Under the pieces are notes generated by a model, which did no database searches, was not told where the DNA came from, and worked only from the letters and a program-made list of their open reading frames with translations. A stretch of DNA of 64,000 nucleotides from Aeromicrobium sp. Leaf350 (lineage in GTDB: Bacteria > Actinomycetota > Actinomycetes > Propionibacteriales > Nocardioidaceae), in assembly GCF_916858655.1 (NCBI RefSeq), contig NZ_CAKASL010000001.1, positions 1-64,000 on the forward strand, given 5' to 3'. A program made the position numbers and the translations under genes. Positions 1 through 64,000 of the stretch are shown piece by piece. Position 1 is the stretch's first letter; every line of letters starts with the position of its first letter.

Positions 1-1
1 C

Positions 2-124
2 ATGACCACCCGCGACGGCCGACCCATCGACCTCACCCTCAGACGCACCACCCGCGAACGACTCCGCACCATCCGCAAGAGCGTGCGCGCCAGAGCAGAC
101 GGCAACCAACCCCTCCGCACGTGA
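2..124 (+). CDS. 3' end of an unidentified protein (truncated by window edge)
   Basis: An open frame runs from the window edge to a TGA at 122-124. The visible 40 residues are very basic (many Arg) and show no recognisable domain. An ATG lies at position 2, but the frame is open to the edge, so this is probably the C-terminal tail of a longer upstream gene. It converges on nusB and shares the hairpin at 155-196. Product unknown. Confidence 0.35.
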   Translation: MTTRDGRPIDLTLRRTTRERLRTIRKSVRARADGNQPLRT

Positions 125-154
125 CGGCGAGCCCGGCCGCTCCCCCCACGGACG

Positions 155-196
155 ACGAGGGGGCCGTGGCTGCCGAAGCAACCACGACCCCCTCGT
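155..196. terminator. Hairpin between convergent genes
   Basis: A 15-bp inverted repeat with one mismatch (ACGAGGGGGCCGTGG at 155-169; its partner at 182-196) encloses a 12-nt loop. It sits between the stop of the upstream plus-strand frame (124) and the nusB stop (225), so it could terminate both. There is no clear U-tract on either side. Confidence 0.6.
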
Positions 197-224
197 CTCG
201 ATCCGCGGGTCCGGACCAGAAGAG

Positions 225-635
225 CTACGCGCTGCGTGCGGCCTTGCCCTCGATGATCGCGCCGAGGACGCCGGCGACGAACGACGGCGAGTCGTCGGTG
301 CTCAGCTCACGCGCGAGCTCGACCGCCTCGCTCACGGCGACCGCGTCCGGGACGTCCTCGGTGAAGAGGATCTCGAACGCGGCGACGCGCAGCAGGTTGC
401 GGTCGACGCCGGGCATGCGGTCGAGCGACCAGCCACGGGCGTGCTCCGACAGGAGCCCGTCGATGCGCTCCTGGTTCTCGGCCACACCCTCCACCAGGGT
501 GACCGTGTAGGCGTTGATCGGCGGGTGGTTCGTGACGAGCCGCTCCGGCAGGGAGCCGCCGAGCGACAGGCCCTGCATCTCGGACTCGAAGAGGACGTCG
601 AGGGCGCGCTTGCGGTACTTGGTGCGCGCTCCCAT
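225..635 (-). CDS. nusB: Transcription antitermination factor NusB
   Basis: 136 residues, the usual NusB length. NusB binds boxA RNA with S10 (NusE) during rRNA antitermination. Seen: N-terminal GARTKYRKRALDVLFE, matching the family opening (K/R-R-A-hh-hLFE), the central VDRNLLRVAAFEIL helix, and a C-terminal SPSFVAGVLGAI segment. The start at 635 was preferred over a longer upstream extension because the family begins here and GAGGGG lies just upstream. The gene is last in the aro-efp-nusB run, 13 nt after efp. Confidence 0.95.
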   Translation of the reverse strand: MGARTKYRKRALDVLFESEMQGLSLGGSLPERLVTNHPPINAYTVTLVEGVAENQERIDGLLSEHARGWSLDRMPGVDRNLLRVAAFEILFTEDVPDAVAVSEAVELARELSTDDSPSFVAGVLGAIIEGKAARSA

Positions 636-648
636 CAGTGCCCACCCC

Positions 649-1212
649 TCATGACTTGACGCGACCGAGGTAGTTGCCGTCGCGGGTGTCGACCTTGATC
701 TTCTCGCCGGACTCCAGGAAAAGCGGGACCTGGATCTCCTTGCCGGTCTCCAGCGTGGCGGGCTTGGTGCCGCCCGAGGAGCGGTCGCCCTGCAGGCCCG
801 GGTCGGTGTGCTGCACGAGGAGCTCGACCGAGAGCGGGAGCTCGACGTAGAGCACGCGGCCCTCGTTCGTGGCAACCACGGCGTTCGTGTTCTCGAGCAG
901 GTAGTCGGGCGCGGTGCCCATCTGCTCGGGCGCGATCTCGATCTGGTCGAACGTCTGGACGTCCATGAACACGTACGACGTGCCGTCGTTGTACAGGTAC
1001 TGCATGTCGCGCTTGTCGACCGAGGCCGTCTCGACCTTCGTGCCGGCGTTGAACGTCTTGTCGACGACCTTGCCGGACTCGACGTTCTTGAGCTTCGTGC
1101 GGACGAAGGCGGGGCCCTTGCCCGGCTTGACGTGCTGGAACTCCACGACAGCCCAGAGCTGTCCGTCGATGTTCAGCACAAGGCCGTTCTTCAGGTCGTT
1201 CGTGGTGGCCAT
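649..1212 (-). CDS. efp: Elongation factor P
   Basis: 187 residues with KOW-like N-terminal, OB and C-terminal OB domains; the tail [13 protein letters not shown] is typical. EF-P enters the ribosomal E site and rescues stalling at polyproline. The tip loop around residues 30-36 reads PGKGPAF with Lys32 at the tip. Known: actinobacterial EF-P with the PGKGPA-type loop works without lysine modification (studied in Corynebacterium). No EpmA/B-type modification gene is nearby, which agrees. The ATG overlaps the upstream peptidase stop as TGATG, indicating translational coupling. Confidence 0.96.
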
Positions 1213-2285
1213 CAGCCAATCTCCAACAAGTCGGTGGGCGCCGGCGTCAGCACCTCGGGATCTCCTGAGGTGACGCAGACGGTGTCTTCGATGCGCACGC
1301 CGCCACGACCGACCAGGTACACACCTGGCTCCATCGTCAACACAGTGCGAGGGACGAGTCTACCCGTGCGCGTCGCTCCGAAGAACGGGTCCTCGTGGAT
1401 CTGCAGGCCGACACCGTGACCGAGGCCCGTCGTGAACTCCTCGAGCCACCCGGACGTCTCGAGGTCGCCGCGCACCGCGGCGTCGATCTCGGCCGGTGTC
1501 GTCCCCTCACGGAGGCCCTCGACACCCAGGGCCTGGGACTGTCGGACGGCGGCATGGATCTCGCGCTGCCAGTCAGCAGCCGGGCCGAGCACGACCGTGC
1601 GCGTGCAGTCCGCGTGGTAGCCGCCGACGCGGGCACCGAAGTCGATCTTCAGGAGGTCGCCACGCTCGACGATCCGGTCGCCCGGGGCGTGGTGCGGGAT
1701 CGCCGAGTTCTCGCCGGCCGCGCAGATCGTGGCGAAGGCGGGCGCCTCCGCACCCAGGTCGACCATGAGCCGCTCGATGCCGACCGCGATGTCACGCTCG
1801 GAACGACCCACGAGCGGCCCCTCCCAGGTGCGCTGGAGCGCCTCCACCGAGATCGCGCACGCCTGCCGCAGCAGCTCGACCTCGCCCGGGTCCTTGACCT
1901 CCCGCAGCCTCTCGACGAGGCGGCCCGCCGAGATGGGGTGGTGCGTGAGCTCGGCGGTCAGCTCGGTGTGCTGGTCGACCGTCAGGGCGTGGGTCTCGAC
2001 CGCCCACTGCTCCTCCGGTGCCAGGGCTGCCGCAGGTGCGAGCAGCGTCGGCGCGACGTGGACCCGGACGTCCGGGCACTCGGCTGCGGCCTGGTCGCGG
2101 TACCGGCCGTCGGTCACGAGGACCGGCTCCCCCGCCGCCGACAGCACCAGGGCGCCGTTCGACCCGGTGAACCCAGTCAGGTACCGCACGTTCAGCAGGT
2201 TCGTGACCAGCAGCTGGTCAGCCTGGAGCTCCTCCAGCACCGCGGCCGCGCGCTCACGGCGACCGGCCCGATCGATGGTGTCCAC
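1212..2285 (-). CDS. M24 family Xaa-Pro aminopeptidase
   Basis: 357 residues from a GTG start. The N-terminal creatinase-like domain (about residues 1-125) precedes the pita-bread M24 domain. The five metal ligands are visible in order: Asp in KIDFGAR, Asp in HADCTRT, His in GLGHGVGL, Glu in MEPGVYL, Glu in RIEDTV. These bind two Mn/Co ions and cleave the bond before proline. Its place immediately before efp is conserved in many Gram-positives, linking proline peptide turnover and EF-P. Whether it is PepP-like or PepQ-like cannot be decided from sequence alone. Confidence 0.92.
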
Positions 2286-2300
2286 CCCGACCTCGCTCGC

Positions 2301-3401
2301 TCAGCCGCTGACGGCGCGGTAGGCGTCGCGCAGCAGGAGCTCGTCGGTCACGGGCAGGATCTGCGGCGACGCGAGTCCGTCGAGCACGACGAACCGCAAC
2401 GTCGACCCGCGGGTCTTCTTGTCGAGGCGCATGGCCTCGAGCAGGTGCGGCCACGCGTCGCCCCGGTACGCCGTCGGGAGGCCCACGGTGCCCAGCGCCG
2501 CGCGGTGGCGCTCGACGAGGGCGTCGTCGATCAGGCCCTCGGCGCGCGCCAGCTCGGCGACGAACACCATGCCGATGCTGATCGCCTCTCCGTGGCGGAT
2601 CTCGTAGGCCTCGTGCCGCTCGATCGCGTGGCCGAGCGTGTGGCCGTAGTTGAGCGCCTCGCGACCGATCGCCCCGCGGGCACCGCCCGACTCGCGCAGG
2701 TCGCCCTTGACGGTCACCGCCTTCACCGCGATGCCCTTGGCGATGAGCTGGGCCAGGACGTCGGAGCGGGTGTCGCTCGCCGAGCGGGGGTCGGCCTCCA
2801 CCAGGTCGAGGATCGACGGATCGGCGATGAAGCCGCACTTGACGATCTCGGCCAGACCGCTGCGCACCTCGCGCGGGGTCAGCGTCTGCAGGGCGTCGAG
2901 GTCGCAGAGGACCCCGACCGGCTCGTGGAAGGCACCGACCAGGTTCTTGCCCTGCGCGGTGTTGATGCCGGTCTTGCCCCCGACGGCGGCGTCGACCATG
3001 CCGAGCACGGTGGTCGGCACGTTGACGAAGCGCACCCCGCGGAGCCAGGTGGCCGCGACGAAGCCCGCGAGGTCGGTCGTCGCGCCTCCCCCGAGGCCCA
3101 CGACGACGTCGGAGCGCGTGAACCCGGCCTCGCCGAGGACCCGCCAGCACTCGGCGAGCACGGAGGCGGTCTTCGCCTGCTCGGCGTCCGGGACCTCGAT
3201 GATCCGCACGGCCAGACCCGCGTCGGCCAGGGGCATCCGCAGGGCGGTGGCGCGGTCGGCGACGTTCGGTCCGTGGATGATCGCGACGCGGGCCGCCTCC
3301 GGCCCGACGAGGTCGAGGACCTTCTCGCGCAGACCCCGGCCGATCACGACGTCGTACGGCTGGGCCGTCTCGACCCTGATGGTGCCGGCTGAGGGCGTCA
3401 T
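2301..3401 (-). CDS. aroB: 3-dehydroquinate synthase
   Basis: 366 residues. AroB converts DAHP to 3-dehydroquinate using NAD and Zn in the shikimate pathway. Seen: glycine-rich NAD segment VVGLGGGATTDLAGFVAATW, VPTTVLGMVDAAVGGKTGIN, SGLAEIVKCG, and Zn-binding LNYGHTLGHAIE. The ATG overlaps the aroK stop as ATGA. Together with aroK, aroC and aroE nearby, four shikimate steps are encoded here. Confidence 0.97.
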   Translation of the reverse strand: MTPSAGTIRVETAQPYDVVIGRGLREKVLDLVGPEAARVAIIHGPNVADRATALRMPLADAGLAVRIIEVPDAEQAKTASVLAECWRVLGEAGFTRSDVVVGLGGGATTDLAGFVAATWLRGVRFVNVPTTVLGMVDAAVGGKTGINTAQGKNLVGAFHEPVGVLCDLDALQTLTPREVRSGLAEIVKCGFIADPSILDLVEADPRSASDTRSDVLAQLIAKGIAVKAVTVKGDLRESGGARGAIGREALNYGHTLGHAIERHEAYEIRHGEAISIGMVFVAELARAEGLIDDALVERHRAALGTVGLPTAYRGDAWPHLLEAMRLDKKTRGSTLRFVVLDGLASPQILPVTDELLLRDAYRAVSG

Positions 3402-3931
3402 CGCGTCTCCTGGATGCTCTGGTCGTGGGCGTCTCCGACGAGGCGGAGCACGAGGTCGACGACCTCGTCAGGGGTGCGGTCGTCAGTGCCGACGGACCAG
3501 CCGGCGAGCGCGGTGTAGATCGGGCGCCGCTCGTCGAGCAGACCCTTCAGCCGGCCACGCACGTTGCCGACCAGCAGCGGCCGGCTGGCATTGAGCCCGA
3601 CGCGGCGCGCGGCGCCGGCGAGTCCGACCTCCAGGTGCACGATGGTGTGGCCGGCCAGGAGGTCCCGCGTCGCCGCGCTCAGGACGGCGCCACCGCCCAG
3701 CGCGAGCACGCCGTCGTGGTCGGCGAGCGCGGCGGCGACCGCGGTCTCCTCGATGGCCCGGAAGGCGGCCTCGCCGTCCGTCACGAAGATGTCGGCGATC
3801 TCGCGGCCCGTGGACGCCACGACGTCGGCGTCGGTGTCGCGGAAGGCGAGTCCGAGTCGGCGGGCCAGCGCGATGCCGACCGTCGTCTTCCCCGCTCCCG
3901 GCGCGCCGATCAGCACGACGGCCGGGCGCAC
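3398..3931 (-). CDS. aroK: Shikimate kinase
   Basis: 177 residues from the GTG at 3931. Phosphorylates shikimate at the 3-OH with ATP. Walker A GAPGAGKTT begins at residue 9, as in mycobacterial AroK, which supports this start; the shikimate-binding DTDADV, R in FRAIEE, and GGGA segment (LALGGGAV) follow. A TTG at 3958 overlapping the aroC stop (TTGA) would add nine residues and cannot be excluded. It is coupled to aroB by ATGA. Confidence 0.95.
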   Translation of the reverse strand: MRPAVVLIGAPGAGKTTVGIALARRLGLAFRDTDADVVASTGREIADIFVTDGEAAFRAIEETAVAAALADHDGVLALGGGAVLSAATRDLLAGHTIVHLEVGLAGAARRVGLNASRPLLVGNVRGRLKGLLDERRPIYTALAGWSVGTDDRTPDEVVDLVLRLVGDAHDQSIQETR

Positions 3932-3954
3932 CTCACGGGTCCCCGTGTCTGGGC

Positions 3955-5145
3955 TCAACGGAACCTCAGGGCTGCCAGGTAGCCCTCGACGTTGCGGCGG
4001 GTCTCGCCGAGCGAGTCGCCACCGAACTTCTCGAGCACGGCCTCGGCGAGCACCAGCGCCACCATCGCCTCGGCGACGATGCCGGCGGCCGGCACGGCGC
4101 AGACGTCGGACCGCTGGTGGTGGGCGCGCGTCTCCTCGCCCGTCGTGACGTCGATCGTGCGCAGCGCGCGCGGGACGGTGGCGATCGGCTTCATGGCGGC
4201 GCGGACCCGGAGGATCTCGCCGGTCGTCATGCCACCCTCGGTGCCGCCGGAGCGGCCGGAGGCCCGGCGGATGTTCTCGAGTCCCGTCTCGCCGCCGGGG
4301 ATGATCTCGTCGTGCGCCAGCGAGCCGCGGGTGCGGGCCAGCTCGAACCCGTCGCCGACCTCGACGCCCTTGATGGCCTGGATGCCCATGAGGGCGGCCG
4401 CGAGGCGCGAGTCGAGGCGTCGGTCCCACGCGGTGTGGGAGCCGAGGCCCGGCGGGAGACCGTGCACCGCGACCTCGACGACACCGCCGAGCGTGTCGCC
4501 GTCCTTGTGGGCCAGGTCGATCTCGGCGACCATCGCCGCGCTGGCCTCGGGATCGAAGCAGCGCACGGGGTCGGCGTCGAGAGCCTCGACGTCACGCTTG
4601 GCCGGCACGAGGCCGACCGGGGCCTTGGCGGTGCCGAGCTCGACGACGTGCGACACGATCGTGGCGCCCGTGGCCTGCTCGACGAACTGCGCGGCGATCT
4701 CGCCCAGCGCGACGCGGGCCGCGGTCTCGCGCGCGCTGGCCCGCTCGAGGATCGGACGGGCCTCGTCGAAGTCGTACTTCTGCATGCCGGCCAGGTCGGC
4801 GTGACCCGGCCGGGGGCGCGTGAGCGGGGCGTTGCGCTTCAGGCCCTCGAGCACCTCGGGGTCGACCGGATCGGCGGCCATGACCTGGTCCCACTTCGGC
4901 CACTCCGAGTTGCCGATGCGCAGGGCGATCGGGCTGCCCAGGGTCAGGCCGTGGCGGACGCCGCCGATGATCTCGAGCACGTCGGCCTCGAACGACATCC
5001 GTGCGCCGCGGCCGTAGCCGAGACGGCGCCGCGCGAGGGCGGCGTCGATGTCCTTGGACGTGACGGACACCCCGGCCGGGATGCCCTCGAGGAAGGCGGC
5101 GAGCGCCGGGCCGTGAGACTCACCGGCGGTGGACCAACGAAGCAT
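3955..5145 (-). CDS. aroC: Chorismate synthase
   Basis: 396 residues, normal for actinobacteria. Converts EPSP to chorismate using reduced FMN. Signatures seen: GESHGPAL near the N-terminus, [18 protein letters not shown], and the [13 protein letters not shown] segment. First gene of the aroC-aroK-aroB run. A prepilin peptidase gene lies 33 nt upstream, an arrangement shared with Streptomyces. Confidence 0.97.
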
Positions 5146-5178
5146 GGCGTGATTGTCCCACGCCCCCGGCGGAGGTCG

Positions 5179-5859
5179 TCAGGAGCCGTACAGGCGTGGA
5201 CCCCAGGCGGCGCCGATGACCGCACCGAGCACGAGGTACTGGCCGAACGCGAAGCTGCGACGGTCGATGAGCCGGGCGAGCGACAGCACCACGCCGGCGA
5301 CGGCCCCGACCAGGAATCCCGCGTACATCCCGACGAGGGTCGCGTCCGGGCCGAGAGGACCGAGCACGACGGCGAGGATCGCCGCGAGCCGGACGTCGCC
5401 GTAGCCGAGCGCACCCCCGAGGTAGCGCCCGATCTCGTAGAGGACCCGGAAGATCACGTAGACGACGATGTTGGCGACGAGCGCCTGCAGCAGCAGGCGG
5501 GCATCCTGCTCGATCAGCGCCGCCAGGCCCACCAGCAGCCACGTCGCGAGGTACAGCGGAGCGACGATGGCGTACGGCAGGAGCCGCGTGCGGATGTCGA
5601 CGTACGACAGCCAGGCACCGACGCCGCTGACGAGCACCCAGGCGGGCAGGAGCCCCGGAAGGTCCGTGCCCCACGCGACCGTGCCCGCGAACAGGGCGGC
5701 GACGACGGCCAGCACCGGGGCGAGCCATCGGGGGCGGGCGATCTCGGCGTAGGTGGCCTTGTCCTCGTCGGGCTCGTCCGGCTCCGGCACGCGAGCGACG
5801 ACCCACGGGCCCGCGGCCCCGATGAGGGCGGCGGCCACGGCGCTGAGCACGATCTCCAC
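5179..5859 (-). CDS. A24 family prepilin peptidase
   Basis: 226 residues with about seven membrane segments. Both catalytic aspartate motifs of the aspartic prepilin peptidases are visible: D in YVDIRTRLLP (about residue 97) and D in GYGDVRLA (about residue 156). The N-terminal methyltransferase domain of classical PilD is absent, as usual in actinobacteria. Presumed to process type IV-like (Tad) prepilins, but no pilin genes are in the window; it travels with the aro genes by conserved synteny. Confidence 0.9.
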   Translation of the reverse strand: MEIVLSAVAAALIGAAGPWVVARVPEPDEPDEDKATYAEIARPRWLAPVLAVVAALFAGTVAWGTDLPGLLPAWVLVSGVGAWLSYVDIRTRLLPYAIVAPLYLATWLLVGLAALIEQDARLLLQALVANIVVYVIFRVLYEIGRYLGGALGYGDVRLAAILAVVLGPLGPDATLVGMYAGFLVGAVAGVVLSLARLIDRRSFAFGQYLVLGAVIGAAWGPRLYGS

Positions 5860-6135
5860 CCGGCGAGGCTAGCCGGGCGCGGGGCCAGACACGGGACGCC
5901 CTCCACAGGCGTGGCGCAGACCGCCCCCTGAGGTGCGACGAGGAACGAGGAGCCTCGAAGGGGGTTCGTCAGCCCGTCAGGCGACCGAGCACCGCGAGTG
6001 ATGCATGGCGGTACCCCGGGCGACCCGAGAGCATCATCTCCGGTCCCGGCCCCGCTCGTGGTCCATGCCGAACGACACCCAGGCCCACCGCCGGATGCGT
6101 CACCGCCGCAAGAAGCCTGCGGGAGCACCCCCGAG

Positions 6136-6933
6136 TCAGCGCCCCGCGAGCTCCAGCGCCGCGGCTCCGCGCAGCAGGGACGGCCGCACCGTCCCACCGG
6201 TCATGAGGTGCACCTGGAGCGCCGCCTGGTGGGCGAGCAGGTCGAGCCCGCTGACGACGGGAATGCCGCGCGTCTCCGCCTCCGAGGCGAGCGCCGTGGG
6301 CCACGGGTCGTAGACGACGTCGAAGACGGCGTCCGCCCGGTGCGCGTGGAACGGGTCGACGACGGCGGAGGGAATCGTGGAGACGAGCACGTCGACCCCG
6401 GAGTCGCCGTGCGCGTGGTCGGTGAGGGTCGAGACCTCGACGGCCATGCCGCACCGGCGCGCCACGTCGACCACGTCGTCGGCGCGGCTGACGTCGCGCA
6501 CGACGACCTCGAGCCGGCGTGCGCCGAGCCGCGACAGCGTCAGGGCCATCGACGCAGCGGTGGCCCCTCCCCCGAGGATCCGCGCGCTGACGACGTCGTC
6601 GATGCCGGCCGCGCGCAGCGCGTTGAGCCCGCCCGGGACGTCGGTGTTGAAGCCGACCCGCTCCTCGCCGAGCAGCACCGTGTTGGCGACCCCGAGCAGC
6701 TCGACGTCCTCGCTCACGTCGTCGAGCAGCGGCACGAGGGCACGCTTCAGCGGGGCCGTGACCGACAGGCCCCGCCACCCGTCGTCGAGGCCGTCCAGGA
6801 ACCCGGGCAGCTCACCCTCGGAGACCTCGACCGCGTCGTAGTCCCAGTCGACACCCAGCTCGAGGTACGCCGCGCGGTGCATCACCGGCGAGAGCGAGTG
6901 GGCGATCGGACTGCCCAGGACGGCACAGCGCAT
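6136..6933 (-). CDS. aroE: Shikimate dehydrogenase
   Basis: 265 residues. NADP-dependent reduction of 3-dehydroshikimate. Seen: substrate-binding GSPIAHSLSPVMHRAA at the N-terminus, SVTAPLK with catalytic Lys, N in VANTV, D in GFNTD, and Rossmann ILGGGATAAS. The NADP-discriminating segment reads VVVRD, where canonical AroE has NRT, so cofactor preference is uncertain. Start overlaps the mltG stop as TGATG. A 276-bp non-coding gap without an evident promoter or hairpin separates it from the prepilin peptidase gene. Confidence 0.93.
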   Translation of the reverse strand: MRCAVLGSPIAHSLSPVMHRAAYLELGVDWDYDAVEVSEGELPGFLDGLDDGWRGLSVTAPLKRALVPLLDDVSEDVELLGVANTVLLGEERVGFNTDVPGGLNALRAAGIDDVVSARILGGGATAASMALTLSRLGARRLEVVVRDVSRADDVVDVARRCGMAVEVSTLTDHAHGDSGVDVLVSTIPSAVVDPFHAHRADAVFDVVYDPWPTALASEAETRGIPVVSGLDLLAHQAALQVHLMTGGTVRPSLLRGAAALELAGR

Positions 6934-8048
6934 CAGCAGCTGAACCCGGCGTCGCGGCAGTTCTGCTGGTGCTCGGAGTACGTCTCCGCGAAGGTCGTCT
7001 CGCCCGTGTCGGGGTCGGCCACGAAGTACACCCAGTCGCCGGCCTCCGGGTTCAGCGCCGCCTCGATCGCGGCCTGGCCGGGTGACCCGATGGGCCCAGG
7101 GGGCAGGCCGGGGTACTTGTACGTGTTGTACGGCGAGTCGGCCGCGCGCTCCTCGTCGGTCGTGAAGACGTCGCCGCTGCGACCGCTCACGTAGTGCACG
7201 GTCGAGTCCATCTGCAGCGGCATGCCGGAGTCGAGACGGTTGTAGATCACGCGGGCACCGCGGGCGAAGTCGTCGTTCGAGACCTCGTACTCCAGGATGC
7301 TCGCCACCGTGAGGACCTGCTCGGTCGTGTATCCCAGTGCCGCGGCGCGACCCTCGATGTCGAGGGAGGCGGTGACCTCGAGGGACTTGGCGACCATCTT
7401 CGACAGCAGCGTCACGGCCGTCTCGCCCGGGTCGATCGTGTACGTCGCCGGGTACAGGTACCCCTCGGGGTTGCCGGCCGCGATGTCGGGCAGTCCGATG
7501 GACGCCGGGTCGGCGAGCGCCGCTTCCAGGTCGGCCTGCGAGATCTGGGTCTTCTCCGTGATGGAGGCGACGATGTCGTCGACGCGTGCGCCCTCGGGCA
7601 CCGCGACCGTCGCGTCGGCCTTGATGATGTCGGTCGTCAGCGCACGGTACGCCGCCGCGGCCGACATCTTCTCGCGCATCTGGTACGAACCGGCCTGCAG
7701 AACCGCCTGGTCGGGGTCGTCGAGCGCCTCCTCGTAGAAGGCCTTCGCGGACTTCACGACGTCCTGCTCCTCGAGGTCGTAGGAGAGGCTGCGCCAGCTC
7801 GCGCCGGACTCGACCTGCACGACGACCTCGCCCGAGCCCTCGCCCGAGTAGTCCGGAGCCGCACCGAAGCGGTCCTGGGCCCAGCCGTAGGCCCAGAGTC
7901 CTCCACCGACGAGCACCGCAAGCACCACGAGCAGGACCACCAGCTTGAGCCAGCGACGCTTCTTCTTCGGCTTCTCCGCACGCCGACGGCCGCGTGCCGG
8001 GCGAGGAGGCTCGCCGCCGGTCACGAGGTCGATCCCGGATTCAGTCAT
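6933..8048 (-). CDS. mltG: Endolytic murein transglycosylase MltG
   Basis: 371 residues. Cuts nascent peptidoglycan glycan strands at the outer membrane face. Seen: basic cytoplasmic N-terminus, one transmembrane helix (about 33-53), LysM-like domain, then the YceG catalytic domain with Glu253 in ASILEYEV, GNPEGYLYP, and C-terminal PLQMDSTVHY and YKYPGLPPGPI. The C-terminus ends NCRDAGFSC with two cysteines that could form a disulfide. Coupled to ruvX (4-nt overlap) and aroE. Confidence 0.94.
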   Translation of the reverse strand: MTESGIDLVTGGEPPRPARGRRRAEKPKKKRRWLKLVVLLVVLAVLVGGGLWAYGWAQDRFGAAPDYSGEGSGEVVVQVESGASWRSLSYDLEEQDVVKSAKAFYEEALDDPDQAVLQAGSYQMREKMSAAAAYRALTTDIIKADATVAVPEGARVDDIVASITEKTQISQADLEAALADPASIGLPDIAAGNPEGYLYPATYTIDPGETAVTLLSKMVAKSLEVTASLDIEGRAAALGYTTEQVLTVASILEYEVSNDDFARGARVIYNRLDSGMPLQMDSTVHYVSGRSGDVFTTDEERAADSPYNTYKYPGLPPGPIGSPGQAAIEAALNPEAGDWVYFVADPDTGETTFAETYSEHQQNCRDAGFSC

Positions 8049-8527
8049 CCCTGTCCTTCGCTCGGCTGGGCGTTCTCCATCAGCTGGCCGGGCGGTTGCC
8101 CGCGCAGCCGTTCCCCCTCCAGGGCATTCTGCAAGATCACCACGGCCGCCGCTTGGTCAATCACCGGTCGCTGCTTCTTCGCCTTGGTGCCACTCGCGCG
8201 CAGCTGCTGCGACGCCGTGACGGTGCTGAGCCGCTCGTCGACGAGCCGGACGGGGCGTGCAGTGAGTCCCTGCAGCACGGCGACGGCGTCGCGCACGGTC
8301 GCCGCGGCGGGCCCTTCACGGCCTGACAGCGAGTACGGCAGGCCCACCACGATCTCGAGCACGTCCATCTCCTCGGCCAGGGCCGCGATCCGCGCGATGG
8401 CAGCCGGCTGGTTCGCCGCGACGTGCACGGTCTCGACCGGGGTCGCGATCAGTCCGTCGGGGTCGCACGTGGCGACACCGATGCGTGCCGCTCCGATGTC
8501 GATGCCAAGCCGACGTCCACGCCGCAC
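8045..8527 (-). CDS. ruvX: Holliday junction resolvase-like RuvX (YqgF)
   Basis: 160 residues from a GTG start. RNase H-fold nuclease implicated in pre-16S rRNA 5' processing. Seen: GIDIGAARIGVA with the first catalytic Asp, VVGLPYSLSG, DERLST, and the late Asp in VIDQAAAVVILQ. It starts 3 nt after the alaS stop; the alaS-ruvX-mltG-aroE order is standard in actinobacteria. Confidence 0.93.
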   Translation of the reverse strand: MRRGRRLGIDIGAARIGVATCDPDGLIATPVETVHVAANQPAAIARIAALAEEMDVLEIVVGLPYSLSGREGPAAATVRDAVAVLQGLTARPVRLVDERLSTVTASQQLRASGTKAKKQRPVIDQAAAVVILQNALEGERLRGQPPGQLMENAQPSEGQG

Positions 8528-8530
8528 CCG

Positions 8531-11209
8531 CTACGCCCCCGCGACGGCGGTCTCGACCGCCGCGATCGCCGACTCGACCCCGGACGCGTCCGCGCCGCCG
8601 CCCTGGGCGACGTCGGCCTTGCCGCCTCCGCGGCCGCCGATCTTCTCGCCCGCGATGCGCACGAGGTCGCCGGCCGCGAGCCCGGCGTCGACGCCGGGCT
8701 TGTTCACGGCGATCACGACGGACGGCTTGGCGTCGACCACGCCGAACAGCGCCACGACGGCGGGACGCTCGGCCCCGAGCCGTGCGCGGACGTCGAGCGC
8801 CAGGGTGCGCAGGTCGCCACCACCGACGCCGTCGAGCCGCGCCGCCACGACCGTAGCGCCGTTGACGTCCTTGCCCGAGTCCGCGAGGTTGCCGGCGCCG
8901 GAGAGCAGCTCGGCGGCCTTGATCTTGTCGAGCTCGCGCTCGGTGGCCTTGAGTCGCTCGACGAGGTCACCCACGCGCCCGGGGATGTCGTCGGGCTTGA
9001 CCTTGAGCAGGCCCGAGAGCTGCGCCACCAGGTCGCGCTCACGGGCGAGGTAGGCGAAGCCCTCGATGCCGACGAGCGCCTCGACGCGGCGGTTGCCGGC
9101 GCCGACGGAGCTGTCGGAGGTGACGACGACCGTGCCGATCTGCGAGGAGTGCTCGACGTGGGTTCCGCCGCAGAGCTCGCGCGACCACGGCCCCCCGATC
9201 TCGACGACGCGGACCTCCTCGCCGTACGTCTCGCCGAAGAGTGCCAGCGCGCCGGCCTCACGGGCCTGCGGCAGCGTCATGTAGCTCGCGCTGACGGGGA
9301 GGTCGGCACGCAACGCGCGGTTCGAGGCGGCCTCCACGTCGCTCAGCTGCTCGGGCGACAGCGCGCCGCCCCAGCCGAAGTCGAGACGCAGGTAGCCGGG
9401 GCGGTTGTACGAGCCCGACTGCAGCGCCGTGGGTCCGAGCACCTCGCGCAGCGCGGCGTGCACGACGTGCGTGCCCGAGTGCGCCTGGCGGGCGCCGGTG
9501 CGCCACTCGGGGTCGACCTGCGCCTCGAGGGTCGTGTCGAGCGTGAGCTCGCCCTCGAGCACACGCACCTGGTGCACGACGAGACCCTTGATGGGCCGCT
9601 GGACGTCGAGCACCTCGGCCCGACCTCCCCCTGATGCGGCAGAGCCCCACAGCAGGTGACCCGCGTCGGCGTTCTGTCCGCCCGACTCGGCGTAGAAGGG
9701 CGTGCGGTCGAGCACGACCTCGCCGACGGAGCCGGCGCCGATCGCCGGGGTCGAGGCGCCCTCGTTCAGGAGGGCGAGCACGCGCGACTCGGTCGCGAGG
9801 GTCGTGTAGGCCTGCCAGTCGGTCGGACCGTGCGCGTCGAGCGCGGCGCGGTACGCCGTGGTGTCGGCGTGGACGCCCTTCTTGGACTTCGCGTCGGCCT
9901 TCGCCCGCGCCCGCTGCTCGGCCATGAGGGCGCGGAAGCCGTCGGCGTCGACGGACAGGCCCTGCTCCTCGGCCATCTCGAGCGTCAGGTCGATCGGGAA
10001 GCCGTAGGTGTCATGGAGCTGGAACGCGGCCTCGCCGCTCAGGCCGGTGCCGCCGCTCTGCTTCACGGCGACGGCCTGCTGGTCGAAGATCTGCGTGCCC
10101 TTGCCGAGGGTCTGGCGGAACGCCTCCTCCTCGGCGTAGGCGACCTGGCTGATGCGCGGGAAGTCGGCCTCGAGCTCGGGGTAGCTGGCCTTCATGCGGT
10201 CCAGACTGACCGGCAGGAGCGCCGGCAGCGCCGGGTCCTCGTAACCGAGCAGGCGCATCGAGCGCACCGCGCGGCGCAGGAGTCGGCGCAGCACGTAGCC
10301 GCGCGCCTCGTTGCCGGGCGTGACGCCGTCGCCCATGAGCATCAGGCCGCTGCGGACGTGGTCGGCGATGACCCGGAAGCGCACGTCGTCGACGTGGTCG
10401 GCTCCGTAGCGACGGCCCGTCAGCTCCTCGGCCCTGGCGATGACCGGGAAGACCTCGTCGATCTCGTAGAGGTTCTCCTTGCCCTGCAGGAGGTAGGCGA
10501 CGCGCTCCAGGCCCATGCCGGTGTCGATGTTCTGCTGCGGGAGCGGACCCACGACGTCGAACTGGTCCTTGGCCCGGACGTTGGTGATCTCCTCCTGCAT
10601 GAACACGAGGTTCCAGATCTCCAGGAAGCGGTCCTCGTCGGCCTCGGGCCCGCCGTCGGGGCCGTACTGCGCGCCGCGGTCGACGTAGATCTCGCTGCAG
10701 GGGCCGCCGGGGCCGGGCACGCCCATGTGCCAGTAGTTGTCGAGGAGGCCACGGTTCTGGATGCGCTCGTCGGGCAGGCCCGCGACCTTCTTCCAGATCT
10801 CGCGCGCCTCGGTGTCGGAGTGCAGCACGGTGACCCAGATCTTCTCGGGGTCGAAGCCCAGTCCGCCGTCGTCGAGCGAGCCCGTGATGAGGCGCCACGC
10901 GTGCGTGATCGCCCCCTCCTTGAAGTAGTCGCCGAAGGAGAAGTTGCCGTTCATCTGGAAGAACGTGCCGTGCCGCGTGGTCTTGCCGACCTCCTCGATG
11001 TCGAGGGTGCGCACGCACTTCTGGACGCTCGTCGCCCGGTCGAACGAGGGCGTCTCCTGACCCAGGAAGTACGGCTTGAACGGCACCATGCCGGCGTTGA
11101 CGAACAACAGGTTGGGGTCGTCGAACAGCAGCGGTGCCGAGGGCACCACCGTGTGTCCGGCGGCCTCGAAGTGCGCGAGGAATCGGCGCCGGATCTCGGC
11201 GGTCTCCAT
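8531..11209 (-). CDS. alaS: Alanyl-tRNA synthetase
   Basis: 892 residues from the ATG at 11209, beginning [15 protein letters not shown] as in the family. Class II catalytic core (motif 2 around [20 protein letters not shown]; motif 3 GMGLERVA), then editing domain with HSGTHVVHA and the Zn-binding CGGTHVEH, and C-Ala domain ending with [14 protein letters not shown]. An upstream in-frame extension without a ribosome site was rejected. The start overlaps the preceding stop as TGATG. Confidence 0.97.
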
Positions 11210-11493
11210 CAGTCGGTGTCCTTGTCGGTGTTCGTCGTGGGGGTGCTGGGCAAGGCGTTCTCGGCGGTGGCCGGGAGTGCAGCGTGACGGTACAGGTCGT
11301 CGACCACGTCGCGTTGCTTGGCCTGCATGCCGTCGCGGGTCTCGGCGCGCAGCTCGCGCCACCCGACCCCGAGTGCTGCTGCCTGGTCGGCGATGCCGGG
11401 CACGGAGAGCCGGTACGCGGCCCGTCGCGCCTTGACGCTGGCGTAGACGCCGGCGGCGGTGCCCGCGACGAACCACACGACGCGCGGGGTCAT
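11209..11493 (-). CDS. Small membrane protein, DUF6167-like
   Basis: 94 residues. N-terminal hydrophobic segment ([25 protein letters not shown]), then a charged region. The [23 protein letters not shown] opening and position directly before alaS match the DUF6167 protein of the Streptomyces alaS locus. Function unknown. Coupled at both ends (ATGA with the upstream gene, TGATG with alaS), so it is co-translated with alaS. Confidence 0.75.
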
Positions 11494-12026
11494 CGGTCGG
11501 CCTCGGGCGGGCTGACCCAGGCCGTTCCCGGGTTCGGCGTGGGCACGTGGGCCCGGGCGGCGCGTCGGCCGGTGCGCTGACGCTCGCGACGCCGACGCGT
11601 GAGCTCGCGCCGCATCAGGGCAGCGATGCGGTCGCGCGACTCGGGGCGCAGCGCGTGGGCGAGGCCGTGCACCACGATCGTGAGGCGGGTGGTCGGGCGG
11701 CTGAGGGCCGTCGCGACGAGCTCGGTGCTGGTGGGCACCACGAACACCTTGCCGTCGACGATGCGGGTCTCGGGCGCGCTCGCGGGGTCGCGCTCCTGGC
11801 GCAGCACCAGCGCACGATCGTCGCCCGGCACGTAGGGCTCCGGCACGAGCGCGGCAGGCTCCACACGGGGGGACGTCTCCGTGGCGCCGGCGCGCTCGAC
11901 GAGCTCGGCCAGGGCTGCACGGTCACGGGCGACCTGGCGCGCCGCCCGCACCGTCACGATCGCCGCGACGAGCGCCAGCAGGGCCACCAGGCCCGTGGCG
12001 AGCAGCACGACGAGGGCGGAGGACAT
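11490..12026 (-). CDS. Hypothetical membrane-anchored protein
   Basis: 178 residues: one N-terminal transmembrane helix (about 5-27) followed by a basic cytoplasmic domain rich in Arg near its C-terminus. It occupies the slot where related actinobacteria carry a DUF948 membrane protein, but its body is not recognisably DUF948. ATGA overlap with the next gene. About 90 bp upstream is a short palindrome (CACGAA-AC-TTCGTG, 12109-12122) that could be a regulatory site. Function unknown. Confidence 0.6.
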
Positions 12027-12163
12027 GGCCCCGAGGCTACTAGGCCCGCCTCACCCGGGTCTGCCCCCCGCGGATTCTCACGAGACCGTCGGATTCCCGC
12101 ATCACGCCCACGAAACTTCGTGTGCTGACGGCCGATTCCCGGGTTCACCCAGGAATCCTGCAC

Positions 12164-13540
12164 TCAACGGTCGCGCAGGATCGCCCGCAGCCGCGCCAGA
12201 CGTTCACGCAGCGAGCCCTCGAAGCCGTGGGGCGACGGCTGGTAGTACTCAGCTCCGTCGACCGCGTCGGGGGCGTACTGCTGGCCCACCACACCGCGGG
12301 GGTCGTTGTGGGCGTACAGGTAGTCGTGCCCGTGGCCGAGCTTCTTGGCTCCGGAGTAGTGGGCGTCGCGCAGGGCCGGTGGAACCGCACCCGCCTTGCC
12401 GGCGCGGACGTCGGCCAGCGCGGCGTCGATGGCCTTGTAGGCGGCGTTCGACTTCGGGGCGAGGGCCAGGTGGACGACCGCCTGGGCGAGCGGGATGCGG
12501 CCCTCCGGCAGGCCAATCATCGCGACGGCCTCCGCCGCCGCCACGGCCGTGGGCAGCGCGGTGGGATCGGCCATGCCGACGTCCTCGCTCGCCGAGATGA
12601 TGAGCCTCCGGGCGATGAACCGGACGTCCTCACCCGCGTCGATCATGCGCGCGAGGTAGTGCAGGGCCGCGTCGACGTCGGAACCGCGAATGCTCTTGAT
12701 CAGGGCGCTCGCGACGTCGTAGTGCTGGTCGCCCTGGCGGTCGTAGCGCACGGCGGCCTTGTCGACGGCGAGCGCGGCGTCCTCGACCCCGATGACCGCC
12801 TTGTCCTGCGCCCGGGCGGCGCCGGCTGCGGCCTCGAGGTAGGTGAGGGCTCGCCGGCCGTCGCCGCCGGCCAGGCGCACGAGGTGGTCCTTGGCCTCCT
12901 CGGTCAGCTCGACGGCCCCGGCCAGGCCGCGCTCGTCGGTGACGGCGCGGTCCATCAGCGTGCCGATGTCGTCGTCGGTCAGGCTCTCGAGGGTCAGCAG
13001 CAGCGAGCGGCTCAGCAGCGGCGAGATGACGCTGAAGTGCGGGTTCTCGGTCGTGGCCGCGACGAGGCTGACCCACCGGTTCTCGACGCCCGGCAGGAGA
13101 GCGTCCTGCTGCGCCTTGCTGAAACGGTGCACCTCGTCGACGAAGAGCACGGTCTCGCGGCCCGTGTTGGCGAGGGCCTGACGGGACCCGGCGATGACGT
13201 CGCGGACCTCCTTGACGCCGGCACTGACGGCGGAGACCTCGACGAAGCGACGGTCGGTGTGGTTGCTGATGAGGCTCGCCAGGGTGGTCTTGCCGGTGCC
13301 GGGCGGCCCCCAGAGCAGGATCGTCAGCGGCTGGTCGCCCTCGATGACCTGGCGCAGCGGCGAGCCCGGCGCGAGCAGGTGCTGCTGACCCACGAGCTCG
13401 TCGAGGGTGCGAGGGCGCATGCGCACCGCCAGCGGGGCGTTGGCGGAGGCGCTGCCCGCGAGCGAGCCGTTGGAGTCACGGCGCGCGTCGGCCCCACCTC
13501 GGTGCCCGCCCTGGGGCAGGTCGAACAGGCCGTCGCTCAC
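12164..13540 (-). CDS. rarA: Replication-associated recombination protein RarA (MgsA)
   Basis: 458 residues from a GTG start. Clamp-loader-like AAA+ ATPase acting at stalled replication forks. Seen: [15 protein letters not shown], Walker [10 protein letters not shown], Walker [11 protein letters not shown], sensor ATTENP, then the C-terminal tetramerisation region (DVGMADP, SNAAYKA, RDAHYSG, YLYAHND, YYQPS). The gene rpsD, which neighbours rarA in Streptomyces, is absent here. Confidence 0.95.
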
Positions 13541-13613
13541 CCGGCGAGCCTAGCGACGCGCACCGACGGCGGCTCGGCCCGTTGACCGCATCACGATCGG
13601 GACCGAGACTGAG

Positions 13614-13841
13614 GTGATGACAGCGATCGGCATCGGCGCGGCCCTCCTCGTCCTGGTGCTCGTCGGCGTCGGGGCGACGGTCCCCGTGCGCCGTCGCCGC
13701 TCGGCTCGGGTCGCGACCGCGCCGCCGACCCGCGAGGAGCTGGCGATCGTGGCCGAGAACCACCGCCTCCATGGCAGCCGGGAGCACGGCCAGACTCCCC
13801 CCGCGACGCGCGGCTTCGACCACGGAGGATGGGCACCCTGA
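13614..13841 (+). CDS. Small single-pass membrane protein
   Basis: 75 residues. Residues about 4-23 are a hydrophobic helix, followed by VRRRR and a hydrophilic tail. Start is GTG at 13614 or the adjacent ATG at 13617. The 3' end overlaps the following lipoprotein gene by 13 nt, suggesting joint translation. It is divergent from rarA. No known family recognised. Confidence 0.55.
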   Translation: MMTAIGIGAALLVLVLVGVGATVPVRRRRSARVATAPPTREELAIVAENHRLHGSREHGQTPPATRGFDHGGWAP

Positions 13842-14431
13842 ACCGGTCGCGCCGGCGCGCGCAGGCTGCGATCCTCGGGCTGGGCCTGGCCTGCCTCGCC
13901 GCGTGCGGAGGCCCGACGGGGAGCGAGCCGGACGTGCCCGCGTCGGAGGTGGCTGAGTCGTCGGCTCCGACCACGGCAGCGCCCGGCCCGTGCACCTGGG
14001 AGCTCACGGCCGACGAGCCGGCCGGCGGCGCCGAGGCTCCGGGAGACGGTGGTGACGCCTCAGGCGACTCCCCCGAGGTCGCTCCGCACCAGGCCGAGAA
14101 CGACCAGTGGCGCCAGCGGCGCGACGTCACTGCGGCACAGGTCGCCGAGGGGACAGCGCTCGCCGAGCGGCTCCGGCCAGTCCTGGTCTCGGCGTGCGAG
14201 GCGGGCGACTTCTCTCCCGAGAGCCTCGCCGACTCGCTGGCCGTCGCGGAGGGCTGGACCGTCTTCACGATCCAGCCTCGCTCCGCGATGGGCGACACCT
14301 CCACCGGTGTCGTGCTCGCGCTCGAGCGCACCGGGACGTGCCTCGTCGGCGACACGACGCCCGGCGCCGTGCGCGTGCACGTCACCGGACCCATCGCCGA
14401 CGGCGGCTGCTGGGAGCCTCCCAGCAGCTGA
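13829..14431 (+). CDS. Putative lipoprotein of unknown function
   Basis: 200 residues. Basic N-terminus, hydrophobic stretch, and a lipobox CLAAC with modifiable Cys26, so it is probably a membrane-anchored lipoprotein. A low-complexity Ala/Glu/Ser/Pro linker follows, then a domain with three further cysteines. No catalytic motif recognised. It overlaps the small membrane protein upstream and converges on aspS 17 nt downstream. Confidence 0.6.
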   Translation: MGTLNRSRRRAQAAILGLGLACLAACGGPTGSEPDVPASEVAESSAPTTAAPGPCTWELTADEPAGGAEAPGDGGDASGDSPEVAPHQAENDQWRQRRDVTAAQVAEGTALAERLRPVLVSACEAGDFSPESLADSLAVAEGWTVFTIQPRSAMGDTSTGVVLALERTGTCLVGDTTPGAVRVHVTGPIADGGCWEPPSS

Positions 14432-14448
14432 GCCCGTGCGCGCCCGGG

Positions 14449-16227
14449 TCAGGCCTGCGTCTCGGCCTCGTCCTCGGGCTCGAAGTCCACGCCGGCCTCG
14501 GCGCGCTGCTCGTCGGTGATCGGCGCGGGCGCGGCCGTCAGCGGGTCGTACCCGCCGCCGGACTTCGGGAAGGCGATGACGTCGCGGATCGAGTCCGAGC
14601 CGGTCAGCAGAGCCACCGTGCGGTCCCAGCCGAACGCGATGCCGCCGTGCGGCGGGGCGCCGAACGCGAAGGCGTCGAGCAGGAAGCCGAACTTCTCCTC
14701 GGCCTCCTCGGCGCCGATGCCCATGATCTCGAAGACGCGCTTCTGCACGTCCTGGCGGTGGATTCGCAGCGAGCCACCGCCGACCTCGTTGCCGTTGCAG
14801 ACGATGTCGTAGGCCCAGGCGAGGGACTCGCCCGGGGTCGCCAGGGTCTCGACGTCCTGCGGCGCGGTGAACGCGTGGTGCACCGCGGTCCACTCGCCGC
14901 CGCCCACGGCGACGTCGCCGGAGTCGAGCTCGCTGACGGGCTCGAACATCGGCCAGTCGACGACGAAGCAGAACGCCCACGCCGACTCGTCGATCAGGCC
15001 CTCGCGGCGCGCGATCTCGACCCGTGCGGCACCGAGCAGCTGGCGCATCGACTTCGTGGGGCCGGCGGCGAAGTAGATCGCGTCGCCCGGCTTCGCGCCG
15101 GCCGCGGCGGCCAGGCCGTCGCGCTCCGCGTCGGAGAGGTTCTTGGCGACGGGCCCGCCGAGCGTGCCGTCCTCCTGCACCAGCACGTAGGCCAGCCCGC
15201 GGGCGCCGCGCTGCTTGGCCCACTCCTGCCAGCCGTCGAGCGTGCGACGCGGCTGGTCCGCGCCGCCCGGGTGCACCACGGCGCCCACGTAGGGCGCCTG
15301 AAACACGCGGAACGGGGTGTCCTTGAAGTACTCGGTCAGCTCGGTGAGCTCGAGGTCGAAGCGCAGGTCGGGCTTGTCGGAGCCGTACTTACCCATCGCG
15401 TCCGCGTAGGTGATGCGCGGGAACGGCGTCGGGAGGTCGACGTCGATGAGCTTCCAGAGCGCGACGTAGATCTCCTCGGCCAGCGCGATGACGTCGTCCT
15501 GGTCGACGAAGCTCATCTCGACGTCGAGCTGGGTGAACTCCGGCTGCCGGTCGGCACGGAAGTCCTCGTCGCGGTAGCAGCGCGCGATCTGGTAGTACCG
15601 CTCCAGGCCGCCGACCATCAGGAGCTGCTTGAACAGCTGCGGGCTCTGCGGCAGCGCGTACCAGCTGCCCGGGCGCAGCCGCGCGGGCACGAGGAAGTCG
15701 CGAGCACCTTCGGGGGTCGAGCGCGTCAGCGTGGGGGTCTCGACCTCCACGAAGTCGTGCTTCGCCAGCACCTCGCGTGCGGTGGCGTTGACCTTCGAGC
15801 GCAGCCGCAGCGCGGCGGCCGGGCCGGAGCGGCGCAGGTCGAGGTAGCGGTGGCGCAGGCGCGCCTCCTCACCGACCTCGCCGGCACTCGAGGCGGCGGC
15901 GTCGTCGATGGGGAACGGCAGCGGCGCGGACGCGCTGAGGATCTCGACGTCGTCGGCGACGACCTCGATCTCGCCCGTGGCGATGGCCGCGTTCTCGTTG
16001 CCGTCGGGGCGGCGCTGCACCGTGCCGGTGATCTTGAGGCAGTACTCGGCGCGCAGCTGGTGGGCGACGTCCTCGCGGACCACGACCTGCACGACGCCGC
16101 TGGCCTCGCGCAGGTCGATGAACGCGACTCCGCCGTGATCTCGGCGACGAGCCACCCAGCCGGCCAGCGTCACCTGCTGGCCGATGCTGTCGGCGGTCAG
16201 GGTGCCGGCGTCATGCGTGCGGATCAC
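14449..16227 (-). CDS. aspS: Aspartyl-tRNA synthetase (probably non-discriminating)
   Basis: 592 residues from a GTG start, GTGA-coupled to hisS. Bacterial-type AspRS: N-terminal OB anticodon-binding domain, class II core (motif 2 [20 protein letters not shown]; motif 3 GIAFGWDR) and the GAD insertion. In the anticodon-binding region it reads RRRDHGGV: the His is the residue found in the non-discriminating AspRS of Pseudomonas, whereas discriminating enzymes have Leu. It may therefore also charge tRNA-Asn, with GatCAB making Asn-tRNA; gat genes are not in the window. Confidence 0.95.
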
Positions 16228-17585
16228 GAGTTCTTCTCCTCGGTACGGGGTGTGGGGCTGGGGGCGACGACCTGCGGGCGCAGGTCCTCGACGGGCGGGG
16301 TCCAGGTGGTGGGGTCGATCTCGACCTGGTCGCCCGAGCGGATGTCCTTGACGGTGTGGGCGGTGGAGCGCTCATCGGGTCCGAACCAGACGAACGGGAT
16401 GCCGCGGCGCTCGGCGTGTCGGATCTGCTTGCCGAACTTGGCGGCCGCCGGGGCGACTTCCGTCGGGATCCCGCGCGAGCGCAGGGCCCGGGCGACGTCG
16501 TCGGCCGCCCGGCGATCGGCCTCGTCGGACACGGCCACGAGCACAGCGGACGGGACCGAGCGGCTCGTGGTCAGCCCGTCGGCCAGCAGGGCCGCGAGCA
16601 GGCGCGAGACCCCGAGGGAGATGCCGACGCCGGGGTACGTGCTGCGGTTGTCGGCGGCGAGCCTCTCGTACCGGCCGCCGGAGCAGATCGATCCGAGCTG
16701 CTCGTAGCCCGACAGGCGGGTCTCGAAGACCGTGCCGGTGTAGTAGTCGAGGCCGCGCGCGATGCGGAGGTCGGCGGTCACGGTGACGCGCTCCGGGGCC
16801 ACGATCGAGCCGACGACGTGGGCGAGCTCGGCCAGGCCCTCGGCGAGCATCGGGTGCTCGACGCCGAGCGCCTCGACGCGCTGCACGAAGGAGGTGTCGG
16901 GCGTGACGATCTCGGCCAGGCCGAGCACCTTCGTGGCGCTGTCGTCGTCGACTCCGATCTCGGCGAGCATGACGCGGATCTTCTCGGGGCTCACCTTGTC
17001 GAGCTTGTCGACCACCTGCATGACGGCGGTGGGGTCGGCCAGGCCGAGTCCCAGGTAGAAGCCCTCGAGCACCTTGCGGTTCGCGACCTGCAAGGTGGCG
17101 TGCGCGGTCGGGGAGCCCACGAGGTCCATCAGGCCGCCGAGCGCCTCGGTCATGACCTGGGCCACCTCGACGTCGGCATGGGCCGGCAGCACGTCCCGGC
17201 CGACCACGTCGATGTCGGCCTGCGTGAACTCACGGAAGCGGCCCTGCTGCGGACGCTCGCCGCGCCAGACCTTCTGGATCTGGTGCCGTCGGAAGGGGAA
17301 GTCGAGCTCGTTGGCGTTCTCGACGACGTACCGCGCGAACGGCACCGTGAGGTCGAAGTGGAGCGCCAGCTCGGCGTCACCGCTCTCGTCGGCCAGACGC
17401 CGCACGGCGTAGACCTCCTTGTCGATCTCGCCCTTGCGCAGCAGCACCTCGACCGGCTCGACGGCGCGGGTCTCGACCGAGCCGAAGCCGTGCAGCTCGA
17501 ACGTCGTGCGCAGGTGGTCGAGCACGGCCTGCTCGACGATGCGCTCCCGCGGCGTGTACTCCGGGAACCCGGACAGCTTCGCCAT
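16224..17585 (-). CDS. hisS: Histidyl-tRNA synthetase
   Basis: 453 residues. Class II synthetase: starts [16 protein letters not shown], motif 2 [18 protein letters not shown], histidine-binding [12 protein letters not shown], and GGRYERL; C-terminal anticodon domain follows. Coupled upstream to the metallo-beta-lactamase gene (TGATG) and downstream to aspS (GTGA). Confidence 0.96.
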
Positions 17586-18307
17586 CAGCTGAGTCCGTCC
17601 GCACTGTGCTCATCGACGAGGGGCACCAGGTAGGGGTTCGTCACGCGCTCGCGCCCGACCGAGGTCTGCGGTCCGTGGCCGGGAAGCACCACGACGTCGT
17701 CGCGGAGCGGCAGCACCTTCGTGCGCAGGCTGTCGATCATCTCCGGGTGCGACCCGCCCACCAGGTCGGTGCGGCCGATCGAGCCGGCGAACAGGAAGTC
17801 GCCCGAGAACATGACCTGCGAGACCTGCTCGTCGTCCGGGTAGTCGATCAGGTAGTAGAGCGTGCCGGGCGTGTGACCAGGCACGTGGGCGACCGTGAAG
17901 GTGACGCCGTCGACGTCGAACGTCGCGCCGTCGACCGCGTCGCGCACGTCGGCGGGCTCGACGAACTCCGGCAGCTCGCCGTCGAGGCCCAGCTGGCCAC
18001 GCAGCATCGCGGCGGACTCGTTCGAGATCGCGGCCATCGGGTCGCTCAGCAGGTGACGGTCGGCCGGGTGGATCCAGACGGGGCAGCCCCACTCGGCGGC
18101 GACGTCCTGCGCGCACCAGAGGTGGTCGAAGTGGCCGTGGGTCACCAGGACCGCCTGCGGGGTGAGGTCGTGCTCGGCCGCGGCCGAGCGAACGCCCTCG
18201 ATGGCGTCCATGCCCGGGTCGACGACCGCGCAGCCGGCGCCCGGACCACGGGCGACGAGGTAGCAGTTCGCCTGCAACGGACCGGCAGGAAAGGACGTCA
18301 GGAGCAC
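17585..18307 (-). CDS. Glyoxalase II-like MBL-fold hydrolase
   Basis: 240 residues from the GTG at 18307 (LLTSFPAGPLQANCYLV opening). Metallo-beta-lactamase fold with the binuclear metal motif HGHFDHL (THGHFDHLW), a later His in VPGHTPG, Asp in FSGDFLF, and His in LPGHGP. Hydrolyses a thioester or similar; the substrate is unknown. It is upstream of hisS in many actinobacteria. Divergent from the DUF349 gene across 74 bp that must hold both promoters. Confidence 0.85.
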   Translation of the reverse strand: MLLTSFPAGPLQANCYLVARGPGAGCAVVDPGMDAIEGVRSAAAEHDLTPQAVLVTHGHFDHLWCAQDVAAEWGCPVWIHPADRHLLSDPMAAISNESAAMLRGQLGLDGELPEFVEPADVRDAVDGATFDVDGVTFTVAHVPGHTPGTLYYLIDYPDDEQVSQVMFSGDFLFAGSIGRTDLVGGSHPEMIDSLRTKVLPLRDDVVVLPGHGPQTSVGRERVTNPYLVPLVDEHSADGLS

Positions 18308-18381
18308 GTCGGACAGGGTACGCGAGGTCGATGGTCGGTCCGCCGCCCCTCCTGCGCGACGGGGCTCCCTAGACTGTGCCC

Positions 18382-19620
18382 ATGACCACACCCGCCGAGC
18401 ACCCGTGGGGCCGCGTCGACGACGAGGGCAACGTCCACCTCCGCACCGCCGACGGCGAGCGGCTCATCGGCCAGTGGGCCGCCGGGTCCGACCCCGCTGA
18501 GGCGATCGCGTTCTACGAGCGACGCTTCGGTGCGCTCGAGACCGAGGTCGAGCTGCTCGAGAAGCGGCTCGAGTCGGGTGCCCTCTCCCCCGCCGACGCC
18601 GTGAAGGCCCTCGACAGGGCGCGCGAGAACATCACGGACGCCGCGGCGCTCGGCGATCTCGCCTCGCTCCAGACCCGTCTGGAGGCGCTGGCGCCGCAGA
18701 TCGAGAAGGCGCGCGAGGAGCGCAAGGCGGCCCGCGTCGCCGAGCAGGCCCAGGCCGAGGTCCGCAAGAACGCCATCGTCACCGAGGCCGAGAAGATCGC
18801 CGAGGGCACCGACTACCGCAAGGGCGCCGACCGCCTGAGCGAGCTGCTCGACGAGTGGAAGGCGCTCCCCCGCCTCGCCAAGTCCGCCGACGACGCGCTC
18901 TGGCACCGCTTCAGTGGCGCCCGCACGGCCTTCATGCGTCGTCGCAAGACCTTCTTCGCCGAGCAGGACGGCAAGCGCTCCGAGGCCAAGAAGACCAAGG
19001 AGAAGCTCATCGCGGAGGCCGAGGCCCTGTCGAGCTCGACCGACTTCGGTGCGACCGCCGGCGCCTACCGCGACCTCATGACGCGCTGGAAGGCCGCAGG
19101 CGCTGCCCCGCGCAACGTCGAGGACAAGCTCTGGAAGCGCTTCCGCGCCGCGCAGGACGTCTTCTTCCAGGCCCGTGAGGAGGCCAACGCCGCGCTCGAC
19201 GCCGAGTTCGCGGTGAACGCCGAGGCCAAGGAGAAGATCCTGGTCGAGGCCGAGGCGCTGCTCCCGATCACCAACCTCGAGGCGGCGCGCCGCGCCATGA
19301 ACGACATCGCCGACCGCTGGGAGGCGGCCGGCAAGGTGCCGCGCGCCCGCATCTCCGAGCTCGAAGGCCGCATCAAGAAGGTCGAGCAGGCCATCAAGGC
19401 GGCCGGCGACCAGGAGTGGAAGCGCACCGATCCGGAGAAGTCGGCTCGCGCCGACGACATGATCGGCAAGCTCGAGCGTGCGATCACCGAGGCCGAGGAG
19501 ACGCTCGCCAAGGCCGAGGCCGCCGGCGACGCCCGGCGCGCCAAGGATGCCGCCGCCAAGCTCGAGAACCACCGCGCCTTCCTCGCGATGGCCCAGAAGG
19601 CCCAGTCCGACTTCTCCTGA
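18382..19620 (+). CDS. DUF349 domain protein
   Basis: 412 residues from ATG 18382 (a GTG at 18376 would add two). After an N-terminal module (WGRVDDEGNVHLRTADGERLIG) the protein is almost entirely charged alpha helix with repeated DUF349 units, recognised by the recurring WKxxG/A...LWxRF pattern (DEWKALPRL..ALWHRF; TRWKAAGAA..KLWKRF; DRWEAAGKV). Strong coiled coil. Function is not established. It sits next to relA by conserved synteny, here separated by the inverted-repeat cassette. Confidence 0.85.
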   Translation: MTTPAEHPWGRVDDEGNVHLRTADGERLIGQWAAGSDPAEAIAFYERRFGALETEVELLEKRLESGALSPADAVKALDRARENITDAAALGDLASLQTRLEALAPQIEKAREERKAARVAEQAQAEVRKNAIVTEAEKIAEGTDYRKGADRLSELLDEWKALPRLAKSADDALWHRFSGARTAFMRRRKTFFAEQDGKRSEAKKTKEKLIAEAEALSSSTDFGATAGAYRDLMTRWKAAGAAPRNVEDKLWKRFRAAQDVFFQAREEANAALDAEFAVNAEAKEKILVEAEALLPITNLEAARRAMNDIADRWEAAGKVPRARISELEGRIKKVEQAIKAAGDQEWKRTDPEKSARADDMIGKLERAITEAEETLAKAEAAGDARRAKDAAAKLENHRAFLAMAQKAQSDFS

Positions 19621-19625
19621 CCCGT

Positions 19626-19683
19626 ACCGCTCGCGAGAGACTTTGTTACCCCTCGCGAGAGACCTTGTTCGTGGTCACGAGCG
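19626..19683 (+). repeat. Left arm of 58-bp inverted repeat
   Basis: Contains two related sub-repeats, CGCGAGAGACTTTGTTACC and CGCGAGAGACCTTGTTCGT, each including the palindrome CTCGCGAG. It matches the reverse complement of 20715-20772 at 57 of 58 positions, the single mismatch being at 19654 (C here, G in the other arm). Confidence 0.95.
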
Positions 19684-19769
19684 CCGATGTTGGTGCTCAG
19701 GAGCGAGCGATGAACGCGGCCTGTGGACAGCGGACCCCGTGACGAGCGATCTCGGACTTCCATGTCCCC

Positions 19770-20723
19770 ATGACTCCGTTCACGGCCGACGGCTTGCCCT
19801 TCTCGATCCGCGACGAGGTGATGTCGCGGATCGAGGCCCATCATCGGTTGCGTGACGGGGCACTGCGACGAGTCCTGCGGGGTGTCTACGTCGATGCGCG
19901 CGTGCCCGACTCACGTGAGCTGCGCATCCTGGCGGTCGACAAGGTGCGACCGCCCGACGGCGTGGCGTGCAGCGAGACAGCGGCGTGGGTCATGGGCGTC
20001 AACGTGTTCCCGCCGGGCCGGCAGCACGACTTCGTGCCGACGTTCCTCGTGCCGCACGGGACCACACGCATCACGATGCAAGGCGTCGCCTGCCGCCAGG
20101 CGCTGCTGAGCCCGCACGATGTCACGGACGAGCACGGCACCCTGACGACCACGGCCGTCCGGACGACGAGCGATCTCCTGCGACGTCAGTACCGTCCGTA
20201 CGCGTTGGCGTCGGGAGACCAGATGCTGCGTGCCGGGCTGATCGACCTGGGCGAGCTGAGTGACGCGGTCCATCGCCTGAAGGGCTTTCCCGGAATCCGC
20301 CAGGCTCGGTCGCTGGTGGGACTGATCGACGCGCTGGCGGAGTCACCGGGCGAGTCGTGGACGCGGCTCCGCCTCCACGACGCCGGCTTCCCCCACCCTG
20401 AGCTGCAGGTCGTGGTGATCGATCGAGACGGCATCGAGCGGCGTCTCGACATGGCGTACGTGCTCCAGCTCGCGGCCGCCGAGTTCGACGGGCGTCAGCA
20501 CCACACCTCGGCCACCGACACGGCTCTCGACCGCGACCGGCGCGACCCGTTGTCCGCGCAGCTCGGGTGGCGGTTCGTCATCGCCCGCCGCGAGTCGCTG
20601 TTCGGCCCGGACGACTCCTTCGAACGACGCGTGGGTGAGCTCATCGGCTTCACACCCATCCCGCGGTGGTGGGGAAAGCGCGCCCTGCGGCGGCCCTCAG
20701 GCGACGAACAAGATCGCTCGTGA
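19770..20723 (+). CDS. AbiEi-antitoxin-like / DUF559 (Vsr-type) domain protein
   Basis: 317 residues. The N-terminal half resembles AbiEi-type (type IV) antitoxin proteins common in actinobacteria (LRRVLRGVYVDARVP, then SETAAWVMG). The C-terminal ~110 residues look like a DUF559/Vsr-type PD-(D/E)XK domain: Glu in GESWTRLRL, Asp in RRLDMAY, EFDGRQHH, and RRDPLSAQLGWRFV. No partner toxin gene is adjacent. The stop codon lies inside the right repeat arm, so gene and repeat are one unit. No ribosome site is apparent. Role unknown; defence or toxin-antitoxin is inference. Confidence 0.75.
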   Translation: MTPFTADGLPFSIRDEVMSRIEAHHRLRDGALRRVLRGVYVDARVPDSRELRILAVDKVRPPDGVACSETAAWVMGVNVFPPGRQHDFVPTFLVPHGTTRITMQGVACRQALLSPHDVTDEHGTLTTTAVRTTSDLLRRQYRPYALASGDQMLRAGLIDLGELSDAVHRLKGFPGIRQARSLVGLIDALAESPGESWTRLRLHDAGFPHPELQVVVIDRDGIERRLDMAYVLQLAAAEFDGRQHHTSATDTALDRDRRDPLSAQLGWRFVIARRESLFGPDDSFERRVGELIGFTPIPRWWGKRALRRPSGDEQDRS

Positions 20724-20772
20724 CCACGAACAAGGTCTCTCGCCAGGGGTAACAAAGTCTCTCGCGAGCGGT
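20715..20772 (-). repeat. Right arm of 58-bp inverted repeat
   Basis: Inverted copy of 19626-19683. It supplies the stop codon of the enclosed gene and ends 10 nt before the relA stop. A third, degenerate copy of the sub-repeat lies just inside (20702-20720, GCGATCTTGTTCGTC on the minus strand), so the repeat unit may be older than the pair. Confidence 0.95.
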
Positions 20773-20782
20773 AATTCGGGAA

Positions 20783-23152
20783 CTACTGGGTGAGGCGGTA
20801 GACGTCGAAGACGCCCTCGATCGTGCGGACCGCGTTGAGGACGTGGCCGAGGTGCTTGGCGTCGCCCATCTCGAAGGTGAACTTGCTCTTCGCCACGCGG
20901 TCGGTGCCCGTGGAGAGCGCGGCCGACAGGATGTTGACGTGCTGCTCCGACATCACGCGCGTGATGTCCGAGAGCAGGCCCGGACGGTCGAGCGCCTCGA
21001 CCTGCAGGGCGACCAGGAACGTGCTCGTGGCACTCGGCGCCCACCGCACCGGCACCAGCCGGGCCGGCTCGTCGGCGCGGAGCTGGACGAGGTTGACGCA
21101 GCTCGCGCGGTGCACCGAGACGCCTGACGTGCGCGTCACGAAGCCCTCGATCTCGTCGCCCGGCACCGGGGTGCAGCATCGAGCGAGCTTGACCAGCGCG
21201 CTGCCCTCGAGACCCTCGACCACGACACCCGCGTCCGAACCCTCGCGCGAGCGGACCACACGACGGGCCACGGTGGGCACCGTGGCCTCGGCCAGGTCCT
21301 CCTCGGCGCCAGCACGTCCGCCCGACAGCGCGAGGACGCGCTCGACGACGCTCTGGGCGCTGACGTGGTTCTCGCCGACCGCCGCGTACAACGCGGTGAT
21401 GTCGGCCAGGTTCAGGTCGGCGGCGACGGCCTCCAGGGTGCGCTGGCGGAACAGCCGCACGAGCGGGAGGCTCTCCTTGCGCATCTGGCGCGCGATGAGG
21501 TCCTTGCCGTGCTCGACGGCCTCCTCGCGGCGCTCCTTCGTGAACCACTGCCGGATCTTGTTGCGGGCACGCGGGCTCGCGACGAACTCCAGCCAGTCAC
21601 GGCTCGGTCCGGCGTCGGGCGACTTGGAGGTGAAGACCTCCACGACGTCGCCCGTCTCGAGCTTGGACTCCAGCGACACGAGCCGTCCGTTGACCCGCGC
21701 GCCGATGCACGCGTGCCCGACCTCGGTGTGCACCGAGTAGGCGAAGTCGACCGGCGTCGAGCCGTCCGGCAGCTGGATGAGGTCACCGCGCGGCGTGTAC
21801 GCGTAGACGCCCGTCTGACCCATCTCGTAGCGCAGCTGGTCGAGGAAGTCGATCGAGTCCTCGGTCTCGGACTGCCAGTCCAGCAGCTCGCGCAGCCAGG
21901 TCATCTCCGAGCTGCCCGGAGCGGCGTCGCCGGTCTTGGAGCCCTTGGCCCGGACGGTGCCATCCTCCTTGTACTTCCAGTGCGCCGCGACACCGTACTC
22001 GGCGCGCCGGTGCATGGCGTGGGTGCGGATCTGCAGCTCCACGGCCTTGCCCTGCGGACCGATCACGGTCGTGTGCAGCGACTGGTACATGTTGAACTTC
22101 GGGACGCTGATGTAGTCCTTGAACCGGCCCGGGATGGGGTTCCACCGGGCGTGCAGCACGCCGAGGACCGCGTAGCAGTCGGCCACGGAGTCGACCAGGA
22201 TGCGCACGCCGACGAGGTCGAAGATGTCGGAGAAGTCGCGGCCGCGCACGAGCATCTTCTGGTAGATCGAGTAGTAGTGCTTCGGCCGCCCGGTCACCGT
22301 GGCCTTGATGCGCGTGTGCTTGAGGTCGGACTCGACGTCGCCGATGACCCGCTCGAGGAAGGTCGACCGGGACGGCGCGCGGTCGGCCACGAGCCGCACG
22401 ATCTCGTCGTAGACCTTGGGGTGCAGGACGCCGAACGCGAGGTCCTCGAGCTCCCACTTGATCGTGTTCATGCCGAGCCGGTGGGCCAGCGGCGCGAAGA
22501 TCTCGAGCGTCTCGGTGGCGATGCGCTCCTGCTTGTCCTGGCGCAGGTACCGCAGCGTGCGCATGTTGTGCAGGCGGTCGGCGAGCTTGATGACGAGCAC
22601 CCGGATGTCGCGGCTCATCGCGACGACCATCTTGCGGATCGTCTCGGACTGGGCCGTGGCGCCGTACTTGACCTTGTCGAGCTTCGTGACGCCGTCGACC
22701 AGGTGCACGACCTCGTCGCCGAAGTCGACCCGCAGCTCGTCGAGCGTGTACGGGGTGTCCTCGACCGTGTCGTGGAGCAGCGCCGCACACAGCGTGGGCG
22801 CCGTCATGCCCAGCTCGGCGAGGATCGTGGCGACTGCGAGCGGGTGGGTGATGTACGGGTCGCCGCTCTTGCGGGTCTGACCCGTGTGCATCCGCTCGGC
22901 GATCGTGTACGCCTTCTGGATCGACGCGACGTCGCCCTTCGGGTGGGTGACCCGGTGGATCTTCAGCAGCGGTTCGAGGACCGCCTGACCGGTCTGGGTC
23001 TTGCCGCCGATGCGCGACAGACGCGACCGCACGCGGGCCGTGGTGGGCGCCGCCTCGGGTGCCTCAGGCTCGGGCGCGACGGCCTGGTCGTCCGCGTCGT
23101 CAGGCGTCGGGACGTGGCTCGCCGCTTCAGCGACCTCACCACGTTCTGCCAC
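20783..23152 (-). CDS. relA: Bifunctional (p)ppGpp synthetase/hydrolase RelA/SpoT
   Basis: 789 residues. Acidic N-terminal extension (1-55), HD hydrolase domain with His89, His103 and His127-Asp128 ([10 protein letters not shown]) intact, RelA synthetase domain with [13 protein letters not shown] and YQSLHTTV, then TGS, conserved-cysteine (RCCTPVPGD) and ACT domains. Both active sites look intact, so it should make and degrade ppGpp, as expected for the single long Rel of actinobacteria. A tiny membrane peptide gene lies just upstream. Confidence 0.97.
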
Positions 23153-23184
23153 GACGACCTCCTGGGTACCAGTCTACGGCGAGG

Positions 23185-23277
23185 TCAGAGCAGTCCGTTG
23201 ATGAGGGACGCGGCCGTGCCGAGCACGAGGATCGCGACCAGCACGAGCGCGACGACGCGCATCTGGGACGAGTTCAC
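23185..23277 (-). CDS. 30-residue membrane peptide
   Basis: A GTG start at 23277 is preceded by a perfect AGGAGG four nucleotides away, and the frame encodes 30 residues: MNSSQMRVV, then a hydrophobic helix VALVLVAILVLGTAASLI ending NGLL. Strong ribosome site plus a clean single transmembrane helix support a real gene although it is short. It sits between apt (70 nt upstream) and relA (32 nt downstream), in the same direction. Function unknown. Confidence 0.7.
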   Translation of the reverse strand: MNSSQMRVVALVLVAILVLGTAASLINGLL

Positions 23278-23347
23278 AGGGCCTCCTCTGACCGGACGAG
23301 GTCACAGGATCGCAGAGCGTTGGTCGCGCCGGTCGCGCAGGGCTGGC

Positions 23348-23884
23348 TCAGTAGACGCGCAGGGCCGTCAGCGGCACGTCGAGCGCCGCGCGGCCCCCGA
23401 GCGCCTCGATCTCGATCAGCACCACGGCACCCACGACCTCGGCGCCACAGCGTCGGGCGAGCTCGATCGTGGCGGCCAGGGTGCCACCCGTGGCGAGCAC
23501 GTCGTCGACGACGACCACGCGCTGTCCCGCGGCCACGGCACCGGCCGGGACCTCGATCGTCGCGCTGCCGTACTCCAGGTCGTACGAGACGCTCTCGGTG
23601 CGCCCGGGGAGCTTGCCCGCCTTGCGCACCGGCACGAACCCGCGCTGGAGCCGTTCGGCCACCGCGAGCCCGAACAGGAACCCTCTCGCTTCGACGCCGA
23701 GCACCAGGTCGACGTCGCCGGACGCGGCCGCCATGGCCTCGGCGACCGTGCCGAACGCCTGCGGGTCGGCCAGGAGCGGCGAGATGTCGCGGAACAGAAC
23801 GCCCGGCTCCGGCCAGTCCGGCACGGCCGGGACGGTGGCGTCGACCAGGTCGGCCAGGTCGTGGTTCGTCACGGCGCTGTTCAC
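23348..23884 (-). CDS. apt: Adenine phosphoribosyltransferase
   Basis: 178 residues from the GTG at 23884, which overlaps the previous stop (GTGA); a second GTG at 23869 is possible. Salvages adenine to AMP using PRPP. Seen: PDWPEPGVLFRDISPLL, GVEARGFLFG, RKAGKLPG, and PRPP-binding VVVVDDVLATGGT. Gene order secF-(unknown)-apt-relA matches other actinobacteria. Confidence 0.94.
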   Translation of the reverse strand: MNSAVTNHDLADLVDATVPAVPDWPEPGVLFRDISPLLADPQAFGTVAEAMAAASGDVDLVLGVEARGFLFGLAVAERLQRGFVPVRKAGKLPGRTESVSYDLEYGSATIEVPAGAVAAGQRVVVVDDVLATGGTLAATIELARRCGAEVVGAVVLIEIEALGGRAALDVPLTALRVY

Positions 23885-24444
23885 GAGGTGGAGGTCGACA
23901 GGACGAGGTCGATCTCGCAGCGGTCCTTGGCGTCCTTGGTGATCGCGTCGACCGCGTCGGTCGACTCGCTGTCGGCCAGCTTCGCCTGGACCTCGGCGGC
24001 CTCCGTCTGGAGCGCCGGGTCGATCTCCGTGAGCGCGCCGGACTGCAGGTCGGCAGCGAACTTCTGCACCGAGGCGGAGTCGGTCAGGTCGTACCCGATC
24101 TTCTCGAAGACCTCGACGACGTCGAGGAGGCGCTCGTGGAAGAGCTTCCAGTCGGCCTTGATCTCGTCCGGTCCCTCCTTCGAGAACTGCTCGGCACCGT
24201 CGAGACGTCGCTCGACGCTGCCGGCGAGGAAGGTCGCGGAGGTCTCGAGGTCGGCGTCGGGCGCCAGCGTCTCCTCGCTCTTCTCCTTCCACGTCTGCAG
24301 GTCGTCGCAGTACGCGCCGCTCGCGTCGCGCAGGAAGAAGAACCAGCCACCGGCGGCCAGGGCCAGCACCAGCACCCCCGCGATCGCGAGCACCTGGGGT
24401 CGGCGCCAGGCGGGGGCGGTGTGGGTGGTCTTGGCTGAGGACAT
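23881..24444 (-). CDS. Hypothetical single-pass membrane protein
   Basis: 187 residues from the ATG at 24444, chosen because AAGGAG lies six nucleotides upstream. Short cytoplasmic N-terminus, one transmembrane helix (about 17-38), then a helical, acidic extracytoplasmic domain with two cysteines (AYCDDL and DRCEIDL) that could be bridged. No family recognised. Translationally coupled to apt. Confidence 0.65.
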   Translation of the reverse strand: MSSAKTTHTAPAWRRPQVLAIAGVLVLALAAGGWFFFLRDASGAYCDDLQTWKEKSEETLAPDADLETSATFLAGSVERRLDGAEQFSKEGPDEIKADWKLFHERLLDVVEVFEKIGYDLTDSASVQKFAADLQSGALTEIDPALQTEAAEVQAKLADSESTDAVDAITKDAKDRCEIDLVLSTSTS

Positions 24445-24505
24445 CGGAACTCCTTGGGTCACGGACACGGTACTGGTGCGCGGCGAGCCGCGGGGACGAC
24501 TCGGG

Positions 24506-25600
24506 TCAGCGGCCGCGTCGCTGCTGGCGACTGGATCGCTGGGGCTGACGTCGCCCTGCGGCGCCCGAGCTCGTCACGGGCCGTGCCGGGGTGGTGCTCG
24601 CGGCGGCTCCGGCAGTGGCGAGTCCCTTCGCACGCCGCTCCAGCACCTTCTGGGTGTGGGCCCGCACGGCGGGGTCGCGCTCCTTGAGCTGGGCCGCGAT
24701 GGGGGTCGCGATGAAGATCGAGGAGTACGTGCCCACGGCCATGCCGACGAAGAGGGCCAGCGCGAGGTCCTTGAGCGGCCCGCTGCCGAGCACGCCGACG
24801 CCCACGACCAGCAGCGCCCCGACCGGCAGCAGCGCCGTGATGGAGGTGTTGATCGAGCGCACGAGCGTCTGGTTGACGGCCAGGTTGGCCTGCTCGGAGT
24901 AGATACGGGTCGTGGACGACAGGATGCCGCGGGTGTTCTCGCGGACCTTGTCGAACACGACCACGGTGTCGTAGAGCGAGTAGCCCAGGATCGTGAGGAA
25001 GCCCGTGACGGTCGCCGGTGTGACCTCGAACCCGGACCACGCGTAGATGCCGACCGTGATGACGATGTCGTGCGCCAGGGCGACCATGGCGGCCACCGAC
25101 ATCCGCCACTCGCGGAAGTAGGCCCAGATGAACAGCACCACGATGACGAGGAACACGATCAGACCCGTGGCGGCCTTCTTGGCCACCTCGGCTCCCCAGG
25201 AGGGACCGACCAGGTTCTGGCTGACCTCGGACGCGCCTGCGGACTGCAGGGCCTCGACGACCTGGGCCGTCTCGTCCTGCGAGAGCGCCCCCGTCTGCAG
25301 CCGGATCGTGCTGTCGCCGGAGGTGTTGACCACCGGCGCCGATGCGGCGTCCAGGCCCGTGTCGACGGCAGCCTCGCGCAGGTCGTCGACCGACGAGGAG
25401 TCGGCCGTGGCGACCTGGGCGGTGAACTCGACCCCGCCCTTGAAGTCGATGCCGCGCTCGAGTCCGTGGACGCCGAGGCCCGCGGCCGAGCCCAGCACCA
25501 GGACCGCGCTGACGAGGTACCAGACCATGCGGCGTCCGACGAAGTCGAACGAGACGCGCCCCGTGTAGAGGTGCTGGCCGAACGTGCTGAGTCGTCCCAT
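24506..25600 (-). CDS. secF: Protein translocase subunit SecF
   Basis: 364 residues, six transmembrane helices with a large periplasm-side loop after TM1. Seen: GLERGIDFKGGVEF after TM1 and the conserved FLTILGYSLYDTVVVFDKVREN block in TM4-5. With SecD and YajC it assists the SecYEG translocon using the proton-motive force. Start overlaps the secD stop (TGATG). The C-terminal ~60 residues are a basic Ala/Arg-rich tail. Confidence 0.95.
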   Translation of the reverse strand: MGRLSTFGQHLYTGRVSFDFVGRRMVWYLVSAVLVLGSAAGLGVHGLERGIDFKGGVEFTAQVATADSSSVDDLREAAVDTGLDAASAPVVNTSGDSTIRLQTGALSQDETAQVVEALQSAGASEVSQNLVGPSWGAEVAKKAATGLIVFLVIVVLFIWAYFREWRMSVAAMVALAHDIVITVGIYAWSGFEVTPATVTGFLTILGYSLYDTVVVFDKVRENTRGILSSTTRIYSEQANLAVNQTLVRSINTSITALLPVGALLVVGVGVLGSGPLKDLALALFVGMAVGTYSSIFIATPIAAQLKERDPAVRAHTQKVLERRAKGLATAGAAASTTPARPVTSSGAAGRRQPQRSSRQQRRGR

Positions 25601-27225
25601 CAGGACCGACCTCCCGGGCTGGCTGCGGTCTCGGTGACCTTGCGGCCCTCGATCCCGAGGTGGGCGGCGTCCAGGCCGGAGAGCCGGTGCCCCTGGCCGA
25701 AGAACTTCGTGCGGGCCAGGACCGACATGAGCGGCTTGGTGAACAGGAACACCACGAGGATGTCGACGAGGGTCGTGAGACCCAGCGCGAACGCGAATCC
25801 GCGCACCACGCCGATCGCGAAGATGAACAGGATCAGGGCCGCGAGGAACGAGACCGCGTCGGCCGCGAGGATCGTCGAGCGCGCCCGGGTCCAGCCCGCC
25901 TCGACGGCGAGCCGCAGCGACTTGCCCTCGCGCACCTCGTCACGGATGCGTTCGAACAGCACGATGAACGAGTCGGCGGTGATGCCGATCGCGACGATGA
26001 GTCCGGCGATGCCGGGCAGGGTGAGGGTGAAGCCCATCGCCTGGCCGAGCAGCAGCACGAGCCCGTACGTGATGATCGCCGCCACGCCGAGCGAGGCGAG
26101 GACGACGAGGCCGAGACCGCGGTAGTAGAAGAGCCCGTAGAGCAGCACGAGCACCATGCCGACCGCGCCGGCGATCAACCCGGCCTCGAGCTGGCTGCCC
26201 GCGAGGGTCGGGCCCTCGACCGAGACGCCGTTGACCTCGAAGGTCAGGGGCAGGGCGCCGTACTTGAGCTGGTTGGCCAGCTCGACGGCGGTCTTCTGCG
26301 TGAAGCTGCCGCTGATCTGGGCCTTGCCGTTGGTGATGTGGGCGTTCGAGGTGGGTGCGGTCAGCACCTCGCCGTCGAGCACGACCGCGAAGCGGCCCTG
26401 GGTCGGGGTGAGCGAGCCGGTGACGGTGTCGAAGGTGTCGCCGCCCTCGCCGTCGAGCTCGATGTCGACGACCCACTGGAGGCTGCCCTGCGGCACGCCG
26501 GCGCTGGCGCCCTTGACGTGCGAGCCGCCGATGACGGCCGGGCTCAGCACCATGACCTCGCCGGTCTTCGGGTCGCACGTGACGATCGGCTGGTCGGCGG
26601 TGTCGATGACCGCGAGGTCGTCGGGAGTGCAGGCGAACGCCTGCGCCTCCTGCTGCAGAGCGGTGATGCCCGCCTGGTACTCGGCCGGAAGGGACGCGGT
26701 GGTCTGGGTCTCCCCCGCGATCATCTGGTCGACGCTGAGCGCCGACCAGTCGACGGCCTCGACGGCCTCCTGCGCAGCCGCGGCGGTCGCCTCGTCGAGC
26801 GGCTGACCCGTCGACTGCACCTGCTGCTGCCACACGAGCCGGAACTGCATCTGCGCCGTGCGCCCGACCTGGTCGACGATGTCGCCGCGCTCCTTGCCGG
26901 GGATCTCGATGACGATCTGGTTGCCACCCTGGGTGGTCACCTCGGCCTCGGAGACGCCCGTCGCGTTGACCCGCTGGTCGATGATGCCGCGCGCCTGGTC
27001 GAGGTTGGCCGCCGTGACGTCACCGTCGCTCGACTCGGCCTGGAGCGTGATGCGGGTGCCGCCCTGGAGGTCGAGGCCGAGGCGCGGCGTCCAGGCGCCG
27101 TGACCCGAGCCGTCCTCCAGGTCGATGAGACCGATGAGGGCGAACAGCGCGACCGCTCCCGCGAGGAACAGCAGGAGCGTGCGGCCTGGGCGCTTGACCT
27201 TGCGGCCTCGGGCGGGCGGGGCCAT
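25600..27225 (-). CDS. secD: Protein translocase subunit SecD
   Basis: 541 residues: TM1 near the N-terminus, LGLDLQGGTRI, P1 head domain (NATGVSEAEV), then five further helices with the PGIAGLIVAIGITADSFIV and FERIRDE motifs. An insertion rich in Gln and Ala (about 115-160 after TM1) follows the first P1 strand, as in other actinobacteria. Coupled to yajC (TGATG) upstream and secF downstream. Confidence 0.95.
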   Translation of the reverse strand: MAPPARGRKVKRPGRTLLLFLAGAVALFALIGLIDLEDGSGHGAWTPRLGLDLQGGTRITLQAESSDGDVTAANLDQARGIIDQRVNATGVSEAEVTTQGGNQIVIEIPGKERGDIVDQVGRTAQMQFRLVWQQQVQSTGQPLDEATAAAAQEAVEAVDWSALSVDQMIAGETQTTASLPAEYQAGITALQQEAQAFACTPDDLAVIDTADQPIVTCDPKTGEVMVLSPAVIGGSHVKGASAGVPQGSLQWVVDIELDGEGGDTFDTVTGSLTPTQGRFAVVLDGEVLTAPTSNAHITNGKAQISGSFTQKTAVELANQLKYGALPLTFEVNGVSVEGPTLAGSQLEAGLIAGAVGMVLVLLYGLFYYRGLGLVVLASLGVAAIITYGLVLLLGQAMGFTLTLPGIAGLIVAIGITADSFIVLFERIRDEVREGKSLRLAVEAGWTRARSTILAADAVSFLAALILFIFAIGVVRGFAFALGLTTLVDILVVFLFTKPLMSVLARTKFFGQGHRLSGLDAAHLGIEGRKVTETAASPGGRS

Positions 27226-27521
27226 CAGTCGCCTTCGAGGGTCTCGGGCTCGGCGGCCGGCTCCGGGCGCACGATCTGGCCGATGGCCTGACGGTGCACG
27301 CGGATCTCGACGCCGTCGGCGATGCGCAGGCGGGCCTCGGCGTCCTCGAGGGAGACGATCTCGGCGAAGATGCCGCTGGTCGTCATGACCTCGAGGCCGG
27401 GCTGGAGCTCGTCCTGGAGGGAGGAGTACTGCTGCTGCTTCTTGCGCGCAGGCCGCACGATGAACAGCCAGAAGACGACGACGATGAGCAGCAGGGGGAT
27501 GAGGCCGGCGAGGTCGGACAC
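27225..27521 (-). CDS. yajC: Preprotein translocase subunit YajC
   Basis: 98 residues from the GTG at 27521. One N-terminal helix (LIPLLLIVVVFWLFIVRPARKKQQQ), then LQPGLEVMTTSGIFAEIVSL and an acidic tail. Part of the SecDF-YajC complex. The start was chosen because the family begins just before the helix; GGAG lies upstream. Confidence 0.92.
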   Translation of the reverse strand: MSDLAGLIPLLLIVVVFWLFIVRPARKKQQQYSSLQDELQPGLEVMTTSGIFAEIVSLEDAEARLRIADGVEIRVHRQAIGQIVRPEPAAEPETLEGD

Positions 27522-27650
27522 GCAAGAGCTCCAGACGAGAGAGGTGCTTCCGGCGGACAGGGGCCGGACAGGGTAGGCCCGTGGGCCATCGGGAAGTGTA
27601 GACCTCGCGACCCGCGACACCGCCTCGGACGGTGCGGATTCAGGGAGAAA

Positions 27651-28730
27651 TCAGGATTGGGGGTCGACGGTGTCGTCGAAGATCGGGAGCGGGGCGTCGA
27701 CTCCCGCCGGGGCGGAGAGGCCCAGGTGGCGCCAGGCCGCCGGCGTGGCCACCCGGCCGCGAGGCGTGCGGGCCAGGAATCCGAGCCGGACCAGATAGGG
27801 CTCGGCGATCTCCTCGACCGTCTCGCGCTCCTCGCCGACCGCGACGGCCAGCGTGGAGACGCCGACGGGTCCGCCGCCGAAGCTGGCGCACAGGGCACGC
27901 AGCACGGCGAGGTCGAGGCGGTCCAGGCCGAGGTCGTCGACCTCGTACAGCTCGAGCGCGGTGCGGGCCGCCGCCAGGTCGAGGACTCCCCCGGTGCGCA
28001 CCTCGGCGTAGTCGCGCACGCGGCGCAGCAGACGGTTGGCGATGCGGGGGGTGCCCCGTGACCGGCCAGCGATCTCGGCAGCGCCCTCGACCTTCAGGTC
28101 GAGCGACAGCAGGCCGGCCGAGCGCGTGACGATCTGCTGCAGGTGGGCGGGCTCGTAGTAGTCGAGCTGGGCGGTGAACCCGAAGCGGTCGCGCAGCGGG
28201 CTGGGCAGCAGGCCCGCGCGGGTCGTGGCTCCGACGACGGTGAAGGGCGGGATCTCGAGCGGGATGGCCGTGGCACCGGGTCCCTTGCCGACGATGACGT
28301 CGACTCGGAAGTCCTCCATCGCCATGTAGAGGAGCTCCTCGGCCGGACGCGACATGCGGTGGATCTCGTCGATGAACACGACGTCGCCCTCGTTGACGCC
28401 CGACAGGATCGCGGCGAGGTCACCGGCGTGCTGGATGGCCGGGCCGCTCGTGATGCGCAGCGGCGCGGAGAGCTGGTGGGCGATGATCATGGCCAACGTG
28501 GTCTTGCCGAGCCCCGGGGGGCCCGAGAGCAGCACGTGGTCGGGCACGGACCCTCGCGCGGTGGCGGCGTCCAGGACCAGGGCGAGCTGCTCGCGCACGC
28601 GGTCCTGACCCACGACCTCCTCCAGCGTGCGCGGACGCAGCGCGGCCTCATACGCACGGTCGTCGGTGCCGACGACGGGCGCCACGATGCTGGCCTCGTC
28701 GTAGGACTCGTCGGGCTCGAGGTCGTTCAT
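27651..28730 (-). CDS. ruvB: Holliday junction branch migration ATPase RuvB
   Basis: 359 residues. AAA+ motor of RuvABC. Seen: [19 protein letters not shown], Walker [10 protein letters not shown], Walker [11 protein letters not shown], the [17 protein letters not shown] sensor segment, and C-terminal winged helix with [15 protein letters not shown] overlap with ruvA. Confidence 0.97.
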
Positions 28731-29320
28731 CGGGTGCGGGCCAGGGATCGCAGGGCATCACGCAGGAGCAGGGAGACGTCGGGCTGATCGCCGGCCGGCA
28801 GGTCGGCCGCGACGGTGTCGACGGCGGCCTCGGCGTCACGGGCGCTCCAGCCCAGACCGAGGAGCGCCTCGTGCACCTGCTCGCGCCAGGCCGGGGCGCC
28901 CGTGGCGGCGGCGGTGGTGGCCAGCCCCACGCGGTCCTTGAGCTCGACGACGATGCGCTCGGCACCCTTGCGGCCGATGCCGGGGACCGAGGTGAGCGCC
29001 GGGTAGTCGGCCGAGGCGATCGCGGCGCGGAGCCGGTCGGGCTCGAGCACCGAGATCATCGCCAGGGCGACCTTCGGGCCGACCCCGCTGGCGGTCTGCA
29101 CGAGCTCGAACATGTCGCGCTCGTCGGCCCCGCTGAAGCCGTAGAGGGTCATGGAGTCCTCGCGCACCACGAGGGTCGTGGCCACCGTGGCCTCCTGCCC
29201 GAGCCGCAGCGTGGCGAGGGTGCCCGGCGTGCTGCGGACGAAGTACCCGACCCCGGAGACGTCGAGGACCGCACCATCGAGCTGGACCGCGGCGACGGTG
29301 CCGCGCAGCGAGGCGATCAT
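28727..29320 (-). CDS. ruvA: Holliday junction DNA helicase subunit RuvA
   Basis: 197 residues: OB domain ([12 protein letters not shown]), helix-hairpin-helix repeats ([14 protein letters not shown] and [19 protein letters not shown]), and a C-terminal RuvB-binding three-helix domain ([15 protein letters not shown]). Coupled on both sides by ATGA overlaps. Confidence 0.96.
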
Positions 29321-29847
29321 CGGCCGGCTCGCGAGAGGGCGGCGGCCAGGCGCTGCTGCGCGCCGCCGCGCCAGACGTGACAGATCGCGATGGCGAGGGC
29401 ATCAGCGGCGTCGGCCGGCTTGGGGGCCTCGGCGAGGCGCAGGATGCGGGTGACCATCTGGCCGACCTGGGCCTTGTCGGCCCGGCCGTTGCCGGTGACG
29501 GAGGCCTTGACCTCGCTCGGCGTGTGCAGGTGGACGCCGAGCCCGTGCCTCGCGGCGATCGCCATGGCGACGCCGCTGGCCTGCGCCGTGCCCATCACGG
29601 TGCGCACGTTGTGCTGCGCGAAGACCCGCTCGATCGCGACCGCCTCGGGCCGGTGGGCCGCGATGGCCTCCTCGATGCCCTCGGACAGCATCAGCAGCCG
29701 GCGCGCGACGTCGAGGTCGGCCGGGGTGCGGATGACGCCCACGTGCACGAGCGACATCGGTCGCCCGACGGAGCCTTCCACGACGCCGATGCCGCAACGG
29801 GTCAGACCCGGGTCGATGCCCAGGACGCGAATGCCGACCGAACTCAT
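29317..29847 (-). CDS. ruvC: Holliday junction resolvase RuvC
   Basis: 176 residues from the ATG at 29847, beginning just before [12 protein letters not shown]. The four acidic catalytic residues of RuvC are present: Asp in GIDPG, Glu in AIERVF, and the Asp pair in [12 protein letters not shown]. No ribosome site precedes the ATG, which may be leaderless. First gene of the ruvC-ruvA-ruvB operon. Confidence 0.95.
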
Positions 29848-29955
29848 GTTCGACAGCCTAGGCGGCGGCACCGACGGTCACCGTCACGACACGCCCGTCG
29901 AGCGTGGATCAGCCCCGGCGGCCGAGGCACCTCGAGGGTCGGGGGTCTCCCGACC

Positions 29956-30720
29956 TCAGGCCTGGGCCTGCTCCAGCACCTCGTCGCTCGCGTCGAAGTT
30001 CGCGAAGACGTTCTGCACGTCGTCGCAGTCCTCGAGCGCGTCGACGAGCTTGAGCACCTTCGTGGCGCCGTCGACATCGACCTCGACCTGCACCGACGGC
30101 ACGAACGACGCGTCGGCCGAGTCGTAGTCGAGCCCGGCCTCCTGCAGCGCGGTGCGCACGGCGACCAGGTCGGTCGGCTCGCACACGACCTCGAAGGCCC
30201 CGTCGAGGTCGTTGACCTCGTCGGCACCGGCCTCGAGCACGGCCAGCAGGATGTCGTCCTCGGTGGTCTCGCCGCCCTCCTGCTCCGCGGGCACGATGAT
30301 GACGCCCTTGCGGTGGAAGAGGTACGAGACCGAGCCCGGGTCGGCCATCGTGCCGCCGTTGCGGGTCATGGCGGTGCGGACCTCCATGGCGGCGCGGTTC
30401 TTGTTGTCCGTGAGGCACTCGATGAGCATCGCGACGCCGTTGGGGCCGTACCCCTCGTACATGATCGTCGTGTAGTCGACCGCGTCGTCGCCGATGCCAC
30501 CGCCGCGCTTGACCGCGCGGTCGATGTTGTCGTTCGGGACCGACGACTTCTTGGCCTTCTGAATCGCGTCGTAGAGCGTGGGGTTGCCGTCGGGATCGGG
30601 CCCGCCGGTGCGCGCCGCGACCTCGATGTTCTTGATGAGCTTGGCGAACATCTTGCCGCGCTTGGCGTCGACGACGGCCTTCTTGTGCTTCGTGGTCGCC
30701 CACTTGGAGTGCCCTGACAT
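29956..30720 (-). CDS. YebC/PmpR family protein
   Basis: 254 residues, family length, starting [16 protein letters not shown]. YebC-type proteins were long called transcription regulators; recent work assigns several of them a ribosome rescue role at proline stretches. Start preceded by GAGGGG. Usual position between pdxT and ruvC. Ends with a short extension ([10 protein letters not shown]). Confidence 0.93.
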
Positions 30721-30739
30721 GGCGCGTCCCCTCTGTTCT

Positions 30740-31336
30740 CTACTGCGTGACGAGGTCGACGAACAAACCGTGCACCCGGTCGTCGTCACCGACCTCCGGG
30801 TGGAAGGCGGTGGCGAGCAGGTGGCCCTGTCGAACCGCCACGATCCTATCCGCGCCGGCCACCTCGACCGAAGCCAGCACCTCGACGGACTCCCCCGCCT
30901 GCTCGATCCACGGTGCCCGGATGAAGACCGCGTGGACCGGGTCGGACAGTCCGGTCAGGTCCAGGTCGCCCTCGAAGGAGTCGACCTGGCGGCCGAACGC
31001 GTTGCGCCGGACCGTGACGTCGAGCCCGCCGAAGGTCTCCTGGTCGCGGATGCCGTCCTTGACCCGGTCGGCCAGCATGATCATCCCCGCGCAGGTGCCG
31101 AACGCGGGCATGCCGCCCGTGATGCGGTCGACGATCGGCTCGAAGAGCTCGAAGGTCCGCGCGAGCTTGAACATCGTCGTGGACTCCCCGCCGGGCAGCA
31201 CGAGTCCGTCGCAGCGGGCCAGCTCCTCGGGACGCCGCACGGTGATCGCGGTCGCACCGAGCCGCTCGAGGGCGGCGACGTGCTCGCGGACGTCGCCCTG
31301 CAGGGCGAACACGCCGATCGTGGGGCTGGAGGTCAC
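30740..31336 (-). CDS. pdxT: Pyridoxal 5'-phosphate synthase glutaminase subunit PdxT
   Basis: 198 residues from a GTG start. Class I-type glutaminase: PGGESTTMF, nucleophile Cys82 in [10 protein letters not shown], and His179/Glu181 in FHPEVGDD. It supplies ammonia to PdxS. The partner pdxS normally lies immediately upstream but here is 8.8 kb away (40107-41024), separated by the SipW cluster. Consequently the two subunits are not obviously co-transcribed. Confidence 0.95.
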
Positions 31337-31402
31337 CGGGACAGGGTAGTGCGACGGCGCCGACCCGGCCGCGAGGGCCGGGGCGGTGCCGTCACGACGC
31401 GG

Positions 31403-32665
31403 TCAGGGCGTCTCGGTCAGCGTGGGCGTCGGCTCGGGATCCGGCGAGGGGCTCGGCTCGTCCGAGGGGGTCGGCTCCGGGGTCGGAGTCGACTCCTCCT
31501 CGACGTCCTCGACCGCGTCGGACTGGAGCTCGGGCGTGGTCTCGACCAGCGGAGCCGGCGCCGGCAGCGGCAGCGGCAGGTTGAGGTTCACGTCGAGGCA
31601 GACCGCGGTGTAGTAGCGCTGGTTGAACAGGTTCAGGATCACGACCGTGCCGAGCGAGACGCTCGCGCTGAGTCCGCCGTCGGTACCGACCGCGATGGCC
31701 GACAGCACGTAGATTCCAGGCGGAGTCGTGCTCAGGTCGATCGCGAAGCTTCCGCTCGGACCCGTCGTGTACGTGGTGCCGACCGTTCCGAGCACGGCCA
31801 GGTTCAGCTGGTAGCCGCCCACACCCGCGAGGGTGTTGAGCTGGACGTTCAGGAGCCCGGTCGAGGAGGCCGAGCAGCCGAACGAGGGCGGCGCGATGGC
31901 GTTGGCCTGGAACGTGCCGCCCGTGACGGTGGCCGTGTCCGCGTAGTACGCCGAGGTGCTGCTCGGCGCCAAGGGACCGACCGTCAGCCCGGTGGCGACC
32001 AGCGTCGACGTGGCGAGCGCGAAGGCCTTGCGTCGTCCGCCCCGCTTCGGCGTGTTCGCCGTGGGAGGCAGCACCGCGTCGTCGAGCTCGTCGGCCCGAT
32101 CCGGTCGGTCCTCGTCGCGCCCGCGCGGACCGGGCTTGCCGCCGCGGTCACGGAGCACCAGCATCAGGACGCCCCCGACCAGGAGGCCGCCGGCGAAGAT
32201 GCCGACGGGGCCATTGACCTCGGCGACCACGTATCCGGCCTTCGGGATGTCGAAGAGCAGCTTCTGGGCGGACTCGACGACGTAGACGTCGGCGTCGGGG
32301 ACGGCGTTCGCGTCTCCCTGCAGGACGAGGGTCGCCGTGTCGGCGCCCTGCGTCACGCCCACGATGCGGTGCGTCACGAGCTGGCCGTTGGCCGCCTCGA
32401 CGGTCACGACGTCACCGACGGCGAGCTCGGAGGCGTCCACGGTCTGGGAGAACCCCAGGGCACCGGTCGGCACGGCCGGGGCCATCGAACCGGAACGGAA
32501 GATGACCGGCTTGACGTCGAACGCGACAGCGGCCGCGCTGCTGAGCAGGCACAGCACGCCGAGCACCGCGCCGATCGTCAGCAGGCTCTCGCGCAGGAGT
32601 CGCAGCACCGGGCGTCGGGCGGGTGCCCGCTCCGGCGTCGTGCTCTCGATGAGGGAGTGGCTCAC
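31403..32665 (-). CDS. SipW-type signal peptidase fused to a SipW-type exported domain (module 2)
   Basis: 420 residues from the GTG at 32665 (GTGA with the previous stop). Residues 1-172 form a Ser/His (ER/SipW-type) signal peptidase: TM1 about 27-48, nucleophile Ser60 in RSGSMAPAVPTG, general base His99 in VTHRIVG, GDAN at 118-121, TM2 about 154-172. After a charged linker comes a second hydrophobic signal (about 213-238) followed by AYYADTATVTGGTF, the cleavage-site pattern of SipW substrates, then a Gly/Thr-rich beta domain and a Pro/Glu/Thr/Ser tail. An enzyme fused to its own kind of substrate is odd; it may cut itself to release the exported part. Last gene of module 2. Confidence 0.8.
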   Translation of the reverse strand: MSHSLIESTTPERAPARRPVLRLLRESLLTIGAVLGVLCLLSSAAAVAFDVKPVIFRSGSMAPAVPTGALGFSQTVDASELAVGDVVTVEAANGQLVTHRIVGVTQGADTATLVLQGDANAVPDADVYVVESAQKLLFDIPKAGYVVAEVNGPVGIFAGGLLVGGVLMLVLRDRGGKPGPRGRDEDRPDRADELDDAVLPPTANTPKRGGRRKAFALATSTLVATGLTVGPLAPSSTSAYYADTATVTGGTFQANAIAPPSFGCSASSTGLLNVQLNTLAGVGGYQLNLAVLGTVGTTYTTGPSGSFAIDLSTTPPGIYVLSAIAVGTDGGLSASVSLGTVVILNLFNQRYYTAVCLDVNLNLPLPLPAPAPLVETTPELQSDAVEDVEEESTPTPEPTPSDEPSPSPDPEPTPTLTETP

Positions 32666-33270
32666 GGGGCACCGACCTGCTTGGCGTTGAAGACGAACGC
32701 GGGAGTCGTGCTGGTGGCCTGACCGGTCGTGGTCCCCGTGGGCAGCTTCGCCTCGACGCACACGCTCTCGGTCGCGCCGGCCGCGAGGGCCCGCAGCGTG
32801 CCGATGACCGGCGTCGGCGTGACCTCGTCGAGCAGGCCGCTGAAGGTCTCGGTGCCGCCCGTGCAGGTCTGCGCCGCGCCGGCGCCGCTGACGCTGCCGC
32901 CCGGCACGACCCGGTAGACGAGGTGGTCGGACAGGAGGCCCGGCGACGTGCCGGTCGCGGAGTAGACGAAGTCGGTCGTGCCGACGTTCTCGACCGTCAC
33001 GACCGCGGCCTTGCTCTGGCCCGGCTGCATGTTGGTGAGCGTGAGCTCGGTCGCGAAACCGGCGGGGTTGTTGTCAGCGCCGGAGAGCTTGACGTCGAGC
33101 GTGCCGGTCAGGAACTCGCCACCCCCCACGGTCGCGTCGTCCGTCCAGTAGGCGTAGGTGCCGGTCGCGCCGAAGCCGGCCACGATGCCGAGGCTCAGGA
33201 CCGCCCTCACAGGGACGGAGCGCAGCCCGCGCCGAGTGGCTCGGCGGGACGTGGGTGCGTGACGGGTCAT
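32662..33270 (-). CDS. TasA/camelysin-like exported protein with SipW-type signal (module 2)
   Basis: 202 residues. Basic N-terminus, hydrophobic core (about 21-38), then AYWTDDATVGGGEFLTGTLD, the pattern that marks SipW-dependent exported proteins such as TasA and CalY. The mature part is a small beta domain (LTLTNMQPGQSKAAVVTVEN) with two cysteines. Paralogous to 37329-37949 in module 1. Coupled by ATGA to the LPDTG gene and GTGA to the fusion gene. Confidence 0.8.
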   Translation of the reverse strand: MTRHAPTSRRATRRGLRSVPVRAVLSLGIVAGFGATGTYAYWTDDATVGGGEFLTGTLDVKLSGADNNPAGFATELTLTNMQPGQSKAAVVTVENVGTTDFVYSATGTSPGLLSDHLVYRVVPGGSVSGAGAAQTCTGGTETFSGLLDEVTPTPVIGTLRALAAGATESVCVEAKLPTGTTTGQATSTTPAFVFNAKQVGAP

Positions 33271-33941
33271 TGGGGTGCTCCTTCGTGGTCCGGACGGCGC
33301 CGGGGCAAGAGTGCTGCCCCGACGCCGATCGAGATCGAGGCGAGGACGGCGAGGACGGTCAGGTCGGCGGAGCCCGTGTCGGGCAGTGCCTGGGTCTCGG
33401 GGGCGTCGGTGCTGACGGCGGCCGAGGCGGAGGTGATGGTCGAGAGGGTCACGAGGAGCGCGAAGTCGTGCTGCAGCAGCTGGGCGGAATCGGGTGCGTC
33501 GGGACTGATCTGGACGCGCACCGTGACCGGCACGGCGCCGCCGGCCGCGAGAAGCGACCGGTTCAGGAGCGGGTCGTTGGCGAGGCCGTCGACGGTGGGG
33601 CCGTCCGTCACCGACGGCACGTCGGCCGAGACGAGCACGTGCTCGGCAGCAGCCGCCGGGAGCCCCTTCTGGACCAGGGTGATGTCCATCCGAGCGTCAG
33701 CGGCTGCGTCGTTGCGCACCATGAACGTGGCCTCGCGGACGTCCCCCGGGACCCAGCGGAGCGAGGTGTCGAACAGGTCGATCTGCAGCTGCGGCACGAA
33801 CGTCGCGCCGTCGGCGCTGACGGAGACGGCCGCCTCGGTCGCCGAGACGGCGGCCAGGTCGACGGCCTGGGCGGCGCTGGCCAGCCACAGCGGGCTCAGC
33901 GAGGCCGCCACGGTGGGGACGAGCACGAAGCTGGTCTTCAT
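33267..33941 (-). CDS. Secreted LPDTG-anchored surface protein (module 2)
   Basis: 224 residues. Ordinary Sec signal peptide (1-26, ending ASAAQA), beta-rich body beginning VSVSADGATFVP...DLFDTSLRWVPGD, and a C-terminal sortase signal: LPDTG at 186-190, hydrophobic helix, RRR. It is therefore expected to be wall-anchored by a sortase encoded elsewhere. The pattern DG-x-T...LFD...RW-x-PGD is shared with the module 1 protein at 37942-38589. It could anchor the fibre or coat made by its neighbours. Confidence 0.8.
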   Translation of the reverse strand: MKTSFVLVPTVAASLSPLWLASAAQAVDLAAVSATEAAVSVSADGATFVPQLQIDLFDTSLRWVPGDVREATFMVRNDAAADARMDITLVQKGLPAAAAEHVLVSADVPSVTDGPTVDGLANDPLLNRSLLAAGGAVPVTVRVQISPDAPDSAQLLQHDFALLVTLSTITSASAAVSTDAPETQALPDTGSADLTVLAVLASISIGVGAALLPRRRPDHEGAPQ

Positions 33942-34516
33942 GCGTCGACCTTCTGTCGGTGGGAGCCCGGCCCGCCGGCCTCGGCGCGGAGCCGGGCCCG
34001 GCGGGAGCGGAAGAGGCCGACACCGGCGAAGGCGGCGTAGCCGAGGAGCAGGACCGCGACGACCCGGGTGGCGAGCGCCCGTTCCTCGACCGCAGCCACG
34101 TTGAGGTGTCCCAGGTAGGGCACCGAGTACCAGAGCGTGCCGCGCACCTGCTCCTCGAGGACGATGCCGTCGTCGGGAGCATTGTTCGCGTCGCCCTTGG
34201 TGAGGAGAGCGGGATCGCCCTCCTCGTCGAGGGTCTTGCCGATGACCCGGTGGGTCACGGTGGTGCGCTCGCCGGAGACCAGCTGGAACGTCACCACGTC
34301 TCCCACGTCGATGTCGTCGATGTCGGTGGGCCGGATCACCACGAGGGTGCCCGGCGGGAGTCCCGGCTCCATCGAGCCGGTCAGGACCGTGTACGGGGCC
34401 CCGCCCCCGAGACGGGGCACGACGACCATGACCGCGAGCAGGGCGACCGCCGCGAGCAGGGTCAGCCAGATGGCCGTCCTGCGCACTGCGGTGGCCAGCG
34501 TGCTGGTCATCGTCAT
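33938..34516 (-). CDS. sipW: SipW-type signal peptidase I (module 2)
   Basis: 192 residues: N-terminal TM (about 14-35), YTVLTGSMEPGLPPGT with Ser48 nucleophile, VTHRVIG with His89 in place of the Lys of ordinary bacterial SPase I, KGDANN, and a C-terminal TM (about 150-168). This Ser/His class in Firmicutes (SipW) matures TasA and TapA. Here its likely substrates are the AYW-signal proteins encoded beside it. ATGA overlap with the LPDTG gene; 38 nt after the exported subunit gene. Confidence 0.88.
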   Translation of the reverse strand: MTMTSTLATAVRRTAIWLTLLAAVALLAVMVVVPRLGGGAPYTVLTGSMEPGLPPGTLVVIRPTDIDDIDVGDVVTFQLVSGERTTVTHRVIGKTLDEEGDPALLTKGDANNAPDDGIVLEEQVRGTLWYSVPYLGHLNVAAVEERALATRVVAVLLLGYAAFAGVGLFRSRRARLRAEAGGPGSHRQKVDA

Positions 34517-34554
34517 GTCGTGTCCCGTCCCGAGGAGTCGTGATCAGCTACGGA

Positions 34555-35097
34555 TCAGGGAGCGACCTGCGTCGCCGTGACGGTGTAGCCGTTGACGAAC
34601 TTGTTGGTGTTCTGCGGGATGTTGTTGGGCGTGGTGCCGAACGGGAACTCGATCCGGATGGTCGCCGTCAGGACCTTGTTGTGGTCGGCCGACGTGATGC
34701 CGGTCGTGGTCTGGCCACCGACGGTGTAGGAGCCGGTCGCCAGGAGCTGGAAGCCCGAGTTGGCGCTCTGGGTCGGACCAGCGGTCGTCAGGGCGGCCGT
34801 CAGGTTCTCGCCACGGGCCTTGACCGTGAAGTTGCAGGTCTTGGTCAGGACGTCGCCGGGGACGACGCGGGTGATGCCCGGGTTCGTGCCGACGTAGGTC
34901 TGGCCGTCCGCGAACGTGAAGGGCTGCGCGGCGCAGGCGTCGGCACCGGTGCCGTCGACGAGCTTGAGCTCACCGGCGTGGACCTGGACGCCGTCGACCG
35001 GGGCCTCGGCGTTCCAGTAGGCGAGGGAGCCCGCACCGCTGGCGAGGAGCGCCACGCCGGCCACGGCGGCCAGGGTCACCTTGGAGGACTTCTTCAT
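34555..35097 (-). CDS. SipW-dependent exported protein, RER_14450-like (module 2)
   Basis: 180 residues from the ATG at 35097 (MKKSSK; an in-frame ATG at 35109 is possible). Hydrophobic core then AYW at 26-28, the alternate signal for SipW-type cleavage. The mature domain has two cysteines (DACAAQP and KTCNFTV) and a Thr-rich beta structure. It resembles the actinobacterial alternate-signal exported family first named for Rhodococcus RER_14450. Paralogue of 39247-39780, with AYW at the same residue. As first gene of the module it may be the major subunit. Confidence 0.8.
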   Translation of the reverse strand: MKKSSKVTLAAVAGVALLASGAGSLAYWNAEAPVDGVQVHAGELKLVDGTGADACAAQPFTFADGQTYVGTNPGITRVVPGDVLTKTCNFTVKARGENLTAALTTAGPTQSANSGFQLLATGSYTVGGQTTTGITSADHNKVLTATIRIEFPFGTTPNNIPQNTNKFVNGYTVTATQVAP

Positions 35098-35287
35098 GGG
35101 GGAATCCATTCATGAGGTGGACGGCTCTCGCCGTCCGGTGGGTTCCCTCCCACGGGGAAGACTGGCGGCTCGCGCGCCCCCGTACTGCACGAATCGCAGG
35201 CATACCTCGAGTACGCCGCAAATACGGCTCGAACGGACTATTACGGAGTCATCACCACGGACAACGCCGCATGGCTCGAAGCGACGT

Positions 35288-37327
35288 TCAGTAGGTGAAC
35301 TCGACTACCGTGTTCGCGCCGACGTTGCCCGCAGCATCGGTCAGCCCGGTGACCGTGAGGCGGTACTCCATCGCCGTGGTCAAACCGGCGCGGTTCGGAT
35401 AGATCGTCGCCGACGTCGCGTTGCCGGAGGCGATGGAGAACGTGGACCCACTGACCGTGATCGGGTAGGTGGCCGAGCACGCCGAGCTGTAGGCGTTGCC
35501 ATTCAGGCACACCGTGCTGGGCACGAGGAACAGGAAGGTGTCCGTCCGACGCAGGCTCCACTGGGCCGTTGGGCTCGCGGCCACACCGCTGACGGTCTCC
35601 GTGACCGTGCCACAGGCCACCCGGTTCGCCCCACAGGCGTCGGTCACGGCCGTGCGGAGGCCGTTCGCGTTGGCGTAGTTCGTCGGGGTCGGCGCGGTCA
35701 CCGTGATCGTCGGCGCCGTGCCGTCGATGTAGTACGTGCCGCTCGCGATCGGGCTCACGTTGCCGGCGAGGTCGGTGGCGCGGGCCTGCATCTTGCGGCC
35801 GTTGGTCTCTGGCATCGGGACCGTGCCGCTGTAGGCGAGCCACACGGTGTCGGCGTTGTTCGTGTACTGCTGACCGGCCGCGGGGACGCCGCTGCCGCCG
35901 GCGTTGTCGGTGAAGGTGGCCGTCCAGGCCAGGCTCGTCACCTTGCACCAGGTCGTGCCGGCAACCGCGTTGCCGACGTTGGCCGTGGCGCAGGGGGCCG
36001 CCTGCGTCGCCGTGGGGGCGATCGTGTCGAGCACGACGGTGCGGACGGCCGAGGTGGCCGTGTTGCCGTACGGGTCGGTCGCCACGGCGTCGTAGCTCGC
36101 ACTGCCCTCGACCAGGCTCACCGGGAGGCTCCAGGTGCCGCCCGCGGTGACGGTCGCGGTGTCCGTCAGCGGCACGCCGTTGCGTCGCACCACGATGGTC
36201 GATCCGGGCTCGCCCTGACCGACGATCGTGTTGGCCTTGACGTTGGTGACGAGGTCGGCGGGGACGTTCGAGTCGCTGCCGATGGAGTCGATCGAGACCG
36301 TGGTGGTGGTGTCGTTGCCGCAGCGGAGCTGGGTGTACCCGGGCGTGTAACGCACCGCGATCGTCAGCGGCGTGGGCGAGAGCCACGTCGTGCTGCCGTT
36401 CGGCACGGCGCGCACGCGCAGCTGGAAGTTGAGGGCGCCCGAGGTCGAGGCGGGGAAGGTGGCCCGCTGCACCTCGCTCGCGACCGACGCCGTGGTCGCG
36501 GCGTTGACGTACGTGACGTCGCCGACCTGCGTGCCGTCGAGCCGGTGCAGGCTGAGCTGGTAGCGGTAGCGCTGACCGACGTTGTTCCAGCCGACGAGCA
36601 CGTGGTCGCCCGTGTCGGAGCACGTCGCACCGGCGGGGGTCGGCGTCGGCGCGACCGTCGTGAAGGTGCCGGACGTGGCCGTGGCGACGTCGGTCCAGTA
36701 GGCCTGCGTGGGCATCGCGCCGAGGACGAGCGCGCCCGCCGCCACCAGGGCGCCGACCGACATCGTCGCGACGGGACCGCCGGATGAGGCTCGCCCGGAC
36801 CGGTGGTGCGAGCTGGCCGGACGGCGCAGCAGGAGGACCAGGACGACGCCCGAGGCCACGAGCACCGCGACGCCGCTGCGTCCGTCGAGGGCCGTGACGA
36901 CGCGGCCGAGCACCGGCACGCTCACGTCGACGCGCTCGGCGCTCGTGACGACGTACGGCTCCGGGTCTGTGGTCGAGTTCGCGTCGCCCTGGAGCACGAG
37001 GACGGCCTCGTCGCCCCGGAGCTGCGCGGCCACCACGCGGTGCGTCACGCGCTCGTCACGGTCGTTCTCGACGCTGACGACGTCACCCACCGCCAGGTCG
37101 CCGGCATCGACGGTGCGGGAGAACGCGAGCGACCCGGTCGGGATCGACGGTGACATCGAGCCGGAGGTGAAGACGAGCGGCTTGACGCCGGCCGCCCAGG
37201 CGAGGCCCGTGGCCAGGATCGCCAGCACGCCGAGCGCGACGGCGAGCCGCAGGACGCCCCGGCGACGGCGGTCGGGTCGGTCGGTCGAGCGGTGCGAGCG
37301 CGCCGGGCGGGCGAGGTGGCGGGACAT
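35288..37327 (-). CDS. SipW-type signal peptidase fused to multidomain Ig-like exported protein (module 1)
   Basis: 679 residues. Residues 1-168 are a Ser/His signal peptidase: TM1 25-46, Ser57 in TSGSMSPSIPTG, His96 in VTHRVV, GDAN at 114-117, TM2 152-167. After a short Ser/Arg/His-rich linker a second hydrophobic segment (188-208) leads to AYWTDVATATSGTF, a SipW-type substrate signal, followed by about 460 residues of beta domains, including Ig-like segments (GSTIVVRRNGVPL; LDTIAPTA; YYIDGTAPTITVTAP). Same architecture as 31403-32665 but with a much longer exported part. It starts one base after the previous stop. Confidence 0.82.
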   Translation of the reverse strand: MSRHLARPARSHRSTDRPDRRRRGVLRLAVALGVLAILATGLAWAAGVKPLVFTSGSMSPSIPTGSLAFSRTVDAGDLAVGDVVSVENDRDERVTHRVVAAQLRGDEAVLVLQGDANSTTDPEPYVVTSAERVDVSVPVLGRVVTALDGRSGVAVLVASGVVLVLLLRRPASSHHRSGRASSGGPVATMSVGALVAAGALVLGAMPTQAYWTDVATATSGTFTTVAPTPTPAGATCSDTGDHVLVGWNNVGQRYRYQLSLHRLDGTQVGDVTYVNAATTASVASEVQRATFPASTSGALNFQLRVRAVPNGSTTWLSPTPLTIAVRYTPGYTQLRCGNDTTTTVSIDSIGSDSNVPADLVTNVKANTIVGQGEPGSTIVVRRNGVPLTDTATVTAGGTWSLPVSLVEGSASYDAVATDPYGNTATSAVRTVVLDTIAPTATQAAPCATANVGNAVAGTTWCKVTSLAWTATFTDNAGGSGVPAAGQQYTNNADTVWLAYSGTVPMPETNGRKMQARATDLAGNVSPIASGTYYIDGTAPTITVTAPTPTNYANANGLRTAVTDACGANRVACGTVTETVSGVAASPTAQWSLRRTDTFLFLVPSTVCLNGNAYSSACSATYPITVSGSTFSIASGNATSATIYPNRAGLTTAMEYRLTVTGLTDAAGNVGANTVVEFTY

Positions 37328-37328
37328 C

Positions 37329-37949
37329 TCAGCGCACCACCGATCGGCCGGTCACGACGAGCACGACGGTGCCGGTGCGCGGCTGCGCGCCCTGGGTGGC
37401 GGTCTGGGGCAGCGAGACCTGGGCGCACACGTTCTGCGTGCCGTTCGGCGCGATGGCGGCCATCGCGTTCGAGGCGGCGACGGTCAGCAGCGTCGTGTCG
37501 CTGGTCGCGAGCGTGACCGCAGGCCCGAGCGACGCGCCGGAGCAGGAGCTCGAGTACCCCACCGTGCCGTTGCCGGTGTTGGTCGCCGTGCCCGAGAACA
37601 GCTGGACCTGCAGGCTCGTGGCGATCGTGCCGGTGCCGCGACCCGCGACGGTGAAGCGGAGCCGTGACTCGACGCCGATGTTCGAGACGGTGAGCGTCGC
37701 CGCACGGCTGTCGCCCGGCAGCATGTCGGTGATCGTGAGTCCGCTGAGCGCGACGGTGTCGCTCGCGCTGCCGTTGAGGCCGATGTCGAGCGTGCCGGAG
37801 CTCAGCGTCGGAAGGGTGACCGTGGCCGAGCCGGTCCAGTAGGCGCCGGTGGCGTTCGTGCCGGTGACCAGCAGGAACAGCACGACAGCGCCGACCGCAG
37901 CGCGCGCCAGACGGCGGCGGGGTCGGGTGCGGGCGCGGTGCTCAGCCAT
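37329..37949 (-). CDS. TasA/camelysin-like exported protein with SipW-type signal (module 1)
   Basis: 206 residues. Arg-rich N-terminus, hydrophobic core (about 17-33), then AYWTGSATVTLPTLSSGTLD with AYW at 36-38. The mature beta domain carries LTITDMLPGDSRAATLTVSN, matching the module 2 paralogue (LTLTNMQPGQSKAAVVTVEN). Two cysteines plus one near the middle. Overlaps the LPTTG gene by 8 nt. Confidence 0.8.
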   Translation of the reverse strand: MAEHRARTRPRRRLARAAVGAVVLFLLVTGTNATGAYWTGSATVTLPTLSSGTLDIGLNGSASDTVALSGLTITDMLPGDSRAATLTVSNIGVESRLRFTVAGRGTGTIATSLQVQLFSGTATNTGNGTVGYSSSCSGASLGPAVTLATSDTTLLTVAASNAMAAIAPNGTQNVCAQVSLPQTATQGAQPRTGTVVLVVTGRSVVR

Positions 37950-38589
37950 GCTGCTCCTCCCCCTTGCGACGGGCCGCGAGAACGGCTCCGCCCGCAGCGC
38001 ACGTGAGGAGGCCGAGGAGGAACAGGTCGAGCCCGACCTGGGCGCCGGTCGTGGGCAGCGACCCCGAGCCGGCGTTGCCAGCGGGGTTCGCGTCGCTCGG
38101 GAACGCCTCAGCCAGCGTGATGCGGAACTGCAGCGGCAGCTGCCGAGCCTGGGTCACGTTGGTCGAGGCCGGGTCGAAGAACGCGCGGACGTCGACCGTG
38201 ACCACGTCGCCGACCGGGACCGGCCGGACGGTGAGGTCCTGGGCCACCTGGGCCGGGTCGAGCGCGACCCACGCGCCACCGTCGACGCGCACCGAGAGGT
38301 CGATGTCGCTCTCGAGGAACGGGTCGCCCGCTGGGGTGAGTGCCTCGATGCTCATCGTCGCGGCCGAGGGGCCCTGGGCCCGGACGTAGAACGTGCGGGT
38401 CTCGTCGTCGCCCGGGATCCAGCGCATGGCCGGGTCGAACAGCGGAGCCGTGATGGCCGGCATCCACGTGGAACCGTCGACGCTGACGCCGATCTCGTCC
38501 GCGGCGTGTGCGGGCGTGACCCACAGCAGCGCGAGCAGGCCACCGAGCACGGCGCCGAGCAGGGGCAGGAGGGAGCGACGAACGGTCAT
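37942..38589 (-). CDS. Secreted LPTTG-anchored surface protein (module 1)
   Basis: 215 residues. Conventional signal peptide (1-29, ending TPAHA), body starting VSVDGSTWMP...PLFDPAMRWIPGD, then LPTTG at 178-182, a hydrophobic helix (about 184-206) and ARRKG: a complete sortase signal. Paralogous to 33267-33941. ATGA overlap with the peptidase gene. The conventional signal suggests ordinary SPase I processes this protein while SipW handles its neighbours. Confidence 0.82.
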   Translation of the reverse strand: MTVRRSLLPLLGAVLGGLLALLWVTPAHAADEIGVSVDGSTWMPAITAPLFDPAMRWIPGDDETRTFYVRAQGPSAATMSIEALTPAGDPFLESDIDLSVRVDGGAWVALDPAQVAQDLTVRPVPVGDVVTVDVRAFFDPASTNVTQARQLPLQFRITLAEAFPSDANPAGNAGSGSLPTTGAQVGLDLFLLGLLTCAAGGAVLAARRKGEEQHG

Positions 38590-39182
38590 GCGGCGTGCGC
38601 TCCCTTCTTCTTCGTGCTGGTCGTGGCGGCGGTGCGGTTCGTGCGACGGTCGAGGAGGCTCGAGCCGAAGGCCCAGGCCGCGTAGGCCAGCAGGGCGATG
38701 ACCACGCCGGTGGTGACGACCTGGCGGGCCGAGCCCGACAGCGCGTGGTTGACGTGCCCCAGCAGCGGCACGGAGTACCAGAGCCGACCCCTGACCTGGT
38801 CGGCGATGACCGGCTTCGCGTCGACGATGCTGTTGGCATCGCCCTGGGTGATGAACGTGCGCTCGTCCGAGCCGTTCGTCGGCGCCCCGATGCCCACGAC
38901 CCGGTGGGTGACGACCTCGGGCTCGCCCGAGACGAGCTGGTAGGTGACGACGTCACCGACCTTGATGTCGTCGGCGTCGACCGGCTTGACGACGACCAGG
39001 GTTCCCGGCGGGAAGTCCGGCCGCATCGACCCGGTCAGCACCGTGTACGGCGTCGCGCCGCCCGCGCGGGGCACGAGCACGCCGACGGCCACCATCGCGG
39101 TGGTCGCCAGGATGACGGTCCACGTGAGCGTGAGCGTCAGGAAGCCGAAGGCGCTGCGGGTCTTGGTCATGGGCGTGTCCAT
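38586..39182 (-). CDS. sipW: SipW-type signal peptidase I (module 1)
   Basis: 198 residues from the ATG at 39182 (MDTPMTK; ATG at 39170 is an alternative). TM (about 13-37), YTVLTGSMRPDFPPGT with Ser52, VTHRVVG with His93, QGDANS, C-terminal TM, and a Lys-rich end. Clearly paralogous to 33938-34516 (shared GAPYTVLTGSM / GATPYTVLTGSM and RGxLWYSVPxLGH). It follows the exported subunit gene after 64 nt. Confidence 0.88.
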   Translation of the reverse strand: MDTPMTKTRSAFGFLTLTLTWTVILATTAMVAVGVLVPRAGGATPYTVLTGSMRPDFPPGTLVVVKPVDADDIKVGDVVTYQLVSGEPEVVTHRVVGIGAPTNGSDERTFITQGDANSIVDAKPVIADQVRGRLWYSVPLLGHVNHALSGSARQVVTTGVVIALLAYAAWAFGSSLLDRRTNRTAATTSTKKKGAHAA

Positions 39183-39246
39183 GGGAACGTCCCGGCGCCG
39201 GCCGTCGACCGGCGCCGGAGTCCGTTCCCTCAGGAGCATCCGTTCG

Positions 39247-39780
39247 TCAGTTGTGCGTCTGGACGGCGACGAGCTGGAGCTGGCCGAGCTGCTCCGCGGT
39301 GATGTTCTTGCCGTCGTTGTCGGCAGACGTCAGCGGGTTCGCCGAGACCGTGCCGTAGGGGTACGAGGCGTTGACGGTGGCGGTGATGGTCTTCGTGCCC
39401 TGACCGACCACCGTGTTGTTCGTGACGCCATCACCCGACAGGGTGACGGCCCCGAAGGTCAGCTCGGAGGCGAGCGGGCCGGCGGCGGTGATGTTGCCGA
39501 TCTGCAGCTTGGCGCCGATGTGGTCGCCCTGGAGGTCCAGCGTGACGGTGCACTGCAGGCGGATCGTGTCGCCCGGGATGACCTTGACGACAGGCGTCGA
39601 GGTCTCGGTGTGCGTCCAGCCCGAGCCACAGGCCGGCGTGCCGAGGGTGATCGTGCCGCTCGACAGCGTGCCGGCGTTCACGTTCGTGTCGGCCGTCCAG
39701 TACGCGAGGGTGCCGGCTCCGCCGAGGAGGATGGCGGCCGCGGCGCCCGCGGCGAGCGCGCCCTTGGTGGTCTTCTTCAT
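39247..39780 (-). CDS. SipW-dependent exported protein, RER_14450-like (module 1)
   Basis: 177 residues from the ATG at 39780, preceded by GGAG. MKKTTKGALAAG opening, Ala/Gly-rich core, AYW at 26-28, then NAGTLSSGTITLG. Two cysteines in the mature beta domain (PACGSGW and RLQCTVT) at positions comparable to the module 2 paralogue. As first gene with the best ribosome site in the cluster it is the best candidate for an abundant structural subunit. Confidence 0.8.
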   Translation of the reverse strand: MKKTTKGALAAGAAAAILLGGAGTLAYWTADTNVNAGTLSSGTITLGTPACGSGWTHTETSTPVVKVIPGDTIRLQCTVTLDLQGDHIGAKLQIGNITAAGPLASELTFGAVTLSGDGVTNNTVVGQGTKTITATVNASYPYGTVSANPLTSADNDGKNITAEQLGQLQLVAVQTHN

Positions 39781-40106
39781 GGTGATGCTCCTGGGTGAGG
39801 GTGAGCACGCCGACCTGGCATGTCGAGGAAGAGACGCCCCGATCACGGGATCGTGACGCGACTTCCGCCACCAGCCGACATGTGTTTCAGATCACACTCC
39901 CCCGCGGGCGCACACCCAGCAACCTCAAAAAGCCTTTCTCCCCCACTCCCACCGCACAACTCACTGGAACGACGGCCGTCTCGATGAGCACATTCCCTGC
40001 GCGGAAACGCCAAAGGTCCCACTGACGCCGACCACAGGTCGAGCGCAGCGAGACTCCGCGGGTCAAGCGCGAGGAACGAGCGCGAAGGCGACGGAGTCGC
40101 CTTCGC
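39781..40106. other. 326-bp intergenic region upstream of the SipW cluster
   Basis: No gene seen. It must contain the promoter of module 1 (minus strand). It is locally less GC-rich than the flanking genes (around 39890-39970). A short inverted repeat TCACG-GGAT-CGTGA lies near 39844, and the pdxS terminator hairpin occupies the far end. Confidence 0.6.
40082..40106 (-). terminator. Terminator hairpin after pdxS
   Basis: Perfect 11-bp stem (GCGAAGGCGAC pairing with GTCGCCTTCGC) and a GGA loop, starting directly after the pdxS stop. No strong U-tract. It would isolate pdxS from the SipW cluster downstream. Confidence 0.65.
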
Positions 40107-41024
40107 TCACCAGCCGCGGGTCTCGAGGCGGTGAGGCTCGGGGATGTCGGAGACGTTGATGCCGACCATCGCGTCACCGAGGCCGCGCGAGACCTTCGCG
40201 ACGACGTCGGGGTCGTCGTAGAACGTCGTGGCCTTGACGATGGCCTCGGCACGCTCGGCCGGGTTGCCCGACTTGAAGATGCCCGAGCCCACGAACACGC
40301 CCTCCGAGCCGAGCTGCATCACCAGCGCCGCGTCGGCCGGGGTCGCGATGCCACCGGCAGTGAACAGCACGACGGGCAGCTTGCCGGTCTGGGCGATCTC
40401 CTTGACGAGGTCGAACGGCGCCTGGAGCTCCTTCGCGGCGACGTACAGCTCGTCGTCGCGCAGGCCCTGCAGCTTGCGGATCTCGCCGGTGATCTTGCGG
40501 ATGTGGGTGACCGCGTTGGAGACGTCGCCCGTGCCAGCCTCACCCTTGGAGCGGATGAACGCCGCCCCCTCGGTGATGCGGCGCAGCGCCTCGCCCAGGT
40601 TCGTCGCGCCGCACACGAACGGGACGTTGAACGCCCACTTGTCGATGTGGTTGGCGTAGTCGGCCGGGGTCAGCACCTCGGACTCGTCGACGTAGTCGAC
40701 ACCCAGGCTCTGCAGGATCTGCGCCTCGGCGAAGTGGCCGATGCGGGCCTTGGCCATGACGGGGATCGAGACGGCCTCGATGATCGCGTCGATCAGGTCG
40801 GGATCGCTGGCACGCGCCACACCGCCCTGCGCACGGATGTCGGCGGGCACCCGCTCGAGCGCCATGACCGCCACCGCGCCGGCGTCCTCGGCGATCTTCG
40901 CCTGGTCAGCCGTGACGACGTCCATGATGACGCCGCCCTTCAGCATCTCGGCCATCCCGCGCTTCACGCGGGAGGTGCCGATACCGGTGTCGTTCGAGGC
41001 GCTGGGGGTCTGTTCGGTGCTCAC
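40107..41024 (-). CDS. pdxS: Pyridoxal 5'-phosphate synthase lyase subunit PdxS
   Basis: 305 residues from a GTG start. TIM-barrel enzyme condensing ribose 5-phosphate, glyceraldehyde 3-phosphate and ammonia. Schiff-base Lys92 in [10 protein letters not shown], second Lys in [13 protein letters not shown], and [17 protein letters not shown] are all present. Unusually it is separated from pdxT by the ten-gene SipW cluster and its own terminator. Confidence 0.97.
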
Positions 41025-41033
41025 CCGGCGAGT

Positions 41034-42683
41034 CTAGCGAGCGGGTTGGGCGGACCTCACGACGTCCACCATCCTGAGACGGTCGACGACCTTGCGGCGA
41101 GGGCGCCCGTCAGCTCGGCCCGACCGCCGTTCGTGGGCGTCGAGGACCTTCCAGTCGGCCAGGTCGAGGGCGGCTCCGTCGGCGAGGAGCGCGCGCGAGC
41201 CGCGATGCGGCTCGACCCGACCGGTCGCGACGTCCGAGAGCAGGGCGTTCACGGTCTCGAGCGAGCACGACTTGTTGGTGCCGATGAAGCCCGTGGGGCC
41301 GCGCTTGGCCCAGCCGACGACGTAGGTGCGCGGCAGCAGGTCTCCCCCGGGCTCGGTGAGCACACGGCCGCCGACGTTCGAGATGCGGTGGGCCTCCGGG
41401 TCGAACGGGACGCCGGGAATCGGATCGGAGCGGTAGCCGACCGAGCGCAGCACGGTCGTGGTCGCGATGAGCTCGTGCTCCTCGGTGGGCACCGCGCGCA
41501 CCGCGCCGTCCGGGCCGGTCTCGAGGCGGGTGCGGGCGACACGGAGGCCCTCGACGCGGTCGGTGCCGAGGATCTGCTCGGGTGCCGAGAGGAAGCGCAG
41601 CACGACGCGGCGGCGGTCGGGATCGATCGTGGCGTCCGAGCCCTCGCGCAGGAGTCGCGACTTGGTGTCGTCGCCGCCCAGCAGCTCCTGCTGCGGGACC
41701 ACGACGTCGAGGTCGGGGTGGGTCAGCAGGCCGACCATCTCGGGCACGGTGAACGCGGCCTCGGCCGGGCCACGGCGGGCCACGAGCACGACCTCGCGCA
41801 CGGCGCTGGTGCGCAGAGCCTCGAGGGCGTGGTCGGCGATGTCGGTGCGGGCCAGCTCGGCCGGGTCGCTGAGCAGCACGCGTGCGACGTCGAGCGCGAC
41901 GTTGCCGTTGCCGACCACCACGACGCGGTCGGCCGAGAGGTCGAGCGGGGTGTCGACGTGGTCGGGGTGCCCGTTGTACCAAGCGACGACGTGGGTGGCC
42001 GTCGCGTTGCCGGGCAGGTCCTCCCCCGGCACGCCGATGCGACGGTCGCGGGAGGCGCCGGTGGCGTAGATGACCGCGTCGTACCCGGCGAGGACCTCGT
42101 CGTGGCTGACATCGGTGCCGACCTCGACCCCGAGCCGGTACTCGAAGCCGGGCTGAGACTCGATCTGCGCGAAGAGCTTGCCGATGTCCTTGGTGTGCTG
42201 GTGGTCGGGCGCCACTCCCGCGCGCACCAGGCCGTGCGGCGTGGGGAGGCGGTCGAGCACCGTGACGTCGACCCCGCGCTGCTTCAGCAGCTCGTCGGCC
42301 GCGTACAGCGCGGCGGGACCTGCCCCCACGATCGCGACGCTCAGCTGCGAACGCTCCTGGATGCGCACGACCGGCGGCACGGGAGCCTGGGCCGGCCTGG
42401 TGGCCGACTCCAGGCCGTTGCCGGCGTCCGATCCCGCGTGGAACAGCGCGTTGAGCTCCATGAACACGAGCTCGTCGTCGTCGAGGCGCGTGTGCGGCTT
42501 GATCGCTCCGACGGGGCAGGCGCGGACGCACGCCCCGCAGTCGACGCACGAGATCGGGTCGATGTAGACCATCTCGGCCGTCGCGAAGTCGGGCTCGTCG
42601 GGCGTGGGGTGGATGCAGTTGACCGGACAGGCGAATGCGCAGGCGGCATCGCCGCAGCAGGGCTGCGTGACGACGTGCGGCAC
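41034..42683 (-). CDS. Ferredoxin-NADP reductase with N-terminal ferredoxin domain (FprB-like)
   Basis: 549 residues from a GTG start. Residues 1-75 are a 7Fe/8Fe-type ferredoxin: Cys9/10, 15, 19, 23, then C46-VDC-GAC-VRAC-P. The rest is an adrenodoxin-reductase-like flavoprotein: VAIVGAGPAALYAADE (FAD), VVVVGNGNVALDVARVL (NADP), and ATH...GWAKRGPTGFIGTNK at the C-terminus. Resembles mycobacterial FprB. It begins one base after the diiron oxygenase stop, so it is the probable electron donor for that enzyme. Confidence 0.9.
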   Translation of the reverse strand: MPHVVTQPCCGDAACAFACPVNCIHPTPDEPDFATAEMVYIDPISCVDCGACVRACPVGAIKPHTRLDDDELVFMELNALFHAGSDAGNGLESATRPAQAPVPPVVRIQERSQLSVAIVGAGPAALYAADELLKQRGVDVTVLDRLPTPHGLVRAGVAPDHQHTKDIGKLFAQIESQPGFEYRLGVEVGTDVSHDEVLAGYDAVIYATGASRDRRIGVPGEDLPGNATATHVVAWYNGHPDHVDTPLDLSADRVVVVGNGNVALDVARVLLSDPAELARTDIADHALEALRTSAVREVVLVARRGPAEAAFTVPEMVGLLTHPDLDVVVPQQELLGGDDTKSRLLREGSDATIDPDRRRVVLRFLSAPEQILGTDRVEGLRVARTRLETGPDGAVRAVPTEEHELIATTTVLRSVGYRSDPIPGVPFDPEAHRISNVGGRVLTEPGGDLLPRTYVVGWAKRGPTGFIGTNKSCSLETVNALLSDVATGRVEPHRGSRALLADGAALDLADWKVLDAHERRSGRADGRPRRKVVDRLRMVDVVRSAQPAR

Positions 42684-42684
42684 G

Positions 42685-43722
42685 TCAGGCTGCGTCAGAG
42701 ACGACGGGGTCGATCAGCGCGGCCGAGGGCTCGCTGCGGTAGCGCGACGAGCGGCCGTCGATCTTCAGCCAGCGCCACATCCGGCGTGACGAGCGGGTCA
42801 TCAGGCCCGACTCCTCGGCGAGCATGCGCACGTCGCTGAACAGGTCGGCCAGGAACTCCTGCGACTCCGGGCTGTCCCAGTAGAGCTCGTCGAGCACCTT
42901 CTTGGGCACGCCGAGCTGCGTGCGCATCTCCTTCGGCGGGATCAGGATCGCGTCGCCCAGCACGCGCATGATCACGGGGTACAGCATCGCGATCACCCAC
43001 CGCTCGACGCGACCGAGACGCGGGCCGTTGCGCATGATGAAGGCGTGCGCGAACGAGATGTGGCGCGCCTCCTCGGCGACGTGGATCTGCATGATCCGCG
43101 ACAGCACGGGAGGCAGCTGCTTCGAGCCGCGCAGGATCTGCTTCTGGGTGTGGTCGATGGGCTCCTCGCCCGCGAGCACGCCGATGAAGAAGCCGACCGG
43201 GAACCGCGAGGCCACGAGCGGCAGGAAGCCCGAGATCGCGCGCATCCAGCGGCGCATGCCCGGGACGTCGGCGCCGATGCGGTTCACGCACTGCTGGAAC
43301 ATCTGCGTGTGGTGGCACTCCTCGGTGGCCTCGTGGGTGAGGTACCGGAACTCGGCCGAGCCGTTGGGCTGGGTGAAGACGTACTGCATGATGCCGCGGA
43401 TCAGGATGTTCTCGAACTGCAGGCCGACCTTGAGGATGTTGGCCTGACGCCACATGCCGATCTCGATCTGACGCTCGACGGGCAGTGCCTTGTACCAGGG
43501 GTGCGAGCCGAGCGGGTCGATGCCGTCGGGCAGGATCCACCGCTCGTCGGTGCGGTCGACCTGGAAGTCCGGGTGGTCCCACGGGATGTCGATGAAGGCG
43601 TTGAAGTGACGATCGACCGACGCCTGCGAGAGCTGCTGCAGCGTCTGCTCGTACTCCGCCTTGCTCAGGGTCGGGAGGTCGTCCTGGGTCTGGTCGAGGT
43701 CGTGCGCGTCCGTGACGGTCAT
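42685..43722 (-). CDS. AurF-like diiron N-oxygenase family protein
   Basis: 345 residues. Ferritin-like diiron oxygenase of the AurF family. Candidate metal ligands: Glu in LQFENIL, Glu/His in HEATEECHHTQMF, Glu/His in EEPIDH, and the Glu-His set in HVAEEARHISFAH. AurF itself oxidises an aryl amine; the substrate here is unknown and could be a lipid or other compound. Co-transcribed with the ferredoxin reductase. The start ATG lies about 6 nt after a -10-like element, implying a leaderless mRNA, and the promoter overlaps a 13-bp inverted repeat. Confidence 0.85.
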   Translation of the reverse strand: MTVTDAHDLDQTQDDLPTLSKAEYEQTLQQLSQASVDRHFNAFIDIPWDHPDFQVDRTDERWILPDGIDPLGSHPWYKALPVERQIEIGMWRQANILKVGLQFENILIRGIMQYVFTQPNGSAEFRYLTHEATEECHHTQMFQQCVNRIGADVPGMRRWMRAISGFLPLVASRFPVGFFIGVLAGEEPIDHTQKQILRGSKQLPPVLSRIMQIHVAEEARHISFAHAFIMRNGPRLGRVERWVIAMLYPVIMRVLGDAILIPPKEMRTQLGVPKKVLDELYWDSPESQEFLADLFSDVRMLAEESGLMTRSSRRMWRWLKIDGRSSRYRSEPSAALIDPVVSDAA

Positions 43723-43728
43723 ACCGAC

Positions 43729-43758
43729 AGTATGTGCACGTCACGATCTATGTGTCAA
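43729..43758 (-). promoter_or_regulatory. Putative promoter of the diiron oxygenase operon
   Basis: On the minus strand TTGACA (43758-43753), an 18-nt spacer and CATACT (43734-43729). Transcription would begin at or next to the A of the start codon at 43722. The -35 lies partly within the operator below. Confidence 0.5.
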
Positions 43759-43780
43759 CGGTGATGGCACATAGATCGTG
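43742..43780. promoter_or_regulatory. Operator-like 13-bp perfect inverted repeat
   Basis: CACGATCTATGTG (43742-43754) and its exact reverse complement (43768-43780) are separated by 13 nt. The repeat overlaps the predicted promoter, so a dimeric repressor could block transcription. No regulator gene is adjacent. Confidence 0.75.
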
Positions 43781-43812
43781 CGTCATCACTCACAGCTGCC
43801 TGACCTGCAGGT

Positions 43813-44451
43813 TCAGGTGTCGAGGCCCGGGTTCTGCACCGCCTGACGGTGCACGATTGCCATGCGCTGGAACACCGTGACGAGACTCGCGAGGGCGAGG
43901 ACCCAGAGCGTGATCTCGGTCAGGAAGTCCCACCCCAGCAGGCCGTTGAAGCCCGTCATGACCAGGATCGCGACGAGCCGGTCGGCCCGTTCGGCGATGC
44001 CACCCTTGGCCTGCATGCCGAGGCTCTCGGCGCGGGCGCGGGCGTACGAGGTGAGGTTGCCGAGCACGAGGCACGCCAGGCTGAGGTAGAAGTACCAGCG
44101 CACCTCGCCCAGGTCGGCCTCGGCGTGCACCGAGACGTAGTAGATCGCGAGGCCACCGAAGATCGCGGCATCGCCCACGCGGTCGAGCGTCGAGTCCAGG
44201 AACGCTCCCCACTTGCTCGACGTCCCCAGCTGGCGGGCCATGTAGCCGTCCATGAGGTCGCTGAACACGAACGCCGTGATGAACATGACGCCCCAGAACA
44301 GCTCGCCACGGGGGAAGAAGAACAGCGCGCCGAACACCACGCCGGCCGTGCCGACGATCGTGACGTGGTCGGGCTTCACGCCCCACTTCAGGAGCAGGTT
44401 CGCCGGGTGCGCCAGGATCGTGGTCCAGAACTGGCGGAAGCGCTCGAGCAT
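43813..44451 (-). CDS. pgsA: Phosphatidylinositol phosphate synthase-type CDP-alcohol phosphotransferase
   Basis: 212 residues with about six membrane helices. Full CDP-alcohol phosphotransferase signature: D-L-M-DG-Y-M-AR...GAFLDSTLDR (four catalytic Asp). In actinobacteria the pgsA next to HIT/thrS makes phosphatidylinositol phosphate from CDP-DAG and inositol phosphate. The acyltransferase and PimA mannosyltransferase genes that normally follow are missing. GGAGG precedes the ATG. Confidence 0.9.
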   Translation of the reverse strand: MLERFRQFWTTILAHPANLLLKWGVKPDHVTIVGTAGVVFGALFFFPRGELFWGVMFITAFVFSDLMDGYMARQLGTSSKWGAFLDSTLDRVGDAAIFGGLAIYYVSVHAEADLGEVRWYFYLSLACLVLGNLTSYARARAESLGMQAKGGIAERADRLVAILVMTGFNGLLGWDFLTEITLWVLALASLVTVFQRMAIVHRQAVQNPGLDT

Positions 44452-44485
44452 GGGTGAAGTCCTCCCGGGACGTCGAGGACAGGTC

Positions 44486-45031
44486 TCAGGTGCCGTCGGA
44501 CCAGGCGGCGGCCAGCAGGTCGCGCGTGTCCTCGAGCAGCTGGGGCAGGGTCTTGGTCTGCCCCAGGACGGTCATGAAGTTGGCGTCGCCCGACCAGCGC
44601 GGGACGACGTGCTGGTGGAGGTGCTGCGAGAGCGAGCCGCCCGCCACTCCCCCGAGGTTGAGCCCGACGTTGAAGCCGTGAGGCTGCGAGACCCGACGGA
44701 TCGTGCGGAGGGCGTGCTGGGTCAGCTCGGCCACCTCCGCCGTCTCCGCGGGCGTGAGCTCGGTGTAGTCGGCGACGTGCCGGTCGGGCACGACCATGAG
44801 GTGGCCCGGGTTGTACGGGTACAGGTTCAGCACGACGAAGCACGTCTCGCCGCGGTGCACCACGAGCTCGGACTGCGCACCGCCCGCGGCGATGCGGCAG
44901 AACGGGCAGCCGGGATCGGCCCCCTCCGCGAGATCGAGGCCCGCCGACTCCGCCTCGGACTCCTCGCCGCGCACGTACGACATGCGGTACGGCGTGTAGA
45001 GCCGCTGCAGCCGGTCAGGTCCCTCGGTCAC
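44486..45031 (-). CDS. HIT family hydrolase/phosphorylase
   Basis: 181 residues from a GTG start. Contains the histidine triad SQHLHQHVVPRW, and CPFCRI for zinc. Similar to the mycobacterial Ap4A phosphorylase encoded between thrS and pgsA; that function is inferred from this conserved position. Opening RLQRLYTPYRMSYV is characteristic of that subgroup. Confidence 0.9.
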   Translation of the reverse strand: MTEGPDRLQRLYTPYRMSYVRGEESEAESAGLDLAEGADPGCPFCRIAAGGAQSELVVHRGETCFVVLNLYPYNPGHLMVVPDRHVADYTELTPAETAEVAELTQHALRTIRRVSQPHGFNVGLNLGGVAGGSLSQHLHQHVVPRWSGDANFMTVLGQTKTLPQLLEDTRDLLAAAWSDGT

Positions 45032-45117
45032 GCCGCAACCCTAGTGCGTCTCGCAGCCGACCCCGCGGAGCGGTGAGTCTGTCGGCTGTCGCCGACCAGC
45101 TCACCGCCCCCGACGGG

Positions 45118-47091
45118 TCAGACCTGGGTGCGGGAGGTGACGGCGTCGACGATGCGGGCCACCGCGTCGTCGAGCGGCACCGCGTTCTCCTGCTCCCCGT
45201 TGCGGAAGCGGAAGGAGACGGCGCCGGCCTCGATGTCGTGGTCGCCCGCGAGCAGCATGAACGGCACCTTCTGGGTCTGCGCGTTGCGGATCTTCTTCTG
45301 CATCCGCTCGTCGGACTCGTCGAGCTCGAAGCGGATGCCGGCGGCCTTGAGCCGCTCCCCCAGCTCCCGCAGGTGCTCGGTGTGGCGCTCGGCGACGGGG
45401 ATGCCGACGGCCTGCACCGGGGCGAGCCACGGAGGGAAGGCGCCGGCGTAGTGCTCCACGAGCACGCCCATGAACCGCTCGATCGAGCCGAACTTGGCCG
45501 AGTGGATCATGACGGGCTTCTGGCGCGAGCCGTCCGGAGCGATGTACTCCAGGTCGAAGCGCTCGGCCGACGGCATGTTGAAGTCGTACTGGATGGTCGA
45601 CATCTGCCAGGTCCGGCCGATCGCGTCGCGCGCCTGCACCGAGACCTTCGGCCCGTAGTACGCCGCTCCACCCGGGTCCGGAACGAGCTCGAGCCCGGTC
45701 TCGAGGCACACGTCCTCGAGCACCTTGGTGGCGGTCGCCCAGTCCTCGTCGGACCCGATGAACTTGTCGGGCTTGGAGTCGTCGCGGGTCGACAGCTCGA
45801 GGTAGAAGTCGTCCATCCCGAAGTCGCGCAGCAGGCTCAGCACGAAGCCCAGCAGGTGCCGGATCTCGTCGGGCGCCTGCTCGGGGGTCACGTACGAGTG
45901 CGAGTCGTCCTGCGCGAAGCCGCGCACGCGGGTCAGACCGTGGATCACGCCCGACTTCTCGTTGCGGTACACGTGCCCGAACTCGAACAGGCGCAGCGGC
46001 AGCTCGCGGTACGAGCGCTGCCGCGAGCGGAAGATCAGGTTGTGCATCGGGCAGTTCATCGCCTTGAGGCGGTACGGCTGCCCGTCGAGGTCGAGCGGCG
46101 GGAACATGTTCTCGCCGTAGTACGGCAGGTGGCCCGAGGTGTAGAACAGCTCCTCGCGCGAGACGTGGGGGGTGCCGACGTACTCGAAGCCCTCCTCGAT
46201 GTGCCGGCGGCGGACGTAGTCCTCCATCTCCCGCTTGATGACGCCACCCTTGGGGTGGAACACCGGCAGGCCCGAGCCGATCTCGTCGGGGAAGCTGTAC
46301 AGGTCGAGCTCGGTGCCGAGGCGACGGTGGTCGCGACGCTGCGCCTCCTCGATCCGGTGCAGGTGCTCCTCGAGCGCCTCCTTGGTCGGCCACGCGGTGC
46401 CGTAGACGCGCTGGAGCTGCTTGTTCTTCTCGTTGCCCCGCCAGTAGGCGGCAGCCGAGCGCATGAGCTTGAACGCCGGGATGCGCTTGGTGGTGGGCAG
46501 GTGCGGTCCGCGGCAGAGGTCCTTCCACGCCAGCGACCCGTCGCGCTTGAGGTTGTCGTAGATGCTCAGGCCACCGTCGCCGACCTCGACGCTCGCACCC
46601 TCGGCCGCGTCACCCGCGGAGGACTTCAGGCCGATGAGCTCGAGCTTGTACGGCTCGTCGGCCAGCTCGGCCCGCGCGGCGTCGTCGTCGATCTCGCGAC
46701 GGGAGAACTTCTGGCCCTCCTTGACGATCTTGCGCATCCGGGTCTCGATCTTCTCGAGGTCCTCGGGCACGAACGGCTCCGGCACGTCGAAGTCGTAGTA
46801 GAAGCCGTCGGTGATCGGCGGGCCGATGCCGAGCTTGGCCTGCGGGAACAGCTCCTGCACGGCCTGCGCCATGACGTGGGCGGTCGAGTGGCGCAGGATG
46901 TCGAGGCCGTCGGGCGACGCGATGTCGACGCCCTCGACGCTCTGGCCCTCGGCCAGGGCGACGTTGAGGTCGCGCAGCTCACCGTCGACACGGGCCGCGA
47001 TGACGTCGGGCGTCTCGCTGAACAGCTGCCAGGCCTTGGTGCCGGGGTCGACGACCTTCGGCTCACCGTTGACGACGACGTTCAAGGACAT
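45118..47091 (-). CDS. thrS: Threonyl-tRNA synthetase
   Basis: 657 residues; ATG preceded by AGGAG. Domains: TGS (1-62), editing/SAD region with [11 protein letters not shown], class II core with Zn ligand Cys in [11 protein letters not shown], motif 2 [11 protein letters not shown] and motif 3 region, and C-terminal anticodon domain ([10 protein letters not shown]). The insertion of about ten residues around residue 130 in the editing domain is seen in other actinobacteria. Confidence 0.96.
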
Positions 47092-47272
47092 GGCGAACTC
47101 CTGTGTTCAGCTGGGCCACCCCCACGAATGGGCAGCGCTCTTGCCGCCAGCCTAGACCTCACCCCGCCTGACCGGATTCCGCCCCGGGCGACCCCCGCCT
47201 GCACCTAGGATGCGGACCGGACACACCGAGCTCCACGTCGCCGTCTCGGGCGACCGACCCAGGGGGAAACTC

Positions 47273-47773
47273 GTGATCACCTTCTTCGTGATCGGCGGCA
47301 TCGGGATCGCGATCCTGCTGCTCTCGATCGTGCTCGGCGACCTGTTCGACGGCGCGCTGTCGTTCCTGGACGTCGGCGGCGACCTGTTCTCGAGCGCCGC
47401 CCTCGGCGGCTTCCTCGGCGCGTTCGGCTTCGCGGGCGCCATCGCGCTCGACGCGACCGACAACCTGACCGCGTCGGTCGGCGTGGGCCTGGTCTCCGGC
47501 GTCGTCGTGGGCCTCGGCGCCGGCTGGGCCTCCTCGCGCCTGCAGCAGGGTGGCGACGAGTCGACCGTGCGCACCAGCACGCTCACGGGTCGCACTGCCA
47601 CGGTGCTGAACGCGATCCCCGCCGACGGCTACGGCGAGGTCACGATCCAGGTCGCCGGCCACATCACGAAGCTCAACGCCCGCTCCGCCGCTCCCGTGCC
47701 GACCGGCACCCCCGTCACCATCACCGCCGTTCTCTCCGCGACCTCCGTGCAGGTCGCCCCTCTGGAGGCTTGA
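47273..47773 (+). CDS. NfeD/YqiJ-like membrane protein
   Basis: 166 residues from the GTG at 47273 (AGGGGGA upstream). Three or so hydrophobic segments and a C-terminal OB-like domain (LTGRTATVLNAIPADGYGEVTI). This matches NfeD-type partners of flotillins. It precedes the flotillin gene by 3 nt, so the pair is probably one membrane-organising unit. Divergent from thrS. Confidence 0.8.
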   Translation: MITFFVIGGIGIAILLLSIVLGDLFDGALSFLDVGGDLFSSAALGGFLGAFGFAGAIALDATDNLTASVGVGLVSGVVVGLGAGWASSRLQQGGDESTVRTSTLTGRTATVLNAIPADGYGEVTIQVAGHITKLNARSAAPVPTGTPVTITAVLSATSVQVAPLEA

Positions 47774-47776
47774 CCC

Positions 47777-49312
47777 GTGAACTTCGACTCCCTCTCCCCC
47801 CAGCTGCTGGGCGTCATCGGCCTCGTCGTCGTCGTGGCGCTGCTGGCAGCGCTCATCACCACGCGCTACAAGGTCGCCGGCCCCAACGAGGCCTTCATCG
47901 TCACGGGACGCGGCGGCAAGTCGGTCCGCAACGCCGAGACCGGCATCTCCTCGACCGACATCTCGGGCCAGAAGGTCGTGATGGGCGGCGGCGTGTTCGT
48001 CATCCCGTTCGTGCAGAAGCTGCACGTCCTGGACCTGTCGTCGCGCCGCATCATGGTGCAGATCCGCGGCGCGGTCTCGGGCCAGGGCGTCAAGCTCAAC
48101 CTCGACGGCGTCGCGATCGTCAAGGTCGGCGGCAACGAGGACTCGATCCGCGCGGCCGCCCAGCGCTTCCTCTCGCAGCAGAACGAGATCGAGACCTTCA
48201 CGCAGGAGACGCTCGCCGGATCCCTGCGGTCGATCGTCGGCTCGCTGTCGGTCGAGCAGATCATCCGTGACCGCGCCGCCTTCGCGCAGCGGGTCGCCGA
48301 CGAGTCGGAGAGCTCGCTGACGGGTCAGGGCCTCGTGCTCGACACGTTCCAGATCCAGGACATCACCGACGACGGCACGTACCTGTCGGACCTCGGTCGT
48401 CCCGAGGCCGCCAAGATCGGCCAGCTCGCCTCGATCGCCGAGGCGGCCGCCCGCCAGGCCGCCGAGCAGGCACGCATCGCGGCCGAGCAGGAGATCGCCG
48501 TCTCGCAGCGCCAGCTCGCGCTCAAGACCGCCGAGATCAAGGCCGAGACCGACGCGGCCTCCGCACAGGCTGCTGCCGCCGGCCCGCTAGCCCAGGCCGA
48601 CCGCGACCAGGCGATCCTCGCCGAGCAGGAGAAGGTCGCGGTGCGTCAGGCGGCGCTGAAGGAGCGTCAGCTCGACACCGAGGTGCGCAAGCCGGCCGAC
48701 GCCGAGCGGTACCGGGTGGAGACCGAGGCCGAGGGTCGTCGCAACTCGCAGATCTTCGACGCCGACGCCCGCAAGGCGGCCGCCATCGCCTCCGCCGAGG
48801 CCGAGGCCGAGGAGGCCCGTCTGACCGGTGAGGGCGAGAAGTCACGACGCTCGGCGCTGGCCGAGGCGGAGGCCATCGAGGGCGCCAAGCGCGGTGAGGC
48901 CGAGAAGGCCCGCCGTGTGGCCGAGGCCGACGCGCTGCGCGCCGAGGGCGAGGCGGAGGCCTCCGCGATCCTCGCCAAGGGTGAGGCCGAGGCCGAGGCG
49001 ATGAACAAGCGCGCCGAGGCGTTCGAGCAGTACAACGACGCCGCCGTGCTGCAGATGCTGATCGAGATCCTGCCGAAGCTGGCAGCCGAGGTCGCCGGCC
49101 CGATGAGCGCGATCGACAAGCTCACCGTCATCTCGACCGACGGTGCCGGCGAGCTCCCCAAGCAGGTCACCGGCAACGTCGTGCAGACGCTCGAGCTGCT
49201 CAAGAACACGACGGGCGTCGACCTGCAGGCCCTGATCAGCCGTTACACCGACGGAGACCCGGCGCTCGCGAGCACGTCCACCGCGCCGGCGGGCGACACC
49301 CCGCCGGCCTGA
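47777..49312 (+). CDS. floT: Flotillin-like (SPFH) protein
   Basis: 511 residues from a GTG start. N-terminal hydrophobic segment (about 10-28), SPFH domain (YKVAGPNEAFIVTG...VFVIPFVQKLHVLDL), then a long Ala/Glu coiled coil with AEAEA-type repeats (about 200-400), and a C-terminal region (LEQYND-like FEQYNDAAVLQMLIEILPKLAAEVAGPM). Scaffold of ordered membrane microdomains in Bacillus FloT. Partner of the upstream NfeD-like protein. Confidence 0.9.
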   Translation: MNFDSLSPQLLGVIGLVVVVALLAALITTRYKVAGPNEAFIVTGRGGKSVRNAETGISSTDISGQKVVMGGGVFVIPFVQKLHVLDLSSRRIMVQIRGAVSGQGVKLNLDGVAIVKVGGNEDSIRAAAQRFLSQQNEIETFTQETLAGSLRSIVGSLSVEQIIRDRAAFAQRVADESESSLTGQGLVLDTFQIQDITDDGTYLSDLGRPEAAKIGQLASIAEAAARQAAEQARIAAEQEIAVSQRQLALKTAEIKAETDAASAQAAAAGPLAQADRDQAILAEQEKVAVRQAALKERQLDTEVRKPADAERYRVETEAEGRRNSQIFDADARKAAAIASAEAEAEEARLTGEGEKSRRSALAEAEAIEGAKRGEAEKARRVAEADALRAEGEAEASAILAKGEAEAEAMNKRAEAFEQYNDAAVLQMLIEILPKLAAEVAGPMSAIDKLTVISTDGAGELPKQVTGNVVQTLELLKNTTGVDLQALISRYTDGDPALASTSTAPAGDTPPA

Positions 49313-49316
49313 CGCC

Positions 49317-51038
49317 TCAGGCGTCGACGGGGTCGGCCGGTCGCAGGGTCGGCATCGGCAGCAGCAGGGCCGCGGGCGCCCCCGCGGGCACGGCCGGGGC
49401 GACCGGTGCGACGGCGTCGACCCGTCGGTAGGCCTCGCCACGAGCCGGACGCGGATCGGCCTCGCCCTTGTTGGGCCACAGCGACATCGCCCGCTCGGCC
49501 TGGGCCGTGATCGTGAGCGACGGGTTGACCCCGAGGTTCGCCGAGATCGCCGAGCCGTCGGCGACGTGCAGTCCGTCGTAGCCGTGCACGCGCTGGTACG
49601 GGTCGATGACGCCGGTCTCGGCGGTCTCGCCGATGACGCAGCCGCCGATGAAGTGCGCCGTCAGCGGGACGCCCACGAGCTCGCCGGCCGAGCTGCCCGG
49701 GTAGCCGTCGATCGCGGTGGCGACGTCCTTGGAGACGCGGTCGGCGACCGGGATCCAGTCGGGGTTCGGCTCGCCGGCGCCCTGCTTGCTCGTGAGCCGT
49801 GAGCCGAAGAGGCCGCGCTTGCGGTAGGTGGTGATCGAGTTGTCGAGCGACTGCATCACCAGGATCACGATCGACTGCTCGGCCCAGCGGCGCGGCGAGT
49901 GCAGCTTCACCGTGCCCCGCAGACCGAGCAGGCGGTAGCCGCGCAGCACGGCGCGAAGGCGGCCACCGGGGCCGGGCCGGTCGGGAAGCGCCATGTTCAT
50001 GAGGCTGAGGGCGCCGGAGCCGCGGCCGTAGCGCACGGGCTCGACGTGCGTGACCGCGTCGGGGTGGAACGACGAGGTGATCGCCACGCCCTCGGTGTAG
50101 TCGGCGTCCTTGGCGGAGGCCCGCGCCGAGAGCACGGCCTCGGAGTTCGTGCGGCTCAGCGCACCGATCTGCGTCGAGAGACGCGGCAGCGAGCGCTCGC
50201 GGAGGCGGTGCAGGAGGTCCTGCGTGCTCAGCGCGTTGCCCGCGAACACGACCTGACGCGCGGTGAAGCGCTTGCGGCGCAGCGGGTTGCCGGTGCGGCG
50301 CGTGCGCACCTCGTAGCCCCCACCGTCACGCTCGCGCACGTCGTGGACGGTCGTGAGCGCGTGGATGTCGGCGCCGTTCTTCTCGGCGAGGAAGAGGTAG
50401 TTCTTGACCAGCGTGTTCTTCGCGTTGTGGCGGCAGCCCGTCATGCACGCCCCGCAGTTGAGGCACGCGTTGCGGTCGGGTCCGGCGCCGCCGAAGAAGG
50501 GATCGCCCAGGTCGGCTCCCGGCTCGTCGCCGAAGAGCACGCCGACGTCGGTGGGGTGGAACGTGTCGCCGACGCCATAGTCGCGGGCCAAGGACTCGAC
50601 GAGGTCGTCGGCCGGGGTGCGCCCCGGATAGGTCGTGACGCCGAGCATCTTCTTGGCCTGCGCGTAGTGCGGAGCCAGCTCGTCGCGCCAGTCGGTGATG
50701 TGCGACCAGTGCGGGTCCGCGTAGAACGGCTCCAGGGGCTCGTACAGCGTGTTCGCATAGACCAGCGAACCGCCTCCGACGCCCGTGCCGCTCGTGATGA
50801 GCACGTCCTTGAGCAGCGTGATGCGCATGATGCCGAAGCAGCGCGCCCACGGGGCCCACAGGTAGCGGCGCAGACGCCACGAGGTCTCCGGGAACTCGTC
50901 GTCGGCGAAGCGGCGGCCGGCCTCCATGACGCCGACCTTGTAGCCCTTCTCGGTCAGACGGAGGGCGGTGACACTGCCCCCGAAACCGGACCCCACCACC
51001 ACGACGTCGTAGTCGAACTCATCGCTCTCGTCTCGCAT
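49317..51038 (-). CDS. GMC family FAD oxidoreductase (cholesterol oxidase-like)
   Basis: 573 residues from the ATG at 51038. FAD-binding VVVVGSGFGGSVTALRL, SGTGVGGGSLVYAN, and a C-terminal GMC_oxred region with HFIGGCVIG and LHVADGSAISANLGVNPSLTI. Inside is a ferredoxin-like cysteine cluster CLNCGACMTGC, a feature shared with mycobacterial ChoD-like proteins. Possible substrates are sterols or alcohols. Divergent from the TetR-BVMO operon and sharing its operator, so probably co-regulated. Confidence 0.88.
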   Translation of the reverse strand: MRDESDEFDYDVVVVGSGFGGSVTALRLTEKGYKVGVMEAGRRFADDEFPETSWRLRRYLWAPWARCFGIMRITLLKDVLITSGTGVGGGSLVYANTLYEPLEPFYADPHWSHITDWRDELAPHYAQAKKMLGVTTYPGRTPADDLVESLARDYGVGDTFHPTDVGVLFGDEPGADLGDPFFGGAGPDRNACLNCGACMTGCRHNAKNTLVKNYLFLAEKNGADIHALTTVHDVRERDGGGYEVRTRRTGNPLRRKRFTARQVVFAGNALSTQDLLHRLRERSLPRLSTQIGALSRTNSEAVLSARASAKDADYTEGVAITSSFHPDAVTHVEPVRYGRGSGALSLMNMALPDRPGPGGRLRAVLRGYRLLGLRGTVKLHSPRRWAEQSIVILVMQSLDNSITTYRKRGLFGSRLTSKQGAGEPNPDWIPVADRVSKDVATAIDGYPGSSAGELVGVPLTAHFIGGCVIGETAETGVIDPYQRVHGYDGLHVADGSAISANLGVNPSLTITAQAERAMSLWPNKGEADPRPARGEAYRRVDAVAPVAPAVPAGAPAALLLPMPTLRPADPVDA

Positions 51039-51057
51039 GTGAAGCAGGTTACACACG

Positions 51058-51078
51058 CTATTGACACTTTGCCAATAG
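51058..51078. promoter_or_regulatory. TetR-type operator between divergent genes
   Basis: CTATTGACA-CTT-TGCCAATAG: 9-bp arms with one mismatch and a 3-nt centre, in the 58-bp space between the GMC gene start and the tetR start. This is the size and position expected for autoregulation by the adjacent TetR protein. Confidence 0.8.
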
Positions 51079-51096
51079 TCTCGCCAGACTGACCCG

Positions 51097-51693
51097 GTGA
51101 CCTCCTCCCCGAGCCCGGTGCGCAGCCGACTCGAACCCGACGAGCGGCGCCGGCAGATCATCGACGCCGTCCGTCCGCTGTACCTGGCGCGCGCCTTCAA
51201 CGACGTCTCGACCGCCGAGCTCGCTGCGGCCGCCGGCGTCGCCCGCGGCCTGATCAACCACTACTTCGGCTCGAAGCGCGACCTGTTCATCGAGGTCATG
51301 CGCTCCTCCATCCGCATGCCGGAGTCCGAGCTCCCGGACCTGTCCCACCTGCCGCTGCCCGACCGCGTGCGGCTCACGATGGACTGGATCCTCCAGGCCG
51401 CCGAGACCTACGGACAGACCTGGGTCAGCGTCTCCGGCGCTGCGAACCTGCACGGCGACTCCGACCTGCAGGTCGTGGTCGACGAGGCCGACGACCATGC
51501 CGCCCGCCTCACGCTCGACGCGATCGGCCTGCCGGACGACCCCCACCTGGTGGCACGCCTCCGCGCGATCGCCCCCCTCGTCAAGTCGGTCTGCCGCGAG
51601 TGGCTCGTGCGCGAGACGCTCACCCGGGCCGAGGCGCTCGACCTGCTCACCGACACCGTCCTGCTCTTCGCGACCAAGGAGAAGACCTCATGA
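51097..51693 (+). CDS. TetR family transcriptional regulator
   Basis: 198 residues from a GTG start. N-terminal helix-turn-helix: RRRQIIDAVRPLYLARAFNDVSTAELAAAAGVARGLINHYFGSKRDLF is the TetR signature region (about 17-64). The C-terminal ligand domain is unassigned. The ATGA overlap with the monooxygenase gene and the operator upstream suggest it represses its own operon and the divergent GMC oxidase. Confidence 0.93.
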   Translation: MTSSPSPVRSRLEPDERRRQIIDAVRPLYLARAFNDVSTAELAAAAGVARGLINHYFGSKRDLFIEVMRSSIRMPESELPDLSHLPLPDRVRLTMDWILQAAETYGQTWVSVSGAANLHGDSDLQVVVDEADDHAARLTLDAIGLPDDPHLVARLRAIAPLVKSVCREWLVRETLTRAEALDLLTDTVLLFATKEKTS

Positions 51694-53111
51694 CCTCGAT
51701 CGGCATCATCGGCTCCGGCTTCGGCGCCATCGCGACCGCGGTGGAGCTGCGCGACCACGGGCACGACGACGTGCGCCTGTGGGAGCGCTCGAGCGAGCTC
51801 GGCGGCGTGTGGCGCGACAACACCTACCCCGGCGCGGGGTGCGACGTGCCCTCGCCGCTCTACTCGTTCTCGTTCAACGTCAACAAGGACTGGAGCCGGC
51901 GCTACGCGCTGCAGGTCGAGATCCTCGACTACCTGCGTCGCACGGCCGACGACTTCGGCATCACGCCGCTGGTGCGCTTCGACCACGAGATCGTGTCGGC
52001 CCACTGGATCGAGGACGACCGGCAGTGGGAGGTCGGCTTCGCCGCGGGCGGCACCGACCGGGTCGACGTCCTGATCAGCGCCGTGGGCCAGCTGTCGCGA
52101 CCGAAGCTGCCGCCCATCCCCGGCATCGACGACTTCGCGGGCGAGCAGTTCCACTCCGCCGAGTGGCGTCACGACCTCGACCTCACCGGCAAGCGCGTCG
52201 CGGCGGTCGGGGTCGGCGCCAGCGCGATCCAGTACGCCCCGCACCTCGCCGAGCGCGCCGAGCACCTGACCCTGTTCCAGCGGTCCGCGAACCACATCTT
52301 CCCGAAGCCCGACAGCGCGATCCCGCGCTGGTGGCGCCAGGCGATCCCCTACGAGCGCGGCCTCTGGTGGACGTTCGGCGAGCAGTTCTCACGCGGCCTC
52401 GATCTGGGCACGCGCACCGGACGCGCCATCGCGAAGGTCTGCGACTGGCACCTGAAGAAGTCGGTCGACGACCCCGAGACGCGCGCCGCCCTGACGCCGG
52501 ACTACCCGCTGGGGTGCAAGCGCATCCTGTTCTCGAACAACTTCTACCCGACCGTGAACCGCTCGGACGTGGACCTGGTGGCCGACGCGATCACCCGGGT
52601 CACGCCCGAGGGTCTCGAGACGGCCGACGGCACGGTGCACGAGGCCGACGTCATCGTCTACGGCACCGGCTTCGACGCGCAGGACTTCCTCGACTCGATC
52701 GACATCACCGGCGTCGGCGGCCGCAAGCTGGCCGCGCAGTGGGCGGACGGCGCGCACGCCTACCTCGGCATGTACGTGCCCGGCTTCCCCAACCTGTTCG
52801 TCTCGTACGGCCCCAACACCAACCTCGGTGGCGGCTCGATCATCTACATGCTCGAGGCGCAGGCGCGGCACATGCGTCAGGTGCTGGACCGCCTGGACGC
52901 AGGTCGGTGGGAGACCGTCGAGGTCACCGAGGAGGCCGAGCGGGAGTTCGACGAGCGCGTGCAGAAGCGCCTCGGGCTCTCGGTATGGGGCCAGTGCGAC
53001 AACTGGTACCGCCACCCCTCAGGGCGCATCACGTCCAACTGGCCGGGCTCGACCAAGCCGTTCGAGCGCGCCACCCGTCACCTGGATCCGGAGGCCTTCG
53101 CGTGGGCGTGA
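51690..53111 (+). CDS. Flavin-containing (Baeyer-Villiger-type) monooxygenase
   Basis: 473 residues. FAD motif IGIIGSGFGAIATAV, GGVWRDNTYPGAGCDVPS, BVMO-like fingerprint FAGEQFHSAEW, second Rossmann VAAVGVGASAIQ (NADPH), then a C-terminal VIVYGTGFDAQDF and FVSYGPNTNLGGGS. Class B flavin monooxygenase, likely oxidising a ketone to an ester. Coupled to tetR (ATGA) and the next gene (GTGA). Confidence 0.92.
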   Translation: MTSIGIIGSGFGAIATAVELRDHGHDDVRLWERSSELGGVWRDNTYPGAGCDVPSPLYSFSFNVNKDWSRRYALQVEILDYLRRTADDFGITPLVRFDHEIVSAHWIEDDRQWEVGFAAGGTDRVDVLISAVGQLSRPKLPPIPGIDDFAGEQFHSAEWRHDLDLTGKRVAAVGVGASAIQYAPHLAERAEHLTLFQRSANHIFPKPDSAIPRWWRQAIPYERGLWWTFGEQFSRGLDLGTRTGRAIAKVCDWHLKKSVDDPETRAALTPDYPLGCKRILFSNNFYPTVNRSDVDLVADAITRVTPEGLETADGTVHEADVIVYGTGFDAQDFLDSIDITGVGGRKLAAQWADGAHAYLGMYVPGFPNLFVSYGPNTNLGGGSIIYMLEAQARHMRQVLDRLDAGRWETVEVTEEAEREFDERVQKRLGLSVWGQCDNWYRHPSGRITSNWPGSTKPFERATRHLDPEAFAWA

Positions 53112-53737
53112 CCGACATCGACCCGACGTCGAGCGACGACCTCACCTATCCGGCCGAGCCGTGGGACCTGCACGGCCACGCGCAGGTCGGGGTGTGGCTG
53201 GTCCCCCGGCGGGCGGCTCCCCCGCCGCACCACCCCGGCAGCCGACAGATCCGCCTGTTCGGGCGGGTCCTCGTCGGCGCGGCGTTCTTCCGCTACGACG
53301 ACCCGAGCCCGCTGACCTACGACGAGATCATGGCGACCCAGCTCGTGCTCGACGGCTGGCGGCCCCGGGTGTCGATCACGCACATCTGGGTCGACTCCCC
53401 CGCCTCGAAGGCCGGCGGGCGTGACCTCTGGGCCATCCCGAAGGACCTCGCGGAGTTCGAGCGCGTCACCAACCGGGCCTACACCGCCGCGGGCATCGGC
53501 ACGCTGACGCTCGCCCGGCTCCGGGCCCTGCCGTTCCGCCTGCCCCTGGGCTTCCGCATCGCGCAGGACCGCGCCGGGTCGCTGCTCGTCTCCCCCGTGG
53601 CCGGGTCGGCGCGTGTCGGGCTCGGCAAGGGCTTCTGGACCTTCGACCAGGACGGCCCCCTGGGCTTCCTGTCCGGCCGCACGCCGCTCCTGACGCTGAC
53701 CCTCCAGCAGTTCCACCTCTTCTTCGGGAAGCGGTAG
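53108..53737 (+). CDS. Acetoacetate decarboxylase-like protein
   Basis: 209 residues from the GTG at 53108 (GTGA overlap). ADC-family core: YDEIMATQLV, HIWVDSPASKAGGRDLWAIPKDLAEF, with Lys in GGRDLWAIPK-type segment in the place of family lysines. The decarboxylase lysine was not firmly identified, so it may be a non-decarboxylating member. The operon tetR-BVMO-ADC plus divergent GMC oxidase suggests catabolism of an alicyclic or steroid-like alcohol/ketone (inference). Confidence 0.8.
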   Translation: MTDIDPTSSDDLTYPAEPWDLHGHAQVGVWLVPRRAAPPPHHPGSRQIRLFGRVLVGAAFFRYDDPSPLTYDEIMATQLVLDGWRPRVSITHIWVDSPASKAGGRDLWAIPKDLAEFERVTNRAYTAAGIGTLTLARLRALPFRLPLGFRIAQDRAGSLLVSPVAGSARVGLGKGFWTFDQDGPLGFLSGRTPLLTLTLQQFHLFFGKR

Positions 53738-53919
53738 TCGCGGCACGCGGCCGTCATGCGGGCTAGGGCAGCCAGCGACGGCCGCAGGAACACGTCCAGT
53801 GCGAGACGCCCAGGACGGTCGCCGGGCCGAGCTGATGTCCGCGGAAGCGGTGCCACGTCTTCATGGCATCCACCATCACCCGAGGTCGCCCTCGGCGCAC
53901 GTCCGGGGCCCTCGGTGGT

Positions 53920-54294
53920 CTAGATCCGCTCGCCGCCGAGCGCCTCGACGACCTCGTCGCACGACGTGTCGAGGCACTCCACGCCCCAGTTGTCGCCGAA
54001 CACGACCCCGAACTCGCCGGGCGGATCCTCGCCAGCGTTCTCGGTGTACTCCTTGACGTTCTCGGCGGCCTGTCGATAGGTCCTCAGGCTGTCGTCGTCG
54101 GCGAACCACGCGATCCGGTACCCGTTGCCGTCGACGGAGCAGCTGAGGGTCTCGTCGGACCCGACGACCTCGTCCGGCTCGGCGTCCTCGCAGCCGAGCT
54201 CCTCCGCGACGGCCTGCGCCGACGGGAAGCTGGAGCCGCCGCAGGCCGAGAGCGGCAGGACGAGGGCGAGGACTGCCACGGCGGTGAGGCGCAT
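53920..54294 (-). CDS. Small lipoprotein of unknown function
   Basis: 124 residues from the ATG at 54294. Signal with lipobox LSAC, Cys18. The mature part is acidic and has cysteine pairs (GCEDAEPDE; LSCSVDG; ECLDTSC) that may form disulfides. No known domain. It is preceded by the strong hairpin at 54344-54373. The 182 bp between it and the decarboxylase-like gene hold nothing recognised. Confidence 0.6.
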   Translation of the reverse strand: MRLTAVAVLALVLPLSACGGSSFPSAQAVAEELGCEDAEPDEVVGSDETLSCSVDGNGYRIAWFADDDSLRTYRQAAENVKEYTENAGEDPPGEFGVVFGDNWGVECLDTSCDEVVEALGGERI

Positions 54295-54343
54295 GACCCC
54301 ATGATGGCCGCACCGCGGCCGCATTGCGACGGACCGGAACGCG

Positions 54344-54373
54344 AACGGCCCCGTCCGGGCGGACGGGGCCGTT
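54344..54373. terminator. Strong hairpin, probably the original tRNA-Val terminator
   Basis: Perfect 13-bp stem AACGGCCCCGTCC / GGACGGGGCCGTT with GGGC loop. On the minus strand it follows the displaced tRNA-Val 3' end copy (54379-54390) as a terminator would follow a tRNA. Confidence 0.7.
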
Positions 54374-54378
54374 CTGCG

Positions 54379-54390
54379 GGTGGGCGATAC
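54379..54390 (-). other. Displaced 12-nt copy of the tRNA-Val 3' end (att-like)
   Basis: GTATCGCCCACC on the minus strand is identical to the 3' end and first flank of the tRNA-Val at 55101-55172 (identity block 55099-55110). The two copies enclose about 0.7 kb. Such direct repeats mark tRNA-gene integration of a mobile element. Short, so chance is possible. Confidence 0.45.
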
Positions 54391-54424
54391 CGGACTCCCT
54401 TTCAGGGAGATCTCCTGATGACCG

Positions 54425-54484
54425 GGCGGTTCGAGGCTCGACCGGCTGATGTCAGGCGGTTCGAGGCTCGACCGGCTGATGTCG
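54425..54484 (+). repeat. Two tandem 30-bp repeats over the WhiB-like start
   Basis: GGCGGTTCGAGGCTCGACCG plus 9 nt is repeated with period 30 (54425-54454 and 54455-54484, one final base differing). Each copy ends in CTGATGTC, so the ATG start context is duplicated (54449 and 54479), giving two equivalent in-frame starts. Confidence 0.9.
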
Positions 54485-55096
54485 GAGATCCATCGTTTCG
54501 ACGAGGGTGGGCGGCCCGCGCCATGCGTCGACCCAACGCGCGGTCGCTGGTGGTTGTCCGAGGACCGCGAGATGGCAGAGGCAGCCTCGCACGCGTGCGG
54601 CACATGCCCGGCTCTGACCGCCTGCCGTCAGTACGTCCGGCAGCATCCCGAGCCCGCCGTCGTGTGGGCCGGGGTACTGCCGAAGCAGTTCAACCAGCGG
54701 AGGCGATCAGGCCGGCCTGAAGGGCCCGGAGTTGTCATCGTCGCCCCCACCTCGGGGCCAGTGGATGACGCCCTCGTAGACGCCGACCGCGAGCACGACC
54801 AGACCGATCACTCGGCCGTCGTTGGGATCCGGACCGTTCGACAGCAGCAGGCCGATCGAGACTCCGGCACCGATGCGGACGATCCACTTGATCACGCTAC
54901 GACCGTAGTCGACGAGCCGTCAGCGGTCCGCGGTCGCCAAGCCGTCAGCGGTGCGCCGATGACGACGTTCGGCGTCCCGCTGCCCTCGACGCCAGACACG
55001 AGAGCCGAGACGCCAGCGATTGGACACGTGATGGACACGGTCCGAAACGAAGAACGCCTCCGATTCCAGTTTTCCCTGGAACCAGAGGCGTCATGA
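54479..55096 (+). CDS. WhiB-like protein with doubtful C-terminal run-on
   Basis: From the ATG at 54479 (or 54449) the first ~80 residues look like a WhiB Fe-S regulator: Cys16, then C40-GTC-PALTAC (CxxCx5C) and the VVWAGVLP turn, followed by a basic end (FNQRRRSGRP). WhiB proteins bind [4Fe-4S] and partner sigma factors. The frame stays open for another ~125 residues to 55096, but there base composition by codon position favours the opposite strand, so the natural end is probably near 54720 and a frameshift or lost stop is likely. A nearby frame does stop at 54718-54720. Possibly cargo of an integrated element. Confidence 0.6.
   Translation: MSEIHRFDEGGRPAPCVDPTRGRWWLSEDREMAEAASHACGTCPALTACRQYVRQHPEPAVVWAGVLPKQFNQRRRSGRPEGPGVVIVAPTSGPVDDALVDADREHDQTDHSAVVGIRTVRQQQADRDSGTDADDPLDHATTVVDEPSAVRGRQAVSGAPMTTFGVPLPSTPDTRAETPAIGHVMDTVRNEERLRFQFSLEPEAS
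54707..54895 (-). CDS. Small membrane protein
   Basis: 62 residues from a GTG start: two hydrophobic segments (WIVRIGAGVSIGLLLS; GRVIGLVVLAVGVYEGVI) joined by a polar turn, then an acidic Gly/Asp tail. In this stretch GC is highest at the third codon positions of this minus-strand frame and lowest at its second positions, as expected for coding. It is antisense to the run-on part of the WhiB-like frame. Function unknown. Confidence 0.55.
   Translation of the reverse strand: MIKWIVRIGAGVSIGLLLSNGPDPNDGRVIGLVVLAVGVYEGVIHWPRGGGDDDNSGPFRPA
55054..55091 (-). terminator. Nested hairpin behind tRNA-Val(CAC)
   Basis: Outer stem ACGCCTC / GAGGCGT, inner stem TTCCAG / CTGGAA around TTTTCC. It lies 10 nt beyond the tRNA 3' end on the minus strand and is a plausible terminator. 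Confidence 0.6.
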
Positions 55097-55100
55097 ACGG

Positions 55101-55172
55101 TGGGCGATACTGGGTTCGAACCAGTGACCTCTTCGGTGTGAACGAAGCGCGCTACCACTGCGCCAATCGCCC
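55101..55172 (-). tRNA. tRNA-Val (anticodon CAC)
   Basis: 72 nt on the minus strand. Acceptor GGGCGAT pairs with ATCGCCC, discriminator A; D arm GCGC/GCGC; anticodon stem CTTCG/CGAAG with loop TTCACAC (CAC, reading GUG); T arm CTGG-GTTCGAA family. Body almost identical to tRNA-Val(GAC) at 57752. No CCA is encoded. Confidence 0.95.
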
Positions 55173-55321
55173 GCTGTTGCGTCCGACACTTTAGCCCACC
55201 CGCTCCGACCTTCACCAATCCGGGGCGGCACGTTGCGCGGTCGTCGTCGGTTGTCCACAGCCCGGGTCGGTTCGGCCGATCGATTCTGTCGGTGGTCGGT
55301 GCTCGATCCTAGGGTGGAACC

Positions 55322-56623
55322 ATGGAGATCGAGGGTGCGGTTCGGGTGCTGCGGGAGGCCGCGATGGCCTTGCGCACCGCGGGCGAGCACGGCCCCTCGA
55401 CCGACACCGCTCGGGCGCTCATGACGGCCCGTAACGCTCTCGACGCCGCGCTGGCCGACACCCTGGCCAGCATCAGGGTCGCGGCCGGTCACGAGGCCGA
55501 GGGCGCCTCCTCCATCACCGGCTGGGCGCGACGTGAGCTGCGCATCAGTGCCGGTGAGACCTGGCGCCTCATCGCCGCGTCAGAGACCATGGACGCCCTG
55601 CCTGAGGTGCGGGAGGCCGCCCAGCACGGGCAGGTCACCACCGAGCATGTCGCCGCGTTCACCTATGCGCGTCGCCACGTCGGTGAGGCCCAGACCGCCC
55701 AGTCCACGAGGTGGCTGCTCGACGTCGCGCTCACCTGTGAGCCGAAGGAGCTGCGCGACGTCGCCCGCGAGCTGCGCGCCGCGATCCACCCCGACGAGCT
55801 CGAGGAAGCCTGGATCAAGGGCATGGCCAAGCGCGACATCACGGTCAACCCCGTCCCCGACGGCTGGCACGTCAACGGCTTCCTCGACATCGCCACCGGA
55901 GCCAAGCTGAAGGCGATCCTCGAATCCCTGTCGGTGCCGCGTGAGGCCAACGACCAGCGCACCGCCGCCGAGAGGCGCATCGACGGACTCTGCAGGCTCC
56001 TCGACAGCGTCCTGGAGAACGGCCTGCCGTCCGACAAGGGCGTCCGGCCGCAGATGAGCGTCCTGGTCGACGCCGAGACCCTCTCGGCCGCCACGACTCA
56101 CCACCCCGGAGACCCCGCACCAGCCCCGACGGTGGCCACACCGCCGGCCGAGCTGATCGGGTTCGGTCCCATCAGTGGCGGTCTGCTCTCACAGATCAGC
56201 TGCAACGCCGACTTCACCGCCCTGCTGATCGACCGGAACAAGCCACCCAGCGACACCGGGCACGTGCTCGACGTCGGCAGGACCAAACGGCTCGCCACCA
56301 GGAAGCAACGGTTGGCGGTCCTGGCGCGACAACGACATCGATGCGCCAATCCCGGCTGCACCAACACGCACCTGGAGATGCACCACGCCACGTGGTGGTC
56401 CCGCGGCGGCACGACGAATGTCAAGGAGCTCATCGGCTACTGCGTGGGTTGCCACCACTTGGTGCACGCGGGGTTGCTCACCGTCGAGCGCGTCGGCGGC
56501 GAGCTCGTCACCCGCCACCCCGCCACCCACCTCAGCAGCCGCATCCCCCGCACCGAGCTACGACAACAGGCCTGGGAGCAACGCATCACCTGCAGCACCG
56601 AGTCGCTCCCCCGAGCCGGCTAG
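55322..56623 (+). CDS. DUF222 / HNH endonuclease domain protein (13E12-type)
   Basis: 433 residues. N-terminal ~280 residues are the helical DUF222 region, followed by an HNH nuclease motif with zinc-type cysteines: CANPGC, LEMHHATWWSRGGTT, and YCVGCHHLVH. This family is multi-copy in actinobacteria and named from the mycobacterial 13E12 repeat; its role is not established but it associates with mobile regions. It lies next to the tRNA-Val integration region. Its TAG stop overlaps the convergent gene's TAG in a shared CTAG. Confidence 0.88.
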   Translation: MEIEGAVRVLREAAMALRTAGEHGPSTDTARALMTARNALDAALADTLASIRVAAGHEAEGASSITGWARRELRISAGETWRLIAASETMDALPEVREAAQHGQVTTEHVAAFTYARRHVGEAQTAQSTRWLLDVALTCEPKELRDVARELRAAIHPDELEEAWIKGMAKRDITVNPVPDGWHVNGFLDIATGAKLKAILESLSVPREANDQRTAAERRIDGLCRLLDSVLENGLPSDKGVRPQMSVLVDAETLSAATTHHPGDPAPAPTVATPPAELIGFGPISGGLLSQISCNADFTALLIDRNKPPSDTGHVLDVGRTKRLATRKQRLAVLARQRHRCANPGCTNTHLEMHHATWWSRGGTTNVKELIGYCVGCHHLVHAGLLTVERVGGELVTRHPATHLSSRIPRTELRQQAWEQRITCSTESLPRAG

Positions 56624-57468
56624 GCGCCGACGCCCCAGAGGTCCTCGGACTCGGCGCTGCGGCGCGCCCAGATCGCCTGCAGCTGCTGCGTCAGTGGTCC
56701 GGGCGCCACCAGCTCGCGGTCGTTGACCCGCTCGATCGCCTGCACGTCCCGGGTGGTGCCAACGAGCATGACTTCCTCGGCCGCCGACAGGACCTCGATG
56801 GGGTGGTCCTCCTCGGCGATCTCGACCTCGCCCGCAGCCCACTCCAGGAGCAGCGCACGAGTGATGCCGGCCAGCGGTCCGGCCGGGAGCGACGGCGTCA
56901 CGACGCGCCCGTCGAGCACGTAGACGATGTTCGAGCCGGTGCCCTCGCAGACCTGGCCCTGGGTGTTCGGCATGACGGCCTCCGAGGCACCGCGGGCGAG
57001 CGCCGCCTCGACCATCAGCGCGTTCTCGCCGTACGACGTGGTCTTGAGGCCCGCCAAGGCGCCGCGCTCGTTGCGCGGCCACGGCACCGTGGCGATGCGG
57101 CTGACCGCGGGCGGCCGGTCGCAGGGCTCGGTGGCCACCACCACGGTCTGGTCGCCGTCGCCGCGTGGTGATCCCAGCGGTCCGAGGCCGGAGGTGACCG
57201 TGATGCGGATCCGTCCGAACGGCAGGTCGTGCCCCTCGAGCGTCGCGACGACGCCGGCGCGGACCGCGTCGAGGTCCGGCTCGCCGATGCCGAGACCCGT
57301 CGCCGAGCGCGACAACCGCTCGAGGTGGCGCGCGAGGGCGAACGGTCGCCCCTGCTCGACCTTGACCGTCTCGAACACGCCGTCGCCCACCACGAGACCG
57401 TGATCGAGCACGCTCAGCGCGCGTTCTTGCGGAGATTCCAGCACTCGTCCGTCGACCCACACACGCAT
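56620..57468 (-). CDS. Class IV PLP enzyme (aminodeoxychorismate lyase / branched-chain aminotransferase family)
   Basis: 282 residues. Fold type IV features: DHGLVVGDGVFETVKV opening, PLP lysine in LAGLKTTSYGEN, and CEGTGSNIV for the phosphate. The short length and GLVVGDGVFET opening suit PabC-type aminodeoxychorismate lyase (folate) rather than IlvE, but substrate class cannot be settled from sequence. Stops convergently with the HNH gene. Confidence 0.85.
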   Translation of the reverse strand: MRVWVDGRVLESPQERALSVLDHGLVVGDGVFETVKVEQGRPFALARHLERLSRSATGLGIGEPDLDAVRAGVVATLEGHDLPFGRIRITVTSGLGPLGSPRGDGDQTVVVATEPCDRPPAVSRIATVPWPRNERGALAGLKTTSYGENALMVEAALARGASEAVMPNTQGQVCEGTGSNIVYVLDGRVVTPSLPAGPLAGITRALLLEWAAGEVEIAEEDHPIEVLSAAEEVMLVGTTRDVQAIERVNDRELVAPGPLTQQLQAIWARRSAESEDLWGVGA

Positions 57469-57549
57469 GCCGCCAACCTACGCGACCCCGGTTTGGGCGT
57501 GGCGGGATGCATCGGCTAATGTTTCCTCTCGGCCTCGCAAGAGGCCAGT

Positions 57550-57621
57550 GCGGACATAGCTCAGTGGTAGAGCATCACCTTGCCAAGGTGAGGGTCGCGA
57601 GTTCGAATCTCGTTGTCCGCT
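57550..57621 (+). tRNA. tRNA-Gly (anticodon GCC)
   Basis: 72 nt: acceptor GCGGACA / TGTCCGC, discriminator T; D arm GCTC...GAGC; anticodon loop TTGCCAA; T arm with GTTCGAATC. First of three tRNA genes in a row. Confidence 0.96.
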
Positions 57622-57647
57622 CGGAACAGGGTTGCGGCCCATCCATC

Positions 57648-57718
57648 GGTGGGTTGGCCGAGAGGCGAGGCAACGGACTGCAAATCCGTCTACACGGGTT
57701 CAAATCCCGTACCCACCT
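57648..57718 (+). tRNA. tRNA-Cys (anticodon GCA)
   Basis: 71 nt: acceptor GGTGGGT / ACCCACC, discriminator T; anticodon stem around CTGCAAA (GCA); T arm with GTTCAAATC. 26 nt after tRNA-Gly. Confidence 0.95.
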
Positions 57719-57751
57719 CGGGATCACCACACAACTGAAAAACCCCCACAC

Positions 57752-57823
57752 GGGCGATTGGCGCAGCGGTAGCGCGCTTCCCTGACACGGAAGAGGTCAC
57801 TGGTTCAAACCCAGTATCGCCCA
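57752..57823 (+). tRNA. tRNA-Val (anticodon GAC)
   Basis: 72 nt: acceptor GGGCGAT / ATCGCCC, discriminator A; anticodon stem CTTCC/GGAAG with loop CTGACAC (GAC); T arm with GTTCAAACC. 33 nt after tRNA-Cys. It differs from the CAC isoacceptor mainly in the anticodon arm. Confidence 0.96.
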
Positions 57824-57830
57824 CAGCAAG

Positions 57831-57868
57831 ACCCCCGGATTCCTCGCCGATTCCGGGGGTTTTGTCTT
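57831..57868 (+). terminator. Rho-independent terminator of the tRNA cluster
   Basis: Stem ACCCCCGGA / TCCGGGGGT with a 12-nt loop, followed by TTTGTCTT; an outer GCAAGA / TCTTGC pairing extends it. Located 7 nt after tRNA-Val(GAC). Confidence 0.9.
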
Positions 57869-57897
57869 GCTCTGACGGCCTCGGCCAGACTGGTGGC

Positions 57898-58257
57898 GTG
57901 ACCTCACGCTGCCCCTGCACGAGCGGACTCCCCCTGGAGGCCTGCTGCGGGCCCGTCCTGGCCGAGCACGGCGCGGCCACGACCGCCGAGCAGCTCATGC
58001 GGTCTCGCTTCACCGCGTTCGCCGTCGGCGACGCCGCTCACCTGCTGCGTACCTGGCACCCGTCGACGCGCCCCTCGACGCTGGAGCTCGACGACGAGAC
58101 CCGCTGGCTCCGGCTCGACGTCGAGCGAACCGAACCGGCGCTCGTGGAGTTCATCGCCTACTACCGCCGTCCCGAGGGACGCGGTCGCCAGCACGAGGTC
58201 AGCCGGTTCGTCCACGAGGACGAGCGCTGGTTCTACCTCGACGGCGTGAGCGTCTAG
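57898..58257 (+). CDS. YchJ family (UPF0225) protein
   Basis: 119 residues from the GTG at 57898, chosen because the family begins just before the CPC cluster (SRCPCTSG...CCGPVL). Contains RSRFTAFAVGDAAHLLRTWH and a C-terminal FVHEDERWFYLDG, all typical. Function unknown; cysteines suggest zinc binding (SEC-C-like). Its TAG overlaps the convergent YihY stop in CTAG. Confidence 0.88.
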   Translation: MTSRCPCTSGLPLEACCGPVLAEHGAATTAEQLMRSRFTAFAVGDAAHLLRTWHPSTRPSTLELDDETRWLRLDVERTEPALVEFIAYYRRPEGRGRQHEVSRFVHEDERWFYLDGVSV

Positions 58258-59231
58258 CCCGCAGGCTTCTCGACGGGCCGGCCCGGTCCCACGGGTGGTG
58301 AGGGGTCTGCTGAAGTGATCGGCCGCTCGTCCGACGCTTTCGCGGCCGGCACGGACTCGTCGCTCGGCTCTGGGTGCCGCAGCTCGTCGTACGCCGCGTT
58401 GATCGCCGCACCGATCAGCACCGAGATCGACAGGACGTACAACAGCAGCAGCACCGCGATGGGCGCTGCGAGCGGGCCGTAGATCGACGTGCCCCCGCTG
58501 CTGAATCCCAGGAGCCAGCGCACGAGGTACGCCCCGAAGATCCACATCGCGATGGTGAAGAACGCTCCCGGGAGGCCGGAACGCCAGCTCTTCCGGATCG
58601 GCACGGCCAGGTGGTAGAGCGTGCACAGGAAGCCGACGGAGAGGAGCAGGACCGTCGGCCAGTACAGCTGCGTGAGGAAGTTGACGTTGTCGGGCGTCAC
58701 GGCCTGCACGACGTCGGGGCCCGCCAGCAGCAGGGGAACCAGGACGATGCCGAGCACGAGGGCCACGACGTACAGCCCGAAGGAGAGGGCACGGGTCTTC
58801 ACGATGCCGCGGTGTCCGCCGAGGCCGTACATGATCGTGATGGTGTCGATGAAGACGTTGAGCGCTCGCGACCCCGACCACAGGGCGAGGAGGAAGCCGA
58901 TCGACACGACGTCGAACCGGCCACCGCGCAGCACCTCGTCGAGCGTCGGCGTGATGACCGCGTCGACGGTGCTGTCGGTCAGGGCCCGGGAGGCCAGGTC
59001 GATCACGCGGTCCTTCAGCACGTCGACCTGCGCGACCTGGTAGCGCTCGGCGATGAAGCCGATCGCGCCCGCCAGGCCGAACACGAGCGGCGGGAGCGAG
59101 AGGATCGCGAAGAAGGCCGCCTCGGCCGCCAGACCGGTCACCCGGTTGCGGAAGCAGTTGCTGAAGGCGTGGCGCGCGACTCGCGGCACCTGCGTGACGA
59201 AGTCCGGCCAGCCTGATCCGGACGCCGACAT
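58254..59231 (-). CDS. YihY/BrkB-like membrane protein
   Basis: 325 residues, about six transmembrane helices. Family features: AAEAAFFAILSLPPLVFGLAG near the N-terminus, a middle LWSGSRALNVFIDTITIMYG, and YGPLAAPIAVLLLLYVLSISVLIGAAINA before an acidic/proline-rich tail (about 280-325). Long annotated as ribonuclease BN, but that was an error in E. coli; true role unknown. Confidence 0.9.
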   Translation of the reverse strand: MSASGSGWPDFVTQVPRVARHAFSNCFRNRVTGLAAEAAFFAILSLPPLVFGLAGAIGFIAERYQVAQVDVLKDRVIDLASRALTDSTVDAVITPTLDEVLRGGRFDVVSIGFLLALWSGSRALNVFIDTITIMYGLGGHRGIVKTRALSFGLYVVALVLGIVLVPLLLAGPDVVQAVTPDNVNFLTQLYWPTVLLLSVGFLCTLYHLAVPIRKSWRSGLPGAFFTIAMWIFGAYLVRWLLGFSSGGTSIYGPLAAPIAVLLLLYVLSISVLIGAAINAAYDELRHPEPSDESVPAAKASDERPITSADPSPPVGPGRPVEKPAG

Positions 59232-59365
59232 GCGCCTACCGTATCCGCACGACGACCCGTCGGACGCGACCTGAGAACCGTGCCGCGCCGCGCGAGTTCG
59301 GTACGCTCCCCCGAGGCCCGGACCCGGCGACGACCGTCAGGCGGCCCCCCCGACAGGAGCCTGAC

Positions 59366-59992
59366 GTGCGCACACTGGCCTCGGCCGCCCTCCACGGCGC
59401 GGCCGTCACGATCACCGCCCTCGCGGCCCTGCGGGCGACCGATCCCGTGCTCGCGGTCGCCGTGGTCGCGGCAGTGTCCGTGCTGCTGACCTGGTTCGCC
59501 GCGCTGTCGTCCACCGAGGACGCGTCGGGGCTCGATGCGACCGGAACGCTGCCGGGCGTCGCGCTCGCCATCGTCGGGCGCTCGGCCTGGGGCACCCTGC
59601 TGCCCGTGCTCGCGGTCCAGGCCGTGCTCGCGGTCGCGATCGGCGCCGCGGCCAACGCGCTCGACGACCGGCTCGGGCCCACGCTGCTCCTGGCCGAACC
59701 GACCCTCGTGCTCGCGGCCGTGACCGGTGCGCTGGTGGGCATCACGTCGGCGTGGGTCACCCTGTCGATCGACGGTGGCGGGCCGGTGGCGCTGTCAGCG
59801 GTCCCGGCACTCGTGGCCGGAGGCACGGGGCCGCTCGCGCTGCTCGGGGCGTTCAACCCGGCGCTCCTCCTGGGCCTCGCGACCGCCGGGCTGATCCCGT
59901 GGGACGCCACCGCGATCGCGCTCGTCGCAGCGGTCGCCGGAGCGGTGGTCGGCACGTACACGGTCAGCGCGCTGCTGCCCCACGACGAGTGA
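59366..59992 (+). CDS. MIP (aquaporin)-like membrane protein, degenerate
   Basis: 208 residues from a GTG with GGAG upstream. Five or six hydrophobic helices. The C-terminal half carries an NPA box (residues 164-166 in GAFNPALLLG) preceded by LAGVLAL-like helix and followed by a TM6-like helix, matching the second half of aquaporins. At the expected first NPA (about 55-70) it reads GLDATGTLPGVALAI, lacking NPA. It may be a divergent channel; the assignment is by layout and motif only. Confidence 0.5.
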   Translation: MRTLASAALHGAAVTITALAALRATDPVLAVAVVAAVSVLLTWFAALSSTEDASGLDATGTLPGVALAIVGRSAWGTLLPVLAVQAVLAVAIGAAANALDDRLGPTLLLAEPTLVLAAVTGALVGITSAWVTLSIDGGGPVALSAVPALVAGGTGPLALLGAFNPALLLGLATAGLIPWDATAIALVAAVAGAVVGTYTVSALLPHDE

Positions 59993-60116
59993 CCCACGCC
60001 ACATCGGCCTCCGGGGTTTCAGCGAGGAGCTACCTGAGTGTCCATCATGTGGATGCATCGTCCACTGGATGAGACAAAAGTTTGGCGGATGACACGACCG
60101 CCGACAGACTCAGGGC

Positions 60117-60197
60117 ATGCAGTCAGCACACCCGGTCTTTCTCGTGGAGCGCCTCCACGTGGACCTGGGTCGTGCCCGCACCATGGCGTGTCGCTGA
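60117..60197 (+). CDS. Leader peptide, 26 residues, ending Cys-Arg
   Basis: ATG at 60117 to TGA at 60195-60197: 26 residues, including LVERLHVDLGRARTMACR. The RLHVDLxRxxxxxCR pattern matches the short 'putative leader peptides' found before sulfur genes in Streptomyces. Its only Cys codon is next to last, so ribosome stalling under cysteine starvation could act on the downstream anti-SD hairpin. It lies 94 nt upstream of sirA. Confidence 0.7.
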   Translation: MQSAHPVFLVERLHVDLGRARTMACR

Positions 60198-60272
60198 ACA
60201 AGCGCCCCCGTTGACCGATTCGTGATCGTCCGGGCGCGCGGCGACCGCTGCACCCGTGGCCCAGCCGTGCGC

Positions 60273-60286
60273 TCCTCCTGTGAGGA
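60273..60286 (+). promoter_or_regulatory. Anti-Shine-Dalgarno hairpin before sirA
   Basis: TCCTC (60273-60277), loop CTGT, GAGGA (60282-60286). The 3' arm is the sirA ribosome site, so the hairpin could hide it. It sits after the leader peptide, consistent with cysteine-responsive translational attenuation known from mycobacteria. Confidence 0.55.
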
Positions 60287-60291
60287 AATCC

Positions 60292-61971
60292 ATGGCTCAG
60301 ACCGATGCACCAGCTGCCCGCCGTCCCCGCGCCAAGCGCGGTGAGGGCCAGTGGGCTCTGGGGTACCGCGAGCCGCTCAACGCCAACGAGCAGTCCAAGA
60401 AGGACGACAACCCGCTCAACGTCCGCGCCCGGATCGAGAACATCTACGCGCACCGCGGCTTCGAGAGCATCGACCCGAGCGACCTGCGCGGACGGTTCCG
60501 CTGGTGGGGCCTGTACACCCAGCGCAAGGCCGGCATCGACGGCGGCAAGACCGCCACGCTGGAGCCCGAAGAGCTCGATGCCGACCGCTTCATGCTGCGT
60601 GTGCGCATCGACGGCGGTCAGCTGAACCTCGAGCAGCTGCGGACCGTCGCCGAGATCTCGACCGAGTTCGCCCAGGACACCGCCGACCTGACCGACCGCC
60701 AGAACGTGCAGTACCACTGGATCGATGTCCGCGACGTGCCGACGATCTGGGAGCGCCTGGAGTCGGTCGGCCTGTCCACGCAGGAGGCCTGCGGCGACTG
60801 CCCCCGCGTCATCCTCGGCAGCCCCGTCGCCGGGGTCTCGAACGACGAGATCATCGACGCGCGCCCCGCGATCGACGCGATCGAGAGCCGCTACATCGGT
60901 GACCGCGCCTTCTCGAACCTGCCCCGCAAGTTCAAGTCGGCGATCAGCGGCCACCCCGGCCACGACGTCGTGCCGCAGATCAACGACATCGCCTTCATCG
61001 GCGCGATCCACCCCGAGCACGGAGCCGGCTTCGACGTCTGGGTCGGCGGCGGACTGTCGACCAACCCCATGCTCGCGCAGCGCCTCGGCGCCTGGGTCCC
61101 GATCGACGAGGTCCCCGCGGTCTGGGAGGGCATCGTCAGCATCTTCCGCGACTACGGCTACCGCCGCCTCCGGGCCCGCGCCCGCCTGAAGTTCCTCGTC
61201 GCCGACTGGGGCATCGAGAAGTTCCGCGAGGTCCTCGAGACCGAGTACCTCGAGCGCACGCTGATCGACCTCGAGGCACCCGAGGTGCCGACCACCCCCG
61301 TCGACCACGTGGGCGTCCACCCGCAGAACGACGGCAAGTTCTACGTCGGCGTCGCCTCCGCGGTCGGCCGCATCTCCGGGACCCTGCTGTCGCAGGTCGC
61401 CGACATCGTCGAGGCCCACGGCTCGCAGCGGGTCGCCACGACGCCGATGCAGAAGCTCGTCGTCCTGGACGTCGAGGAGGACCAGGTCGAGTCGCTCGTC
61501 GCCGACCTGGCCGCGATCGGCCTGCACGCCCGCCCGTCCGCCTGGCGCCAGAACACGATGGCCTGCACCGGCATCGAGTACTGCAAGCTCGCGATCGTCG
61601 AGACCAAGCAGCGCGGCATCGACCTGGTCGGCGAGCTCGAGCAGCGCGTGCCCGACCTCGACACGCCGATCACGATCAACATCAACGGCTGCCCGAACTC
61701 CTGCGCCCGCATCCAGACCGCCGACATCGGCCTCAAGGGCCAGCTCGTGCTCGACGAGAACGGCGACCAGGTCGAGGGCTTCCAGGTGCACCTCGGCGGT
61801 GCCCTGGGGCTGCAGGCCGGCTTCGGACGCAAGATCCGGGCCCACAAGGTCACGGGTGCCCAGCTGCCCGACTACGTCGAGCGGCTCACGCGCGGCTACC
61901 TCGACCAGCGCAACGACGACGAGTCTTTCGCCCAGTGGGTCGCCCGCGCCGACGAGGAGGTCCTGCGATGA
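60292..61971 (+). CDS. sirA: Ferredoxin-dependent sulfite reductase (SirA type)
   Basis: 559 residues from the ATG at 60292 (GAGGA ribosome site). Two-fold repeat of sulfite/nitrite reductases with siroheme-[4Fe-4S] cysteines CTGIEYC and NGCPNSC; RWWGLYTQRKAG and TDRQNVQYHWI are typical of this subgroup. Reduces sulfite to sulfide with reduced ferredoxin. A nitrite-reducing role is less likely because cbiX and the cysteine leader are sulfur-linked. The stop overlaps the mini-ORF as ATGA. Confidence 0.93.
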   Translation: MAQTDAPAARRPRAKRGEGQWALGYREPLNANEQSKKDDNPLNVRARIENIYAHRGFESIDPSDLRGRFRWWGLYTQRKAGIDGGKTATLEPEELDADRFMLRVRIDGGQLNLEQLRTVAEISTEFAQDTADLTDRQNVQYHWIDVRDVPTIWERLESVGLSTQEACGDCPRVILGSPVAGVSNDEIIDARPAIDAIESRYIGDRAFSNLPRKFKSAISGHPGHDVVPQINDIAFIGAIHPEHGAGFDVWVGGGLSTNPMLAQRLGAWVPIDEVPAVWEGIVSIFRDYGYRRLRARARLKFLVADWGIEKFREVLETEYLERTLIDLEAPEVPTTPVDHVGVHPQNDGKFYVGVASAVGRISGTLLSQVADIVEAHGSQRVATTPMQKLVVLDVEEDQVESLVADLAAIGLHARPSAWRQNTMACTGIEYCKLAIVETKQRGIDLVGELEQRVPDLDTPITININGCPNSCARIQTADIGLKGQLVLDENGDQVEGFQVHLGGALGLQAGFGRKIRAHKVTGAQLPDYVERLTRGYLDQRNDDESFAQWVARADEEVLR

Positions 61972-62032
61972 CTGATCGCGAGATGGACGCTGCGATGACT
62001 GATCGCGAGATGGACGCTGCGATGACTGATCG
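61964..62032 (+). repeat. 2.5 tandem copies of a 27-nt unit after sirA
   Basis: TGCGATGACTGATCGCGAGA plus 7 nt is repeated exactly at 61964-61990 and 61991-62017, then 15 nt of a third copy (to 62032). The unit is nine codons long and starts at the sirA stop context, so it repeats the ATGA coupling signal. Confidence 0.95.
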
Positions 62033-62054
62033 TCAGAAGGGAGCCGAGCGATGA
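61968..62054 (+). CDS. 28-residue repeat-built mini-ORF bridging sirA and the zinc-ribbon gene
   Basis: ATG overlapping the sirA stop (ATGA), then two exact copies of MTDREMDAA and a third partial (MTDRQKGAER), ending in TGA that overlaps the next ATG (ATGA). It may serve only to pass ribosomes from sirA to the next gene, or be the expanded start of a former gene. No function recognised. Confidence 0.5.
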   Translation: MTDREMDAAMTDREMDAAMTDRQKGAER

Positions 62055-62266
62055 GCGCCCGCGCCGTCCCGTTCCACTGCCCCTACTGCGCCGACGAGGA
62101 CCTGCGCCCGCACGGCGAGGCGCACGGAGCCTGGGAGTGTCGCAGCTGCATGCGTGCCTTCAAGCTCTCGTTCATCGGCCAGCTCAACCCCGCCACTCTT
62201 CCCCCCACCACCCACGCCCTGCCCCCCACCGCGGGGGCCGAGCACCACGAAAGGAGGACATCATGA
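62051..62266 (+). CDS. Small zinc-ribbon protein
   Basis: 71 residues. N-terminal zinc ribbon CPYC...CRSC (about residues 10-33), then AFKLSFIGQL and a Pro-rich tail. A protein of this kind sits between sirA and cysH in Streptomyces-like sulfur operons; function unknown. It overlaps both neighbours by 4 nt (ATGA). The cysH gene expected next is missing. Confidence 0.75.
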   Translation: MSARAVPFHCPYCADEDLRPHGEAHGAWECRSCMRAFKLSFIGQLNPATLPPTTHALPPTAGAEHHERRTS

Positions 62267-63027
62267 GCGCACCTGCACTCATTGCCCTGGCACACGGCAG
62301 CCGCGACCCGCGGTCGGCCCGCACCATCACAGCCCTGACGGAGATGGTCGCGTGCCTGCGCCCTGACCTCCGTGTGGCCCCTGCCTTCCTCGACCACTGC
62401 GACCCGAACCTCGACGCGGTCGTCGACCGTCTCGTCGCCGAGGGCCACTCCGAGATCGTCGTCGTGCCGCTGCTCCTCACGGAGGCGTACCACGCCAAGT
62501 ACGACGTGCCGGCCGTCGTGGCCGCTGCCGCGACGCGGCACGAGGGTCTGCGCATCCAGACCACCGACGTGCTCGGCATCGAGGGCGCCCTGTTCCGCGT
62601 GCTCGACACCCGGCTGCGTGAGGCGCTCAAGGAGCGTCGTGTCCGAGAGCTCGACGCGCTCGTGCTCGCCGGAGCCGGGTCGACCGACCCGGTCGCCAAC
62701 GCGGCCATCGCCCGCGCGGCGCGCGCCTGGGGCGCACACCACAAGCTGCCGACGATCGCGGCGTTCGCGTCGAGCGTCCCGCCGGCGGCCGGCGAGGCCG
62801 TGCGGGCGCACCGCGCGGACGGACGTCGTCACATCGCCGTGGGCATGTTGTTCCTCGCACCGGGCCTCCTGCCCGACCGCGTGAGGGAGCTGGCGCTCGA
62901 GGCCGGCGCCGTCGCCGTTGCCGAGCCGCTCGGCGTCGACGAGGAGATCGCCTCGATCATCCTCGCGCGCTACGCGGTCGGCGCGGTCGACCTGGTGCCG
63001 CTCGACGCACTGTTCGCCGGCGTCTGA
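62263..63027 (+). CDS. Sirohydrochlorin chelatase (CbiX family)
   Basis: 254 residues from the ATG at 62263, with AAGGAGG six nucleotides upstream. CbiX fold with metal-binding His10 in LAHGSRD and His in TEAYHAKYD; a second domain repeat (VLAGAGSTDPVAN; VGMLFLAPGLLPDRV). Inserts Fe (siroheme) or Co into sirohydrochlorin; next to sirA the siroheme role is likelier. Converges on ppk2. Confidence 0.9.
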   Translation: MSAPALIALAHGSRDPRSARTITALTEMVACLRPDLRVAPAFLDHCDPNLDAVVDRLVAEGHSEIVVVPLLLTEAYHAKYDVPAVVAAAATRHEGLRIQTTDVLGIEGALFRVLDTRLREALKERRVRELDALVLAGAGSTDPVANAAIARAARAWGAHHKLPTIAAFASSVPPAAGEAVRAHRADGRRHIAVGMLFLAPGLLPDRVRELALEAGAVAVAEPLGVDEEIASIILARYAVGAVDLVPLDALFAGV

Positions 63028-63031
63028 GACG

Positions 63032-63895
63032 TCACTCCTCGGCCCGGTCGCCGTTCTCCCCGTCCAGACGGGCGAGCTCGGCGGCCGGGTCGAAGTCTGC
63101 CGGGGGCCACTGCAGGTCGAGCGAGCGCAGCGCCTCCAGCAGCAGCGTCGCGACGGCCCAGTTGCGGTACCACTTGCGTCCGGCCGGCACGACGTACCAG
63201 GGCGCGACGTCGGTCGACGTGCGCTCCACGGCGACCTCGTACGCCACGCGGTACTCGCTCCACAGTGCCCGCTCGTCGAGGTCGGCCGGGTTGTACTTCC
63301 AGAACTTCGTGGGGTCCGCGAGCCGCGCGCGCAGACGATCGGCCTGCACGTCGGCGTCGATGTGCAGCAGGCACTTGACCAGGACTCCCCCGCTCTCGAC
63401 GAAGTGCTGCTCGAAGTCCACGATCGCGCCGTAGCGGCGCTCGAGCTCGGCCGGGTCGGCCAGCTGGCGGACACGACCGATCAGCACGTCCTCGTAGTGG
63501 GACCGGTCGAACACGCCGACCTGGCCGGCCTCGGGCAGCCTCGGCCGCACGCGCCAGAGGAAGTCGTGGGCGAGCTCCTCGGGGGTCGGCTTGCCGAACG
63601 ACGAGAGCACCAGGCCCTGGGGCTCGACCAGACCCCCGACGGCGCCGATCGTGCCGCCCTTGCCGGAGGTGTCCATGCCCTGCAGCAGGAGGAGCACGCG
63701 CCGGTCGGTGCTCTCGGCCCGCCCTCCCGCGTAGAGGCGCTCCTGGAGCTCGGCGAGCTCAGGCCCCAGCGCGGCGAGAGCCGCCTTGCCGTCGGACTTG
63801 CCGTCGCCCTCGAAGCCGGGCGTCGATCGTGCGTCGATCGCGGCGAGGTCGACGCGTCCATGGGTCTCCAGCAGCGCGCGCAGGTCGGTCGTCAT
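63032..63895 (-). CDS. ppk2: Polyphosphate kinase 2 (PPK2) family protein
   Basis: 287 residues from the ATG at 63895. Walker A GMDTSGKGGTIGAV, Walker B-like VGVFDRSHYEDV, and KFWKYNPADLDERALW lid residues: a one-domain PPK2 of the class that transfers phosphate between polyphosphate and nucleotides (AMP/ADP). The donor/acceptor direction cannot be told from sequence. Ends 4 nt from the convergent cbiX gene. Confidence 0.92.
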   Translation of the reverse strand: MTTDLRALLETHGRVDLAAIDARSTPGFEGDGKSDGKAALAALGPELAELQERLYAGGRAESTDRRVLLLLQGMDTSGKGGTIGAVGGLVEPQGLVLSSFGKPTPEELAHDFLWRVRPRLPEAGQVGVFDRSHYEDVLIGRVRQLADPAELERRYGAIVDFEQHFVESGGVLVKCLLHIDADVQADRLRARLADPTKFWKYNPADLDERALWSEYRVAYEVAVERTSTDVAPWYVVPAGRKWYRNWAVATLLLEALRSLDLQWPPADFDPAAELARLDGENGDRAEE

Positions 63896-63969
63896 GACCG
63901 CAGTATGGCAACCCCGGCCTCGCCGCACTGCTCGCGCGCAGACTTCGTGACCGGTCGTAGTCTGGAGGC

Positions 63970-64000
63970 ATGTACCCCGTCGCCGTTCTCGTGGAACGGG
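63970..64000 (+). CDS. 5' end of an unidentified gene (truncated by window edge)
   Basis: ATG at 63970 followed by MYPVAVLVER and open to the edge. GGAGG lies only 1 nt before the ATG, too close for ordinary initiation, and TAGTCT upstream could be a -10 for a leaderless transcript. Divergent from ppk2. Product unknown. Confidence 0.4.
   Translation, partial: MYPVAVLVER

Follow-up and report, generated by a model that had tools for sequence, protein, structure and literature searches.

Two adjacent five-gene cassettes of Aeromicrobium sp. Leaf350, each with the gene order A-B-C-D-E, probably each specify a TasA-like fibre at the cell surface that depends on SipW and has a predicted wall-anchored base of its own, as judged from the genes. 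Within this reading, we infer polymerisation, the dominant subunit, fibre polarity, anchoring and self-processing of E. The initial annotation had interpreted the locus as a tandemly duplicated actinobacterial surface system that joins SipW export to sortase anchoring; the pairing of SipW-type export with an LPxTG protein in a recurring actinobacterial module holds and a fibre is probable, but a simple tandem duplication does not account for the two copies.

Two five-gene cassettes in the pdxS-pdxT interval

All ten minus-strand open reading frames, in two copies of the A-B-C-D-E order as initially described, are present in the window (the whole stretch of 64,000 nucleotides that was analysed), and the cassettes occupy the interval between pdxS and pdxT:

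40107..41024 (-): pdxS (TIGR00343/NF003215), upstream border of the slot, outside the system
39247..39780 (-): A1 (P0001, 177 aa), exported subunit with SipW-type signal GTLAYW
38586..39239 (-): B1 (P0002), S26B-type Ser/His signal peptidase
37942..38589 (-): C1 (P0003), Ig-like domain, LPTTG anchor and ordinary AxA-type signal (by eye)
37329..37949 (-): D1 (P0004), exported homologue of D2 with SipW-like signal TGAYW (by eye)
35288..37327 (-): E1 (P0005, 679 aa), signal peptidase, internal SipW-type signal TQAYW and Ig-like ectodomain
34555..35109 (-): A2 (P0006), exported subunit with SipW-type signal GSLAYW
33938..34516 (-): B2 (P0007), S26B-type Ser/His signal peptidase
33267..33941 (-): C2 (P0008), Ig-like protein with LPDTG anchor
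32662..33270 (-): D2 (P0009), TasA/camelysin-family protein with SipW-type signal GTYAYW
31403..32665 (-): E2 (420 aa), signal peptidase, internal SipW-like signal TSAYY and ectodomain with Pro/Thr/Glu-rich tail
30740..31336 (-): pdxT (TIGR03800), downstream border of the slot, outside the system

The proposed paralogy was recovered by BLASTP for every pair, with identities of 32% for A1/A2 (E 6e-15), 51% for B1/B2 (E 3e-52), 30% for C1/C2 (E 3e-13), 30% for D1/D2 (E 3e-15) and 38% across 305 aa for E1/E2 (E 2e-39). The genes are tightly packed: B and C overlap by 4 bp in both cassettes, C and D by 8 bp in cassette 1 and 4 bp in cassette 2, and D and E are separated by 1 bp in cassette 1 and overlap by 4 bp in cassette 2. 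E2 most likely starts at the GTG at 32665, overlapping the D2 stop, rather than at 32761. No Rfam family reached its gathering score in 30000-42000 of the window, no sigma-70-like promoter was found, and the one terminator-like site detected lies on the plus strand, against 1.8 expected by chance.

The ordered module, on the recurrence of which the original proposal hinged, indeed recurs in other genomes. The contiguous A-B-C-D-E order was found in 25 of the 30 relatives that bear C. Of 80 public loci gathered around B, 33 showed it; in distant taxa, our profiles may overlook or misassign C or D genes. The A/D and B/E labels are those of the best of five profiles built here, applied to stop-to-stop reading frames, and the stricter profile set was used because looser iteration made the profiles run together.

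The two copies, however, belong to different cassette lineages. In a tree of 56 cassettes (7 without C, 2 without E; 18 of the 80 public loci entered), copies 1 and 2 fall in separate clades with UFBoot values of 98 and 99, and a tree forcing them to be sisters was rejected (deltaLnL 98.8, AU p=0.0047 in the full run, for which an earlier run with a shallow tree search, AU p=7.6e-12, was set aside). The tree of the flanking genes conflicts with the placement of copy 2, and the resolution of a tree built from B alone is insufficient for positioning the copies. A recent tandem duplication, serving dosage or, as first suggested, two alternative fibres, would fit the identical gene order of two adjoining copies, and such an event seems to have taken place in one relative, where the copies of L068 group with L067; with pair identities of only 30-51%, separate clades, the rejected sister constraint and the conflicting flank tree for copy 2, it is nevertheless highly improbable here.

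Among 43 scorable Aeromicrobium genomes, the genus to which this count is confined (some rows from other families of the order being omitted), the pdxS-pdxT slot is filled in 23 and vacant in 20. Comparison of 8 of the 20 vacant slots revealed no convincing remnant of the module (best tblastn E 0.029). Aeromicrobium relatives appear to gain, lose or swap cassettes at this site, and the window would hold two old, divergent cassettes sharing a slot where cassettes come, go or are exchanged.

Export signals, peptidases and subunit fold

All four peptidases pass the TIGR02228 cut-off of 51.85 bits (B1 89.9, B2 94.9, E1 61.2, E2 64.4), and the Ser and His columns are invariant across 29 B proteins, B1 and B2 included; against the SipW model NF046067, B1 scored 69 bits, under the cut-off of 190. 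On the cargo side, A1 and A2 reached 107.8 and 110 bits with TIGR04089 (curated cut-off 60), a family matched by all 49 A proteins. The signal model TIGR04088 (cut-off 19) matched A1 (24 bits), A2 (22.2), D2 (27.3) and residues 193-224 of E1 (23.3), as well as 48 of the 49 A and 38 of the 40 D proteins overall, and gave no match at E 0.1 for D1 and E2. The four TIGR02228 peptidases and two TIGR04089 cargoes found in the genome all lie within these cassettes. In our proposal, cleavage of the A-(Y/F)-W signal peptides would fall to B and to the peptidase portion of E; these signals would have an aromatic residue at P2' and should resist ordinary signal peptidase, congruent with the account in PMC10269814 of an aromatic P2' residue hindering LepB.

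The E proteins combine peptidase and cargo. A profile of the D-type signal and N-terminal segment matched inside both E1 (3.9e-7) and E2 (3.4e-7), and the E1 ectodomain has Big_13/Big_6 matches in Pfam; the third hydrophobic stretch of E2 falls below the hydropathy threshold used. Among 101 E reading frames, the internal SipW-type signal scored in only 40, and 10 consist of the peptidase alone.

Kinship with TasA is clearest for D. The TasA/camelysin family PF12389 was matched by 33 of the 40 D proteins, D2 among them (22.7 bits, cut-off 22.5), and by 7 of the 49 A proteins, with neither A1 nor A2 among them; 4 of the 40 D matched the TasA model NF046066 and 5 also a HYDIN-type Ig family. A1 and A2 had no Pfam match, D1 had none above cut-off and also none in NCBIfam, and D1 scored 152 bits against the D profile built here. 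When the D profile was compared with the PDB, AbpX 9sj2 (0.0035), TasA 5of1 (0.0046) and TasA 8aur (0.006) were recovered, the best match being the unrelated ciliary protein FAP74 (0.00096), and the alignment with TasA spans SGTLDL, PG(D/E) and the C-terminal NxxQG..ATQ. The A and C profiles retrieved neither TasA nor any fibre protein from the PDB. TasA, ABP and ABPx are presented in PMC11952670 as donor-strand exchanged fibres.

Profile-profile comparison with hhalign connected the three families, with probabilities of 95.8% for A-C, 92.0% for C-D and 97.9% for A-D, against a maximum of 0.7% in 3 reversed and 24 column-shuffled controls. Restricted to the core, A-C and C-D remained at 92.7% and 93.8%, and A-D fell to 8.5% once the signal and N-terminal segment were cropped, at a score of 22.9 compared with 12.3 for the best among 20 shuffles. 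Since the C profile is linked to both A and D, the predicted wall anchor appears to share the subunit fold. The AF2 model of C2 has a pLDDT of 75. The A and C models are Ig/PapD-like sandwiches and aligned to TasA/AbpA at Z 5.9-7.4, values matched or beaten by many Ig/PapD-like folds, so that TasA is not singled out among the folds listed: the A model reached Z 5.9 with TasA 8aur, level with many Ig folds, and the C model Z 7.4 over 127 residues with AbpA 7ueg.

The N-terminal segment following the signal is of uniform length in the candidate subunits: 14 aa in all 47 parsed A proteins and 13-14 aa in every one of the 40 D proteins, as compared to 13 aa in TasA 8aur; PMC9674648 places the donor strand of TasA at residues 28-38. 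In C it spans 2-3 aa in 28 of 37 proteins (range 0-9), with C2 as a possible exception of about 12 aa if AQA is the cleavage site. For these lengths the cleavage sites were picked by regular expression rather than a cleavage predictor, leaving 2 of 49 A rows unparsed, and for C as the last A-x-A before the strand, a rule biased towards short segments. Mature A and D would thus begin with a 13-14 residue segment at the position of the TasA donor strand, and for that reason could polymerise by donor-strand exchange.

The same data could also be read as describing A, C and D as separate, non-polymerising Ig-like proteins, surface-bound or secreted, that act as coat, adhesin or enzyme and merely share a special export route. 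This is unlikely in our view: generic Ig/PapD-like matches of the fold, the naming of PF12389 as a camelysin metallo-endopeptidase and those C proteins that lack LPxTG, which may be secreted or merely membrane-held, speak for it, whereas the conserved donor-length segment of A and D, the link of D to TasA/AbpX and the retention of three homologous subunits with their peptidases as one ordered unit argue for a fibre.

The LPxTG protein as predicted fibre base

The family to which the LPxTG protein C belongs carries no annotation. The LPxTG motif, hydrophobic stretch and basic tail are all present at the C-terminus of C1 and C2, and each protein passes one of two curated anchor models and falls below the other: C1 reached 17.9 bits with LPXTG_anchor (cut-off 15.9), and C2 reached 20.1 with Pfam Gram_pos_anchor (cut-off 20) and 15.0, slightly below cut-off, with LPXTG_anchor. 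As the motif is lost or altered in some C proteins (L044, L047, L067, L105 and L124), anchoring cannot be universal. The genome encodes four sortases above the Pfam cut-off, two class E-like and two class F-like, each under its NCBIfam class cut-off; every one lies outside the window, and the cassettes contain no sortase gene.

A sortase-polymerised pilus was considered and rejected: the cluster is devoid of a pilus (class C) sortase, the class C scores of the four sortases in the genome are weak, and no LPxTG occurs in the translations of A1, A2, D1 and D2, the candidates for the shaft.

In the fibre that we favour, C would have the core fold in common with the subunits, mostly without a donor segment, and terminate in LPxTG, a transmembrane stretch and Arg. 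It may then accept the last donor strand, with one of the four sortases linking it to peptidoglycan, and the missing donor segment predicts a polarity of the fibre. E, with its D-type signal and N-terminal segment located between its own peptidase and the ectodomain, may release a donor-bearing cap or adhesin.

Alternatively, C could be a wall-held assembly platform or chaperone resembling TapA or CapP rather than the structural base. The C model is indeed as similar to PapD/Caf1M-type chaperones as to subunits (Z about 7-7.6), and Bacillus TapA and CapP are described as strand-donating or chaperone-like partners (PMC10151520, PMC13082335). We regard this role as quite improbable, considering that TapA is proposed in PMC9674648 to provide a strand from its N-terminus, whereas most C proteins seemingly lack such a segment, and that an LPxTG anchor would be out of the ordinary for a chaperone that is recycled. 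More broadly, and only tentatively, the cassettes hint at a Gram-positive design of donor-strand fibre in which a wall-anchored, acceptor-only copy of the subunit forms the base and a self-processing peptidase-adhesin the cap, with pdxS-pdxT in Nocardioidaceae being an exchange site that diversifies fibres between species.

Relation to known fibre systems

Fibres of the TasA type have been described in Bacillus and in archaea, and their attachment to the cell is, to our knowledge, poorly settled. What appears new here, compared to TasA systems, is a subunit homologue bearing a predicted wall anchor. An actinobacterium that is not among the usual model species thereby allows a direct test of fibre anchoring by donor-strand exchange, and the pdxS-pdxT site offers a genus-wide presence/absence slot for predicted surface fibres.

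The archaeal bundling pili AbpA/AbpX are related to the cassettes through D, which is weakly linked to AbpX by sequence, and through the resemblance of the C model to AbpA 7ueg; we know of no LPxTG anchoring in these pili. A belongs to the 'alternate-type signal peptide' proteins of TIGR04089, an NCBIfam entry that names the exported protein only, and not the module, the anchor or the fusion. In the open-licence literature, the print that was covered, 'alternate-type signal peptide domain-containing' had no match and none of the titles listed concerned an actinobacterial SipW system.

In the Bacillus cereus sipW-tasA-capP-calY locus, too, two subunits of the camelysin type are encoded alongside a partner protein (PMC10151520, PMC13082335). 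Its description in these sources shows no LPxTG subunit or peptidase fusion, both of which are present here, and PMC13082335 characterises the system as sortase-independent, unlike the anchor predicted for C. In Clostridium perfringens, sipW-bsaABC with srtB nearby pairs a SipW-dependent, polymer-forming protein with a close sortase gene; PMC7395162 reports that deletion of srtB had no effect and that BsaA has no predicted LPXTG-like motif. Membership of D2 in the BsaA family TIGR04090 was rejected, the score being 18.7 bits with 60 needed.

The closest parallels are with Bacillus subtilis tapA-sipW-tasA. There, as here, a SipW-class Ser/His peptidase adjoins cargo with signals of the aromatic-P2' type, D and TasA are of the same Pfam family and have the SGTLDL, PGD and NxxQG motifs in common, and the N-terminal segments of TasA and of A and D are of about equal length. 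Only the present system, with its fibre predicted from the genes, comprises five genes, an LPxTG-bearing subunit homologue, a further peptidase that forms one protein with its cargo, and two cassettes.

Gene content of the two cassettes

The ten adjoining minus-strand genes constitute two cassettes with the common order A-B-C-D-E:

35288-39780, minus strand: copy 1 (A1-E1)
31403-35109, minus strand: copy 2 (A2-E2)

Two cassettes of one gene order with five homologous pairs, as proposed in the initial annotation, were borne out by the open reading frames and by BLASTP between the copies (E values of 3e-13 or lower: A 6e-15, B 3e-52, C 3e-13, D 3e-15, E 2e-39). The B/C, C/D and D/E junctions of each cassette show overlaps of 4-8 bp or a 1-bp gap, and 178 bp separate E1 from A2. 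A belongs to TIGR04089 and C carries LPxTG; both B and E fall in the TIGR02228 peptidase family, and D2 matches PF12389 (TasA/camelysin). The Ser and His columns are invariant among 29 aligned B proteins.

Every TIGR02228 peptidase (four) and TIGR04089 protein (two) detected genome-wide maps to the cluster. The four sortases of the genome are encoded outside it; one pair resembles class E (141 and 80 bits) and the other class F (149 and 47 bits), with all scores below the NCBIfam class cut-offs. Elsewhere in this genome, L052:4616-5746 and 6378-7469 hold a class E-like sortase and a neighbouring gene, the product of which we take, by eye, to resemble a DUF916/WxLIP-type protein.

Recurrence, genomic site and origin

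Of 98 related genomes, 31 encode C, that of the window among them. The module order recurs among the 30 others, with contiguous ABCDE in 25 and the orders ADBCDE (2), ABCD (2, one of which, L048, stops ≤0.6 kb from a contig end) and ABCDDEDE (1) in the remainder. Six of the 30 have double cassettes, as does the window, and in three of these six the first cassette is without C. A GTDB genome scan with the B alignment yielded 201 relatives, and in the best 80 of 201, which share some species with the 30 above, ABCDE was contiguous in 33 and the location was pdxS-pdxT in 40. Loci of Rhodococcus, Prescottella and Williamsia are mostly A-D-B-D-E or A-D-E-A-D-B without adjoining C, and those of Microbacteriaceae display yet another arrangement. 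A phylum-wide sample of 396 genomes yielded 10 with a C-profile match at 1e-5 (the window's counted); among the other nine, G321 matched across the domain, G120 across its second half and seven towards the anchor end only. Within the reach of these searches, C is thus mainly a Nocardioidaceae protein.

The cluster is flanked by pdxS and pdxT, which the cassettes separate at window 30740-41024, and this interval is a site of presence/absence variation in Aeromicrobium. Both border genes could be assigned to a single contig in 43 of 49 genomes (the window's counted). Their matches lie 2 bp apart in eight of these (genes abutting or overlapping) and 163-480 bp apart in 12; the remaining 23 have 3.7-8.8 kb between match ends, and all of them carry C. 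Five genomes with the 2-bp gap harbor the module elsewhere. The close relative G002 (L153, G002:C18:151500-156500), with a PdxS 95% identical to that of the window and a vacant slot of 163 bp, represents a useful natural empty-site control.

A conserved non-coding stretch of ~200 bases was observed in the vacant slots L155, L156, L157, L158 and L160, and also at L056:1980-2220, L057:11072-11312, L060:10461-10700, L061:5617-5857 and L063:11657-11860. It contains two hairpins, one (GAGGTATGGGAGTGCCTC) nearly invariant and the other long, GC-rich and bearing an ATCCCC loop, and compensatory changes affect 18 of 55 predicted pairs (alignment of 10). Eight vacant-slot loci searched gave no Rfam match at E≤1, and the 15-base core had no exact match in loci covering window 30722-40622. 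The stretch is possibly a new structured RNA.

The tandem duplication initially proposed was, in its simple form, rejected. In a tree of 56 cassettes, with weak deep nodes and including 18 of the best 80 public loci, copy 1 groups with L066 (UFBoot 98). Copy 2 falls with L055, L056 and the second cassettes from four further tandem loci (UFBoot 99). Constraining the copies as sisters was 98.8 log-likelihood units worse (AU p=0.0047). The cassette nearest to copy 1 by path length is that of L069, also a neighbour by housekeeping genes, and in a PdxS-PdxT-YebC tree of 25 loci the window clusters with L069 and L070 (UFBoot 100), apart from the genomes with copy-2 relatives. Transfer and old paralogy with loss both fit this history. 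L068 (G041), alone among the relatives here, has two cassettes that group together and with the single-copy neighbour L067, and these probably reflect a recent cassette duplication.

Protein relationships and a predicted fibre

PF12389 matched 33 of 40 D and 7 of 49 A proteins, and TIGR04089 all 49 A. Searching the PDB with the D profile recovered AbpX and TasA (E 0.0035-0.006), both outscored by an unrelated ciliary protein (E 0.00096). The D-TasA alignment spans TF-SGTLDL, the PG(D/E) turn and the C-terminal NxxQG...ATQ, and NxxQ occurs in the A and C consensus too. Profile-profile probabilities were 95.8% for A-C, 92.0% for C-D and 97.9% for A-D, against ≤0.7% for reversed or shuffled controls and ≤9.3% for the peptidase. 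Cropping signals and N-segments preserved A-C (92.7%) and C-D (93.8%), but reduced A-D to 8.5%, and hence the core link between A and D runs via C. AlphaFold models of C2 (pLDDT 75) and A1 (80.5) are Ig-like sandwiches, the former matching TasA (Z 7.1) and AbpA (Z 7.4) and the latter TasA (Z 5.9), with many other Ig folds scoring similarly.

The segment between predicted cleavage site and first core strand is 14 residues long in all 47 parsed rows of A (alignment of 49) and 13-14 in 40 of 40 D; the equivalent segment of TasA (8aur) has 13, and PMC9674648 places the TasA donor strand at residues 28-38. For C the distance was 2-3 residues in 28 of 37 (range 0-9) using a rule biased towards short N-segments, and in C2 it could reach ~12 with cleavage at AQA. 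By eye, the C signal is of the ordinary AxA type. As read from these sequences, C may serve as a donor-less acceptor tied to the wall. A-x-W is invariant in A, with x mostly Y or F, and cleavage after its Ala would render the Trp an aromatic P2', described as poorly cleaved by E. coli LepB in PMC10269814; with cleavage there, this would explain the dedicated peptidases.

E consists of the peptidase domain, more hydrophobic stretches and a D-type signal with N-segment, followed in E1 by Ig-like domains. The signal and N-segment were detected in the two window proteins (3.9e-7 and 3.4e-7) and at E<0.05 in 40 of 101 E open reading frames, 10 of the 101 being peptidase alone; the whole-D profile matched the window pair at 1.4e-5 and 3.4e-4. 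A Ser motif with a His-type motif downstream was recognised in 90 of 101, among which L079 has Gln replacing His. E is a putative self-processed cap or adhesin.

The cassettes appear to be a variant of SipW/TasA systems and may encode a fibre. TasA-CalY filaments of B. cereus form without sortase, according to PMC13082335, and for C. perfringens PMC7395162 describes a dispensable srtB neighbour and no predicted LPXTG-like motif in BsaA. Compared with B. cereus TasA-CalY and C. perfringens BsaA, the Aeromicrobium module adds a subunit homologue with predicted LPxTG anchoring, as well as a peptidase-cargo fusion.
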